The position numbers were made by a program, and so were the translations under genes. Shown in pieces: positions 1-48,030 of a DNA stretch of 48,030 nt. The DNA comes from Acrocarpospora macrocephala (GTDB lineage: Bacteria; Actinomycetota; Actinomycetes; Streptosporangiales; Streptosporangiaceae): NCBI RefSeq assembly GCF_009687865.1, contig NZ_BLAE01000087.1:1-48030 (forward strand), given 5' to 3'. A model generated the notes under the pieces. It did not search any database, had not been told where the DNA came from, and saw nothing but the letters and a program-made list of their open reading frames with translations. Positions within the stretch are counted from its first letter, which is position 1; each line of letters starts with the position of its first letter.

Positions 1-90
1 GTTCGGGGGGAGCGGGCGGTGGGGGCGCAGCGGCTTGCTGTGCAAGGGGGGACTGGGCAAGGGGGGACTGTGCGACGGCGAGGGGAGCCG

Positions 91-3000
91 GTGCGGATTT
101 CGCGGCGGCGGACGGTGGGGGATGTGTTCGCGGGGCTGGCCGCGATGGTGGCTCTGGCGGGGTTGGTCGGTGGGGTGCCTTTCGCGTTGATCCGGCTGGC
201 TGGGCCGCCGGTGCCGGAAGGGCTCTTCGATCTGGATGTGTTCACCAGCCAGGTCGGTCCGGAAACGATCATCGCGGTGCTGGTGCTGCTGGTCTGGCTG
301 GCGTGGCTGCAACTGGTCGTTTGCGTAATCGTCGAGGTGTATGCCGGGATCCGGCGGATTGGCATGCCCGCCAGGGTGCCGCTCGCCGGTGGCACTCAAG
401 TGCTGGCCAATCGCCTGGTGGGCGCGGTTTTGGTGCTGTTCACCGCGACTGCGGTGGCGGTTCCGTTCGCCAGGGTCGCGGCGCCGCCGCCGATTCCGTC
501 GCACCTCACCGCGCAGACCACACCGGTGCTCGCCCCGACCGCTGAAGATCGGCCCGCCCTGCAGCCGCGCGAGGTCAAAAAGGTGTACGTGGTGCAGCCC
601 CCCCACGGGCGCCATCACGAAAGCTTGTGGGAGATAGCCGAGAAATGCCTCGGCGACGGCCGCAGATACCCGGAGATCTACCAACTCAACCAGCACAAGG
701 AACAACCAGACGGCAGCCGCCTCCACATGGCCGACCTGATCCGCCCCGGCTGGGTCCTCGACATGCCGGACGATGCCAGGAACGTGCACATCGTCTCCGC
801 CGACGACTCCCGCCGCGAAGTCCTCAACGATCACCCAGGCCCGCCCGCCGAACTGGACGGCCAGACCCACTACGCCACCCCAGGCGTGGACGACACCCGT
901 ATCCCCAAGCCAGACGCGGGCAGGTCGGAAATCAGGCCGGGCGAAACCGGCAAGTCCGGTTCGGGCACCGAAGGAAGCGGTCGCTCTTCAAGCATTCCGG
1001 ACGCAGGCAATCCAGACACTGGCAGGCCGGACACGGGCAAGTCGGAGATCCGGCCAGGTGAGAGCGGTAAGTCTGATGTGAATCGTTCGGGCACCGATGG
1101 AAGCGGACGGTCTGCGGAACCGGAGCAGGACATCACCCGGCCGGACACAGGGGACGTGGGGAGCGGGCAAACCGGAGACGGACGCGCGGACCTGGACGAT
1201 TCCCCGACCAGGCCCCGAATCGTTCTACCGAAACCCGCCTGGCCCGACCAGACGACCCAGCCGCAACAGCCCGGCACCTCCTCCGTGGAGGAATCCGGCG
1301 ACCGTCCGGGCTCTTCCAGCGGCTCCGGCGATCGTTCGGGTGCTTCCGGAGACCGTTCGGGTGCATCCAGCGATTCCAGCGAGCGCCCGGGTCCGTCCGG
1401 CGAGCGTCCTGGTGAGCTAGCGGAACCAGACAATTCCCCGACCCGGCCCGGCGGAGTCGACAGCCTGCCAGGAGTTCAGCAACCGGGAGCCGTACAGAAC
1501 GATGGCTCGCAGACCGGGCCGACAGACATCGCCATTGCCGAGCCAGAGGAAGCGGCGGCCGGGCTGGATCTGGTGGACTACCTGGCGGGAGCCTCGCTGC
1601 TGGCAGCCGGATTGCTCGCGTTGCTCGGGCGCAGACGGCGGGAGCAGCTGTGGCGGCGCGCGTTCGGCTACCGGGTAGTCCGGCCCCGAGGCGACGCGGC
1701 CAGCGCCGAGGTGGCCATTCGTCTCGGATCCGACGCACCAGGCAGCAGGATGCTGGACTCGGGCTTGCGCCTGCTGGGCCGCCTGCTGGCCGAAGCCGAC
1801 CGCCGCCCACCGGCGATCTACGGAGTCCACCTGTCCAGCCGAAGCATGGACCTCTGGATTCACCCACCGGACCGCAACCCCCCCGAACCCTGGGAGGTCG
1901 CCGACGACGGCCAGGTCTGGCGACTCGCGGCCCACGAAGGCCGCCGAATCGACGAGAACGCGATGAACGACGTCCCAGCGCCATACCCGGGCTTGGTCTC
2001 CCTCGGAACAGCAGGAGGCGGCCGCGTACTCGTGGACCTGGAAGCCGCGCACGGCGTCATCTCGATGACCGGACCCAACACGGTCGCGGCGCTCTCCGCG
2101 CTCGCCGTGGAACTGGCCACCAACCGATGGTCCGACCAGATGCGAATCACTCTCGTCGGCTTCGGCGAGGAACTCGCGCTAATCGCCCCCGATCGCGTAC
2201 GCGTGGCGGGCAGCCTCGCCGAAGTCCTCCCCGACCTGGAGGAACACGCCCACGACCAGCCCGGCGACGTGCTCACCGGCCGGATCCACGGCCGCGCCCA
2301 CGATCCGGCCTGGCCGCCCCACTACCTGCTGTCGGCGATCCAGCCCACCCCGGAGGAAGCACGCAGGCTGGCTCTGCTGAGCAAGGGCACGCGGACGGCT
2401 CTGGGATTCGTCGTCGCGGGAGCCGTACCACACGCGACCTGGACGTGGGAGATCACCGCGGACGGCCGGGCGGTGGTGGAGACGCTCGGGTTCGACGTGG
2501 ACGCGCAGTTGCTGCCCCGGCGGCACTACCAGGCGGTCGTGGACCTGTTCCGCACCGCGGGCCGGACTGAAGGCGAACCGTTGCCCGAGCCGGACGCGCG
2601 AAGGGTCGACCTGCCGCCCGCGATCGAGGTGCGCATTCTCGGGCCGATCGAGATCAGCCCGGTGAACACGCTGGAGGACGGGCGGGCGGCGCTCGCCCAG
2701 GAACTGGTGGTGTATCTGGCCACGCACCCCGGTGGCGTACACCCGGTGGTGCTGGGCGGCGTGTTGTGGCCGCGCGGCGTGCAGCCGATGGTCAGGGACG
2801 CCACGATCGCGCGGGTCGCCCAGTGGCTGGGCGAGGATTCCCGGGGACGCGCCCACCTGTATGTCGATGATTCCGGCCGATTGCGGCTCAGCTCCGAGGT
2901 GCGCACCGACTGGGACCTGTTCCGCGAGCTCGTACGCCGAGGAGATCTGGAACCCGCACTCGGCCTCGTACGCGGCCCACTCCTGAACGCCCGCCCAGGC

Positions 3001-3357
3001 AACAGATACGCCTGGCTCGCAGCGGATTCGCTGGAATACGACGTCACCGCCGCCGTGGCCGACGCCGCGCACCGCCTGTGCGAGGCCCGGCTGGATCGCG
3101 GCGAACCAGACGCGGCGGTCGCGGCAGCCAGGGCGGGCCTGCTGCTCGCGGCCGACGACGAGGCCCTCTGGCGCGACCTGCTGAGAGCCGCGCACGCCAC
3201 CGGCGACCACGCCAGACTCCGCGCCGTCGTCGACGCCCTGCACCGGCGCGCGGCCTCACACCCGTACGGCGGCGGCATGGCCCCCCAGACCGAATCGCTC
3301 ATCGACGAACTGCTCCCGGCCTGGCGCCGGACTCTCCGCACCTCGCGGCTGGCCTGA
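91..3357 (+). CDS. Membrane LysM-BTAD domain protein
   Basis: A large multidomain membrane protein of about 1088 residues. The GTG at 91 is preferred because GAGGGGAG lies just upstream and a basic stretch (RISRRR) precedes the first membrane helix; an upstream in-frame GTG at 19 is possible. Helices lie near residues 12-36, 60-82 and 109-126. A LysM-like segment (about 165-226, with SLWEIAEKCLGDGRRYPEIY) follows, then a long low-complexity Ser/Gly/Asp/Arg/Pro linker with imperfect repeats such as SGDRSGAS, a fourth helix near 495-515, and a C-terminal bacterial transcriptional activator domain (BTAD) from about 850. In actinobacteria, proteins of this architecture usually close Tad/Flp pilus-like operons, so the missing upstream DNA probably holds Tad genes (inference). 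The exact role is unknown. A strong Shine-Dalgarno overlaps its stop codon and leads into the next gene. Confidence 0.8.
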   Translation: MRISRRRTVGDVFAGLAAMVALAGLVGGVPFALIRLAGPPVPEGLFDLDVFTSQVGPETIIAVLVLLVWLAWLQLVVCVIVEVYAGIRRIGMPARVPLAGGTQVLANRLVGAVLVLFTATAVAVPFARVAAPPPIPSHLTAQTTPVLAPTAEDRPALQPREVKKVYVVQPPHGRHHESLWEIAEKCLGDGRRYPEIYQLNQHKEQPDGSRLHMADLIRPGWVLDMPDDARNVHIVSADDSRREVLNDHPGPPAELDGQTHYATPGVDDTRIPKPDAGRSEIRPGETGKSGSGTEGSGRSSSIPDAGNPDTGRPDTGKSEIRPGESGKSDVNRSGTDGSGRSAEPEQDITRPDTGDVGSGQTGDGRADLDDSPTRPRIVLPKPAWPDQTTQPQQPGTSSVEESGDRPGSSSGSGDRSGASGDRSGASSDSSERPGPSGERPGELAEPDNSPTRPGGVDSLPGVQQPGAVQNDGSQTGPTDIAIAEPEEAAAGLDLVDYLAGASLLAAGLLALLGRRRREQLWRRAFGYRVVRPRGDAASAEVAIRLGSDAPGSRMLDSGLRLLGRLLAEADRRPPAIYGVHLSSRSMDLWIHPPDRNPPEPWEVADDGQVWRLAAHEGRRIDENAMNDVPAPYPGLVSLGTAGGGRVLVDLEAAHGVISMTGPNTVAALSALAVELATNRWSDQMRITLVGFGEELALIAPDRVRVAGSLAEVLPDLEEHAHDQPGDVLTGRIHGRAHDPAWPPHYLLSAIQPTPEEARRLALLSKGTRTALGFVVAGAVPHATWTWEITADGRAVVETLGFDVDAQLLPRRHYQAVVDLFRTAGRTEGEPLPEPDARRVDLPPAIEVRILGPIEISPVNTLEDGRAALAQELVVYLATHPGGVHPVVLGGVLWPRGVQPMVRDATIARVAQWLGEDSRGRAHLYVDDSGRLRLSSEVRTDWDLFRELVRRGDLEPALGLVRGPLLNARPGNRYAWLAADSLEYDVTAAVADAAHRLCEARLDRGEPDAAVAAARAGLLLAADDEALWRDLLRAAHATGDHARLRAVVDALHRRAASHPYGGGMAPQTESLIDELLPAWRRTLRTSRLA

Positions 3358-3368
3358 GGAGGACCGAA

Positions 3369-4058
3369 ATGCGCCATGCCGAAACCCGCATAACGATGGA
3401 TCCACCCAGGCGTCCCTCACTACCGTCCGATCGACGCAGAGGAGGACATGTGGCCATAACGCTGATGATCCTGGCGTTATCGGCCTGCGCCACCCCCGCC
3501 GGACCGGAATTCGCCCCAGGAGGAGGCGGAACCACCACAAAAGCACTCCCCACCACGTCATCCGCCCCGGGCATCGAAACGATCACAGCCGCACCAGGCC
3601 TTGAGATCGCGATCGACTGGCCATCCGACCGCAACAAGATGATCAAAGCCTTCACCGACAACTACGTGGACCAATGGCGCGCGGTCGGCACGGCCGGCGT
3701 CGACGACACCTACCTGGACAGCGTCGAGGAACCCGCCAACCGCGACGCGTACCGCTGGGTCTGGAGCTTCCTGAAAGGAAAGCAGTCCGCCCAAGGCACC
3801 GCCAAGCTGTACGCGCTCCGGGTCGCCTCGGTGACCGGCCGGGGCGCGGAGATCAACGCCTGCGTGGACACGTCCGGCATCCAGGTCACCGATGCCACCG
3901 GCGAGCCGATCGACGATCAGCCCGCCTGGACGACATCCCCGCAGTCCACCTACTTCCAGGTCGCCGCCGTGCGGAGAGGGGACGACGGCACCTGGAGGGT
4001 CAAGCTGTTCCGCCACGCGAGCTACCCCGATGAACGCGCGAAGGAGTGCCTGCGATGA
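3369..4058 (+). CDS. Putative lipoprotein, function unknown
   Basis: Predicted exported lipoprotein of about 229 residues. The hydrophobic stretch AITLMILALSAC ends in a lipobox (LSAC), followed by a Gly/Thr/Ser-rich linker. The start at 3369 has GAGGAGG just upstream overlapping the previous gene's stop, which suggests translational coupling. A GTG at 3450, also preceded by AGGAGG, would give a shorter, more typical lipoprotein signal and cannot be excluded. The mature part (DNYVDQWRAVG, YRWVWSFLKGK) resembles small secreted actinobacterial proteins found downstream of LysM-BTAD genes, but I cannot name a domain. The stop overlaps the next start as ATGA, so the three genes 91-4981 form one operon. 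Confidence 0.72.
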   Translation: MRHAETRITMDPPRRPSLPSDRRRGGHVAITLMILALSACATPAGPEFAPGGGGTTTKALPTTSSAPGIETITAAPGLEIAIDWPSDRNKMIKAFTDNYVDQWRAVGTAGVDDTYLDSVEEPANRDAYRWVWSFLKGKQSAQGTAKLYALRVASVTGRGAEINACVDTSGIQVTDATGEPIDDQPAWTTSPQSTYFQVAAVRRGDDGTWRVKLFRHASYPDERAKECLR

Positions 4059-4981
4059 GAGTCTTGCTCGCCCTGGCTCTCGCCCTCGCCCCGGCGGCCG
4101 CCCCCGACCCGGGCGGACCCTCCGGCGAGGGCTTCCAGCACGGCCGTACGGTCGGCGTGCAACTGGAGAATTCCACCATAGTCATCAGCGGGAACGGCCT
4201 GGGCGCCAAATCCGACGGCTACCGGATCAAACGCCCCTGCTGGTACGAGCCCGGCCGCAGCGCCGAGGACATGCTGAAGATTCAGGAGGACCTGCGGGCG
4301 TTCTGGTTCCGCACCAACCCCGGCAGCACCGAGGAGGACTTCCAGAAGTTCCTGAAGCAGTTCAAGGACAAGGTCGGTCAGCCGGGGCGCTGGTGGTCAC
4401 CCGCCTACAACGCCGCCGATCCCGAGGGGATGTCCTGCTGGACCGCCCTGGAAGGCGCGATCTTCGTGGGTCCGGGCAACACGCCCCCCGCCGGGATCAC
4501 CATGACCGAACTCCTGGACATCGCCCGCGCCGCGCTGACCGTCCCCGAGCCGCAGGTCCAGCTCAACCCCGACGCCAAGAGCTACGTGAACCTGCCCACC
4601 TGGGTGTGGCTGGACGGCCAGGGCCAGACCACCCGCTCGGTCACCGCGACCCTGCCAGGCCTGCTCAGCGCCACAGTGACCGCCACCCTGGGCAATATCG
4701 AGATCGACGCGGGCACGACGGCCGACCGGGCCGAAGTCAAGGAGAACTGCGGCCCGAGCGGCCGGCCGTACGTCAAGGGCGGCACGTTCACCTGCGGCGT
4801 GCGCTACCTGCGCGCCTCGGCGGACCAGCCCCGCAAGGTCTACACCCTGACCGTCACCACGGTCTGGCCGGTCACCACCAACGCCGACCAGTCCGTGGTC
4901 CCCTTCGTCTTCGACCCGGTTGAGGGCACTGTCACCCGGGACATCCCCGTGGGCGAGGTCCAAAGCAACGTCAGACGCTGA
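4055..4981 (+). CDS. Secreted protein, function unknown
   Basis: Protein of about 308 residues with an Ala/Leu-rich signal peptide (MRVLLALALALAPAAAP). The ATG at 4055 is chosen because AAGGAG lies about 9 bases upstream, it overlaps the previous stop as ATGA, and it places the signal sequence at the N-terminus. The mature domain includes GYRIKRPCWYEPG and, later, ENCGPSGRPYVKGGTFTCG, so paired cysteines are likely in an extracellular fold. It is the last gene of the LysM-BTAD operon and its 3' end overlaps the convergent ogt gene by 11 bases. Function is not recognised; by position it may be a surface component of a Tad-like apparatus (inference). Confidence 0.7.
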   Translation: MRVLLALALALAPAAAPDPGGPSGEGFQHGRTVGVQLENSTIVISGNGLGAKSDGYRIKRPCWYEPGRSAEDMLKIQEDLRAFWFRTNPGSTEEDFQKFLKQFKDKVGQPGRWWSPAYNAADPEGMSCWTALEGAIFVGPGNTPPAGITMTELLDIARAALTVPEPQVQLNPDAKSYVNLPTWVWLDGQGQTTRSVTATLPGLLSATVTATLGNIEIDAGTTADRAEVKENCGPSGRPYVKGGTFTCGVRYLRASADQPRKVYTLTVTTVWPVTTNADQSVVPFVFDPVEGTVTRDIPVGEVQSNVRR

Positions 4982-5492
4982 TCAACCGGGCCTCGTGGTT
5001 GAGCAGCCACTGTTTGACCGGAGGGCCGTAGTAGTAGCCGCCGTAGCCGCCTGCCGCCGGGAGCACCCGGTGGCAGGGGACGAACGGGGCGATGAGGTTC
5101 TGGGCGCAGGCGGAACCGGCCGCCCGGGCCGCCGTCGGGGGCAGTCCCGCGTTGCGGGCCAGCTCGGCGTAGCGGACGGTGGTGCCCGCGGGAACCGCGC
5201 GAAGTGCCTCGTAGAGGCGCTGGCGGGTGGGCGTGCCGGGCTGCGACACCGGGATCGTGTCCAGGGCCTCCAGCTTGCCGTCCAGGTAGTCGGCCACGGC
5301 TTGGGCGGCTTCGGGAAGCTCGCCCATCCGCATGCCCTCGGCCTGGAGTTGGGGCGAGAGGCGTACGAACATGTCGGACGGGTCGGCGGTGAAACCGGCG
5401 GCGACCAGGACGCCGTCGCGGGCGAGCAGGGCGAGCGGGCCGACGGGTGTCGGAACGGTACGGGTCACGATCACGATGGTCTCCTTACGCAT
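4971..5492 (-). CDS. ogt: Methylated-DNA--protein-cysteine methyltransferase
   Basis: Suicide DNA-repair protein (173 residues) that moves the methyl group of O6-methylguanine onto its own cysteine. The active-site motif PCHRV is present with Cys140, preceded by the helix-turn-helix region (GTTVRYAELARNAGLPPTAARAAG) that inserts into the minor groove. Length is normal for the single-domain Ogt/MGMT family. The start overlaps the end of the upstream Ada-AlkA gene by 8 bases on the same strand, so both are probably co-transcribed as an alkylation-damage operon. It lacks an Ada-type N-terminal sensor, which its neighbour carries instead. Confidence 0.93.
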   Translation of the reverse strand: MRKETIVIVTRTVPTPVGPLALLARDGVLVAAGFTADPSDMFVRLSPQLQAEGMRMGELPEAAQAVADYLDGKLEALDTIPVSQPGTPTRQRLYEALRAVPAGTTVRYAELARNAGLPPTAARAAGSACAQNLIAPFVPCHRVLPAAGGYGGYYYGPPVKQWLLNHEARLISV

Positions 5493-6870
5493 TCCACAGA
5501 TGGAGGGCGGCGTAGGCGCGCCAGGGGCGCCACCGCTCGATTTCGGATTCCTCGATGGCCAGCTGGGCCATCTTCTTGCGGAGCACGAGATCTCCGCCGG
5601 GCCAGGCGTCGGGATCGCGGAGGGCGCGCAACGCGATGTAGCTGACCGTCCACGGTCCGATGCCGGGAATTTCCAGCAATTGCGCCGAGGTCTCCGCGGG
5701 GTCGCCGCCGTCCAGGTCGATCTGGCCGTCGGCGACGGCGCGGGCGACCGCGCCCAGCGTGGCGATGCGGCGCCCGGTCAGGCCGAGGCCGGTCAGGTCC
5801 TTCTCCGCGAGCTCCGCCGCGGTCGGGAAGGTGTCGCCGCCCGCGATCCGGCCGAGCAGGGTACGGGCGCCGGCGACCGAGATCTGCTGGCCGACGATCG
5901 CGCGGACCACCAGCTCGAAGGCGTCGAAAGCCCCAGGGACCCGCAGGCCCGGTCGTTTCATCACCAAGGGTCCCAGTGCCGTGGGCTCCAGGACGGCGGC
6001 GATGGCGTCGGGGTCGGCGTCCAGGTCGAGCATGCGGCGGCAACGCGCCACGATCCTGGCCAGCTGGCGCGTGTCATCCGTGCTCACGGTCAGCCGGATG
6101 TGATCGCTGGCGGGCGTCAGCGTGATCGCCCCACCCGGAATCACCCGCTGATAGCTGGTCACCAGGTTGTCCTGAAATATCGTGCTTTCGATGCCGGGGA
6201 TTGCGCGGGAAGCCAGGAAACGCAGCAGCGCCTGGGCGTCGTAGGGCGGCCGGTACGCGAGCCGCAGCGTCACCCCTTCCGGCCCGCCCACCGCGCGCAA
6301 CGGTCCCACCTTCTTGCGGAGATCGCCGGGCGCGAATCCGTACGACTCCTTCATGGCCGCGTTGAACTGCCGTACGCTCCCGAACCCGGCCGCGAAGGCG
6401 ACATCGGTGATCGGCAACGACGTCTCGGTGAGCAGCTGCTTGGCCAGCAGCAACCGCCGCGTCCGGGCCACCGCCAGCGGCCCCGTGCCCAGCTCGGCCA
6501 CGAACAGCCGGTGCAGATGCCGCTCGGTCACGTGCAGCCGCCGCGCCAGCCCCGCCACCCCGACCTCGTCCGCGATACCGTCGTCGATCAGCCGCAACCC
6601 CCGCCCGACCAGGTCGGCCCTGGCGTCCCAGCCCGGCGACCCCGGGCTCAGCTCCGGCCGGCAACGCCGGCACGGCCGGAACCCAGCCGCTTCGGCGGAC
6701 GCCGCGTGGGTATAGAACCGCACATTCTTCCGCGCGGGGGTCCGCGCCGGGCAGATCGGCCGACAGTAGATCCCGGTCGACGTCACCGCCGTGTAGAACC
6801 GTCCGTCGAAGCGGGCGTCGCGGGCGCATATCGCCAGGTAACACCGCTCGAAGTCCAGACTCGTGCTCAT
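5485..6870 (-). CDS. alkA: Ada/AraC-AlkA fusion: alkylation sensor and 3-methyladenine glycosylase
   Basis: Bifunctional protein of about 461 residues. Residues 1-75 form the Ada zinc-binding methyl-acceptor domain with Cys36, Cys40, Cys67 and Cys70 spaced as in Ada. Residues of roughly 85-180 are an AraC-type helix-turn-helix (FAAGFGSVRQFNAAMKESYG). The C-terminal half is the AlkA fold with a helix-hairpin-helix (EIPGIGPWTVSYIALRALRD) and the catalytic aspartate near residue 427 (AWPGGDLVLRK). It removes 3-methyladenine and related bases and, by analogy with Ada, activates its own operon after methyl transfer to Cys36 (inference). Start chosen at the internal ATG (6870), giving the canonical Ada N-terminus; a GTG at 6879 is also in frame. 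No clear ribosome site is seen. The downstream partner is ogt. Confidence 0.92.
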   Translation of the reverse strand: MSTSLDFERCYLAICARDARFDGRFYTAVTSTGIYCRPICPARTPARKNVRFYTHAASAEAAGFRPCRRCRPELSPGSPGWDARADLVGRGLRLIDDGIADEVGVAGLARRLHVTERHLHRLFVAELGTGPLAVARTRRLLLAKQLLTETSLPITDVAFAAGFGSVRQFNAAMKESYGFAPGDLRKKVGPLRAVGGPEGVTLRLAYRPPYDAQALLRFLASRAIPGIESTIFQDNLVTSYQRVIPGGAITLTPASDHIRLTVSTDDTRQLARIVARCRRMLDLDADPDAIAAVLEPTALGPLVMKRPGLRVPGAFDAFELVVRAIVGQQISVAGARTLLGRIAGGDTFPTAAELAEKDLTGLGLTGRRIATLGAVARAVADGQIDLDGGDPAETSAQLLEIPGIGPWTVSYIALRALRDPDAWPGGDLVLRKKMAQLAIEESEIERWRPWRAYAALHLWNA

Positions 6871-6939
6871 AAAGAACACGTTATGCGCTGCTCAGCCGAC
6901 CCTGCTGGCGGAAATCGGACCTCAGCGTGGCAGGCCTCG

Positions 6940-7887
6940 CTACTTGCTGGAGATCCCCACCCCCAGGTCGAACTCCCGGTACACCCGGGCCCAGAAACCG
7001 TCCCGCAGCCACACCCGGGCCTCCGGGTAGGGCCGCAGCGAGTGGCCGAGCTCCTTCTCCGCCTCGATGAGCAGCTCGGTGTCGATGACGGTGGGCAGGA
7101 TCGGTCCAGGCAGCAGGTCCCTGATGTTGTCCCGGCCGCGGGTGAGGATCCACTTCTGCGCCACGTGCTCGCCGACCTCCTCCACCCGGGGACGGCTCGG
7201 GCCCAGCTTGGGACTGCTGGGCGCGCCGTGCACCTGCTTCGGCGGCGCCGCCGGTTTCGCGGCCCGGGCGGCGAACACCTGCGCGGGCGACGGCGGCGGC
7301 GTGACCGGCACCGGGATGGGGGCCCGGTTGAAGTACGGCCGGAGGAAATCGGCGCTGAGGATCTCCACCGTGTCGGACTCCCACACCAGCCGTTCCGCCT
7401 GGTTCGTTCCGAACGGGGGTTCCACGCCCCACAAGTGCACTCGCACCCCATAAGCCTGAGCGGCTTCAACGGCGGGCACCATGTCTTCGTCGCCGGCGAT
7501 CAGCACGGTGTCGCTGACCGCGTGGTGCCGGGCCAGCGCCTCCAGGTCGCTGCGGATCTGCGCGTCCACGCCTTTCTGCTGGCCGCGCGCGTTCAGGTTG
7601 CCGAGTCGTACCTTGACCCAGGGAAGCTGGGCGATGACGCGCTGGTCCACGGTCGGTACGCGGTCGCGGGCCGCGTCGTACCAGTAGACGCGCAGTAGCT
7701 CGCCGGGGATGCGTTCCAGGGCGTGCTTCTGCAACGACTGGATCAACTCGTCAGCCGCGACCCGATACTCCTTACGCTCCTTGGCCGAGAGGAGAACCTC
7801 TCCTGCCGCCGCGTAGAGGTATCCGACATCGACGAGTACCGCGTATTTGGCTGCCATGCTGTGCGCTGCGAGGTCCGGGATGGCCAT
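6940..7887 (-). CDS. NYN-domain protein (PIN-like nuclease fold)
   Basis: Protein of 315 residues. The N-terminal half is a NYN/LabA-type domain: the first acidic strand is YAVLVDVGYLYAAAGEVL, and a later strand reads TVLIAGDEDMVPAVEAAQAYG, both typical of the PIN-like metal-dependent RNase fold. A Pro/Ala linker (about 205-235) leads to a C-terminal domain with a conserved-looking helix (VGEHVAQKWILTRG). GGAGG sits 8 bases before the ATG at 7887, which fixes the start. No operon partner is apparent. The family occurs widely in actinobacteria; an RNA-processing role is likely but the substrate is unknown. Confidence 0.82.
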   Translation of the reverse strand: MAIPDLAAHSMAAKYAVLVDVGYLYAAAGEVLLSAKERKEYRVAADELIQSLQKHALERIPGELLRVYWYDAARDRVPTVDQRVIAQLPWVKVRLGNLNARGQQKGVDAQIRSDLEALARHHAVSDTVLIAGDEDMVPAVEAAQAYGVRVHLWGVEPPFGTNQAERLVWESDTVEILSADFLRPYFNRAPIPVPVTPPPSPAQVFAARAAKPAAPPKQVHGAPSSPKLGPSRPRVEEVGEHVAQKWILTRGRDNIRDLLPGPILPTVIDTELLIEAEKELGHSLRPYPEARVWLRDGFWARVYREFDLGVGISSK

Positions 7888-7998
7888 CTTGTCCTCCAGG
7901 CCTCGTCTCCATGTGTTTGGCTGAGGGTAATTGCCCTTTTGTAGATACTCCCAACTCTTGGGCCACTTGACACCCGGTTCGGCGGATCTAATCCATCG

Positions 7999-8211
7999 CT
8001 AATCCCGCCGTGCGCTCGCCCGCCAGGCGCCCGGACCGGCCCGCCAGGAGCGACCTTGCCGCATGCTCCTGACCGGGTCTCGCCAGGCCTCTCCGGCCCG
8101 TACGGCTTCCGCGTGTGATGGCGTGGCTGCGGTGAGTGCCACGATCAGGGCCGCGATCTCTTCGGGGGAGGCGTCTCCCCGGACGATCTTCAGATGGTTC
8201 AATTGGCTCAC
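7999..8211 (-). CDS. accE: Acyl-CoA carboxylase epsilon subunit
   Basis: Small protein of 70 residues, the actinobacterial epsilon subunit that stabilises the acyl-CoA carboxylase holoenzyme. Typical motifs are [20 protein letters not shown] near the N-terminus and a C-terminal tryptophan/arginine-rich tail ending in GPGAWRASA. It begins with GTG at 8211, and its GTGA overlaps the stop of the carboxyltransferase gene, so translation is coupled. The biotin ligase that would charge the complex's carrier subunit lies about 12 kb away at 20071. Confidence 0.9.
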
Positions 8212-9794
8212 AGCGGGATGTTCCCATGCTTCTTGGGGGGCAGCGAAGCCCGTTTGTTGCGCAGTGCGCGCAGCGCGCGCACCACTTGCGGGCGGGTGTC
8301 CGACGGCCGGATGACCGCGTCCACGTAGCCGCGTTCGGCGGCCAGGTAGGGGTTGGCGAGCGTGTCCTCGTATTCGGTGATGTATCCGGCGCGGGCCGCG
8401 TCCGGGTTGTCGGCCGCGGCCAGCTCCCTGCGGTAGAGGATGTTGACCGCGCCCTGCGCGCCCATCACCGCGATCTGCGCCGTCGGCCAGGCCAGGTTAA
8501 CGTCGGCTCCGAGGTGTTTTGACCCCATAACGTCGTACGCCCCGCCGTACGCTTTTCGGGTGATTACCGTGACGAGCGGTACGGTGGCCTCCGCGTATGC
8601 GTAGAGGAGTTTCGCCCCCCGCCGGATGATGCCGTTCCATTCCTGATCGGTCCCCGGAAGGAATCCCGGGACATCAACAAATGTCAGTACAGGGATATTG
8701 AAAGCGTCACAAGTCCGGACGAATCGCGCTGCTTTTTCCGAGGCGGCGATGTCCAGCGTGCCCGCGAAACTCAGCGGCTGGTTGGCGACCACCCCGACGG
8801 AACGCCCCTCCACCCGCCCGAATCCGACCAGGATGTTCGGCGCGAACGCCGCGTGCACCTCCAGGAACTCCCCGTCGTCGAGCACGTGCCCCAGCACGGT
8901 GTGCATGTCGTACGGCTGGTTGGCCGAGTCGGGGATCAACGTGTCGAGTTCCGGCACCGGGTCGAGCGTCGCGTCCGCGGGGAAAACCGGGGGTTCGTCC
9001 AAGTTATTCGACGGCAGGTACGACAACAGCGCCCGCGCGAACGCCAGGCAGTCCTCCTCGTCGCTGGCCTCATAATGCGCCACACCGGACTTGGAGTTGT
9101 GCGTGTGGGCGCCTCCGAGCTCCTCGAAGGTCACCTCTTCCCCGGTCACCGTCCTGATCACGTCCGGCCCGGTAATGAACATGTGCGATTTTTCCTGAAC
9201 CATTAGGACAAAGTCGGTCAAAGCGGGCGAATAGACGGCGCCGCCCGCGCATGGGCCCATGATCAGCGAGATCTGCGGGATCACCCCGGAGGCGTGCACA
9301 TTCCGCTTGAAGATCTCCGCGTACAGCCCGAGGCTGACCACGCCCTCCTGGATCCGCGCCCCGCCGGAGTCGTTGATCCCCACCACCGGGCAGCCGGTCT
9401 TGAGCGCGTGGTCCATGACCTTCACGATCTTCTCCCCGAAGACCTCCCCGAGCGATCCCCCGAACACGGTGAAGTCCTGCGCGAACACGGCCACCGGCCG
9501 CCCGTCCACGGTCCCGTGCCCGGTCACCACGCCATCCCCGTACGGCCGCTCACGGTCGAGGCCGAAACTCGTGGAACGATGCCGGGCCAGCTCGTCGAAC
9601 TCCACGAACGACCCCTCGTCCAGGAACGCGGCGACCCGTTCCCTGGCCGTCATCTTGCCCTTGGCATGCTGCTTCTCGACCGCCCGCGCCGATCCGGCGT
9701 GCTCGGCCTCATGCAGCCTGCGCTCAAGCTCAGCGATCTTGCCGGCGGTCGTGTGGATGTCGATCTCGGAAGCCCGAATTCCCTCAGCCGTCAT
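8208..9794 (-). CDS. accD: Acyl-CoA carboxylase carboxyltransferase (beta) subunit
   Basis: Carboxyltransferase subunit (528 residues) that passes the carboxyl group from carboxybiotin to acetyl-CoA or propionyl-CoA, giving malonyl- or methylmalonyl-CoA. The crotonase-type motifs [19 protein letters not shown] and [19 protein letters not shown] (oxyanion-hole glycines) are present, and the length matches PccB/AccD proteins. The chain starts at ATG 9794 or at an in-frame GTG six bases upstream; neither has a good Shine-Dalgarno. Substrate preference cannot be read by eye, although the following epsilon subunit supports a propionyl-CoA or mixed type. The promoter must lie within or beyond the 73-bp tandem repeats directly upstream. 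Confidence 0.93.
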
Positions 9795-9803
9795 GCCCAC
9801 AGG

Positions 9804-10135
9804 GTAACCATGCGCTCACGGCTGTTGTCGCGCGGGCTGGGGCCTTTGTGCGAAGTGCCCGGTCGGCGGTGATCAGGTAGCCATGTGCTCGCGGCTGTCG
9901 TCGCGCGGGCTGGGGTTTGGGCGCGGAGTGTCCCGTCGGCGGTGATCAGGCAACCGAGTGCTCACAGCCCTCGCCACGCGGGCTGGGGCCTTTGTGCGGA
10001 GTGCCCGGTCGGTGGTGATCGGGTAGCCGTGTGCTCGCGGCTGTTGTCGCGCGGGCTGGGGTTTGGGCGCGGAGTGTCCCGTCGGCGGTGATCAGGCAAC
10101 CGAGTGCTCACAGCCCTCGCCGCGGCGGGCTGGCT
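9804..10135. repeat. 73-bp tandem repeat array with alternating variants
   Basis: Four full 73-bp units start at 9804, 9877, 9950 and 10023, and a partial fifth starts at 10096. Units 2 and 4 share one version of the second half (GGGTTTGGGCGCGGAG), while units 1 and 3 share another (GGGCCTTTGTGCG). Units 3 and 5 share the first half (GCAACCGAGTGCTCACAGCC). The array therefore has a 146-bp higher-order period. An isolated GCGCGGGCTGG core recurs near 10180. The repeats fill the gap between divergent accD and the APC permease. They do not translate into a plausible protein on either strand, and there is no spacer diversity as in a CRISPR. Confidence 0.93.
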
Positions 10136-10218
10136 CATGCTCCGCGATGGCGAAATCGTCGGCTGGGACTCATGGCCGTCGGCGCGCGGGCTGGCTGAGT
10201 ATTGTCGGTCACGCTGGG

Positions 10219-10224
10219 TAGTCT
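10219..10224 (+). promoter_or_regulatory. Candidate -10 box of a leaderless promoter (permease)
   Basis: TAGTCT ends 7 bases before the ATG at 10232 and there is no Shine-Dalgarno, the spacing expected when transcription starts at the start codon. The same arrangement is seen before ppc in this window. Confidence 0.5.
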
Positions 10225-10231
10225 TCCGGTC

Positions 10232-11566
10232 ATGGAATCGCAAACATCGCTCCGGCGGGTCATCGGGCGCAGGGTGCTGCTGCTGTTCGTGCTCGGTGAC
10301 ATCTTGGGTGCCGGCATCTACGCCCTGGCCGGGAAGGTCGCGGGGCAGGTCGGCGGTGCGCTGTGGGTTCCGTTCCTGGTCGCCTTTGTGCTGGCGGCCC
10401 TGACCGCGACGGCGTATGCGGAGCTGGTCGGCAAATATCCGCAGGCGGCCGGAGCCGCCCTTTACGCGAACAAGGCGTTCGGCATCCCCTTCGTCACGTT
10501 CATCGTCGCGTTCGCCGTGATGATGAGCGGCATCACCTCGGCCAGTGCCGCCGCTCGTGCCTTCGGCGGGCAGTATCTGGCCGAGTTCGTCAGCCTGCCC
10601 ACCCTGGCCGGGGCGCTGATCTTCCTGGGTCTGGTCACCCTGGTCAACTTCGTCGGCATCTCGGAGTCGATCAAGGTCAATGTGGTCCTCACCCTGATCG
10701 AGGCGTTCGGCCTACTGGTCATCATCGCCATCGGGGTTTACGCGCTGGTCGCGGGCGATGGAAACCCCGGCAGGGCGCTGGAGTTCCACCCCGTCAACGG
10801 CGCGTTCCTGGGTGTTCTCGGCGGCACCGCGCTGGCCTTCTACGCCCTGCTCGGCTTCGAGGACTCGGTCAACCTGGCCGAGGAGGCCAAGGATCCGCAG
10901 CGCGACTTCCCGCGCGCCCTGTTCGGCGGCCTGGCCGCGGCCGCCCTCATCTACCTCGCGGTCGCCTTCACCGCCACCATGCTGGTCGACACCGAGACCT
11001 TGCGCACCTCCAGCGGGCCGCTGCTCGAAGTGGTCAAGGTGGCCGGGCTTACCTTCCCGCCCAAACTGTTCGCGCTGATCGCCCTGCTCGCGGTGGGCAA
11101 CACCGCGCTCATCAACATGCTGATGGCCTCGCGCCTGGTCTACGGCATGGGCCGCGAGAAGATCGTGCCCGCCGTCTTCGCCACCGTGCACCCGTCCCGG
11201 CACACCCCTTGGGTGTCGATCCTGTTCACCGTCGGCATCGCGGTCGTCTTGGTCAGCACCGGCGAGGTGGGCGGCCTCGCCGACACCACCGTACTCCTGC
11301 TACTCTGCGTGTTCGCGCTGGTCAACGTCTCCGTCCTGGTGTTGCGCCGGGATCCGGTGGAACACTGGCACTACCAGGCCCCCACCTGGGCGCCCGCGAT
11401 CGGCGCGGTCGTCTGCCTCGTCCTGGCGCTCCCGATCACCGGCCGCGACGGCTCGGTTTACCTGCGCGCCGCCGTCCTGATCGCCCTCGGTGTCCTGCTC
11501 TGGTTCGTGAACCGGCTCTTCGTCGGCCGGGTGACCGACCTCGATCCGGCGAAGATCAGCTCGTGA
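10232..11566 (+). CDS. APC-family amino acid permease
   Basis: Integral membrane transporter of 444 residues with about 12 hydrophobic helices. The first helix carries the APC-superfamily signature GDILGAGIYALAG, the unwound glycine segment that binds substrate; helix 6 shows ALAFYALLGFEDSVNLAEE, typical of amino acid-polyamine-cation permeases. The start ATG at 10232 has no ribosome site but a -10-like TAGTCT 7 bases upstream, so the mRNA is probably leaderless. Substrate is not deducible. It stands alone between the tandem repeats and the ABC exporter genes. Confidence 0.88.
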   Translation: MESQTSLRRVIGRRVLLLFVLGDILGAGIYALAGKVAGQVGGALWVPFLVAFVLAALTATAYAELVGKYPQAAGAALYANKAFGIPFVTFIVAFAVMMSGITSASAAARAFGGQYLAEFVSLPTLAGALIFLGLVTLVNFVGISESIKVNVVLTLIEAFGLLVIIAIGVYALVAGDGNPGRALEFHPVNGAFLGVLGGTALAFYALLGFEDSVNLAEEAKDPQRDFPRALFGGLAAAALIYLAVAFTATMLVDTETLRTSSGPLLEVVKVAGLTFPPKLFALIALLAVGNTALINMLMASRLVYGMGREKIVPAVFATVHPSRHTPWVSILFTVGIAVVLVSTGEVGGLADTTVLLLLCVFALVNVSVLVLRRDPVEHWHYQAPTWAPAIGAVVCLVLALPITGRDGSVYLRAAVLIALGVLLWFVNRLFVGRVTDLDPAKISS

Positions 11567-11691
11567 GCGCACCGAACCGCTGATCGCGCGTTCGTCATCA
11601 GTGGTAGCGGTAAGTAGTTTGCAACTTAGGTCTGGTTATGTTCGTTGTCACAGAGGACGGGGGCGCCGTCACGTAGAGAAGAGTTGAGCGT

Positions 11692-12453
11692 ATGGATGAG
11701 GCGGTTCGCACACGGGGGCTGTTCAAGCGGTTCGGGCAGCAGGTCGCGGTGGCCGGGGTCGAGCTGATGGTGCCGAAAGGCAGCTTCGCCGGTCTTGTCG
11801 GCCCGAACGGCGCGGGGAAGACGACCACGCTGTCCATGATCACCGGTCTGCTCCGTCCGGACTTCGGGACGATCACCGTCGACGGCTTCGACGTGTGGGC
11901 CGACCCCCTGAACGTGAAGTCCCGGATCGGCGTGCTGCCCGAGGGCCTGCGCCTGTTCGAGCGCCTCTCCGGCCGGGAACTCCTCCTCTACAACGGCCAG
12001 CTGCGCGGCATCCCCCGCGCCCAGGTCCAGCAGCGCGCCGAGGAACTGCTCCGCGTCATGGACCTGGTGGAGTCACAGGACAAACTGGTCGTGGACTACT
12101 CCACCGGCATGCGCAAGAAGATCGGCCTAGCCGCCGCGCTCCTGCACAACCCGGACGTCCTCTTCCTGGACGAGCCATTCGAAGGCGTCGACCCAGTAAG
12201 CGCGAACACCCTGGTCGAAGTCCTCCAGCGCTACACCGCCTCCGGCTCCACGGTCATCTTCTCCAGCCACGTCATGGACCTGGTAGAACGCCTCTGCGAC
12301 TGGGTCTCGGTAATGAGCCGCGGCCAGATCGTCGCCCAGGGCCCAGTCCAGGACGTCCGCCAGGGCCGCACCCTCAACGAGGCATTCCTCGACCTGGTCG
12401 GCGCCCGCGGCCACGGCGACGGCGAGGGCCTGTCCTGGCTAGGCGCCCGATGA
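11692..12453 (+). CDS. ABC transporter ATP-binding protein
   Basis: ATPase subunit of 253 residues. Walker A is GPNGAGKTT (about 38-46), the signature region is YSTGMRKKIG, and Walker B is VLFLDEPFEGVDP, followed by the H-loop in FSSHVMDLVERL. It resembles the DrrA/CcmA-type ATPases of exporters, whose membrane partner is a separate protein. The gene starts with ATG at 11692. Its stop overlaps the next gene's ATG as ATGA, tying it to the permease. Substrate unknown. Confidence 0.92.
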   Translation: MDEAVRTRGLFKRFGQQVAVAGVELMVPKGSFAGLVGPNGAGKTTTLSMITGLLRPDFGTITVDGFDVWADPLNVKSRIGVLPEGLRLFERLSGRELLLYNGQLRGIPRAQVQQRAEELLRVMDLVESQDKLVVDYSTGMRKKIGLAAALLHNPDVLFLDEPFEGVDPVSANTLVEVLQRYTASGSTVIFSSHVMDLVERLCDWVSVMSRGQIVAQGPVQDVRQGRTLNEAFLDLVGARGHGDGEGLSWLGAR

Positions 12454-14159
12454 CCGCCTCAACGCCCAGCTCAACGCCTGACCCCACACCTGGCTCGACG
12501 TCTGGCCCTACGCCTGACCCCACGCTTGGCTCGACGGTTGGCTCTACGGCCGACGCTATAGCTGGCTCGACTGCTGTCTCGGTGTCTGGTTCGGCAGGTG
12601 GCGCGATGGTCGGCACGTTTGTGCGGCTCAAGCTTCGGTTGATCGCGGGTAGTTTGCGTGGGGATCTGATTCGGCAGCTTGGGTTTGGGTTTTCGATCTT
12701 TGCGGCTGTGGTGTGTGCGTTGTTTGGGTTCCTGCTGTTCAGCCTGACTCGGCTGGGGTCGGCGGAGCTGGCGCTGCAGATCGGTTCCTCGGTGTTCACG
12801 CTGGCTGTGCTCAGCTGGATGATTGTGCCGTTGCTCGCGTTCGGGTTGGACGAGACGCTCGATCCGTCCCGGTTGGCCCTGTTCCCGCTCACCACCCGGC
12901 AGTTGGCGACCGGTATGTTCGCCGCCTCCGCCACGGGCGCCTGGCCGATCGCCTCGCTGGTCGCCCTGTTCGGTGGCGTGGTCGGCTTGGCCAGGGGGAT
13001 CGGGGGCGTGCTGCTCGGCCTGGTCGCGGTGCCGCTGGTGTTCGCGCTCTGCCTGGTCGCCTCTCGGCTGGTCACCACCGCTCTGTCCGGCGCGCTGCGC
13101 AGCCGCCGCGGGCGGGACATGCTCGCGGTCGCCGTGGTGTTCGTGGTGCTGCTCACCCAGCTGCCGAACCTGATCATCAACCAGGGCCTGCCGAGCGACT
13201 CGCTGGCTGTGTTCCGCTCCACCGGTGACGCGCTGCGCTGGACCCCGCCGGGCCTGGCCGCGCACGCGATCGCCGACGGCGGCCTGGTCGGCGTGCTGGA
13301 CCTGCTGATCCTGGCCGCTGTCGTGGTGCTGCTCGGCTGGCTCTGGATCGTCGCGCTGCGGGCCGCGCTGGTCCGCCCGGACGCCTCCAACCAGGGCGGC
13401 TCGGTCCGGCGCTCACGCCGCGGCGGCCTGATCCCGGACGGCAAGCTGGGCGCGATCCTCGCCAAGGAGCTCAAGTACGCCCGCCGGGAACCGCGCGGCA
13501 GGGTCGCCTGGTTCTCGGCCGTGGCGGTCAGCGGCGTCATGCTGTTCTCGCTGCGCGGCTCGGAGGGCATGAGCGGCTTCGGCCTCGTGGTCGGGCCCGC
13601 CGTGATCGCCGCGATCGTGATCGGCGTGCAGTCGTCCAACACGTTCGGCATCGACGGCAGGTCGCTGTGGATGAACGCGGTGGCCTTCGGCACCGAGCGT
13701 GACCTGCGTACCGACTTCGCCGGGCGGCAGCTGGCCAACTTCGTCATCTCCGGGCCGCTGCTCGCCGTGGTCTCGGTGGCCGCGGCGGTGCTGGCCGGGA
13801 ACGCGGGCTGGGCGGTGCCGGCCACGCTGCTGGCCTGGTGCGTGCTCGGGCTCGCCATGGGAACCGGCTCGGTGCTGAGCGTGATCTCGCCGTACACCTA
13901 TCCGGAGCGGATGAACGCGTTCAGCGGCGCCGCGCCCGGCCAGGGTGGTCAGGCGTTCGTCGCCGGGTTCGGGGCACTGTTGGGGGCCGGGCTGCTGGCG
14001 CTGCCGGTGGTGATCCCCACGCTGTTCTTCGGGCCCTGGGTGAGCGGGATCGCCGTGCTGTACGGCGCGGCGGTGGCCTGGGGCGGGCGGCGGATCGCGT
14101 CCAGGATCGGTTTCCGGCGGATGCCGGAGCTGCTCGCGGCGGTCTCCCGGCCCACCTGA
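12450..14159 (+). CDS. ABC transporter permease with low-complexity N-terminus
   Basis: Membrane partner (569 residues) of the preceding ATPase, coupled by an ATGA overlap. About 12 hydrophobic stretches are visible, beginning with LGFGFSIFAAVVCALFGFLLF and ending with PWVSGIAVLYGAAVAWGG. Before the first helix lie about 50 residues of Thr/Ser/Pro/Gly-rich repeats (PTPGSTSGPTPDPTLGST) encoded by imperfect DNA repeats; an internal ATG at 12606 (MVGTFVRLKLRLIAGSLRGD) would remove them, so the true start may be there. A hydrophilic loop near 315-345 contains RRSRRGG. The family is that of actinobacterial ABC-2-like exporters; substrate unknown. Confidence 0.82.
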   Translation: MTASTPSSTPDPTPGSTSGPTPDPTLGSTVGSTADAIAGSTAVSVSGSAGGAMVGTFVRLKLRLIAGSLRGDLIRQLGFGFSIFAAVVCALFGFLLFSLTRLGSAELALQIGSSVFTLAVLSWMIVPLLAFGLDETLDPSRLALFPLTTRQLATGMFAASATGAWPIASLVALFGGVVGLARGIGGVLLGLVAVPLVFALCLVASRLVTTALSGALRSRRGRDMLAVAVVFVVLLTQLPNLIINQGLPSDSLAVFRSTGDALRWTPPGLAAHAIADGGLVGVLDLLILAAVVVLLGWLWIVALRAALVRPDASNQGGSVRRSRRGGLIPDGKLGAILAKELKYARREPRGRVAWFSAVAVSGVMLFSLRGSEGMSGFGLVVGPAVIAAIVIGVQSSNTFGIDGRSLWMNAVAFGTERDLRTDFAGRQLANFVISGPLLAVVSVAAAVLAGNAGWAVPATLLAWCVLGLAMGTGSVLSVISPYTYPERMNAFSGAAPGQGGQAFVAGFGALLGAGLLALPVVIPTLFFGPWVSGIAVLYGAAVAWGGRRIASRIGFRRMPELLAAVSRPT

Positions 14160-14236
14160 CCGGCCCACCTGACCGGCCGCCTCACTGGTCTAGTCCAATG
14201 GGTGAGACCGGTATCGGGGAGGTCAGGGTCACTCGC

Positions 14237-14242
14237 TAGTCT
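14237..14242 (+). promoter_or_regulatory. Candidate -10 box of a leaderless promoter (ppc)
   Basis: TAGTCT lies 7 bases before the ATG at 14250. No Shine-Dalgarno is present, so transcription probably begins at or next to the start codon. Confidence 0.5.
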
Positions 14243-14249
14243 TCGAAAC

Positions 14250-16889
14250 ATGGCCTCGACCGAACGCCACAGCGCTGTCACTGAGATGCCCGACGAACTC
14301 CGCGCCGACGTCCGCTTGCTGGGCGAACTGCTGGGTCAGGTGATCGCCGAGCAGGGCGGGCCCGACCTGCTGGCGGATGTGGAACGGCTGCGCAAAGCGG
14401 TGATCGCCGCGCGCCGCCGGGAGACCACCGTGGACGAGGTGGCCGCCCTGGTGAACACCTGGCCGGTGGAACGCGCGGTGGAGATCGCCCGCGCGTTCAC
14501 CTGCTACTTCCACCTGGCCAACCTGGCCGAGGAGCACTACCGGATCCGCATCCTGCGCCGCCGCGACAGCGACAACATGCCGGTGCCGGAGTCGCTGGCC
14601 CAGGCCGTCAGGGACCTCAAGGACGATCTCGGCCAGGACGAGCTCAACCGGCTCATCGCCGGGCTGGAGTTCCGGCCGGTGCTGACCGCGCATCCGACCG
14701 AGGCCAGGCGGCGGGCCGTGGTCACCGCCATCCAGCGGGTCAGCGCCCAGCTCGACGCGTACAACACGCCGGGGCGGGGGGCGGCTGAGCGGGAGGAGGC
14801 GCACCGGCGGATGCTGGAGGAGATCGACCTGCTCTGGCGTACCTCCCAGCTCAGGAGCACCAAGCTGGACCCGCTCGACGAGGTGCGCACCGCGATGGCC
14901 GCCTTCGACGAGACCCTCTTCCGGGCCGTCCCGCACATCTACCGGTCGCTGGACGCCGCGCTCGAACCCGGCACCAGCACCCGCGCGCCCCGCTCCCGGG
15001 CCTACATCCGCTACGGCAGCTGGATCGGCGGCGACCGGGACGGCAACCCGAACGTCACCGCCAAGGTCACCAGGGAGGCCGTGCTCATCCACGCCGAGCA
15101 CGTGCTGACCGCGCTGGAGACCGCCGCCACCCGCATCGCCCGGACGCTGACCGCGGCCTCCGCCTACACCCCGCCGTCCGAGCAGCTGCAGGCCGCGCTC
15201 GCCCAGGCCGAGGGCGATTTCCCCGATCTGGTCTCGGAGATGGCCACCCGCTCGCCGCAGGAGCCGCACCGGCAGTGGCTGCTGTTCACCGCCGCCAGGA
15301 TCGCCGCGACCCGCCGCCGCGACCTCGACCTGGCCTATCTCTCGCCGGTCGACCTGCTCTCCGACCTGCGCCTGGCCCAGGATTCGCTGCGCGACGCGGG
15401 CGCGTTCCGGCAGGCCTACGGAGAGCTGCAGAACCTGATCTGGCAGGTGGAGACGTTCGGGTTCCACCTGGCCGAGCTGGAGGTGCGGCAGCACTCGCAG
15501 GTGCACGCCGAGGCGCTGGCCGAGCTCAACTCGGGGGGCCGCCGCTCGGAGCGTACCGAGGAGGTGCTGGCCACCATCCGGACCATCGCCTGGATCCAGG
15601 AACGGTTCGGGGTCAAGGCCTGCTCCCGGTATGTGGTCTCCTTCACCCGTTCCGCCGATGACGTCGTGGCCGTGTATGAGCTGGCCAAACACGCGCTCGG
15701 CGAGCGGGCGCCGGTGCTGGACGTGGTGCCGCTGTTCGAGTCGGGCGCCGACCTCGACAATTCGGTGGCGGTGCTCACCGGGATGATGGAGGCCGAACCG
15801 GTCCGGCGCAGGCTGGCCGCGAACGGGCGCCGGATCGAGGTCATGCTGGGCTATTCCGACTCGGCCAAGGAACTCGGCCCGGCCGCCGCCACCATGCGCC
15901 TCTACGACGCGCAGGCCGCGCTCACCGCCTGGGCGACCGCCAACGGCGTGCGGCTCACGCTCTTCCACGGCCGCGGCGGCGCGCTCGGCCGGGGCGGCGG
16001 CCCGGCCAACCGGGCGGTGCTGGCCCAGGCCCCCGGCTCGGTGGCCGGCCGCTTCAAGGTCACGGAACAGGGCGAGGTGATCTTCGCCAGGTACGGCCAC
16101 CAGGCCATCGCCCGCCGCCACATCGAGCAGGTCACCAACGCCGTCCTGCTCGCCTCCACCTCAAGCGTGGAATCCCGCACCGCCGAGGCCGCCGCCAAGT
16201 TCCGCGCACTGGCCGGTCAGGTGGCTACGGCCTCCGAACAGGCCTACCGGGCACTGACCGAGGCCCCCGGCTTCCCCGAGTGGTTCGCGCTGGTCAGCCC
16301 CCTGGAGGAGATCGGCTCCCTGCGCCTCGGCTCCCGCCCCGCGCGCCGCGGCCTGGGCGCGCCCAAGTCGCTGGACGATCTGCGAGCCATCCCCTGGGTG
16401 TTCGCCTGGGCCCAAACCCGGGTCAACCTCCCCGGCTGGTACGGCCTGGGCAGCGGCTTGTCCGCCGTCCTCGACGCGGGCGGCCGGGCCGAACTCCAGT
16501 CCGCCTACAAGGAATGGCCGCTGTTCGCCTCCCTACTGGACAACGTCGAGATGTCCCTGGCCAAGACCGACAAGGCCATCGCCTCCCGCTATCTGGCCCT
16601 GGGCGGGCGAGACGACTTCGCCAAGCAGGTCCTGGAGGAGTACGACCTGACCCGCAAGCTGGTATTGGAGATCACCGGGCACACCCGTCTCCTGGAGAGC
16701 CGCCGCGTACTGTCGCGCGCGGTCCAGCTGCGTGATCCGTATGTGGACGCGCTCTCGCATCTGCAGCTGCGGGCGCTGTCGGCGCTGCGCTCGGAGGAGC
16801 CACTGACCGAGCACGAGCGGGATCGTCTGTCAACGCTGCTACTGCTCAGCGTCAACGGCGTCGCGGCCGGACTCCAGAACACGGGCTGA
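14250..16889 (+). CDS. ppc: Phosphoenolpyruvate carboxylase
   Basis: Anaplerotic enzyme (879 residues) that carboxylates PEP to oxaloacetate. Family hallmarks are the catalytic histidine motif TAHPTEARRR near residue 148, GYSDSAKE, the glycine-rich loop LFHGRGGALGRGGGP, and the canonical C-terminus QNTG. Length is normal. The ATG at 14250 follows a leaderless-type -10; an internal methionine at 14286 (MPDELRADV) is a less likely start. It is followed by the convergent fdhD gene 26 bases on. Confidence 0.96.
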   Translation: MASTERHSAVTEMPDELRADVRLLGELLGQVIAEQGGPDLLADVERLRKAVIAARRRETTVDEVAALVNTWPVERAVEIARAFTCYFHLANLAEEHYRIRILRRRDSDNMPVPESLAQAVRDLKDDLGQDELNRLIAGLEFRPVLTAHPTEARRRAVVTAIQRVSAQLDAYNTPGRGAAEREEAHRRMLEEIDLLWRTSQLRSTKLDPLDEVRTAMAAFDETLFRAVPHIYRSLDAALEPGTSTRAPRSRAYIRYGSWIGGDRDGNPNVTAKVTREAVLIHAEHVLTALETAATRIARTLTAASAYTPPSEQLQAALAQAEGDFPDLVSEMATRSPQEPHRQWLLFTAARIAATRRRDLDLAYLSPVDLLSDLRLAQDSLRDAGAFRQAYGELQNLIWQVETFGFHLAELEVRQHSQVHAEALAELNSGGRRSERTEEVLATIRTIAWIQERFGVKACSRYVVSFTRSADDVVAVYELAKHALGERAPVLDVVPLFESGADLDNSVAVLTGMMEAEPVRRRLAANGRRIEVMLGYSDSAKELGPAAATMRLYDAQAALTAWATANGVRLTLFHGRGGALGRGGGPANRAVLAQAPGSVAGRFKVTEQGEVIFARYGHQAIARRHIEQVTNAVLLASTSSVESRTAEAAAKFRALAGQVATASEQAYRALTEAPGFPEWFALVSPLEEIGSLRLGSRPARRGLGAPKSLDDLRAIPWVFAWAQTRVNLPGWYGLGSGLSAVLDAGGRAELQSAYKEWPLFASLLDNVEMSLAKTDKAIASRYLALGGRDDFAKQVLEEYDLTRKLVLEITGHTRLLESRRVLSRAVQLRDPYVDALSHLQLRALSALRSEEPLTEHERDRLSTLLLLSVNGVAAGLQNTG

Positions 16890-16915
16890 CCTCAGCGGAC
16901 GGGGTCAGACGTCGG

Positions 16916-17743
16916 TTATTCGATGCGTTCGGCGCCCGCGTAGACGTTGAAGCGTTCGTCGCGCAGGAAGCCGATCAAGGTCATGCCGAACTCTCTGGCT
17001 AGGTCGACGGCCAGGGAGGAGGGGGCGGAGACTGCGCAGAGTAGTTCGATTCCGGCGGCTAGGGCTTTTTGTCCGATCTCGTAGCTGGCTCGGCCGCTGA
17101 CCAGGAGTAGGTGGCCGGTCAGGGGGAGGCGGTCGTGCAGGAGGGCCCAGCCGACGAGTTTGTCCACCGCGTTGTGGCGGCCGACGTCCTCGCGGGTCTG
17201 CACCAGCGTGCCGTCGGGGGTGAAGAGTCCGGCCGCGTGCAGGCCGCCGGTGCGGGCGAACACGCCTTGGGCGTCGTGGAGGGTGGCGGGCAGGCCGTAC
17301 AGGATTTCGGGGGTGACGCGCAGGGCGGTGGTGGTGAGCGGGACGCAGCGGTCTTTCAGGGCGTCGAGGCTGGCGCTTCCGCAGACGCCGCAAGCGCTCG
17401 ATGTCATGAAATGTCGTTCTAGGTGGGGGATGTCGGGGAGTTGGGGGAGGCGGACGGAGACCGTGTTGTAGCGGGCTTCGGGGAGTACGTCGTCGTCGGT
17501 GCAGTAGCCGATTGCCTGGATGTCGCCGGGTTTGACCAGGCCCTCGCCGTGCAGGAAACCCGCCGCGAGCTCGAAATCGGCTCCCGGCGTGCGCATGGTG
17601 ATCGCGACGGTACGGCTGACGCCTCCGGCCAGCACCCGGATCTCCAACGGCTCCTCGGTAGCGAGATCATCACGCCGATCTTTGGCGATATTTCCGGATA
17701 CCTGCCGGACGCGGTACCGGGTCACCGGGCCTGGGCGGATCAT
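16916..17743 (-). CDS. fdhD: Formate dehydrogenase accessory sulfurtransferase
   Basis: Protein of 275 residues needed to activate molybdenum formate dehydrogenases by delivering sulfur to the bis-MGD cofactor. The essential loop TSSACGVCGSAS contains Cys118 and Cys121, and the C-terminal part has the nucleotide-fold stretch VSGRASYEIGQKALAAGIE. Length fits FdhD. Its ATG overlaps the stop of the upstream molybdoenzyme gene (ATGA), so enzyme and maturase are made together. Confidence 0.94.
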   Translation of the reverse strand: MIRPGPVTRYRVRQVSGNIAKDRRDDLATEEPLEIRVLAGGVSRTVAITMRTPGADFELAAGFLHGEGLVKPGDIQAIGYCTDDDVLPEARYNTVSVRLPQLPDIPHLERHFMTSSACGVCGSASLDALKDRCVPLTTTALRVTPEILYGLPATLHDAQGVFARTGGLHAAGLFTPDGTLVQTREDVGRHNAVDKLVGWALLHDRLPLTGHLLLVSGRASYEIGQKALAAGIELLCAVSAPSSLAVDLAREFGMTLIGFLRDERFNVYAGAERIE

Positions 17744-19929
17744 GACGGGTCGAGCGTCGCGTAGGCGTTGTAGTCGGGGATACGCGCGTCAGGGGAGCGG
17801 CGGGCCTTGTCCAGCAGGACGTTGCCCTCCGGCCAGTGGATCTGCACGTTGCCCGGCATCAGCGGAGCCCGCAGCACGTTCCCGGTGAAACTTCCGGTCG
17901 AGCTGGTCAACGTGACCTCGGCGCCGTCGGCCAGGCCAAGCCGGTCCGCGTCGTACGAGGAGATCAGCACGGCCTGCCGGGTCGCCCCGTTGAACCCGTC
18001 CCGGCGCTCGTGAACCATGCTGTTGAACTGCTTGCCACGCCGGGTCGCGACCAGGAACGAGCCGTCGGGCCGCTGGAGTTCGGGCAGGCCCACAGGGCTG
18101 AAACGGCCACGGTGATCCGGAGTGGGGAACAGGCCATCGGGGCAGAGATGCCTGCCGCCGTATTGCACGTTGTCCCCGAACGCAGACAGACCGGAAATAC
18201 CCTCATAAAAGGGCACAGAGCGCTCGATGTCCTCACGGATGGCCGCAGTTCCACCGGGGTAGCGGATCAGGTCCGCCAAATCGGGCCGAGCCCGGGCGGC
18301 CAGCTCAGTGAAGATCTTCCACTCCGGCCAGGCTTCCCCGATTCGAGGGCCTTCGACCTCGGGGGAGTAGATGATCCGGCGTTCCGTGGACGTCTCCGTG
18401 ACACCACCCGCCATCTCGTAGCGAGTCTGAGCGGGCAGCAGCAGCACATCGCCCGCCCCCGGAACGAGCATCTGGGAGGAAAGCACGATGTCGATGTGCA
18501 CGCGCAGCCCAGGCCGGGACAGCGCCTCGCGGCAGTAACCCGGATCCGGCAGGACCTCCAGGAAGTTTCCGCCCGAGGAGATCAGCACATCCAACTCACC
18601 CGCGTGCGCCGCGTCGATCATGTCCGTGGCTGTCAACCCCGGCGTTGTGGGAATCTCAAATCCCCACAACTCCGCGAACTTGGCCGCGTTCTCCGGAGTG
18701 ACCGGCAGCCCGCCAGGCAGACCGGTGGCATATGCCCCCATCTCCGCCCCACCCTGCACACCACTGTGCCCCCGGATCGGCATCAGACCGCAGTTATCCC
18801 GGCCGACAAAGCCCCGAGCCAGCGCCAGGTTGACGATCGCCCGAACGTTCTCCTCGCCATACGCGTGCTGGGTGATACCCATCGACCACACCAGCACGGC
18901 CGACTTGGCCTCACCAAGCAGCTTGGCCAGCGCGAACATATCCTCCCGAGTGGCCCCCGACAGGGCTTCCAGCGATTCCCACGTCTGCGCGGCGACCGAT
19001 TCCCGTACGGCGTCGAACCCCGACGTATGCGTATCGATGAACGCCTTATCCAGCCAGTCGTTCTCGACCAGATGCTTGAGCACACCGTTCAGGAACCCGA
19101 TGTCCCCACCGATGTTCACCCCGAAGAAATGATCGGTGATCTTCGTCCCGAACAGCGCGGACTCGGCGTTGGACGGTACCCAGTACCGCTCCATCCCCGG
19201 CTCACGATAGGTGTTGACCATCGCAATCTGAGTGCCCGCCTTCTTCGCGTGATACAGGTATTTCATCGCGACCGGCTGGTTGTTCGAGGGATTCGACCCG
19301 ATGAACACGATCAGATCCGACCCGATCCAGTCCTGGTACGAGCACGTCGTCGCAGCCGCCCCGATCGCCTGCTTCAACGCCACCGTGGACGGCGAGTGAC
19401 AGATCCGCGCGGCATTGTCGATCGAGTTCACCCCGATCGCCCGAACCGCCTTCTGCGCCGCGAAGTAGTTCTCATTGGGCACTCCCCGGCTGGTGAGATA
19501 AACCCCCACCTTCCCGCCAAGCCTCGCCGCCGCGAGATCGAGCGCCTCCTCCCACCCGATCCTGGCGAACCCCGCCTCTCCCTGCCGCCGGATCATCGGG
19601 TACGGCAACCGCCCAAGCCCCCGCAACTCCCCACTCCGCGCCGGCAACGCGGACACATCTTTCAGCAGGCCCACATCCAACGCGGGCATCGTGTTCAGCT
19701 GAAGCAGCCGCAACCGGATGTTGCACAGATGGATCTCGTCCATCGTCCAGTCGCGCATCCCCTTGGTCCCCAGCGCGCACCCGTCACACGTCCCCCGCGT
19801 GAGGATCCGCCACGCATACCGCCGGTTCCCCTTGACCGACCGGAAGGCCTTCCACAGCTCCAGGTAGTTGTTGGGCTTCCGCTCGCCGATCCCGAAGGGT
19901 TTCCAGCTCGCCCAGTTCTTCCGGTCCAT
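17740..19929 (-). CDS. fdhF: YdeP/FdhF-type molybdopterin oxidoreductase
   Basis: Molybdopterin-guanine-dinucleotide enzyme of 729 residues, of the formate-dehydrogenase alpha-like family that includes YdeP. The N-terminal motif TRGTCDGCALG holds Cys48 and Cys51. ARICHSPSTVAL carries Cys177 at the position that ligates molybdenum in this superfamily, a cysteine rather than selenocysteine. Other cofactor-binding stretches are FIGSNPSNNQPVAMKYLYHA and MPIRGHSGVQGG. GAGGAG lies just before the ATG. The partner fdhD is coupled downstream; no electron-transfer subunit is adjacent. Formate is the likely but unproven substrate, and the family may act on other small molecules. Confidence 0.88.
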   Translation of the reverse strand: MDRKNWASWKPFGIGERKPNNYLELWKAFRSVKGNRRYAWRILTRGTCDGCALGTKGMRDWTMDEIHLCNIRLRLLQLNTMPALDVGLLKDVSALPARSGELRGLGRLPYPMIRRQGEAGFARIGWEEALDLAAARLGGKVGVYLTSRGVPNENYFAAQKAVRAIGVNSIDNAARICHSPSTVALKQAIGAAATTCSYQDWIGSDLIVFIGSNPSNNQPVAMKYLYHAKKAGTQIAMVNTYREPGMERYWVPSNAESALFGTKITDHFFGVNIGGDIGFLNGVLKHLVENDWLDKAFIDTHTSGFDAVRESVAAQTWESLEALSGATREDMFALAKLLGEAKSAVLVWSMGITQHAYGEENVRAIVNLALARGFVGRDNCGLMPIRGHSGVQGGAEMGAYATGLPGGLPVTPENAAKFAELWGFEIPTTPGLTATDMIDAAHAGELDVLISSGGNFLEVLPDPGYCREALSRPGLRVHIDIVLSSQMLVPGAGDVLLLPAQTRYEMAGGVTETSTERRIIYSPEVEGPRIGEAWPEWKIFTELAARARPDLADLIRYPGGTAAIREDIERSVPFYEGISGLSAFGDNVQYGGRHLCPDGLFPTPDHRGRFSPVGLPELQRPDGSFLVATRRGKQFNSMVHERRDGFNGATRQAVLISSYDADRLGLADGAEVTLTSSTGSFTGNVLRAPLMPGNVQIHWPEGNVLLDKARRSPDARIPDYNAYATLDPS

Positions 19930-19983
19930 TTCCGCTCCTCAAACGTACTTTCCCAACCTTATGCCGAACCTTGACCACTTGTT

Positions 19984-20012
19984 GTAGTGGTTCAACTACA
20001 CAACGTAGTTAT
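19984..20012. promoter_or_regulatory. Overlapping inverted repeats, candidate operator
   Basis: The gap between divergent fdhF and birA contains AACTAC-n5-GTAGTT (19996-20012), and to its left TTGTAGT (19984-19990), which pairs imperfectly with ACTACACAA (19997-20005). The AT-rich TTGTAG/CTACAA pattern stands out from its G+C-rich surroundings and is the size of a MarR/TetR-type operator. No regulator gene is adjacent, so the binding protein is unknown. Confidence 0.5.
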
Positions 20013-20070
20013 TCCAGGTCATTGCGGCAATCCGGTCACAGAGTGCCGCTCGGGAGGGGAAAATGGTCGG

Positions 20071-20895
20071 GTGCCAGAATCACGGTCTTTCGATCTTGAA
20101 CGTACCCCGTTGTCGCAGGCAGCGCTGCAGAGCGCGCTCGTCCGCCCCGGCTCGCTGTGGTCGGCCGTCAAGGTCGTCGAGCGCACCGGTTCCACCAATG
20201 CCGATCTTGCTCAATCGGCCAGGGAGGGCATCCGGGAAGGAGCCGTCCTGGTCGCCGAGTCGCAGTTCGCCGGGCGTGGGCGGCTCGGCAGGATCTGGAC
20301 CGCTCCGCCCAGATCCGGGCTGACATTCTCGGTGCTGCTGCGGCCGGACGTCCCGCTGCCCAAGCAGGCCTGGCTGTCGCTGCTGTTCGGCCTGGCCGCC
20401 GCGACCGCCGTACGGGCCGAGACCGGGGTCGACGTGCGGCTCAAATGGCCCAACGACCTGCTGGTGGGGGAGCGCAAGCTGGCGGGGGTGCTGGCCGAGC
20501 GGGTGGATCGGGCGGTCGTGGTCGGGATGGGGCTCAACGTGACGTTGCGCCAGGAGGAACTGCCGGTCGAGCGGGCCACCTCGCTGCTGCTGTCCGGCGC
20601 GAGGACGGTGGATCGGGGCGTGTTGCTGCTGGCCGTGCTGCGGGAGCTGGAGGCGCGGTATCGGGAGTGGGTGGCGGCCGATGGGGACGTGGAGTCGTGC
20701 GGGTTGCGCACGGCGTACCTGGCGGGGAGCGCGACGGTGGGGCAGGAGGTGCGGGTGGAGCTGCCGGGGGAGCGGGTACTGATCGGGTTGGCGACCGGGA
20801 TCGACCGGTCGGGATACCTGATGGTGCGGTCCGAGGGGACCGATCACCTGCTGAGCGTGGGAGATGTGGTGCATGTCCGGCCAGCCAATCCGTGA
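20071..20895 (+). CDS. birA: Biotin--[acetyl-CoA-carboxylase] ligase
   Basis: Enzyme of 274 residues that attaches biotin to the carrier domain of acyl-CoA carboxylases. The biotinoyl-AMP loop GRGRLGR is at about 68-74, followed by the catalytic core KWPNDLLVGERKLAGVL. There is no N-terminal DNA-binding domain, so it is a ligase only and not the E. coli-type repressor. GTG at 20071 is chosen because the family begins shortly before the ERTGSTN motif and GGGAGGGG lies about 12 bases upstream. It functionally complements accD-accE elsewhere in the window. Confidence 0.92.
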   Translation: MPESRSFDLERTPLSQAALQSALVRPGSLWSAVKVVERTGSTNADLAQSAREGIREGAVLVAESQFAGRGRLGRIWTAPPRSGLTFSVLLRPDVPLPKQAWLSLLFGLAAATAVRAETGVDVRLKWPNDLLVGERKLAGVLAERVDRAVVVGMGLNVTLRQEELPVERATSLLLSGARTVDRGVLLLAVLRELEARYREWVAADGDVESCGLRTAYLAGSATVGQEVRVELPGERVLIGLATGIDRSGYLMVRSEGTDHLLSVGDVVHVRPANP

Positions 20896-20953
20896 CAACC
20901 AAGTGCCGGACAAAACACGACACGAAACTGATCGTCGTGCCACGATTCGGTCC

Positions 20954-21466
20954 ATGGGTTTGCCCGATCATCACCTCACCGAGGGGGAGCGAGTCGTGCA
21001 CTCGTTCCACCCGCACTGGAAGCGGCTCGTCGTGCCCTTCCTCGCGCTCCTTCTGGTCGTCGCCGCCTCCAGCGCCGCGATCTACTTCATCCCCGGCGAT
21101 TTCGAGTGGGCCTGGCTGGCCAGGATCACCGTCGCCGTGGTCGCGGTCGTCGCGCTCACGCTGTTCTCCTTCGTGCCGTACCTGCGCTGGAAGACCACGT
21201 CGTACACGCTGACCACGCACCGGTTCAACATCAGCACCGGCATCCTGAACAAGTCCGACGACGACATCCCGCTCACCAAGGTCAACTCGGTCAGCTCCGA
21301 CCAGACCCTGATGGAGCGCCTGTTCGGCTGCGGCACGCTGAAGGTCGAGTCGGCCTCCGATCGCGGCGAGATCCTCTACCGCGACATCCCCAAGATCCAG
21401 ACCGTCCGCACCGAGCTGTTCCGGCTGGTGGAGGACGCCTCCGACGGGAACATCGACGGCAAGTGA
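20954..21466 (+). CDS. Membrane PH-domain protein
   Basis: Protein of 170 residues with two adjacent membrane helices (about 24-44 and 52-74) followed by a bacterial pleckstrin-homology domain: YTLTTHRFNISTGILNKSDDDIPLTKVNSV is the characteristic strand pattern (shown here to name the region at residues 85-114). The ATG at 20954 is selected because the hydrophilic lead MGLPDHHLTEGERVV precedes the first helix as in the family; a -10-like CACGAT sits 7 bases upstream. Its stop overlaps the next start as GTGA, coupling it to an adenylate cyclase. Role unknown; membrane scaffolding is plausible. Confidence 0.85.
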   Translation: MGLPDHHLTEGERVVHSFHPHWKRLVVPFLALLLVVAASSAAIYFIPGDFEWAWLARITVAVVAVVALTLFSFVPYLRWKTTSYTLTTHRFNISTGILNKSDDDIPLTKVNSVSSDQTLMERLFGCGTLKVESASDRGEILYRDIPKIQTVRTELFRLVEDASDGNIDGK

Positions 21467-22446
21467 CGCCCGACGGCAGGACCCCGGACCGACGACCGAC
21501 TTCGGACGACATCCAGCGGCTTTTTCTGGGCCTGCCGCCGCGCTACACCCGCCGTGAGATCGCCTCGGCCGCCGGGATCCCGCAGGAGCTGGCCGAGCGG
21601 ATCTGGCGCGCGCTCGGCTTCGCCAGCCTGGCCGACGACGCGGTCGCCTTCACCGACGCCGACCTCCAGGCGCTACAAAGGATCCGGATGATCCTGGACG
21701 CCGGATTGCTGGACGAGGTCACCCTGATCCGGATGACCCGGGCGCTCGGCCGGACCACCGCGCGGCTGGCCCAGTGGCAGACCGAGATCATGATCGGCGC
21801 CCTGCGGGACCAAGCGCCCACCGACGCCGACCTGGCCCGGGTCCTGCGCGCTGCGGAGCTGCTGCTGCCCGACTTCGAGCTCACCCTGGTGCACGTCTGG
21901 CGGGCCCAGCTGGCCGCCTCGGCCGGCCGCCAGCTGGCCCTCACCGAGAACGGCGACCGTACGACGCTGGCCGTCGGCTTCGCCGATCTGGTCTCCTTCA
22001 CCCGGGTCTCCCGCGAGCTGGACGAGCTGGCCCTGGCCGACCTGGTCGAAGGCTTCGAGGCCCGCGCCTCCGACGTGGTCGCCCAGCACGGCGGGCGCCT
22101 GGTCAAAACCCTCGGCGACGAGGTCCTCTTCACGGCCACCGAAGCCGAGACCGCCGCCCGGATGACCCTCGACCTGGTCGACGCGCTCGGGCAGGGCGAT
22201 CCCGGGGTGCGGATCGGTCTCGCCTACGGCCCCGTGCTGCCGGTGATGGGCGACGTCTTCGGCACCACCGTCAACCTGGCAGCCAGGCTGACCGCCATCG
22301 CCCGGCCGGGCAGCGTGGTCGCGGACAGCGCGCTGGCCGAGAGCGTCACCGGCCTGGCGGGCATCGAGGTCGTCAAGATCCGCCGCCGCCCGGCCCGCGG
22401 GCTCGGGCTGGTCCAGCCCTATCTGCTGCGGCGAGGGTCAGCTTGA
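21463..22446 (+). CDS. Class III adenylate cyclase with N-terminal regulatory domain
   Basis: Cyclase of 327 residues making cAMP from ATP. The C-terminal catalytic domain has the metal aspartates Asp175 (GFADLVSFT) and Asp219 (TLGDEVLF), adenine-selecting Lys215 and Asp264 (GDVFGTT), and the transition-state pair Asn271/Arg275 (NLAAR), so it should be active. Residues of about 15-150 form an all-helical region (YTRREIASAAGIPQELAERI) resembling the autoinhibitory, pH-responsive domain of mycobacterial Rv1264-type cyclases; this match is by eye. Start GTG at 21463 overlaps the PH-protein stop, so the two are translated together. Confidence 0.87.
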   Translation: MTPDGRTPDRRPTSDDIQRLFLGLPPRYTRREIASAAGIPQELAERIWRALGFASLADDAVAFTDADLQALQRIRMILDAGLLDEVTLIRMTRALGRTTARLAQWQTEIMIGALRDQAPTDADLARVLRAAELLLPDFELTLVHVWRAQLAASAGRQLALTENGDRTTLAVGFADLVSFTRVSRELDELALADLVEGFEARASDVVAQHGGRLVKTLGDEVLFTATEAETAARMTLDLVDALGQGDPGVRIGLAYGPVLPVMGDVFGTTVNLAARLTAIARPGSVVADSALAESVTGLAGIEVVKIRRRPARGLGLVQPYLLRRGSA

Positions 22447-22494
22447 CGGCGAGGCCGCTCATGGAAATCCTGATCAAACACACGGAGGTGCGGA

Positions 22495-23580
22495 ATGTCG
22501 TATGAAGTCCAGGGCGTGATCGCTAAAGGTAAGGGTGCGCCGGTCACCTTGGAGACCGTGCTGGTCCCGGACCCGGGCCCCGGCGAAGCGGTTGTCACGA
22601 TCCAGGCCTGCGGGGTCTGCCACACCGACCTGCACTACCGCGAGGGCGGCATCAACGACGACTTCCCGTTCCTGCTCGGCCACGAAGCCGCCGGCGTGGT
22701 CGAGGCCGTCGGCGCGGGCGTGACCGGCCTGGAACCCGGCGACTACGTGATCCTCAACTGGCGGGCGGTCTGCGGCAACTGCCGGGCCTGCCTGCGCGGC
22801 CGCCCTTGGTACTGCTTCGCCACCCACAACGCCACCCAGAAGATGACCCTGACCGACGGAACCGTGCTCAGCCCCGCGCTCGGCATCGGCGCCTTCATCG
22901 AGAAGACGCTGGTCGCGGCCGGTCAGTGCACCAAGGTCGACCCGCGGGCGAAGCCGGCCGTGGCCGGTCTGCTCGGGTGTGGCGTGATGGCCGGGCTCGG
23001 CGCCGCCATCAACACCGGCGGGGTGAGCCGGGGCGACTCGGTGGCCGTGATCGGCTGCGGCGGCGTGGGCAACGCGGCCATCCTCGGCTCCCAGCTGGCC
23101 GGAGCCGGGACGATCATCGCCGTGGACGTGGACCCGCGCAAGCTCGAGTGGGCTCGCGACTTCGGCGCCACGCACACCGTGAACTCCCGCGAGAGCGACC
23201 CCGTCGAGGCCATCCGCGAGCTCACCGGTGGTCATGGCGCCGACGTGGTGATCGAGGCGGTCGGGCGGCCGGAGACGTACGAGCAGGCCTTCTACGCCCG
23301 TGACCTGGCCGGGACCGTGGTGCTGGTCGGCGTGCCCACCCCCGACATGCGCCTGGACCTGCCGCTCCTGGACGTCTTCGGCCGCGGCGGCGCGCTCAAA
23401 TCCTCCTGGTACGGCGACTGCCTGCCCAGCCGCGACTTCCCCATGCTGATCGACCTCTACCTGCAGGGCCGCCTCAACCTGGACGGCTTCGTCTCCGAGA
23501 CCATCGGCCTGGGCGACGTCGAGGAGGCCTTCGCCAAGATGCACCGCGGCGAGGTCCTGCGCTCGGCGGTGGTGCTGTGA
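22495..23580 (+). CDS. mscR: S-(hydroxymethyl)mycothiol dehydrogenase
   Basis: Zinc- and NAD-dependent alcohol dehydrogenase of 361 residues that oxidises the formaldehyde-mycothiol adduct. The catalytic zinc ligands lie in QACGVCHTD (Cys42) and GHEAAG (His63). Structural zinc cysteines are Cys93, Cys96, Cys99 and Cys107, and the Rossmann motif is GCGGVGNAA. Overall sequence is the class III-like actinobacterial type, which uses mycothiol in place of glutathione. A weak ribosome site (GGAGGTG) precedes the ATG. Its stop overlaps the start of the metallo-hydrolase gene. Confidence 0.92.
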
Positions 23581-24200
23581 GCATCGACCGCCTGATCACC
23601 TCGGGCAGCTTCTCGCTGGACGGCGGGACCTGGGAGGTCGACAACAACGTCTGGCTGGTCGGCTCCGGCGACGAGGTCGTGATCATCGATGCGGCGCACG
23701 ACGCGGCCGCGATCCTGGCGGCGGTGGCCGATCGGCGGGTCACCGCCATCGTCTGCACGCACGGCCACAACGATCACATCGACGCGGCGGCCGAGGTGTC
23801 CGCGGCGACCGGGGCGCCCATCCTGCTGCATCCGGCCGATCAGGTGTTGTGGGAGATGCACTACGGGAGCGATGTGCCGTACGTGCCGTTGAAGGACGGG
23901 CAGGTGATCGACGCGGGGGAGGTGGCGCTCACCGTACTGCACACGCCCGGGCACTCGCCGGGGGCCGTCTGCCTGCACGCGCGGGAGCTCGGGGTGGTGT
24001 TCAGCGGGGATACCCTGTTCCAGGGCGGGCCCGGGGCGACCGGGCGGTCGTACTCCTCGTTCGAGACGATTATCGAGTCGATCGAAGATCGGCTGCTTAC
24101 GCTGCCGGCGGAGACGATCGTGCACACCGGGCACGGTGATTCCACCACCATCGGCGCGGAGGCCCCGCATCTGGCGGAGTGGCTGCACAGGGGACATTGA
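23577..24200 (+). CDS. MBL-fold hydrolase of the formaldehyde pathway
   Basis: Metallo-beta-lactamase-fold protein of 207 residues with the zinc motif [11 protein letters not shown] (His62, His64, Asp66, His67) and the later histidine in LHTPGHSPG. It starts with GTG inside the mscR stop (GTGA). The same gene pair occurs in mycobacteria (Rv2259-Rv2260), and the expected job is hydrolysis of the S-formylmycothiol product, as glyoxalase II-like enzymes do for glutathione thioesters; this assignment is by context. Length and motifs are complete. Confidence 0.85.
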
Positions 24201-24217
24201 CGTGTGGTGAGCCTCAC

Positions 24218-24265
24218 ATAGGCAAGCCTTACCAAAGTAGGCTACCTTAGGTGTGCCTAACCTAC
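24218..24265 (+). promoter_or_regulatory. Two IdeR/DtxR-like iron boxes
   Basis: TTAGGTGTGCCTAACCTAC (24247-24265) matches the 19-bp IdeR/DtxR consensus TTAGGTTAGGCTAACCTAA at 15 positions by my count. A second, weaker box, ATAGGCAAGCCTTACCAAA (24218-24236), matches at about 13. Both lie upstream of bfd-bfr, 29 bp apart. In mycobacteria IdeR with iron activates the bacterioferritin gene, so activation is plausible here. Confidence 0.8.
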
Positions 24266-24287
24266 TTCTGAGAGGCTTTCTCCCGTC

Positions 24288-24467
24288 ATGTATGTCTGCA
24301 TTTGCCACGCCGTGACCGATACGGAGGTTCACGCCTGTATCGCGGCAGGCGCGAAGAGCGCCCGGCAAGTGCGCGACACCACCGGCGCGGGAGGCGACTG
24401 CGGCTCATGTGTCCGGAAGATCTGTGCAATCCTGAAACGGTCCGAAGACCTGATCACCACCGCATAG
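24288..24467 (+). CDS. bfd: Bacterioferritin-associated ferredoxin
   Basis: A 59-residue [2Fe-2S] protein. The four ligand cysteines fall at the same positions as in E. coli Bfd: Cys4 and Cys6 (YVCICHAV), Cys38 and Cys41 (GDCGSC). Bfd reduces the ferric core of bacterioferritin so that iron can leave. The gene begins with ATG 24288, 22 bases after the strong iron box, and ends 16 bases before bfr, so the two form an iron-regulated operon. Confidence 0.9.
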   Translation: MYVCICHAVTDTEVHACIAAGAKSARQVRDTTGAGGDCGSCVRKICAILKRSEDLITTA

Positions 24468-24483
24468 ATCCAAGGGGCCCGTC

Positions 24484-24966
24484 ATGCAGGGCGACAGAGA
24501 GATCATCGCGCTGCTCAACGAGCAGCTGACCTCCGAACTCACCGCCATCAACCAGTACTTTCTGCATGCCAAGATGCAGGAGAACTGGGGTTTCACGAAG
24601 CTGGCGAGCTACACCAGGGCCGAGTCCTTCGACGAGATGAAGCACGCGGAGAAGCTCACCGACCGCATCCTCTTCCTCGAAGGCCTGCCCAACTACCAGA
24701 AGCTGTTCACCCTGCACATCGGCCAGACCGTGCGCGAGCAGATTCAGGCCGACCTCGACCTGGAGCTGGGCGTGGTGCAGCGGTTGCGGCCCGGGATCGC
24801 GCTCATGCGCGAGCGTGGGGACATCGTTTCGGCCCTGCTCTTCGAGGAGATCCTCGAAGACGAGGAGCACCACATCGACTACTTGGAGACCGAACTCGAG
24901 TTGATGGACACCCTGGGCGATCAGCTGTATCTCCAGCGATACGCGGAACCACCATCGGCCTCGTGA
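24484..24966 (+). CDS. bfr: Bacterioferritin
   Basis: Iron-storage subunit of 160 residues forming a 24-mer shell. All ferroxidase ligands are at canonical positions: Glu18, Glu51, His54, Glu94, Glu127 and His130. Met52, the axial ligand of the heme between subunits, is present in DEMKHAEK, so this is a heme-containing bacterioferritin and not a plain ferritin. It follows bfd closely and ends in an intrinsic terminator. Confidence 0.96.
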   Translation: MQGDREIIALLNEQLTSELTAINQYFLHAKMQENWGFTKLASYTRAESFDEMKHAEKLTDRILFLEGLPNYQKLFTLHIGQTVREQIQADLDLELGVVQRLRPGIALMRERGDIVSALLFEEILEDEEHHIDYLETELELMDTLGDQLYLQRYAEPPSAS

Positions 24967-24972
24967 TCGGCC

Positions 24973-25005
24973 GCCCGTCGGGTCCACCCGGCGGGCTTCT
25001 TTTTT
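24973..25005 (+). terminator. Rho-independent terminator after bfr
   Basis: An 11-bp stem (GCCCGTCGGGT paired with ACCCGGCGGGC, one G-U wobble) with a 2-base loop is followed by TTCTTTTTT. It is the clearest intrinsic terminator in the window. Confidence 0.92.
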
Positions 25006-25140
25006 CCCGTGCCCCTACCCCCTTCGGGCGGATGAACTACCGCGATAAACCGACCTTTAGGAGTGTTTGCCCAGGTCAATTGATAAGTCAACGACGAGTC
25101 AAACCGCGCGCTGCTGCCGGGAAACGATCGCTTAAGGTCC

Positions 25141-25146
25141 TACGAT
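25141..25146 (+). promoter_or_regulatory. Candidate -10 box of a leaderless promoter (response regulator)
   Basis: TACGAT ends 6 bases before the ATG at 25153. No Shine-Dalgarno lies between them. Confidence 0.5.
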
Positions 25147-25152
25147 CGCTTC

Positions 25153-25821
25153 ATGACCTGCGTACTTCTCGCCGAGGATGACACCTCGATCTCCGAGCCG
25201 CTTGCGCGCGCACTGCGCCGGGAGGGCTATCAGGTAGAGGTGAGTCCGGACGGCCCGCAGGCCCTGGAAAGGGCTCTTTCGGGGGGCGTCGACCTCATCG
25301 TTCTCGACCTTGGCCTGCCCGAGATGGACGGGCTGGAGGTCGCCCGTCGCATCAGGGCCGAAGGCCACGGGACGCCCGTGCTCATTCTCACCGCCCGTGT
25401 CGACGAGGTCGACACGGTGGTCGGCCTCGACGCCGGGGCCGACGACTACGTCACCAAACCGTTCCGACTCGCCGAACTACTCGCCCGGGTCCGGGCTCTA
25501 CTCCGGCGCGGCACCTCGGAGACGCCCGTGGTCCAGGGCGTCAGGATCGACGCCGACTCGCGCCGCGCCTGGATGGGCGACAAGGAACTGCATCTGACCA
25601 CCAAGGAATTCGACCTGCTCCGGGTCCTCGTCCGGGACGCCGGAAAGGTCGTCACGCGCGAACAGATCATGCGTGAGGTGTGGGACACCAACTGGTGGGG
25701 TTCCACCAAGACCCTGGATATGCACATTTCGTGGCTGCGCCGCAAACTCGGCGACGATGCCGCCAAGCCTCGGTACATCACTACCGTGCGAGGGGTCGGC
25801 TTCCGCTTCGAACGCGAGTAA
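25153..25821 (+). CDS. OmpR-family response regulator
   Basis: Two-component regulator of 222 residues. The receiver domain has the acidic pair in AEDD, phospho-acceptor Asp52 (VLDLGLPEMDG) and Lys in VTKPF. The C-terminal winged helix ends with the typical hairpin RYITTVRGVGFRFE. It lies 6 bases before its sensor kinase. The stimulus and target genes are not evident; adjacent bfr has its own terminator, so the two are separate units. Confidence 0.93.
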   Translation: MTCVLLAEDDTSISEPLARALRREGYQVEVSPDGPQALERALSGGVDLIVLDLGLPEMDGLEVARRIRAEGHGTPVLILTARVDEVDTVVGLDAGADDYVTKPFRLAELLARVRALLRRGTSETPVVQGVRIDADSRRAWMGDKELHLTTKEFDLLRVLVRDAGKVVTREQIMREVWDTNWWGSTKTLDMHISWLRRKLGDDAAKPRYITTVRGVGFRFERE

Positions 25822-25827
25822 GGGGCC

Positions 25828-27099
25828 ATGCGGAGGCGTTTGCTCTCCTCGATGCTGCTGGTGGCGGTCATCGCGGTTCTGCTGCTCGGTGTGCCCCTGG
25901 GCGTGGTCGTCGTACGGCTCATCAACGACGAGGCCGCCCAGGAGCTCAACGCCGAAGCGACCCGCGTGCTGATCAGCGTGGAGTACGCGATCAGCCAGGA
26001 GCAGCCGGTCGACCCCAAGCAGCTGGCGAGCAACTACCCCAACCGGTATATCCAGGTCGCGTTCCGCGGCATCGCCCCGATCGCCGTGGGCACGCAACCC
26101 CCGGCGAACCGCTCGCTCACCGAGGACGCGCGCTCCGAGAACGGCGTGGTGCGGGTCAGCAGGGACACCGCCCAGATCGACCACGAGATACGGGCCCGGC
26201 TGCTGCTCACCATCGCCCTGGCGGTCGCCGCGCTCGGCGTGGCCATCGGCCTCGCCGTGGTGACCTCGCGCCGGCTCTCCCTGCCGCTCCTGGACCTGGC
26301 GAAGATCGCGGAGCGGCTGGGATCCGGCGACGCCCGGCCCAGCAGGCACCGCTACGGCATCCCCGAACTCGACCGGGTCGCCGAGGTGCTGGACCGCAGC
26401 GCCATCCGCATCTCCGAGCTGCTCGGCCGCGAGCGCGAGTTCGCCACCGACGCCTCACACCAGCTCAGAACCCCCCTGACCGGTCTCACCATGCGCCTGG
26501 AGGAGATCGTCGCCGCGGCCGCGGAGCCCGCCATCGTGCGGGAGGAGGGCGAGGCCGCCATCCTGCAGGCCGAGCGCCTCACCGCCGTCATCGACGAACT
26601 GCTGGCCGCCGCCCGGCGGCAGCGGCACTCCCAGGCCGAGCCGATCGACATCGACGAGGTCCTGATCCAGCAGATCGGCGAGTGGGAGCCCGCGTTCCGG
26701 CGGTCCCACCGGGTCATCGAGCTGCTGGGCACCCGGGGCCTGCTCGCGCTGGCCACCACCGGCGGGCTGAGCCAGGTGGTGGCGACCCTGCTGGACAACT
26801 CGCTCCAGCACGGCGGAGGCCCGGTGCGGATCACCACCACCAGCTCGGAGAAGTCGATCGTCATCGAGGTGTCCGACCAGGGGCCAGGCGTGCCGGAGAA
26901 GATAAGGAACCGGGTGTTCGAGCGGAACGTGACCGGGGGACGCGGGACCGGGCTAGGGCTGACGCTCGCGCGCTCCCTGGTGGTGGCCGACGGGGGGCGG
27001 CTGGAACTGATCAAGCCGCGCCCGGCGACCTTCGCCATATTTCTCCGCCAGGTGGGGGAGGGCGGCCGCCGTCACCGGGTGGTGAGCGGGCCCGCCTGA
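25828..27099 (+). CDS. Sensor histidine kinase
   Basis: Kinase of 423 residues. Two membrane helices (about 8-31 and 124-146) bracket an extracellular sensor of about 90 residues. A HAMP-like linker follows, then the phospho-acceptor His211 in DASHQLRTPLTG and the ATP-binding boxes NSLQHGG, SDQGPGVP and GTGLGLTLAR. It pairs with the response regulator just upstream. Its 3' end overlaps the convergent GtrA gene by 28 bases. Confidence 0.93.
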   Translation: MRRRLLSSMLLVAVIAVLLLGVPLGVVVVRLINDEAAQELNAEATRVLISVEYAISQEQPVDPKQLASNYPNRYIQVAFRGIAPIAVGTQPPANRSLTEDARSENGVVRVSRDTAQIDHEIRARLLLTIALAVAALGVAIGLAVVTSRRLSLPLLDLAKIAERLGSGDARPSRHRYGIPELDRVAEVLDRSAIRISELLGREREFATDASHQLRTPLTGLTMRLEEIVAAAAEPAIVREEGEAAILQAERLTAVIDELLAAARRQRHSQAEPIDIDEVLIQQIGEWEPAFRRSHRVIELLGTRGLLALATTGGLSQVVATLLDNSLQHGGGPVRITTTSSEKSIVIEVSDQGPGVPEKIRNRVFERNVTGGRGTGLGLTLARSLVVADGGRLELIKPRPATFAIFLRQVGEGGRRHRVVSGPA

Positions 27100-27554
27100 T
27101 CGACCGCCTCCGGCTGGAGCTCCGGAGCCAGGAAGACCCATCGCTTGTACGACCAGAAACGGAACAAGGTGCCGAGTCCTGTGCCGATCAGGGTGGCGAT
27201 GTTGTTGGCGATCAGGCTGTCCAGGCCCAGGGTGTAGCGGCTGAAGCCCAGGCAGAGCAGCTCGATCAGCAGGCCGACCCCGTTTAAGATGAAGAACAGC
27301 ACGTATTCCCTGGCCAGGCCGCTCTGCTCACGATGGCGGAAGGTCCAGTAGCGGTTCCCGAAGTAGGCGAAGGTCGCGGCGATCACCGTCGCGATGACCT
27401 TCGCGGTCAGGGTGCCCTCCGACCCCCACAGGGCCCACAGGATGTTGACGACGCCAAAGTTGATCACGAAGGCCATGGCACCCACGGTGCCGAACTTCAA
27501 CACTTCGTGGACGAGTGCGGCGAACCGCTCGTATGCGCGACGGATGAGCTGCAC
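27072..27554 (-). CDS. GtrA-family membrane protein
   Basis: Small membrane protein of 160 residues with four hydrophobic helices, matching the GtrA family, whose members are thought to flip polyprenyl-linked sugars used in cell-surface polysaccharides. The characteristic NRYWTFRHR appears after helix 2, and the related FWSYKRWVF after helix 4. Start is GTG at 27554. The gene converges with the sensor kinase and diverges from a lipoprotein gene. Specific substrate unknown. Confidence 0.88.
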   Translation of the reverse strand: MQLIRRAYERFAALVHEVLKFGTVGAMAFVINFGVVNILWALWGSEGTLTAKVIATVIAATFAYFGNRYWTFRHREQSGLAREYVLFFILNGVGLLIELLCLGFSRYTLGLDSLIANNIATLIGTGLGTLFRFWSYKRWVFLAPELQPEAVDQAGPLTTR

Positions 27555-27754
27555 GAGCCGTACGGTCCTTCCTGCTTGGGGGTTCGTCTCAGGCTACCGG
27601 CCCGTGCTCCGCACCGGAGTCCCGTTCCACCCTGACACAGGTTCTTCCCAGCTCACCCAAGAACATTTCAGTAAATTTCCGGCTATTGGGGCAAAAGGCG
27701 GTGTTACGCTCGCGCGGACATTGGGCGTTTCGCTGGTGAGGAGACTCCGGGATC

Positions 27755-28690
27755 ATGGGCCTCATGGGGGGGCGCGTTCGTCGTGGGGTTTGTGTCTTCG
27801 GCCTGGTGGGGGTCGTGGCGTGTGGGGGGCAGCCGGTCGCGGCGCCGGTTTCCAGCGAGCCTTCGCCGCTGGCCTTGACGCTGGACGCGGCCGAGCGTGC
27901 GCTGGAGATTCTGCCGGAGTTGCGGGATGCCTGGCGGGGGGTGGACTGCGGCAAGGTGGATTCCTTGACGGCCTGGGCGGAGGGCGAGCTCGGGGCGACC
28001 GTGTGTGCGGCCGTGCAGAATGGGCTGCCGGGGGTTGATATTCCGAATTATTCGGAAATTGAGGTGTTTCTGCCGGGGGATCAGGAGGAAGGGGCCTGGT
28101 TCGCGGCGCTCGCGCGGCAACCTGATCCGGCGTATTTCGTCTTCGCTTTCGAGGATGGGGTGTGGCAGCTGGCGTACGGGCCGATTCCGTTGCTCGGGAA
28201 GGCGCCCGCGGAGGACGCGGTGCCGACGGGGGCGACGGACATGATCGTCAAGGCTCGGCTGGTGCCGCAGCAGTATCTGACGTATCTCACCGATCCGGCC
28301 GGGGTGAGCGGGGTCACCTTCCCGGCGGGGGATCCGGTGCGGACACTGCTGGAGGAGCTGCTCCGTACCCCGCGGAAGGCCAGGCCTGATCGGGTTTCGG
28401 TGGATGTGCGGCTGGCCACGGATGCGTCCCGGGCCTTGCTGCTCGCCGATGGGGGCGCCCTGGTCTTCCATGCGATCACGCTGGTCTTCACGCAGAAGCC
28501 CGGGGCCGGCCGTGGTGCTCTTCGCCACGCTCGGTACGGCTCTGCCACGGTGAAAGCGTTTACCGGGAAGGCCAAGGCGGGGAAGCTCACCGGGAGTGAG
28601 GTCCTCTTTCTGACCACGCGGGTCAGCAAAGCGGGCAAGATGACCACGATCGGGGTCCGGCGGGAACTCGCGCATATCACCGCGGGCTAA
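27755..28690 (+). CDS. Putative lipoprotein, function unknown
   Basis: Exported protein of about 311 residues. RVRRGVCVFGLVGVVAC gives a basic n-region, a hydrophobic core and a VVAC lipobox. GAGGAG lies 12 bases before ATG 27755; a second ATG at 27764 may be the real start. The mature part begins with a Pro/Ser-rich linker and includes ITLVFTQKPGAGRG; no named domain was recognised. The gene uses more T and G at third positions than its neighbours, as does the start of purK. The stop overlaps the -10-like element of purK. Confidence 0.7.
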   Translation: MGLMGGRVRRGVCVFGLVGVVACGGQPVAAPVSSEPSPLALTLDAAERALEILPELRDAWRGVDCGKVDSLTAWAEGELGATVCAAVQNGLPGVDIPNYSEIEVFLPGDQEEGAWFAALARQPDPAYFVFAFEDGVWQLAYGPIPLLGKAPAEDAVPTGATDMIVKARLVPQQYLTYLTDPAGVSGVTFPAGDPVRTLLEELLRTPRKARPDRVSVDVRLATDASRALLLADGGALVFHAITLVFTQKPGAGRGALRHARYGSATVKAFTGKAKAGKLTGSEVLFLTTRVSKAGKMTTIGVRRELAHITAG

Positions 28691-28701
28691 GCTAGCCCTT
28701 T

Positions 28702-29841
28702 GTGAACAGCCCTAACGTTGCGCCTGTCGTCGGCATGGTCGGTGCTGGGCAGCTTGCCCGGATGACTCAGCAGGCGGCCATCGCGCTTGGCGTGGAGTTG
28801 CGGGTGCTGGCGAACGCGCCTGACGAGAGCGCGTCGCGGGTGATCACTCAGACGGTGCTTGGGGATTATCGGAATCTGGATGATCTGCGGGCGTTCGCGG
28901 ATGGGTGTGACGCGGTCACGTTCGATCATGAGCATGTGCCGGGTGGGCATATTCGGGTGCTGGCGGAGGCGGGGGTCGCGGTGCGGCCCGGGGCTGACGC
29001 GCTCATCCATGCTCAGGACAAGGCGGTCATGCGTGAGCGGCTTGGGGCTATTGGTGCGCCTTGTCCGGCTTGGGCGCGTGTGGATTCGGTGTCGGCTGTT
29101 GAGGAGTTCGCGGGGGAGAACGGCTGGCCGGTCGTCTTGAAGGCGGTTCGCGGGGGTTATGACGGACGAGGGGTCTGGGTGGTCGAATCCGCTGGCGAAG
29201 CCGCACAGGTCCTGAAAAATGGTGTTGAGCTGATTGCTGAGGCTTTCGTCCCTTTCGAGAGGGAGCTTGCCGTGCTTGTCGCGCGGTCCCCGCACGGGCA
29301 GGGGGTCAGCTATCCGGTCGTGGAAACCGTTCAGGAGGACGGCATCTGCGTGGAAGTGATCGCCCCCGCTCCTGACCTGGACGCCGAAGACGCCGCCCAA
29401 GCCCAGCGGATCGCGCTCACCATCGCCGCCGAACTCGGCGTCACCGGCCTGCTCGCCGTCGAGATGTTCCAGACCAAAACCGGCCTGGTCGTCAACGAGT
29501 TGGCCATGCGCCCACACAACAGCGGCCACTGGACCATCGAAGGCGCCCGAACCTCCCAATTCGAACAACACCTCCGCGCTGTTCTCGACCTTCCGCTCGG
29601 CTCTCCCGCCATGACCGCCCCCGTCGTCGTCATGGCCAACCTCCTCGGCGGCCCCGACCCGGACATCTTCTCCCGATACGAGCACGTCCTCGCCCACGAC
29701 CCAGGCATCAAGCTGCACTTCTACGGGAAGGAAGTCCGTCCAGGCCGAAAAATCGGACACGTCACCGCACTCGGCACCGACCTGGACGATGTACGCGCCC
29801 GCGCCCGTCATGCCGTGACCTGCCTGAGGGGACCGGTCTGA
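28702..29841 (+). CDS. purK: 5-(carboxyamino)imidazole ribonucleotide synthase
   Basis: ATP-grasp enzyme (379 residues) that carboxylates AIR to N5-CAIR using bicarbonate and ATP in purine synthesis. The N-terminal nucleotide fold GMVGAGQLARMTQQAA is intact. The ATP-grasp core has VLKAVRGGYDGRGVW and EMFQTKTGLVVNELAMRPHN (metal-binding Glu and Asn). The start is GTG 28702 without a ribosome site; TAAGCT 8 bases upstream could be the -10 of a leaderless promoter. purE, the next enzyme of the pathway, follows after 115 bases. Confidence 0.94.
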   Translation: MNSPNVAPVVGMVGAGQLARMTQQAAIALGVELRVLANAPDESASRVITQTVLGDYRNLDDLRAFADGCDAVTFDHEHVPGGHIRVLAEAGVAVRPGADALIHAQDKAVMRERLGAIGAPCPAWARVDSVSAVEEFAGENGWPVVLKAVRGGYDGRGVWVVESAGEAAQVLKNGVELIAEAFVPFERELAVLVARSPHGQGVSYPVVETVQEDGICVEVIAPAPDLDAEDAAQAQRIALTIAAELGVTGLLAVEMFQTKTGLVVNELAMRPHNSGHWTIEGARTSQFEQHLRAVLDLPLGSPAMTAPVVVMANLLGGPDPDIFSRYEHVLAHDPGIKLHFYGKEVRPGRKIGHVTALGTDLDDVRARARHAVTCLRGPV

Positions 29842-29956
29842 CGTTGGCCATAGGCGATGACCGGCCTGGGGCGACGACCGGCGTGGTCTTCATGATGTTC
29901 CGGGCGGAGTTCACACGCGGGCTCGGTACTACTTCTTCGTTTGAAGGGATCCTGAC

Positions 29957-30484
29957 ATGACGCAAACCCAGCCAGAGGCCACCCCGCAGGTCGGCATCGT
30001 CATGGGCAGCGATTCCGACTGGCCGGTCATGAAAGCCGCCGCCGAAGCCCTGGCGGAATTCGGTGTGCCATTCGAGGCCGACGTCGTCTCCGCCCACCGC
30101 ATGCCCACCGAAATGATCGACTACGGCAAACACGCCGACTCCCGCGGCCTGAAAGTCATCATCGCCGGCGCGGGCGGCGCGGCACATCTGCCCGGCATGC
30201 TCGCCTCGGTAACCCCACTCCCCGTGATCGGCGTACCCGTTCCGCTCAAATACCTCGACGGAATGGACTCACTCCTGTCCATCGTCCAGATGCCCGCAGG
30301 CGTCCCCGTCGCCACGGTAGCCATCGGCGGCGCCCGAAACGCAGGCCTCCTGGCCGTACGCATCCTCGCCGCCCATGACCCCGCCCTCCAGGGCCGCATG
30401 GTCACCTTCCAAACAACCCTCCGCGACCAGGCCCACGCCAAAGGCAAAAACCTCCGCACCGAAGCAGCCACCATCCACCCGTAG
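29957..30484 (+). CDS. purE: N5-CAIR mutase, catalytic subunit
   Basis: Mutase (175 residues) converting N5-CAIR to CAIR. The signature loop [10 protein letters not shown] and the active-site AHRMP are present, followed by the glycine-rich segment [20 protein letters not shown] sits 8 bases before the ATG. The last three codons lie inside the first copy of a 123-bp-spaced direct repeat that continues past the stop. Confidence 0.95.
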
Positions 30485-30695
30485 GCATCGGGAACCAGCC
30501 GATGCGCTGGCACCCTTTTGGCGCTGGTGCGGTGAGACGTGGGACGGAGGTAAAGGGCGCCGGATAACGGCGAAGAACTCCACACTGAAGCCCCGCTTCA
30601 CCCGTGGGCATCGGGAACCAGCTGACGCGCTGGCACCCTTTTGGCGCCGGTGCGGCGAGACGTGGGACGGAGGTAAGCGGCGCCGGATAACGGCG
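30476..30695. repeat. Tandem direct repeat of about 97 bp, period 123 bp
   Basis: Copy 1 (30476-30572) begins in the last codons of purE, and copy 2 (30599-30695) lies downstream; they differ at about seven positions. Each ends in a hairpin, GCGCCG-GATAA-CGGCG(C), perfect in copy 2 (30680-30696). The array fills the 233-bp gap between purE and the convergent UDP-glucose dehydrogenase gene. An open frame through it on the minus strand merely repeats itself and is not credible. Confidence 0.92.
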
Positions 30696-30717
30696 CGGAG
30701 CCTGGAACGCGCTCGTT

Positions 30718-32025
30718 CTATGGGCGGCCGAGGGCGCGGTAGTTCCAGTGCGCCGCGCGCCAGACTTCGGAGTCCAGGGCGTTGCGGCCGTCGACGATGT
30801 TGCGGGTGTTGACGACCGTGCCGATGGCTTCGGGGTCGAGGTCGACGAATTCCTGCCATTCGGTGAGGAGAAGTACCACGTCCGCGTTCCGGACCGCGGT
30901 CAGGGCAGAGTCGGCGGTGCCCAAGGTGGGGTGGACCTTGCGGACGTTGTTCAGGGCGACCGGGTCGTACACAGTCACGGCGCCGCCTTCCTGGCGGATT
31001 GTGAGGGCGACGTCGAGGGCGGGAGAGTCGCGGATGTCGTCGGAGTTCGGTTTGAAGGCCGCGCCGAGCACACCCACCGTCCGAGTATGGAAGGAACCGC
31101 CGACCAAGTCGCGCGCGAGATCGACCATACGAGCCCGCCGTCGCATGTTGATCGCGTCCACCTCGCGCAGGAAGGAAAGCGCCTGATCCGCGCCCAGTTC
31201 CCCGGCCCGCGCCATGAACGCCCGAATATCCTTGGGCAGGCACCCACCCCCGAAACCCAGCCCCGGGTTGAGGAACCGCCCGCCGATACGCTCATCGAAA
31301 GAGAGCGCCAGCGACAACTGCTTCACATCCGCATGCGCCGCCTCACAGACCTCGGCCATCGCGTTGATGAAGGAAATCTTGGTCGCCAGAAACGCGTTCG
31401 CCGCGGACTTGACCAGCTCGGCCGTCGGGAAATCGGTGACCACGGTCGGCACATCACCCAGCGGCGTGTACACATCACGAAGAATTTTCTCGGCCCGCTC
31501 TGACGCGACCCCGAACACGAGCCGATCCGGCTTCAGCGTGTCCCGCACCGCGAACCCCTCACGCAGGAACTCCGGATTCCACGCCAGCTCAACATGCGGC
31601 CCCGCCAAGAGCGCGAGTTTGTCGGCCAGACGCTGTGCCGTACCGACCGGAACCGTCGACTTCCCCACCACCAGGCACTCCCGCCTCAAATGCGGGGCCA
31701 GCGACTCCACGACGGCGTCGAGATAGGACACGTCCGCCGCATACTCCCCCTTCTTCTGCGGCGTCCCCACGCACACGAAGTGCACGTCCCCGAACTCCGC
31801 CGCCTCCTCATAGGACGTGGTGAACCGCAACCGCCCAGTCGCCAGATTCCGCCGCAGCATCTCCTCAAGCCCCGGCTCATGAATGGGCAACTCCCCCCGC
31901 TGCAAGCTCGCGATCTTCTCCGGATCGACATCCAGCCCCAGAACCTCGAACCCCAGCTCCGCCATACACGCCGCGTGCGTGGCCCCCAAGTACCCAGTCC
32001 CCAACACGGTCAGACGGTACGCCAC
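30718..32025 (-). CDS. ugd: UDP-glucose 6-dehydrogenase
   Basis: NAD-dependent enzyme of about 435 residues that oxidises UDP-glucose to UDP-glucuronate for surface polysaccharides. The dinucleotide motif [13 protein letters not shown] is at the N-terminus and the catalytic cysteine is in [15 protein letters not shown]. The GTG at 32025 is preferred over GTG 32031 because GAGGGGAG then has normal spacing. It converges on purE and diverges from the acyl-CoA dehydrogenase. Confidence 0.93.
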
Positions 32026-32238
32026 AGCCACGCTCCCCTCATTTGCCCAGCTTTTTGCGTCCCGGAATGTTATCCCAGGCTAGACACCCACTCCGGGCCT
32101 CCCGACAGCGCACCCCACCGCCGGCGACCTGCCATCTCAGAGCGAGCCAACCTCGGATGTCGCCCGAGTCGCGGGGCCAACCGCCGACCCATCCGGGCGT
32201 GGGTACCCACCCCGCGTCCGACCAATACTTGGACGTCC

Positions 32239-32244
32239 TACAAT
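32239..32244 (+). promoter_or_regulatory. Candidate -10 box of a leaderless promoter (acyl-CoA dehydrogenase)
   Basis: TACAAT, close to the consensus, ends 6 bases before the ATG at 32251, with no room for a Shine-Dalgarno. Confidence 0.6.
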
Positions 32245-32250
32245 CCTGTT

Positions 32251-33414
32251 ATGAGTGTGCCTCTCTACTCGCCCAGCGAAGAGCACGAGATGCTGCGCGA
32301 AGCCGTCCGCGCTCTCGCTGACGAAAAGATCGCCCCCCGTGCCGCGGCCGCCGACGAGAACGAGGAGTTCCCCGCCGACGTCTACAAAGACCTGGTCGCG
32401 GCCGACTTCCACGCTGTCCACATCCCCGAGGAATACGGCGGCGCCGGTGCCGACGCCCTGGCCACCGTCATCGTCATCGAAGAGATCGCCCGCGCCTGCG
32501 CCTCCTCCTCGCTGATCCCCGCCGTCAACAAACTCGGCACCGTCCCTCTCCTGCTCTCGGCATCCGAGGAACTCAAAACCCAATACCTCACCCCGGTCGC
32601 CCGCGGCGACGGCATGTTCTCCTACGCCCTCTCCGAAGCCGACGCTGGCTCCGACGCCGCCGCCATGAAAACCCGCGCGGTCCCCGACGGCGACCACTAC
32701 ATCCTCAACGGCACCAAGTCCTGGATCACCAACGCCGGAATCTCCGAGTACTACACGGTCATGGCCGTAACCGACCCGACCGCCGGCCCTCGCGGCATCT
32801 CCGCCTTCGTCGTCGAGAAATCCGATGAGGGCGTCTCCTTCGGCCCCAAGGAAAAGAAGCTCGGCATCAAGGCTTCCCCCACCCGCCAGGTCATCCTGAA
32901 CAACGTCCGCATCCCCGCCACCCGCATGATCGGCGCCCCCGGCACCGGCTTCAAAACCGCCCTCGCCACCTTGGACCACACCCGAATCACGATCGCCGCC
33001 CAGGCTCTCGGCATCGCCCAGGGCGCCCTCGACTACGCGATCGGCTACGTCAAACAACGCAAACAATTCGGCCGCCCCATCGCCGACTTCCAGGGCCTCC
33101 AATTCATGATCGCCGACATGGCCATGAAACTGGAATCCGCCCGCCAACTCACCTACGCCGCCGCCGCCAAATCCGACCTGGCCATGCACGGCACCCCCGT
33201 CAAAGACCTCACCTTCTTCTCCAGTGCCGCCAAATGCGCCGCCAGCGACGCCGCCATGGACATCACCACCGACGCCGTCCAACTCCTCGGCGGCTACGGC
33301 TACACCCGCGACTACCCAGTAGAACGCATGATGCGCGACGCCAAAATCACCCAAATCTACGAGGGCACCAACCAGATCCAACGCATGGTGATGGCGAGGC
33401 AGCTCTTGAAGTAG
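32251..33414 (+). CDS. Acyl-CoA dehydrogenase
   Basis: FAD-dependent flavoenzyme (387 residues) that introduces the alpha-beta double bond into acyl-CoA. The FAD-binding run [15 protein letters not shown] and the C-terminal signature [20 protein letters not shown] are present, with the catalytic glutamate in [11 protein letters not shown]. Full length. The ATG at 32251 follows a leaderless-type -10. The last 54 bases plus the downstream terminator are duplicated at 34656-34745. Chain-length preference is unknown; the purE/purK neighbourhood is a common actinobacterial setting for this gene. Confidence 0.94.
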
Positions 33415-33450
33415 CCCCTGACATGCAGAAACCCCGCCACACGGGGTTCG
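33361..33450 (+). repeat. Direct repeat, left copy: 3' end of acyl-CoA dehydrogenase plus terminator
   Basis: This 90-bp stretch covers the last 18 codons, the stop codon and the downstream hairpin of the acyl-CoA dehydrogenase gene. A diverged copy is at 34656-34745. The encoded peptide [15 protein letters not shown] is identical, while several codons differ synonymously. Confidence 0.92.
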
Positions 33451-33461
33451 ATGGCGGGGTT
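33430..33461 (+). terminator. Hairpin after acyl-CoA dehydrogenase
   Basis: AACCCCGCCA (33430-33439) pairs perfectly with TGGCGGGGTT (33452-33461). An alternative inner pairing of AACCCC with GGGGTT is also possible. There is no U-tract, but the position 15 bases after the stop suggests a terminator. From here to 33690 no gene or other element was seen. Confidence 0.7.
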
Positions 33462-33690
33462 CCTTATGTCCGATTCAACATCTTAAACGATCACTGTTCG
33501 TCCCTGTTCCGTGAGAGATCGGCCGCGGCCTGAACAGGCCGTCGTCGATTGCCTGCGGGCGCGATCGTGGGAGCCCGGCATCATGTGGGCGTAGAGCCTG
33601 AAGCCGGATCGGCATGCTTGGCCGGTTCAGAGCCAGGAGACGTCGCGGATGATGTCACCGGTGGTCATGAGCGCCGGATGTCTGAGCATG

Positions 33691-33715
33691 CCAATCCTCC
33701 CCTTGGTAGGATTGG
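33691..33715. promoter_or_regulatory. Palindromic operator over the toxin-antitoxin promoter
   Basis: CCAATCCT (33691-33698) and AGGATTGG (33708-33715) form a perfect inverted repeat with a 9-base spacer. The right arm overlaps TAGGAT (33707-33712), a good -10 box. Ribbon-helix-helix antitoxins typically bind such palindromes to repress their own operon. Confidence 0.75.
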
Positions 33716-33745
33716 AGTATGGGTGAACCGTTGAGGAGCGACAAG

Positions 33746-33952
33746 ATGAGCATCACCGTGCCTTCAGATGTTGCCGCCGAATTGCGGGCCCGGGCAGGGC
33801 AGGGCAACGTCTCGGCGTATATCACCCATGCGCTGGTCCGGCAACTGGAGCACGATCGGTTGGGAGACCTGGTAGCGGAGCTCCGGGAGTTTCATGGCCC
33901 GGTCACCGAAGAGGAGTTGGCGGCGGCGCGGGCTGAGTGGCCGAGGTCGTGA
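33746..33952 (+). CDS. Ribbon-helix-helix type antitoxin
   Basis: Protein of 68 residues. The N-terminal segment MSITVPSDVAAELRARAG is a short strand followed by a helix, as in CopG/RHH DNA-binding antitoxins; the acidic C-terminal tail (TEEELAAARAEWP) is the part expected to wrap the toxin. The ATG at 33746 has GAGGAG 9 bases upstream; an in-frame ATG at 33719 falls at the predicted transcription start and would leave no ribosome site. The stop overlaps the toxin start as GTGA. Confidence 0.82.
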   Translation: MSITVPSDVAAELRARAGQGNVSAYITHALVRQLEHDRLGDLVAELREFHGPVTEEELAAARAEWPRS

Positions 33953-34386
33953 AGCGCCGACAGCGGGTACGTCCGCGCGAGCTTGGTGCGCTCATCCTCG
34001 ACAACGAAGGCCTGTCGCGTGCGGCGACGGACAGGGCGATGTACGTCCGATTGCACGCGGCACACCTGGATGGTCGGCGTGTCCTCACGTCAGCCGCCAT
34101 TCTGGCTGAGGCGCTGCGTGGTACACCACGTGACGCCGGGATACATCGTGTCCTCGGGGGTGTGGTGGTCGAACCGGTCAGTAAAGCACTGGGGGAGCGG
34201 GCCGGGAAATTGATCGGCGCGGCGGGACTGGCCACGGACCAGGCCGTTGACGCCATGGTGGCGGCCACGGCATTGGCCCAAGAAGGCCCTGTCGTGATCG
34301 TCACGTCCGACGTGCCGCACCTCACCGCTTTGACGGCGGGCCATGAGCGCGTACAGACCGTCCATGTTGACAAGATCGGCCGGTAG
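33949..34386 (+). CDS. PIN-domain toxin (VapC-like)
   Basis: Protein of 145 residues with the four acidic residues of a PIN ribonuclease: Asp18 (ILDNEGLSR), Glu54 (ILAEALRG), Asp101 (QAVDAMVAA) and Asp121 (VTSDVPHL). It should cleave RNA, often tRNA, when free of antitoxin. GTG at 33949 is chosen because it overlaps the antitoxin stop. The frame is intact and all catalytic residues are present, so the toxin is probably functional. The module lies between the two copies of the acyl-CoA dehydrogenase 3' end. Confidence 0.87.
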   Translation: MKRRQRVRPRELGALILDNEGLSRAATDRAMYVRLHAAHLDGRRVLTSAAILAEALRGTPRDAGIHRVLGGVVVEPVSKALGERAGKLIGAAGLATDQAVDAMVAATALAQEGPVVIVTSDVPHLTALTAGHERVQTVHVDKIGR

Positions 34387-34406
34387 CTACCGGCCACCGG
34401 TAGCTA
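34384..34406. terminator. Perfect hairpin at the toxin stop codon
   Basis: TAGCTACCGG (34384-34393) pairs with CCGGTAGCTA (34397-34406) around a 3-base loop. The left arm contains the toxin's TAG stop. No U-tract follows; it may act as a terminator or as an mRNA-stabilising end. Confidence 0.6.
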
Positions 34407-34458
34407 TCTGCGGCCGCGTAGGGGTCTCCGGTCGGCGATGGGGGATAGCTCCCGCTAC

Positions 34459-34526
34459 AGGCGGAAGGCCTCGACGGTGCCTCCTACCGGGGGACGTTTC
34501 GGCAGCGACGTACTTGAGGACTTCCC
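34459..34526 (+). pseudogene. Scrap of an STM4012-like radical SAM gene
   Basis: These 68 bases match 43373-43439 inside the intact STM4012-family gene at roughly 60 positions, with one extra G that breaks the frame. They correspond to residues of about 357-379 of that protein (EGLDRAAYRGRFGSDALED). There are no flanking coding remains. It is a non-functional fragment of a paralogue or of an earlier copy of the island. The following stretch 34527-34655 shows nothing I recognise. Confidence 0.82.
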
Positions 34527-34655
34527 ATCCGATTCATGCGGAAGGCGGCCTTGATCGGGCGAAACGTCCTTCACCTGTAGTTTCTCGGCGCTGTGTGATG
34601 AGGCAATGATCACCATCTCTGAACAGCAAGAATGCCCCGAGCGACTCATCGCCCG

Positions 34656-34745
34656 GAGAGCACCAACCAGATCCAGCGGATGGTGATGGCCCGTCAACTC
34701 CTGAAGTAGCCCCTGACATGCAGAAACCCCGTCACGCGGGGTTCG
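34656..34745 (+). repeat. Direct repeat, right copy: 3' end of acyl-CoA dehydrogenase plus terminator
   Basis: Diverged copy of 33361-33450. It encodes [16 protein letters not shown] followed by a stop and a shortened hairpin (AACCCCG 34725-34731 with CGGGGTT 34737-34743). Nothing of the rest of the gene remains upstream. Third-position changes but an unchanged peptide suggest it came from a homologous gene in another strain and not from a fresh local duplication (inference). Confidence 0.92.
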
Positions 34746-34752
34746 AGGGGGG

Positions 34753-34866
34753 CGGCGAAGTCGTTCGAGCGGGTGGCGGATCGGTGACCAGGTGGCCGAG
34801 TCGAATGCCTGGGCGCTTCGCTGATGTTGGCCGGGCGGCTTGATCCCGCGCACGAGGTCGTAGCCG
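34753..34866 (+). repeat. Long direct repeat, left copy, bounding the 11-kb island
   Basis: A 114-bp sequence starting CGGCGAAGTCGTTCGAGCGG, found again at 46213-46325 in the same orientation with about seven substitutions and one 1-base gap. It ends 5 bases before the stop of the sensor kinase gene at 34872. It shows no convincing coding capacity and no terminal inverted repeats. Confidence 0.93.
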
Positions 34867-34871
34867 AGCCA

Positions 34872-36023
34872 TCACTCCTCGTACGGCAGCCGCACAGTAA
34901 CGGCAAGGCCGCCCTCGTCGCGTGGCCGGGCGGTAACCGTGCCGTCGTGCGCGCTGGCGATGGCCCGGACGATCGACAGGCCGAGGCCGCTGCCGCGCTC
35001 GGAGTTCAGCCGGTCGCCGCGCAGCCGCCGGAACGGCTGGAAGATCGCCTCGATCTCGTAGGCCGGTACAGCAGGCCCGGTGTTCTCGACCACCAACTCC
35101 ACCATGTCGCCGCGCCGTCGGCTGGTCACCCATGCCGCGCCGTCCCGCAGGTTGTGCCGGATCGCGTTCTCCACGAGGTTCTGCACCAGCCGTTCGACCA
35201 GCGCCGGGTCACCTGCGGTCGGCGCGGATCCCGGCGCGCTGTGCATGGTGATCCCGCGTTCCGCGGCCTCGGCTGCCGCCTGGTCCACCACATGTTCCAC
35301 CACGTCGGACAGGTCGAAGCGGGTCCGGTCGAGGACGGCCTGGTCGCCCTCGGCCAGGGCGAGCAGGCCGTCGATCAGCCGCTCGTGCCTGGCGTTGACC
35401 ACCAGCAGTGACTCGCCGAGTTGCCTGACCTCCGCGGTCGCTCCCGGTCCGCGGACCGCCACGTCTACCAGGGTGCGGTTGACGGTGAGCGGGGTGCGCA
35501 GTTCGTGCGAGGCGTTGGCGATGAACCGCCGCTGCCCGTCCAGGACGCGGGCCAGCCGTCCGAGCATGCCGTCGAAGATGTCGGCCAGTTCCTTGATCTC
35601 GTCGTTTGGGCCGTGATAGTCGATGCGCTCGGCCAGGTCGTGGCTGAGTGCCACGCGCCGGGCGGCGGCGGTCATCTTCCGGGCCGGGCGGAGCACCAAG
35701 CCGGCCGCCCACCAGCCGGTGGCCGCGGCGATCGCCGTGGTTCCGAGCAGGGCGAGGGCTCCCAGGTTGCGTACGTTGTCCAGGGTGTTGCGGAGGTAGA
35801 CCCGCTGGACCGCCCGCTCGTAGGCCGCCTGGGCCCGGGGCGTCTCGTCCATCGGCTCCCACCTGCCGTCGCCGGTGCGAAGCAACAGGATGTCCTCCTC
35901 CTGCGGGAGGGGCCCGAGGTTCTGCTGGACGATGAGGAAGACCGCGGCCAGCAGCAGGCCGCCGATCAGGAGGGACATGGCGCCGAACAGCAGGGCGAAC
36001 CGCATCCGGATGGTCGTTCTCAT
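34872..36023 (-). CDS. Sensor histidine kinase
   Basis: Kinase of 383 residues. Two helices (about 9-32 and 88-110) flank a short extracytoplasmic loop containing QEEDILLLRTGDGRW. A HAMP region follows, then phospho-acceptor His173 in NASHELRTPLT and the ATP-binding boxes NAIRHN, VENTGPAVP and GSGLGLSIVR. The ATG at 36023 overlaps the stop of the response regulator gene as ATGA. The 3' end runs up to the long direct repeat, so the island boundary almost touches this gene. Confidence 0.92.
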   Translation of the reverse strand: MRTTIRMRFALLFGAMSLLIGGLLLAAVFLIVQQNLGPLPQEEDILLLRTGDGRWEPMDETPRAQAAYERAVQRVYLRNTLDNVRNLGALALLGTTAIAAATGWWAAGLVLRPARKMTAAARRVALSHDLAERIDYHGPNDEIKELADIFDGMLGRLARVLDGQRRFIANASHELRTPLTVNRTLVDVAVRGPGATAEVRQLGESLLVVNARHERLIDGLLALAEGDQAVLDRTRFDLSDVVEHVVDQAAAEAAERGITMHSAPGSAPTAGDPALVERLVQNLVENAIRHNLRDGAAWVTSRRRGDMVELVVENTGPAVPAYEIEAIFQPFRRLRGDRLNSERGSGLGLSIVRAIASAHDGTVTARPRDEGGLAVTVRLPYEE

Positions 36024-36676
36024 GGAATCCGGTATCCGACTCCCGGCACGGTCTCGATGACCTGGGGCTCGCCCAGTTTGCGGCGCAGCTTCATCATCGT
36101 GGTCCGCACCGTGTTGGTGAAGGAATCGATGTGCTCGTCCCACACCTTCTCCAGCAGTTCTTCGGTGGAGACCACGGCGCCGTGGGCCCGCAGCAGTTCG
36201 GCGAGCAGGCCGAACTCCTTTCGGGCCAGCGGGACGTAGCGCCCGGCGCGGAAGACCTGCCGGTGCGCCCGGTCGAGGCTGATGTCGGCGCGTCGCAGGA
36301 CAGGCGGATCGGCGGGTCTGGTACGGCGGCCCAGCGCGTGTACCCGGGCGACCAGTTCCTCGAAAGCGAACGGCTTGGGCAGGTAGTCGTCGGCGCCGAG
36401 GAACAGGCCTGCCACGCGGTCCCGGACGCCGCCTGCGGCAGTGAGCATGAGGACCCGGACGAGGCCTCCCGCCTCGGCCACGTTCCGGCAGACCTCGTCG
36501 CCGTGGACGAGTGGCAGGTCCCGGTCCAGGATGAGCACGTCGTAGTCGTGGACGGCGAGCCGCTCCAGGGCCGCCTCGCCGTCGTAGGCGATGTCCACGG
36601 CCAGCGCCTCGTCGCGCAGGCCCGCCGCGATCGAGTCGGCGAGCATTTGTTCGTCCTCGGCGATCAGGACCCGCAT
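36020..36676 (-). CDS. OmpR-family response regulator
   Basis: Regulator of 218 residues: receiver with acidic residues in AEDEQ, phospho-acceptor Asp51 (ILDRDLPLVHG) and KPF lysine, then a winged helix ending in VIETVPGVGYRIP. It is first in an operon with the sensor kinase and is transcribed away from the MBOAT gene. A 34-bp palindrome lies in the shared upstream region and is a candidate binding site for this protein. Confidence 0.93.
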   Translation of the reverse strand: MRVLIAEDEQMLADSIAAGLRDEALAVDIAYDGEAALERLAVHDYDVLILDRDLPLVHGDEVCRNVAEAGGLVRVLMLTAAGGVRDRVAGLFLGADDYLPKPFAFEELVARVHALGRRTRPADPPVLRRADISLDRAHRQVFRAGRYVPLARKEFGLLAELLRAHGAVVSTEELLEKVWDEHIDSFTNTVRTTMMKLRRKLGEPQVIETVPGVGYRIP

Positions 36677-36730
36677 CGTCTCTCCCCCTGCTACCCGGGT
36701 GCGCGGGTCAAGGGTGTCAGAGGCGAAATA

Positions 36731-36764
36731 ACGCGAGCGTAACCAAATCCGGTTACGCCCGCGT
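36731..36764. promoter_or_regulatory. 34-bp palindrome between divergent genes
   Basis: GCGTAACC (36737-36744), a 6-base AT-rich centre and GGTTACGC (36751-36758) are perfectly symmetric, and the symmetry extends outward with ACGCG/CGCGT after one mismatch. It lies 55 bases from the regulator start and 55 bases from the MBOAT start, well placed to control both directions. Confidence 0.75.
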
Positions 36765-36819
36765 GATCGGGTACTTGCTGGAATTCCGGGCGTTGGCCTC
36801 CGCTATCCCCGGGACACCG

Positions 36820-38247
36820 ATGTCGTTCGCCTCCCCTCTGTTCCTGTGGTTCTTCATGCCGGTCACGCTGCTGGCCTGCTGGCTGCTGCCGCCGCGCCAC
36901 CGCAACGGGGTCGTCGCCGCGGCCAGCCTGTTCTTCTACACCTGGGGCGCAGGGCCGTACACCGTGCTGCTGCTGTCGGCCATCGCCGTCAACTACGGGG
37001 CGGGGCTCGCGCTTGACTCGGTACGGCTGCGGGACAGGCCGTGCGCACGCAGGGCAGTCCTGGTGGCGACCGTCGGGTGGGATGTGGCGATTCTTGCGGT
37101 CTGGAAGTACGCCGGTTTCGCCAGCCGGCAGATCGACGCGCTGTCGGGCCTGCTGGGACTGGGCGACACCCCGATCGTGGCTCTCGCCCTGCCGATCGGA
37201 ATATCGTTCTTCACCTTCCACCACCTTTCCTATGTGGTGGACGTTTACCGGGGTAGCACGCCCGCCCAGCGAAGCCCCGTCCGGTTCATCACGTACATCA
37301 CGATGTTCCCCCAGCTCGTCGCCGGGCCGATCGTTCGCTACCACGAGATCGCCGCACAGCTGGACGACACCCGCCGCGACCGCTTCGGTGGCCTCGCCGT
37401 CGGGTTTCCCCGCTTTGCCCTGGGGCTGGCCAAGAAAGTGATCGTCGCCGACTCGCTCGCCCCCGTGGTGGACGCCGCGTTCGCGCACGAAGGCGGTCAA
37501 CTCACGACCGCGACGGCGTGGCTGGGAGCCTTGGCGTACACCCTGCAGATCTACTTCGATTTCTCCGGCTACTCGGACATGGCCATCGGCCTGGGCATGA
37601 TGGTCGGATTCCGGCTTCCGGAGAACTTCAACCGGCCGTACTCGGCGTACTCCATCACCGACTTCTGGCGGCGCTGGCACATGTCGCTGTCCCGCTGGTT
37701 CCGCGACTACGTCTATATCCCGCTTGGCGGCAACCGCGGTGGCGCCCCGCGGACCTACCGCAATCTACTGATCATCTTTGTGCTCTGCGGCTTCTGGCAT
37801 GGAGCCGAATGGACCTTCCTGGTGTGGGGCCTGTACCACGGCGGCCTGCTGGTGGCCGAACGGCTGCTCGGCTGGGACCGCCCGCCCCGCGCTGTCTGGG
37901 CCCTGGCGCTCCGGCGCGGCACGACCCTCCTGCTGGTCGTGGTCGGCTGGGTGCTCTTCCGGTCGCAGAGCATGGCCGAGGCAGCGGACATGCTGCAGGC
38001 GATGTTCACCTGGAGGCCGGGTGGTCTGGAGGAGTTCGCCGTGAACCGCCAGCGGATGCTCACCTTCGCGCTGGCGCTGGTCGTCGTGGCATTGCCGGCC
38101 TCGCGCGCGCTCGGCCCACTGATCGAATCGGAACGGGGACCGGCGGCGTGGGTGGCGCGTTCCGCGCTGACGTGGGTGGCCGCCCCGTACGCGGCGATGC
38201 TGGTCGCCGCCGGCACCTTCAGCCCTTTCCTCTACTACCAGTTCTGA
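36820..38247 (+). CDS. MBOAT O-acyltransferase (AlgI/DltB-like)
   Basis: Polytopic membrane enzyme of 475 residues that passes acetyl or other acyl groups across the membrane to cell-surface polymers. The N-terminus MSFASPLFLWFFMPVTLLA is typical of AlgI-type proteins and fixes the ATG at 36820. Conserved motifs are QLVAGPIVRYHEI, DFWRRWHMSLSRWFRDYVYI (His287), and the presumed catalytic His327 in CGFWHGAEWTFLVWG. The gene is followed 13 bases on by an AlgJ/AlgX-like gene, so together they form a complete O-acetylation module. Confidence 0.92.
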   Translation: MSFASPLFLWFFMPVTLLACWLLPPRHRNGVVAAASLFFYTWGAGPYTVLLLSAIAVNYGAGLALDSVRLRDRPCARRAVLVATVGWDVAILAVWKYAGFASRQIDALSGLLGLGDTPIVALALPIGISFFTFHHLSYVVDVYRGSTPAQRSPVRFITYITMFPQLVAGPIVRYHEIAAQLDDTRRDRFGGLAVGFPRFALGLAKKVIVADSLAPVVDAAFAHEGGQLTTATAWLGALAYTLQIYFDFSGYSDMAIGLGMMVGFRLPENFNRPYSAYSITDFWRRWHMSLSRWFRDYVYIPLGGNRGGAPRTYRNLLIIFVLCGFWHGAEWTFLVWGLYHGGLLVAERLLGWDRPPRAVWALALRRGTTLLLVVVGWVLFRSQSMAEAADMLQAMFTWRPGGLEEFAVNRQRMLTFALALVVVALPASRALGPLIESERGPAAWVARSALTWVAAPYAAMLVAAGTFSPFLYYQF

Positions 38248-38260
38248 GTGAGGGACACCG

Positions 38261-39385
38261 ATGACCGTAGCGCGAGGGCCGTTGCTGGCGGCGGCGCTGT
38301 TCTTCTTCGGTCCCGCCCTGGCCTTCGCCGCGGGCGATCGTGCGGCGGAGATCGAGAACCGGAGGCTGCCGCAGCCTCCGGCGTTGTCGCGCGGCTGGGA
38401 TGTCATCCCGGACACGGAGGCCTGGGCGACCGCTCACCTGCCACTGCGACAGCACGCGGTACGCGGCAACGCCACCCTGTCGGACTTCCTGTTCGGGCAC
38501 GCCCCGTCGTACGGCACGGGTTACCCGCGGGTGATCGAGGGGCGCGACGGCTGGCTCTACTTCGGTGACGATGTCACCGAAGCCTGCCGACCGCGCTGGT
38601 CCATCGCCGAAACCCTCGATCGCCTGCGTCGTCTGGCCGAGATCGTACGAAAGTCCGGCAGGCGATTCCTGTTCACAGTCGCCCCCGACAAGACCACGAT
38701 CTCCCCGAACCGGCTGCCGGAGAGCTTCCCCGGCCAGGACTGCCTGCGGAAACGCAAGCAGGAGTTCTGGGCCGCGCTGCGGGCGGCACATCTGCCCGGT
38801 TACGTGGATCTTCGGGGTCCGCTGGAGCGGGCGCAGCTGGAGTCCGGCACGCCGGCGTACTGGCGGACCGACAGCCACTGGACCGAACACTCCGCCGGAC
38901 TGTACGGAATCGAGCTGGCCCGTACCCTCCACCCTGGCCTGTCCCGGCACACCCGGCTGGTGAAGGTCGGGCAGATGGCGCGAAAGGGAGACCTAGGCGG
39001 GCTGCTGGGCGCGCCCCGCGAGGAGATCATCGACCGGTGGCGCCTGGTCCGGGACGGCGTACAGCAGCTCAGGAAGGACGACCGCGAGCTGCCCGCGTCG
39101 TTCAGCATCGCGAACGCCTCGGACCGCGCGCCGCTGTTCCAGCCCAGGTCCCTGCTCATCGGCGACTCGTTCACCCGCAACTCGCTGCCGTGGGTGCTCC
39201 CCTACTTCGCCGACCTCACCTACCTGCGCAGCGATGCGCCCGCCACGGCGGGGCCGGACCACGTCGCACACAAGATGGCCCAGAGCGAAACGGTGGTGTT
39301 GGAGATCGTGGAGCGCTATCTCGTCGGCGGCCACGCCGAGATGCTGGACGACGCCATGCTCGCCGCCCTCGACCGAACGCTCTGA
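38261..39385 (+). CDS. AlgJ/AlgX-like extracytoplasmic acetyltransferase
   Basis: Exported or membrane-anchored SGNH-type protein of 374 residues with an N-terminal signal sequence (LLAAALFFFGPALAFAAG). RDGWLYFGDD is the family's entry motif. The catalytic pieces are Asp204 and His206 (RTDSHWTEHSAG) and the nucleophile Ser303 (LLIGDSFTRN). It is expected to receive acyl groups from the MBOAT partner and place them on an extracellular glycan. The polymer is unknown and no glycosyltransferase is nearby. A 33-bp piece covering its stop codon is repeated at 46342. Confidence 0.88.
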   Translation: MTVARGPLLAAALFFFGPALAFAAGDRAAEIENRRLPQPPALSRGWDVIPDTEAWATAHLPLRQHAVRGNATLSDFLFGHAPSYGTGYPRVIEGRDGWLYFGDDVTEACRPRWSIAETLDRLRRLAEIVRKSGRRFLFTVAPDKTTISPNRLPESFPGQDCLRKRKQEFWAALRAAHLPGYVDLRGPLERAQLESGTPAYWRTDSHWTEHSAGLYGIELARTLHPGLSRHTRLVKVGQMARKGDLGGLLGAPREEIIDRWRLVRDGVQQLRKDDRELPASFSIANASDRAPLFQPRSLLIGDSFTRNSLPWVLPYFADLTYLRSDAPATAGPDHVAHKMAQSETVVLEIVERYLVGGHAEMLDDAMLAALDRTL

Positions 39386-39459
39386 GCGTTGTACGGCGGG
39401 CGTCTTTGTCGGCGGTGACTGCTAGAAATTGACTTCCCCGCCTTCGCTGAGGAGTCCCA

Positions 39460-40383
39460 GTGATCCACGCGCATCTCACCGAATTCCACGGCCTGCCCGT
39501 TCGCTACGTCCACCAGGAAGCCGGTGCGACGGCCTCGCAGGTCGCCTGGCGCGTCCAAGGGGATTCGTACGAGGAACATGAGGAGACCTTCGCCGACATC
39601 TTTGAGCTACTGCTCGACTGGGACGACTGCGATGACGTGCGGGCGCTCGTCGTGGGCACGTGGGGGTCGGCCCACAACAACGACCGAGCCGATGTGCCGG
39701 TCCGGTTGCTCGTCGAGGCCGCGCCCCGGCTCCCCGCGTTGGAGGCGATCTTTCTCGGCGACTATGTCAGCGAGGAGTCCGAGATCTCCTGGATCGGGCA
39801 GACCGACGTGACGCCCCTCCTGACCGCCTACCCCCGGTTGAAGCGACTCGACGTTCGCGGCAGCGACGGGCTCGGATTCCGGCCCGTCGTCCACACCGCG
39901 CTCGAGACGCTCCGTTTCGAGTCCGGCGGCTTGCCCGCCGCCGTGGTCCGCGCGATCGGCGCGTCCTCGCTGCCCGCGCTCCGCCATCTGGAACTGTGGC
40001 TCGGTGACGAGCAGTACCAGGGGGATTCCGGGCCGGACGACTGGGCGGCGATCCTCGCGGGCGGCGGCCTGCCCGCGCTGACCCATCTGGGCCTCCAGGA
40101 CAGCGTCCGGCAGGACGAAGTGGCCGCTGCCGTGGCCACCGCGCCGATCGTGGCCCGGCTGGAGTCGCTCGATCTGTCCATGGGCGTCCTGACCGACGCG
40201 GGTGCCGAGGCGCTGCTGTCCGGCCAGCCGCTCACCCACCTCAAGCGGCTCAATCTCCGTCATCACTACCTGAGCGAGGAGATGGCCGCGAATATCGCGG
40301 ACGGGCTCAGTGGCGTCGAGGTCGACCTGTCTGACCGGCAGGATCCTGAGGAGGACTGGCGCTACATCGAGGTGTCCGAGTGA
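39460..40383 (+). CDS. STM4015-family leucine-rich-repeat-like protein
   Basis: First gene of a five-gene operon; 307 residues. The N-terminal ~90 residues (YEEHEETFADIFELLLDWDD) are followed by leucine-rich-repeat-like turns such as LPALEAIFLGDY, YPRLKRLDVRGS, LPALRHLELWLGD and LTHLKRLNLRHHYLS, so the fold is probably a solenoid used for protein contacts. I recognise it as the family named after Salmonella locus STM4015. GTG start with GAGGAG 5 bases before it. Its stop overlaps the next start (GTGA). No catalytic motif is seen; a scaffold or substrate-recognition role is inference. Confidence 0.85.
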   Translation: MIHAHLTEFHGLPVRYVHQEAGATASQVAWRVQGDSYEEHEETFADIFELLLDWDDCDDVRALVVGTWGSAHNNDRADVPVRLLVEAAPRLPALEAIFLGDYVSEESEISWIGQTDVTPLLTAYPRLKRLDVRGSDGLGFRPVVHTALETLRFESGGLPAAVVRAIGASSLPALRHLELWLGDEQYQGDSGPDDWAAILAGGGLPALTHLGLQDSVRQDEVAAAVATAPIVARLESLDLSMGVLTDAGAEALLSGQPLTHLKRLNLRHHYLSEEMAANIADGLSGVEVDLSDRQDPEEDWRYIEVSE

Positions 40384-41504
40384 CCGTGGCCGGTGCCACC
40401 GGGGAAACACCGGCGTTCGCGGTCGTCGGCACGCCGGGGGACCGGCGGGTGGACATGTTCACGTCTGCGCTGCGCGCCCACGGACTGCCCGAACCGTCCG
40501 TAATTGCCTGGCGTGACGTGCTCGCCGGGGCGGAGGTGCGCATTCCGGAGCGGGCACTCGTCCGCGTCGACTCGCCCGGAGAGGACGCCGAGGCCGACGC
40601 GTTGCTGCGGGGCCCCGGCTCGCCCACCCGGGTCGGAGGCGGGGCGTCCTGGCATGCCGCGTTCGTGCGCGGTCTCGAACGGGTGCGGCGGGCCGTGGCG
40701 CGGACGCCGGGCGCGCGGCTGCTGGGGGACGTCGAGGAGATCGCCGTGATGTTCGACAAGCGGCGGTGCCACGCCCGCCTGCTGGCCGCGGGTGTGCCCG
40801 TCCCGCCTGCTCTCGCCGCGCCGATCGACGGCTACTCCCACCTGCGCGAGCTCATGACACGAGCGGGCTGGAGCAGGGTGTTCGTCAAGCCGGCCCACGG
40901 CTCGTCCGCTTCGGGAGTCGTGGCGCTCCAGGTCCGGGGTACTCAGGTCAACGCGGTTAGTTCCGTCGAGCTCATTCGCCCCTGGTCGGGACACGCCGAG
41001 CTGCACAACTCGCTTCGCGTACGCACCTATACCGACGAGGCGGAGCTGGCCGTGATCATCGATGCGCTCGCCCCCGACGGGCTGCATGTGGAGCGCTGGT
41101 TCCCCAAGGCCTCGTGGAACGGACAGGTGTTCGACCTCCGCGTCGTCGTGATCGGCGGGCGGCCCACGCATGTCGTTGTCCGCGCTGGCCGTACCCCCAT
41201 GAGCAATCTGCACCTGGGCGGCGCTCGTGGTGATCTGGAGCAGGTCCGGGCCCGGCTGGGGGAGGCGGGATGGGAGCGAGCCATGCGTATCTGCTCGCGC
41301 GCGGCCGCCTGTTTTCCCGGTTCGCTCATGGTCGGCGTCGACCTGATGGTGGGCATTACCTGGCGCCGCTTCGCCGTGGCGGAGGTGAACGCCTTCGGGG
41401 ACCTGCTGCCCCGGCTCACCGGACTTCCCGAGAGTGGTGTTCGCGATCTGGACAGCTATGGCGCGCAGGTGGCATGCGTCCTTTCGCCCTGGAGGGCGGC
41501 ATGA
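40380..41504 (+). CDS. STM4014-family ATP-grasp protein
   Basis: Protein of 374 residues with an ATP-grasp-like arrangement: Lys170 in RVFVKPAHGSSASG, the acid/base pair in FDLRVVVIGGRPTHVVVR (Asp252, Arg254), and the metal-binding Glu335 and Asn337 in VAEVNAFGD. Such enzymes join a carboxylate to an amine, thiol or hydroxyl through an acyl-phosphate. It corresponds to the Salmonella STM4014 family; no substrate is known to me. Translation is coupled on both sides (GTGA in, ATGA out). Confidence 0.83.
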   Translation: MTVAGATGETPAFAVVGTPGDRRVDMFTSALRAHGLPEPSVIAWRDVLAGAEVRIPERALVRVDSPGEDAEADALLRGPGSPTRVGGGASWHAAFVRGLERVRRAVARTPGARLLGDVEEIAVMFDKRRCHARLLAAGVPVPPALAAPIDGYSHLRELMTRAGWSRVFVKPAHGSSASGVVALQVRGTQVNAVSSVELIRPWSGHAELHNSLRVRTYTDEAELAVIIDALAPDGLHVERWFPKASWNGQVFDLRVVVIGGRPTHVVVRAGRTPMSNLHLGGARGDLEQVRARLGEAGWERAMRICSRAAACFPGSLMVGVDLMVGITWRRFAVAEVNAFGDLLPRLTGLPESGVRDLDSYGAQVACVLSPWRAA

Positions 41505-42307
41505 GGAACATGCGCGCGATCATCGGCACGCACGACCTGCTGCTGATCACCCTCGACACTCTGCGCTATGACGTCGCGGCTGAGCTGCTGGACCAGGGCA
41601 GGCTCCCCACGCTGGCGCGCGTGCTGCCGGGCGGCGGGTGGGAGCGGCGGCACTCGCCGGGCAGCTTCACCTATGCCGCGCACGCGGCGATCCTGGCCGG
41701 CTTCCTGCCCACCCCTGCCGACCCGGGTCCGCACCCCAGGCTGTTCGCCGCCTCCTTCCCCGGCAGTGAGACCACCGCCGCGGGCACCTGGGTATTCGAC
41801 GCGGGCGATCTGCCGGGCGGGCTGGCCGGTGTGGGCTATCACACGGTGTGCGTCGGCGGCGTCGGCTTCTTCAACAAGCTGACGCCGCTCGGTGCGGCAT
41901 TGCCGTCGATGTTCGCCGAGTCGCACTGGCAGCCGTCGTTCGGGGTCACTTCGCCGACCTCCTTCGAGGAGCAGATCACCTGCGCCGAGCGGGTGGTGCA
42001 CGACCGCGCGGAACCGGTGTTCCTGCTCGTCAACGTGTCGGCACTGCACCAGCCGAACTACTTCTACCTGCCCGGCGCGACCGACGACTCGCGCGCCACG
42101 CACGCCGCCGCGCTTGAGTACGTCGACCGGCACATCGGCCGCCTCTTCGCCTTGATGACCGCGCGCCGGCCATGCCTGGCCATCATTTGCTCGGATCATG
42201 GAACCGCCTACGGCGAAGACGGATATGTCGGTCACCGCATCGGCCACGAGGTGGTCTGGACGGTCCCCTACGGCGAATTCGTGCTTCAACCAGGAGAGTG
42301 GCCTTGA
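41501..42307 (+). CDS. STM4013-family alkaline-phosphatase-superfamily hydrolase
   Basis: Protein of 268 residues with the metal site of the sulfatase/phosphatase superfamily: Asp19 (LLLITLDTLRYD), a candidate nucleophile Ser55 or Thr57 in SFTYAAH, and Asp232, His233 and His245 in CSDHGTAYGEDGYVGHR. It has no signal peptide, so it should act in the cytoplasm, unlike most alkaline phosphatases. It matches the STM4013/SEN3800 hydrolase family. Start ATG overlaps the previous stop; the stop overlaps the next start as TTGA. Confidence 0.85.
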   Translation: MRNMRAIIGTHDLLLITLDTLRYDVAAELLDQGRLPTLARVLPGGGWERRHSPGSFTYAAHAAILAGFLPTPADPGPHPRLFAASFPGSETTAAGTWVFDAGDLPGGLAGVGYHTVCVGGVGFFNKLTPLGAALPSMFAESHWQPSFGVTSPTSFEEQITCAERVVHDRAEPVFLLVNVSALHQPNYFYLPGATDDSRATHAAALEYVDRHIGRLFALMTARRPCLAIICSDHGTAYGEDGYVGHRIGHEVVWTVPYGEFVLQPGEWP

Positions 42308-43590
42308 GGCCTTATGAAGGGTACGTCTACGCCTATCCACACAAAACGGCGTACCGCCCGCTTGACCCGCGCCCGCCGCTCAAGGAGGTCTGGGCGGACG
42401 AGCGTACTGACGCGCTCTTCCTCTACCTGCATGTCCCCTTTTGTGAGATGCGGTGCGGCTTCTGCAACCTGTTCACCAGGACCGGCGCCCCGGCGGACCT
42501 CGTCACTTCCTACCTCGACGCGCTCCAGCGCCAGGCGGAAGTCGTGCGCCAGGCCCTGCCACCCACCACCCGCTTCGCCACCGCGGCCATCGGTGGCGGC
42601 ACGCCCACCTACCTGGAGGCCGCGGAACTGTCCCGTCTTCTCGACCTGGCCAAGCAGACCATGGGCGCCGACTTCTCCACCACCCCGCTCGCGATCGAGA
42701 CCTCCCCGGCCACCGCCACCCCCGATCGCCTGGCTGTCCTCGCCGAACATGGCACCAGGCGCATCTCGATCGGCGTACAGAGCTTCATCGACGCCGAGGC
42801 CAGAGCCGCACTGCGCCCACAGCGCCGCGCCGAGGTCGAAACCGCCCTGGCCGCCATCCGCACGGCCGCGTTTCCCACGCTCAACATTGATCTGATCTAC
42901 GGCATCGACGGCCAAACATCCGCGACCTGGCGCCAATCCCTCGACGCGGCCCTTGCCTGGCACCCGGAAGAGATCTACCTCTACCCGCTCTACGTCCGAC
43001 CGCTCACCGGCTTGGGACGACACGGCCGCGACTGGGACGACCAGCGCCTCACGCTCTACCGCCAGGGCCGCGACCACCTGCTGACCTCCGGCTACGAACA
43101 GGTCTCCATGCGGATGTTCCGGCTGCCCGGCACGGACTCCGGCACCGGCTACTGCTGCCAGCGCGACGGCATGGTCGGTCTCGGCTGCGGTGCCCGTTCG
43201 TATACGTCGCGCCTGCATTACTCCTTCGAGTACGCCGTGGGCGTACGTCACGTACGCGCGATCATCGACGAGTTCGTCCAGCTGCCGCGCCCCGCGTTCG
43301 CCTTCGCCAACATCGGCTTCGCCCTCGACGACGGCGAACGTCGCCGCCGTCATCTCATCCAGTCTCTGCTCCAGGCGGAAGGCCTCGACCGTGCTGCCTA
43401 CCGGGGACGTTTCGGCAGCGACGCGCTTGAGGACTTCCCGCTCGAGGCTTTGGCGGAACGCGGCTGGGTGGAGGACGACTCCGCTCGCGTAGGGCTGACC
43501 CCCGAGGGCCTGGCCTATTCCGACGCCATCGGCCCCGCCCTCTTCTCAGACCGGGTCCGCGACCTGATGGATTCCTATGGCCTCCGCTGA
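42304..43590 (+). CDS. STM4012-family radical SAM protein (HemW-like)
   Basis: Radical SAM enzyme of 428 residues in the coproporphyrinogen-dehydrogenase-like group. Cys47, Cys51 and Cys54 (PFCEMRCGFCNLF) bind the [4Fe-4S] cluster. GGGTPTYL and the HemN/HemW-type RISIGVQSF and NIDLIYGIDGQT follow. The C-terminal ~90 residues form a winged-helix-like domain. TTG at 42304 is chosen because AGGAGAG lies 6 bases upstream and it overlaps the previous stop; GTG at 42298 would sit on the ribosome site. A fragment of a similar gene is at 34459. True heme chemistry is not implied by the context. Confidence 0.87.
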   Translation: MRPYEGYVYAYPHKTAYRPLDPRPPLKEVWADERTDALFLYLHVPFCEMRCGFCNLFTRTGAPADLVTSYLDALQRQAEVVRQALPPTTRFATAAIGGGTPTYLEAAELSRLLDLAKQTMGADFSTTPLAIETSPATATPDRLAVLAEHGTRRISIGVQSFIDAEARAALRPQRRAEVETALAAIRTAAFPTLNIDLIYGIDGQTSATWRQSLDAALAWHPEEIYLYPLYVRPLTGLGRHGRDWDDQRLTLYRQGRDHLLTSGYEQVSMRMFRLPGTDSGTGYCCQRDGMVGLGCGARSYTSRLHYSFEYAVGVRHVRAIIDEFVQLPRPAFAFANIGFALDDGERRRRHLIQSLLQAEGLDRAAYRGRFGSDALEDFPLEALAERGWVEDDSARVGLTPEGLAYSDAIGPALFSDRVRDLMDSYGLR

Positions 43591-44536
43591 CGGTGCCGGG
43601 GAATCGGCCGGGCGGGTGCCGCTGTCGATCTGGGACATCACGCCCCGGCACGTGGACGCGCCGCCGGTTGGTGCCGTTTCCAGGCCCCGGGAGCTGACCA
43701 TTCTCTACCGGGGTCCATTGGCCAGCTGTGACTATGACTGCGCGTACTGCCCCTTCGCGAAGCGTCGCGACAGCCCCGCCCGGTTACGCGCCGACCGGGA
43801 GGCGCTGGCCCGCTTCACCGGATGGGTCGCGGCGCAGGACTTCCCGATCTCGGTGCTGTTCACGCCGTGGGGTGAGGCGCTCGTCAGATCGTGGTACCGC
43901 ACGGCGATGATGGAATTGAGCCACCTGGCCCACGTCCCCAGGGTGGCCATCCAGACCAACCTGAGCAGCCGGCTGACCTGGCTCGCCGGAGCCGACCTGG
44001 ACACGCTCGCCCTCTGGGTCACCTACCATCCCAGCCAGGTGACGCACGACCGGTTCCTGGCCAGATGCCGGGAGTTGCTCACCCGCGGAGTGCGTTTCAG
44101 CGTGGGCGTGGTCGGCATGCCCGACCAGGTCGAGCAGGCCAGGCGGCTGCGGGCGGAACTGCCTGCCGAGGTCTATCTATGGATCAATGCCGCCGAAGGC
44201 CATGCCTACTCCGATCAGGAGGCGGCGATCTGGACGGCCATCGACCCATTGTTCGACTACAGCAGGCAGCCACACCGCAGCTTCGGGCTGCCCTGCCGCA
44301 CCGGCCAGACCGTGGTGTCCGTCGACGGCGAGGGCACAGTGCGGCGATGCCACTTCGTCATGCAGACGATCGGCAACCTCTACGACGGGTCAGCCCTGCG
44401 TGCACTCCGACCCCGCCCGTGCCCGCTTCCCGTGTGCGACTGCCACATCGGATATGTCCATCTCGAACCGCTTGACCTCTACCGGACGTTCGCCGGTGGC
44501 CTGCTCGAACGCGTGCCCGCCGGCTGGCCATGTTGA
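43577..44536 (+). CDS. STM4011-family radical SAM protein
   Basis: Last gene of the operon; up to 319 residues. Cys-x3-Cys-x2-Cys is SCDYDCAYCPFAK (cluster cysteines near residues 51-58). The C-terminal region has RRCHFVMQTIGNLYDG and PVCDCHIGYVHL, resembling the auxiliary-cluster (SPASM/Twitch) region of peptide- and small-molecule-modifying enzymes. The ATG at 43577 lies 14 bases inside the previous gene; family members often begin nearer TILYRGPL, so the N-terminal ~40 residues are uncertain. It abuts the convergent DUF6745-like gene with no spacer. Confidence 0.86.
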   Translation: MASADGAGESAGRVPLSIWDITPRHVDAPPVGAVSRPRELTILYRGPLASCDYDCAYCPFAKRRDSPARLRADREALARFTGWVAAQDFPISVLFTPWGEALVRSWYRTAMMELSHLAHVPRVAIQTNLSSRLTWLAGADLDTLALWVTYHPSQVTHDRFLARCRELLTRGVRFSVGVVGMPDQVEQARRLRAELPAEVYLWINAAEGHAYSDQEAAIWTAIDPLFDYSRQPHRSFGLPCRTGQTVVSVDGEGTVRRCHFVMQTIGNLYDGSALRALRPRPCPLPVCDCHIGYVHLEPLDLYRTFAGGLLERVPAGWPC

Positions 44537-45745
44537 TCAGGTCTGCTGCACCGGGGCGTACTGTTCCTCGGATAGGCCGAAGGTCCATGCGACGCCTTGG
44601 CGTGCGCTGGTGACCCACGGCGGCACCCGCAGGAAGTAGGTTCGGCGGGTGCCATCGGGCTCCGGAGTGGAGTTGATCACCTCGACCATGACGAGGGGCT
44701 CGTCGTCGGCGAGTTCAGCCCTCCAGAGCACCCCGGTGTTGTCCTTGTGAATAGCGGCGGCTCCGGACTCCTTCAGGTAGCGATCGAGTCCGTAGTGTTC
44801 GAGCATCACCCGGCGCAACTCGGCGTTGGACTCCAGCCTGATGCTCGTCGCGGACAGATCGGCCATGGTGGCACCGAACTCTGGAGGGACGGGCATGCCG
44901 TGCCAGGCGTGCAGCGCGAACCCGTCCGAAAAGGCGAGCGCAGGGCCCACAGCTCGGTGCAGGCGCCCCAGGTCGTCACGGTGCAGTTCGACCGGGCGCT
45001 CACAAATCAGGACGACCCGCTCGAACGGCCACCACCATCCGGCTTCCCGTGCCACGCGCATCAGGCCGCTGATCGGGGTGAGATCGATCTCGAAGGTCTG
45101 CTCTAGGCCCGCGAAGAACGCGAGCCAGGGAGCGTCGTGCTGCCCGAGAACCGCGCCGAGGGTCGCCCGGCGAAGTAGGGCCTCGACCTGACCGTCCATT
45201 TCTCCCTGGCCGCGCGGTTCTGGCCGACGGGCCGCTGGCACGGTCGGTTCCGCAGGCGCGGTGGTTTGCGCGGGTGCGGCAGCCAGGTGACCGATGCCCC
45301 GCCGTATCTCACCCACAAGCCGGTTGACCCCCGGCCACAAGTTCGCGTTGATGAACTCCCACGCCGCAGCCCAGGCGACGGGCGTGAGCAGGGAGACGGC
45401 CTGGGCTCTGACCCGTTCCCACTGCTGGGTTCTGACGACGTCGCGGACGAGTGACCCGGGAACGAGCCCGTGGAGCGCCGGGGGGAGGACCTTCGATTCC
45501 CGGAGGGTGCTGCGGGCTGCTGTGTCACCGGCGAGGACCACGGCGGCTACGGCGGCTTGCGCGGGCGAGGCGAACCAGATGATCTGCTCCGGTTCGGGCA
45601 GTCCGGCGTCGCGGTATGCGGCGCGGACGCCTTCCTCGGCCGCGGCACGGTTCGCCGGCCCGGTGGCGTGGGCGGCGAGGTCCCACTGGTCGACGGCGTC
45701 GGCGAGACACGCGGCCAGTTCGGGCGGGAGGGCAAGGGTGGTCAT
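44537..45745 (-). CDS. DUF6745-like protein, function unknown
   Basis: Protein of 402 residues. The N-terminal part is helical and Ala-rich, followed by a Pro/Ala linker (about 155-180). The C-terminal region holds the strongest motifs: WWWPFERVVLICERP, LAFSDGFALHAWHGMPVP and YFLRVPPWV, which I associate with the DUF6745 family. It has no recognisable catalytic signature. It is preceded 45 bases upstream by a small histidine-rich gene on the same strand, and the two are probably an operon. The gene ends exactly where the STM4011-family gene ends, facing it. Confidence 0.78.
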   Translation of the reverse strand: MTTLALPPELAACLADAVDQWDLAAHATGPANRAAAEEGVRAAYRDAGLPEPEQIIWFASPAQAAVAAVVLAGDTAARSTLRESKVLPPALHGLVPGSLVRDVVRTQQWERVRAQAVSLLTPVAWAAAWEFINANLWPGVNRLVGEIRRGIGHLAAAPAQTTAPAEPTVPAARRPEPRGQGEMDGQVEALLRRATLGAVLGQHDAPWLAFFAGLEQTFEIDLTPISGLMRVAREAGWWWPFERVVLICERPVELHRDDLGRLHRAVGPALAFSDGFALHAWHGMPVPPEFGATMADLSATSIRLESNAELRRVMLEHYGLDRYLKESGAAAIHKDNTGVLWRAELADDEPLVMVEVINSTPEPDGTRRTYFLRVPPWVTSARQGVAWTFGLSEEQYAPVQQT

Positions 45746-45790
45746 GGTTTTCCTGGTTGTCGAGGGGCGGGCAGCGGACCGGCCGTGTCT

Positions 45791-46111
45791 CTAGTCGGCG
45801 ACGTATCGGCGGTAGGTGCCGGGCACGTATTCCCACTGCCGCACCACCCGGAACCACCCTTTCGGCAGCGAGATAACGGCATGCTCCTCGTGCACCAGCC
45901 GCCCGCCCTCCGGTAGATGAAGGAACTCGGGAACTCCGGAATCCCGGCCTAAAAGCAACGTGCCGGGACCCGGAATGGCATGCGCATGTCCAGTCGCCTC
46001 ACCAAGTGCCAAAACCAGCCGGCCGCGCGCGTCCCGGGACGCGGCTTGCAGATGCTCGGGCACTGATTCGCCGTCGACCGGCATGATCAGAATGTCTCCC
46101 TGACGGAACAC
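45791..46111 (-). CDS. Small histidine-rich protein, possibly cupin-like
   Basis: Protein of 106 residues. GTG at 46111 is chosen because GAGGAGG lies 4 bases upstream; a longer open frame runs into the direct repeat and is not credible. Beta-rich pattern FRQGDILIMPV, then GEATGHAHAI (His42, His44), FLHLPEGG (His65) and VHEEHAVISLP (His74, His77) suggest a small barrel with a metal site. No named family was recognised. It precedes the DUF6745-like gene and is likely its functional partner (inference from spacing). Confidence 0.75.
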   Translation of the reverse strand: MFRQGDILIMPVDGESVPEHLQAASRDARGRLVLALGEATGHAHAIPGPGTLLLGRDSGVPEFLHLPEGGRLVHEEHAVISLPKGWFRVVRQWEYVPGTYRRYVAD

Positions 46112-46212
46112 GGAACCTCCTCGTCGTTGCTTGAGAAGGTAGAGGCCGGCACCGACAATTCCGCTCCGTCGAGGCGCGCGCAGGGGTTTCTTGGTCGTGT
46201 GCGGCTGGGGGT

Positions 46213-46325
46213 CGGCGAAGTCGTTCGAGCGGGTGGCGGACCGGTGACCAGGTGGCCGAGTCGAATGCCCGGCGCTTCGCCGGTGTTGGCCGGACGGCTT
46301 GATCCCACGCACGAGGTCGCAGCCG
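46213..46325 (+). repeat. Long direct repeat, right copy, bounding the 11-kb island
   Basis: About 93 percent identical by eye to 34753-34866 and in the same orientation. The next bases resemble the other copy only briefly (ATCACTC). It lies about 100 bases upstream of the small histidine-rich gene, so that gene's promoter lies within or next to it. Confidence 0.93.
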
Positions 46326-46341
46326 CCCGCCTGCCCATCAC

Positions 46342-46374
46342 TCTCGACCAGACGCTCTGATCGTTGTACGGCGG
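46342..46374 (+). pseudogene. Scrap of an AlgJ-like gene 3' end
   Basis: 33 bases match 39368-39400 with three differences. They cover the last codons (LDQTL against LDRTL), the stop codon and the next 15 bases of the AlgJ-like gene. No more of that gene is present here. Confidence 0.75.
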
Positions 46375-46375
46375 G

Positions 46376-46582
46376 GGCGCTCCCGGTGATTGCGGCGTGC
46401 TCACGCTCGCGGGGCGCGCCGACAGAGAGGACCTCGGCTACCAGGCACTCCTTGGGGTGATCAACATCGGAGTTGGCTCCCGCTTCCATGATCGTGCGTT
46501 GGAGGCGCTGCGCGTCGCCGCCACGCGGGCGACGGGTCGCGTGGGCGATACCGCTCGCGACTACCTTGAGACGTTGCCCTGA
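46376..46582 (+). pseudogene. Truncated coding remnant, unknown
   Basis: An open stretch with fair codon bias and no credible start encodes LGYQALLGVINIGVG and then ALRVAATRATGRVGDTARDY, a helical pattern like one or two HEAT-type repeats, before a stop. It is probably the 3' end of a gene whose front was lost when the AlgJ-like scrap joined here. Family not recognised. Confidence 0.4.
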
Positions 46583-46610
46583 TGGCCTGAGGCGCCGCGA
46601 CGGGTAACGA

Positions 46611-46790
46611 ACCGGGCTCAGCACGGATACAGCGGTCGCGCCAGTCCTTGATCCGGTTGATGCAGCGTTCGGCCGTGTTGCGTTCCTTGTACAGATCCCG
46701 GTCATGGCGGATTGGGCGGCCACCCCGCGATCCGCGGTTCTTACGGTTGGGCGCCTGGTCGGCTTTCTCGGGAATCACCGCCCGGATACG
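46611..46790 (-). mobile_element. IS5-type transposase remnant
   Basis: The minus strand encodes RIRAVIPEKADQ, NRGSRGGRP and LYKERNTAERCINRIKDWRD, which match the C-terminal catalytic part (with the DDE glutamate in ERC-N-R-K) of IS5-family transposases. Neither the N-terminal domain nor terminal inverted repeats are visible, so it is a dead fragment of about 180 bp. Confidence 0.82.
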
Positions 46791-46895
46791 GTGCCGGCGC
46801 TCCGGGCGCGGGCGGTGAAGGTCTTCCACGACCACGGCGCCCGCGAATACGACGAGTTCACCGGCGGTCCGGCCGCCGAGGCCGCCGCGCGCTGA
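46787..46895 (+). pseudogene. 3' coding remnant, unknown
   Basis: A short frame with very strong G/C third positions encodes AVKVFHDHGAREYDEFTGG and an Ala-rich end, then stops. The upstream part is replaced by the transposase remnant, so it appears to be the tail of a gene cut by the insertion sequence. Family not recognised. Confidence 0.4.
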
Positions 46896-46990
46896 AAGCC
46901 GCCCGCCGCGGATTTTCAACGAAGTTTCAGCAGGCCCTTCGAATCTTCCGGTGTCAGCACGAAGCGCCACCCTCCACCGGAAGGATCCCC

Positions 46991-48030
46991 ATGAACCTCA
47001 CCCGCATAGGAGCACAGAGCGGCCTGCGATTCGCCCGCCGCCTCAGCGCCGGGCTGGCCACCACGGCTGTCCTGGGATCGGGATTGATCGCCATCACCAC
47101 GACGCCGGCCGCTGCCGTGTCCCGCGACTCCATCGTCTCGGTCGCGCAAAGCCAGCTGAACAACGCATCGCGCAACCACGAGCAGCCGCTGGGGAGCGGG
47201 TGCAACTACTACACCGGCTACTTCCGAACCTGGAAGCCCGCAGCCGGTTGCCCCGCCACCGACGGAGTTCAGTGGCGTGACAGCGACTGGTGCGCCGACT
47301 TCTCCAAGTACGTATGGAAGAACGCCGGCGTGCCGTACGCCGATGTGCCCGAGACCAGCGGAGGCGTGCTCACCGGCTGGGCCAGCTCGTTCAAGGACTA
47401 CGGCACGACGCACGGCACCTGGCACACCCGCGCCAGCGGCTACACACCGCAGCCGGGCGACGCCCTTGTCTTCGACTGGGACCAGAACGGCGTCATCGAT
47501 CACGTCGGGATCGTCAAGTCGGCGAGCGGCAGCACGGTCTACACCATCGAAGGCAACAGCGGCGATCGCATCAAGGAGAACAGTTACTCCCGCACCAACA
47601 TCGACATCGTCGGCTACTCCAGCCCCGTGGGTGCGGGTGATATCGACGACCCTCTTCCTGTTCCTGGCACTCCCTCTGGCGGTCCGGCGGTGGTGCACGA
47701 GGGCTTCGTCAGCATGTTCACGCGGAACGCCGCCGATGGTCATATCCAGGAGACGTACCTGCCGGGGATCGGCTCTCCCTGGTACAGCCAGGACATCAGC
47801 GCCGACGCCGGCACTCCGGCTTCCGCGACCAAGCCGGTCGCGGTGGTGCATGAGGGTTACACCAGTATCTTCACCGTCAACGCCTCGAACGGGCATCTCC
47901 AGGAGACCTATCTGCCCAGGGTTGGCGCGGCCTGGGTGACCCAGGACCTCAGCGTTGGTGCGGGCACTCCGGCGGCGGCCAATGTGACGCCTGCCGTGGT
48001 GGTGCATGAGGGTTACACCAGCGTCTTCAC
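46991..48030 (+). CDS. Secreted CHAP amidase with beta-rich repeats (incomplete)
   Basis: About 347 residues are visible and the gene continues past the window end. A signal peptide (residues 1-42, ending TPAAAVS) is followed by a CHAP peptidoglycan-hydrolase domain with Cys101 (DSDWCADFSKYVW), His171 (VIDHVGIV) and the third polar residue in IEGNSGD. From about 232 come tandem units of roughly 51 residues, AVVHEGYTSIFT...GHLQETYLP...WVTQDLS, two complete and a third cut off; they look like blades of a beta-propeller or lectin-like wall-binding module. GGAAGGA precedes the ATG. It follows the graveyard of insertion-sequence debris. Confidence 0.85.
   Translation, partial: MNLTRIGAQSGLRFARRLSAGLATTAVLGSGLIAITTTPAAAVSRDSIVSVAQSQLNNASRNHEQPLGSGCNYYTGYFRTWKPAAGCPATDGVQWRDSDWCADFSKYVWKNAGVPYADVPETSGGVLTGWASSFKDYGTTHGTWHTRASGYTPQPGDALVFDWDQNGVIDHVGIVKSASGSTVYTIEGNSGDRIKENSYSRTNIDIVGYSSPVGAGDIDDPLPVPGTPSGGPAVVHEGFVSMFTRNAADGHIQETYLPGIGSPWYSQDISADAGTPASATKPVAVVHEGYTSIFTVNASNGHLQETYLPRVGAAWVTQDLSVGAGTPAAANVTPAVVVHEGYTSVF

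Follow-up and report, generated by a model that had tools for sequence, protein, structure and literature searches.

The carrier protein LysW has a globular domain and an EDWGE end; to our knowledge the known carriers are small, and a carrier built on an LRR domain is without precedent. AmCP carriers use the gamma-carboxylate of their C-terminal Glu and contact enzymes via acidic residues, and in pearlin pathways (e.g. 3-thiahomoleucine) radical SAM chemistry builds an amino acid at the C-terminus of a peptide (both from PMC9303977). We analysed a 48,030-nucleotide stretch of Acrocarpospora macrocephala DNA (contig NZ_BLAE01000087.1; hereafter the window) in which an operon of five genes invites comparison with these systems. 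It resembles the amino-group carrier pathways (LysW/LysX, Vzb22) in its C-terminal Glu on a candidate carrier, in acidic residues that may serve recognition, and in having an ATP-grasp ligase whose fold is similar; it differs in that the candidate carrier, STM4015, has an LRR domain and an end that mostly reads RYxAVxE instead of the small LysW domain and EDWGE, in its radical SAM enzymes, and in carrying two or more STM4015 copies at 32 distinct loci. With the pearlins the pathway proposed here would share the making of an amino acid on a C-terminus via radical SAM chemistry, the differences being a large folded carrier and an ATP-grasp ligase in place of the PEARL ligase, for which no match was found among the window's operon proteins in NCBIfam or Pfam. 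Graspetides share with it the ATP-grasp fold, common to STM4014 and the precursor-peptide enzyme PsnB, and differ from this operon, which pairs a folded LRR precursor lacking a conserved ring donor in its tail with two radical SAM enzymes.

The operon lies on the forward strand and encodes, in order, an STM4015-family LRR protein of 307 amino acids (39460..40383), the proposed substrate or carrier; an STM4014 ATP-grasp ligase of 374 amino acids (40380..41504), the proposed loader of the terminal Glu; an STM4013 hydrolase of the alkaline phosphatase superfamily (268 amino acids, 41501..42307); STM4012, a HemN-like radical SAM enzyme with a TTG start (428 amino acids, 42304..43590); and STM4011, a partly SPASM-like radical SAM enzyme (319 amino acids, 43577..44536). 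Successive genes overlap by GTGA, ATGA, TTGA and 14 bases, and all five reading frames and their overlaps lie where the first-pass annotation had placed them. Its family assignments also hold: judged by NCBIfam profile score against the curated cut-off, every protein belongs to its family (STM4015, NF038076, 358.5 bits against 275; STM4014, NF038074, 422 against 175; STM4013, NF038075, 410.9 against 250; STM4012, NF006067, 636.8 against 380; STM4011, NF038073, 397.3 against 200). The description "five-enzyme system" is inexact, since STM4015 is an LRR protein that matched no enzyme family in NCBIfam or Pfam. We conclude that a gene set widespread in bacteria is present, intact, in the window. 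The NCBIfam names of the five families give no function; in published papers the STM locus tags appear in tables.

The set is inherited together. STM4011, STM4013, STM4014 and STM4015 each occur in the identical 6 of 396 actinobacterial genomes, that of the window among them, and STM4012 is present in the operon of all six (the 396-genome sample was scanned with the other four families). All five genes stand in order at 84 of 95 fetched loci, a total that counts one locus twice. Dispensability of STM4014 was rejected, as the four operons without it have STM4014 elsewhere in the genome, in each case adjoining an STM4015 copy, one of which is a truncated piece; dispensability of STM4013 was rejected as well, the gene being on another contig in the genome of one locus that lacks it. 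The confinement of four families to the same six genomes, together with the full ordered set at most loci and the persistence of those displaced genes that were looked for, strongly supports the single pathway proposed at first pass; neither rare co-occurrence of the families nor matches to well-characterised enzymes that would contradict it were found. At least 574 genome stretches in a single collection carry the gene set, and STM4015 was found in six phyla. No STM4011 was found on a Calothrix plasmid (plasmid only searched), where STM4015 ends in Glu. Complete E. coli genomes contain no DNA that closely matches the Salmonella operon, STM4011 was matched in a phage collection only in two Salmonella records, and one scan of viral contigs yielded no confirmed relative. 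A role in anti-phage defence was rejected, six scanned proteins giving one weak partial PADLOC match (STM4012, E 8e-6).

In the window the cassette is of seven genes, the five above being joined on the reverse strand by a DUF6745 protein (44537..45745; PF20530, 333 bits), a frequent but optional partner, and a small His-rich protein of 106 amino acids (45794..46111; GExTGHxH...HEEH) paired with it by joint occurrence. DUF6745 accompanies 71 of the 95 loci, or 70 of 94 once the locus counted twice is removed; both proteins occur in 71 of 100 stretches, DUF6745 alone in one and the small protein alone in none. H42, H44, H74 and H77 of the small protein are invariant across 30 sequences. A hidden small precursor peptide was weighed as well; besides these two proteins, the largest neighbour cluster in a rough survey, with spurious reading frames and unnamed clusters, reached 13 of 95 loci. 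No release enzyme was identified. The "repeat-bounded segment" of the first-pass annotation is real: two imperfect repeats, given on the forward strand, agree at 30 of 33 bases, the left copy (39368..39400) lying where an AlgX-like gene has its 3' end and the right one at 46343..46375. The two additional genes also fall between these repeats. With up to two mismatches, the 21-base core pattern of the repeat finds both sites and one more (two mismatches) in the 12.1-Mb genome, and its reversed control has no match there. Movement as a unit gains support from two close relatives, in which, over the stretches compared, the homologous block ends near the cassette edges and the flanks are unlike.

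The new element beyond family assignment is the likely substrate, the STM4015 tail. In STM4015 an LRR domain is followed by an acidic linker of divergent sequence and then by a tail ending in Glu; in the window this tail reads WRYIEVSE (40357..40380, forward strand). The terminal Glu is present in 133 of 135 distinct copies (135 of 137 STM4015 reading frames if the locus fetched twice is retained), the remaining two being pieces of genes that look frameshifted, and it recurs across six phyla, tandem paralogues and copies away from the operon. It is the sole invariant column beyond position 261 in an alignment of 25 diverse sequences (19 actinobacterial, two from Deinococcus species, and one each from Methylobacterium, Paenibacillus, Salmonella and Bacteroides), whose strongest core motif is GDxxxEExEISWIxQ. 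In Actinobacteria the end is mostly [Y/F]-x-A-V-x-Glu-COOH; of 124 reading frames, 122 have Y or F at position -6, while at position -2 there is S in 57 of them, A in 31 and G in 25; other residues precede the Glu in Salmonella and Bacteroides. Residues -24 to -9 are on average 39% acidic. Between paralogues (59 pairs from 31 loci, omitting broken pieces and the locus fetched twice) identity averages 0.63 over the core, 0.16 over the linker and 0.76 over the last six residues, or 0.71 there without the Glu; with nothing omitted, 61 pairs give 0.62, 0.16 and 0.75. Copies away from the operon retain the tail, as does a truncated piece of 116 amino acids. The C-termini of DUF6745 and the small His-rich protein are conserved too, so a conserved C-terminus alone is common to all three, and what distinguishes STM4015 is the variable linker ahead of its tail. 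The idea that such tails are general in the host proteome was rejected: a degenerate pattern of the tail occurs at three places in the genome, STM4015 being one, and its reversed control at two. The family has a solved member, PDB 2RA8 (Bacteroides fragilis Q64V53; profile match E 2e-93), named "uncharacterized"; its first 354 residues align with the B. finegoldii STM4015, a WGR-LRR protein, and its ..YPMITE end is followed by eight more residues. Neither code was mentioned in the literature searched. Conservation of the tail Glu suggests that STM4015 is acted on by other enzymes and is not itself an enzyme; thus, of the "recognition scaffold" first proposed, the LRR assignment stands and the scaffold role reads better as that of a substrate or carrier.

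The AlphaFold model of STM4014 (pLDDT 92) falls by Foldseek in one fold group with DcsG, PsnB, ArgX-LysW, LysX (3VPD), Ddl and RimK. Its match to ArgX in the ArgX-LysW complex has a target-normalised TM of 0.75. In profile searches STM4014 finds LysX in its best three matches (E 4e-5 to 7e-5, over just 67 positions), followed by biotin carboxylase and cyanophycin synthetase (2e-4 to 3.5e-4) and RimK (8e-4); it scores below the RimK-family NCBIfam cut-offs. DcsG and PsnB, the latter second, rank above ArgX, and D-Ala-D-Ala ligases and inositol-phosphate kinases are close behind, so STM4014 may instead be a free amino-acid ligase.

Of the "HemW-like" label for STM4012, kinship with HemN survives (HemN 1OLT, E 1e-51, and NocN 9P2U, E 2e-31, are its best solved relatives by profile) and true HemW does not: the protein falls under the curated cut-offs for both HemW (127 against 205.4 bits) and HemN (113.8 against 324.95). 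Full SPASM radical SAM enzymes have CX3CX2C and seven auxiliary Cys. STM4011 has, invariant in 25 sequences, C51, C55 and C58 and five extra Cys (C240, C258, C282, C287, C289) against those seven. Its sole PDB profile match under E 0.001 is to the C-terminal region of SkfB (E 4e-4), and Foldseek returns BlsE first, its other matches including CteB, SkfB, many viperins, anSME and EpeE; radical SAM enzymes that mature peptides are thus among those that STM4011 resembles. BlsE and viperins act on small molecules. Among solved structures the profile of STM4013 comes closest to a nucleotide pyrophosphatase/phosphodiesterase (E 9e-9). Thr57, invariant in 23 sequences, probably occupies the nucleophile position and, by our reading of which positions are equivalent, stands where sulfatases have the Cys or Ser that becomes formylglycine. 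With this invariant Thr as the likely nucleophile, we rejected the idea that STM4011 matures STM4013 by forming formylglycine.

We suggest, as on balance the probable reading, that STM4015 is an LRR-built substrate or carrier whose terminal Glu is loaded by STM4014, the two radical SAM enzymes then elaborating it. The flexible acidic linker would present the tail to the other enzymes; STM4014 would activate a carboxylate of the terminal Glu and join an amine, probably an amino acid; STM4011 and STM4012 would then act on the tethered group or on the tail itself, by rearrangement or alkylation; and STM4013, as an NPP-like phosphoesterase, would strip a phosphoryl or nucleotidyl group or aid release of the product, which might instead stay on the protein. 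Several lines support this carrier model: the near-universal terminal Glu, kept in paralogues, off-operon copies and the truncated piece; the four of four displaced STM4014 genes beside an STM4015 copy; the matches of STM4014 to LysX profiles and the ArgX fold and of STM4011 to SkfB and other peptide maturases; the AmCP precedent set beside the acidic linker; and the shared six genomes. Counted against it are the Foldseek ranking and short LysX alignment of STM4014, the matches of STM4011 to BlsE and viperins, the conserved C-termini of DUF6745 and the small protein, the differing residues before the Glu in Salmonella and Bacteroides, the Calothrix plasmid on which no STM4011 was found, the failure to identify a release enzyme, and the contrast between an LRR carrier and the small known ones.

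The enzymes could instead make a free small molecule. STM4015 would then be a scaffold for docking, a sensor or an immunity protein, with a tail that mediates docking or oligomerisation. Proteins are the usual ligands of LRR domains, the GDxxxEExEISWIxQ motif could serve docking, the STM4014 fold neighbours DcsG and Ddl use free amino acids, and BlsE and viperin are among the neighbours of STM4011; a docking motif, however, does not require a fixed terminal carboxylate residue, and persistence of the tail in off-operon copies and the truncated piece, the three to five STM4015 copies at six loci, and SkfB, a peptide maturase, as the only PDB profile match of STM4011 under E 0.001 also argue against this alternative, which we hold possible but unlikely. 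PafA joins Pup, a small, disordered protein, to protein lysines, and the Pup ligase is glutamine-synthetase-like. STM4015 might likewise be a tag whose C-terminal Glu is linked by STM4014 to lysines of other proteins, the other enzymes preparing or reversing it; the terminal Glu with its acidic linker and an isopeptide bond compatible with ATP-grasp chemistry fit, whereas the folded LRR domain is unlike Pup, STM4014 is unlike its ligase, and the two radical SAM enzymes go unexplained, so that this is improbable. That STM4014 closes a ring within the tail through an ester or amide bond, for further radical SAM modification, as the second rank of the graspetide ligase PsnB might hint, is highly improbable given a tail with no conserved Ser, Thr or Lys donor.

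Within the carrier model, and doubtfully, STM4015 proteins may be interchangeable LRR recognition heads that share one radical-built prosthetic group or warhead on the C-terminal Glu, the LRR parts of tandem copies diverging for different partners while one enzyme set arms all tails in trans. If so, they would form a protein class with a genetically uncoupled, enzyme-built C-terminal functional group. The tail gives a gene set known only by locus tags a concrete, cheaply testable prediction. If STM4015 is a carrier, carrier-bound biosynthesis would extend to folded LRR proteins, and would probably yield an unknown amino-acid-derived group from two radical enzymes.

The window forms part of a 12.1-Mb genome, and within it we found the head-to-tail operon described by the first-pass annotation, with the overlaps it gave: STM4015 (39460..40383), an LRR protein; STM4014 (40380..41504), an ATP-grasp enzyme; STM4013 (41501..42307), an alkaline-phosphatase-superfamily hydrolase; and the radical SAM enzymes STM4012 (42304..43590) and STM4011 (43577..44536), all on the forward strand. 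The family names also held, each ORF scoring far above its own NCBIfam cut-off. The expected co-occurrence was borne out for the four families run on 396 genomes sampled evenly across the phylum: STM4011, STM4013, STM4014 and STM4015 were each present in six genomes, the same six, the window's own counted. Among the matches listed in one genome collection, the nearest relatives of STM4011 belong to Acrocarpospora (84-85% identity).

For locus comparison, an alignment of STM4011 was run against a genome collection and at least 574 stretches were confirmed, of which the best 80, actinobacterial by record title, were used; a plasmid search gave 13 records, ten of them taken into the comparison, and added Methylobacterium, Deinococcus, Paenibacillus, Salmonella and Bacteroides. 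In this sample, conditional on STM4011 and biased to the window's branch, the order 15-14-13-12-11 occurred in 84 of 95 loci (94 distinct, L016 and L096 being the same record). STM4014 was absent at four loci and STM4013 at one; five loci start at a contig end, three with STM4012 and STM4011 only and two from STM4014 on; and one Bacteroides locus had STM4013 and STM4012 as fragments only.

The C-terminal part of STM4015 consists of a linker (26-41 residues in 130 of 132 copies measured) followed by a tail, with residues -24 to -9 averaging 39% acidic. A terminal Glu ended 122 of 124 ORFs in a first set and 135 of 137 in a larger one (133 of 135 with the duplicate locus counted once); the two others are pieces of frameshifted-looking genes, whose partner piece ends in Glu both times. 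Actinobacterial tails mostly read [Y/F]-[V/I/T]-A-V-x-E, and those of Salmonella, Bacteroides and Paenibacillus keep little besides the final Glu and nearby aromatics; across 25 sequences the last residue was the sole invariant column beyond position 261. The 93 distinct loci that have both STM4011 and STM4012 carry one STM4015 copy in 55 cases, two in 26 and three to five in six; the remaining six have none, and all of these begin at a contig end. Between paralogues (59 pairs, 31 loci), identity was 0.63 in the core, 0.16 in the linker and 0.76 over the last six residues, or 0.71 omitting the Glu. The tail was also retained in copies outside the operon in Streptomyces and Embleya, and in a Calothrix plasmid copy, for which the enzymes were sought on the plasmid only. 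Such a pattern is to be expected of a substrate or carrier.

All four genomes lacking STM4014 in the operon had it elsewhere, always adjoining an STM4015 copy, in one case a 116-residue truncated piece that kept its Glu end. Streptosporangium subroseum carries a natural in-frame STM4014-STM4012 fusion (L043:7278-9764) with STM4013 on a separate contig, where no further gene of the set was recognised within the surrounding 16 kb. Since the displaced STM4014 and STM4013 are still in the genome, the set stays complete despite a split operon in the cases examined. Another genome has both a second, unlinked STM4013 copy (G161:C52:2609-3379, 338 bits) and an orphan STM4015 (L130).

The AlphaFold model of STM4014 (pLDDT 92) had DcsG, PsnB, ArgX with LysW, LysX and Ddl as its top Foldseek matches; RimK and inositol-phosphate kinases ranked below them, and none of these hits was weaker than E 1e-9. 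A profile search placed three LysX entries first, with weak E-values over 67 positions; biotin carboxylase and cyanophycin synthetase followed, and RimK came after them at 8e-4. RimK is an enzyme that attaches Glu to the C-terminal end of ribosomal protein S6. D321, E335, N337, K127 and K170 were invariant in 58 STM4014 sequences. STM4011 has the radical SAM cysteines and five more invariant cysteines; SkfB alone fell below E 0.001 against PDB sequences, and the best neighbours of its model (pLDDT 79) were BlsE, CteB, SkfB, viperins, anSME and EpeE, at TM near 0.5. Relatives of STM4012 include HemN and the methyltransferase NocN; those of STM4013 are NPP-type phosphodiesterases, and the residue at its likely nucleophile position is an invariant Thr.

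Two further genes of the cassette, both on the reverse strand, encode a DUF6745 protein (44537..45745) and a small His-rich protein (45794..46111). Of the 95 loci, 71 had DUF6745, or 70 of 94 when the duplicate is counted once: 41 times downstream on the other strand, 29 times upstream on the other strand and once upstream in the same direction; 17 of the 24 loci without it have at least 3 kb on each side. Of the 72 stretches with DUF6745, 71 also encoded the His-rich protein, and none of the stretches compared had the latter alone. Where no DUF6745 gene adjoined the operon (13 genomes or plasmid records examined), one had a close member elsewhere, two had a distant one only and ten yielded none at E 1e-20. 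In 392 genomes, DUF6745 exceeded 330 bits in four, all operon carriers; two operon carriers lacked it, and five other genomes had more distant members. The pair is therefore linked yet optional. Four invariant His residues of the small protein suggest a predicted metal site. The organism's own genome also holds a second, divergent DUF6745 gene (G000:C6:8438-9001, 108 bits), and a search with the Methylobacterium copy of the His-rich protein found related sequences in ten phage records, of which eight are from Microcystis phages.

In Salmonella, a HAD hydrolase gene overlapping STM4011 stands in place of the DUF6745 pair. On a Bacteroides finegoldii plasmid (L107:6513-10530), the locus with fragmentary STM4013 and STM4012, STM4015 bears a WGR domain and STM4011 a long C-terminal extension that reads as HAD-like. 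One Salmonella record labelled "plasmid" (L106) has the operon beside typA, glnA and hemN and resembles a piece of chromosome. STM4011 is also present in OR850900.1, a 5.9-kb entry titled as a Salmonella phage whose DNA may come from the host.

The earlier suggestion that the segment moves as a unit agrees with its edges. DNA similarity between the window and Acrocarpospora locus L022 covers 39405 to 46168, split into two pieces, and goes no further; the same block alone is common to L021 and L022 in the stretches compared, and flanks differ. L023 shares the operon and lacks DUF6745. Of two 33-base imperfect repeats, the left (39368..39400) ends 5 bases before the shared block and the right (46343..46375) starts 175 bases after it. 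The cassette appears mobile, and no integrase was noticed among its genes. Upstream lies an MBOAT and AlgX-like pair (36763-39385) that probably O-acetylates a polysaccharide, independently of the STM system; to the right are a transposase-remnant-like sequence (46461-46970), with no Pfam match and a resemblance to IS5-type transposases, and a 42-base repeat present three times at 153-156-base spacing (47680-48030), its final copy reaching the end of the window.

In the source passages checked, the locus tags STM4010-STM4015 occurred in table rows only, and the passage matched for Enteritidis tags and STM4016 concerns STM4016. Searches that left most subscription journals outside found no paper on DUF6745, on radical SAM enzymes combined with leucine-rich repeats, ATP-grasp enzymes and a precursor, or on 2RA8 and related terms; the system may be published.

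Amino-group carrier proteins work through a C-terminal Glu and electrostatic contacts to acidic residues, and pearlins pair a carrier peptide with the chemistry of radical SAM enzymes (PMC9303977). By analogy, the STM4011-STM4015 set may work like these pathways. It belongs to neither class, because the LysW domain of the former and the PEARL ligase of the latter are both absent from it, and appears to be a third type of solution, in which an LRR protein is the carrier. Several diverged STM4015 copies at about one third of loci lead us to favour, weakly, a group that stays on the protein over a released product.
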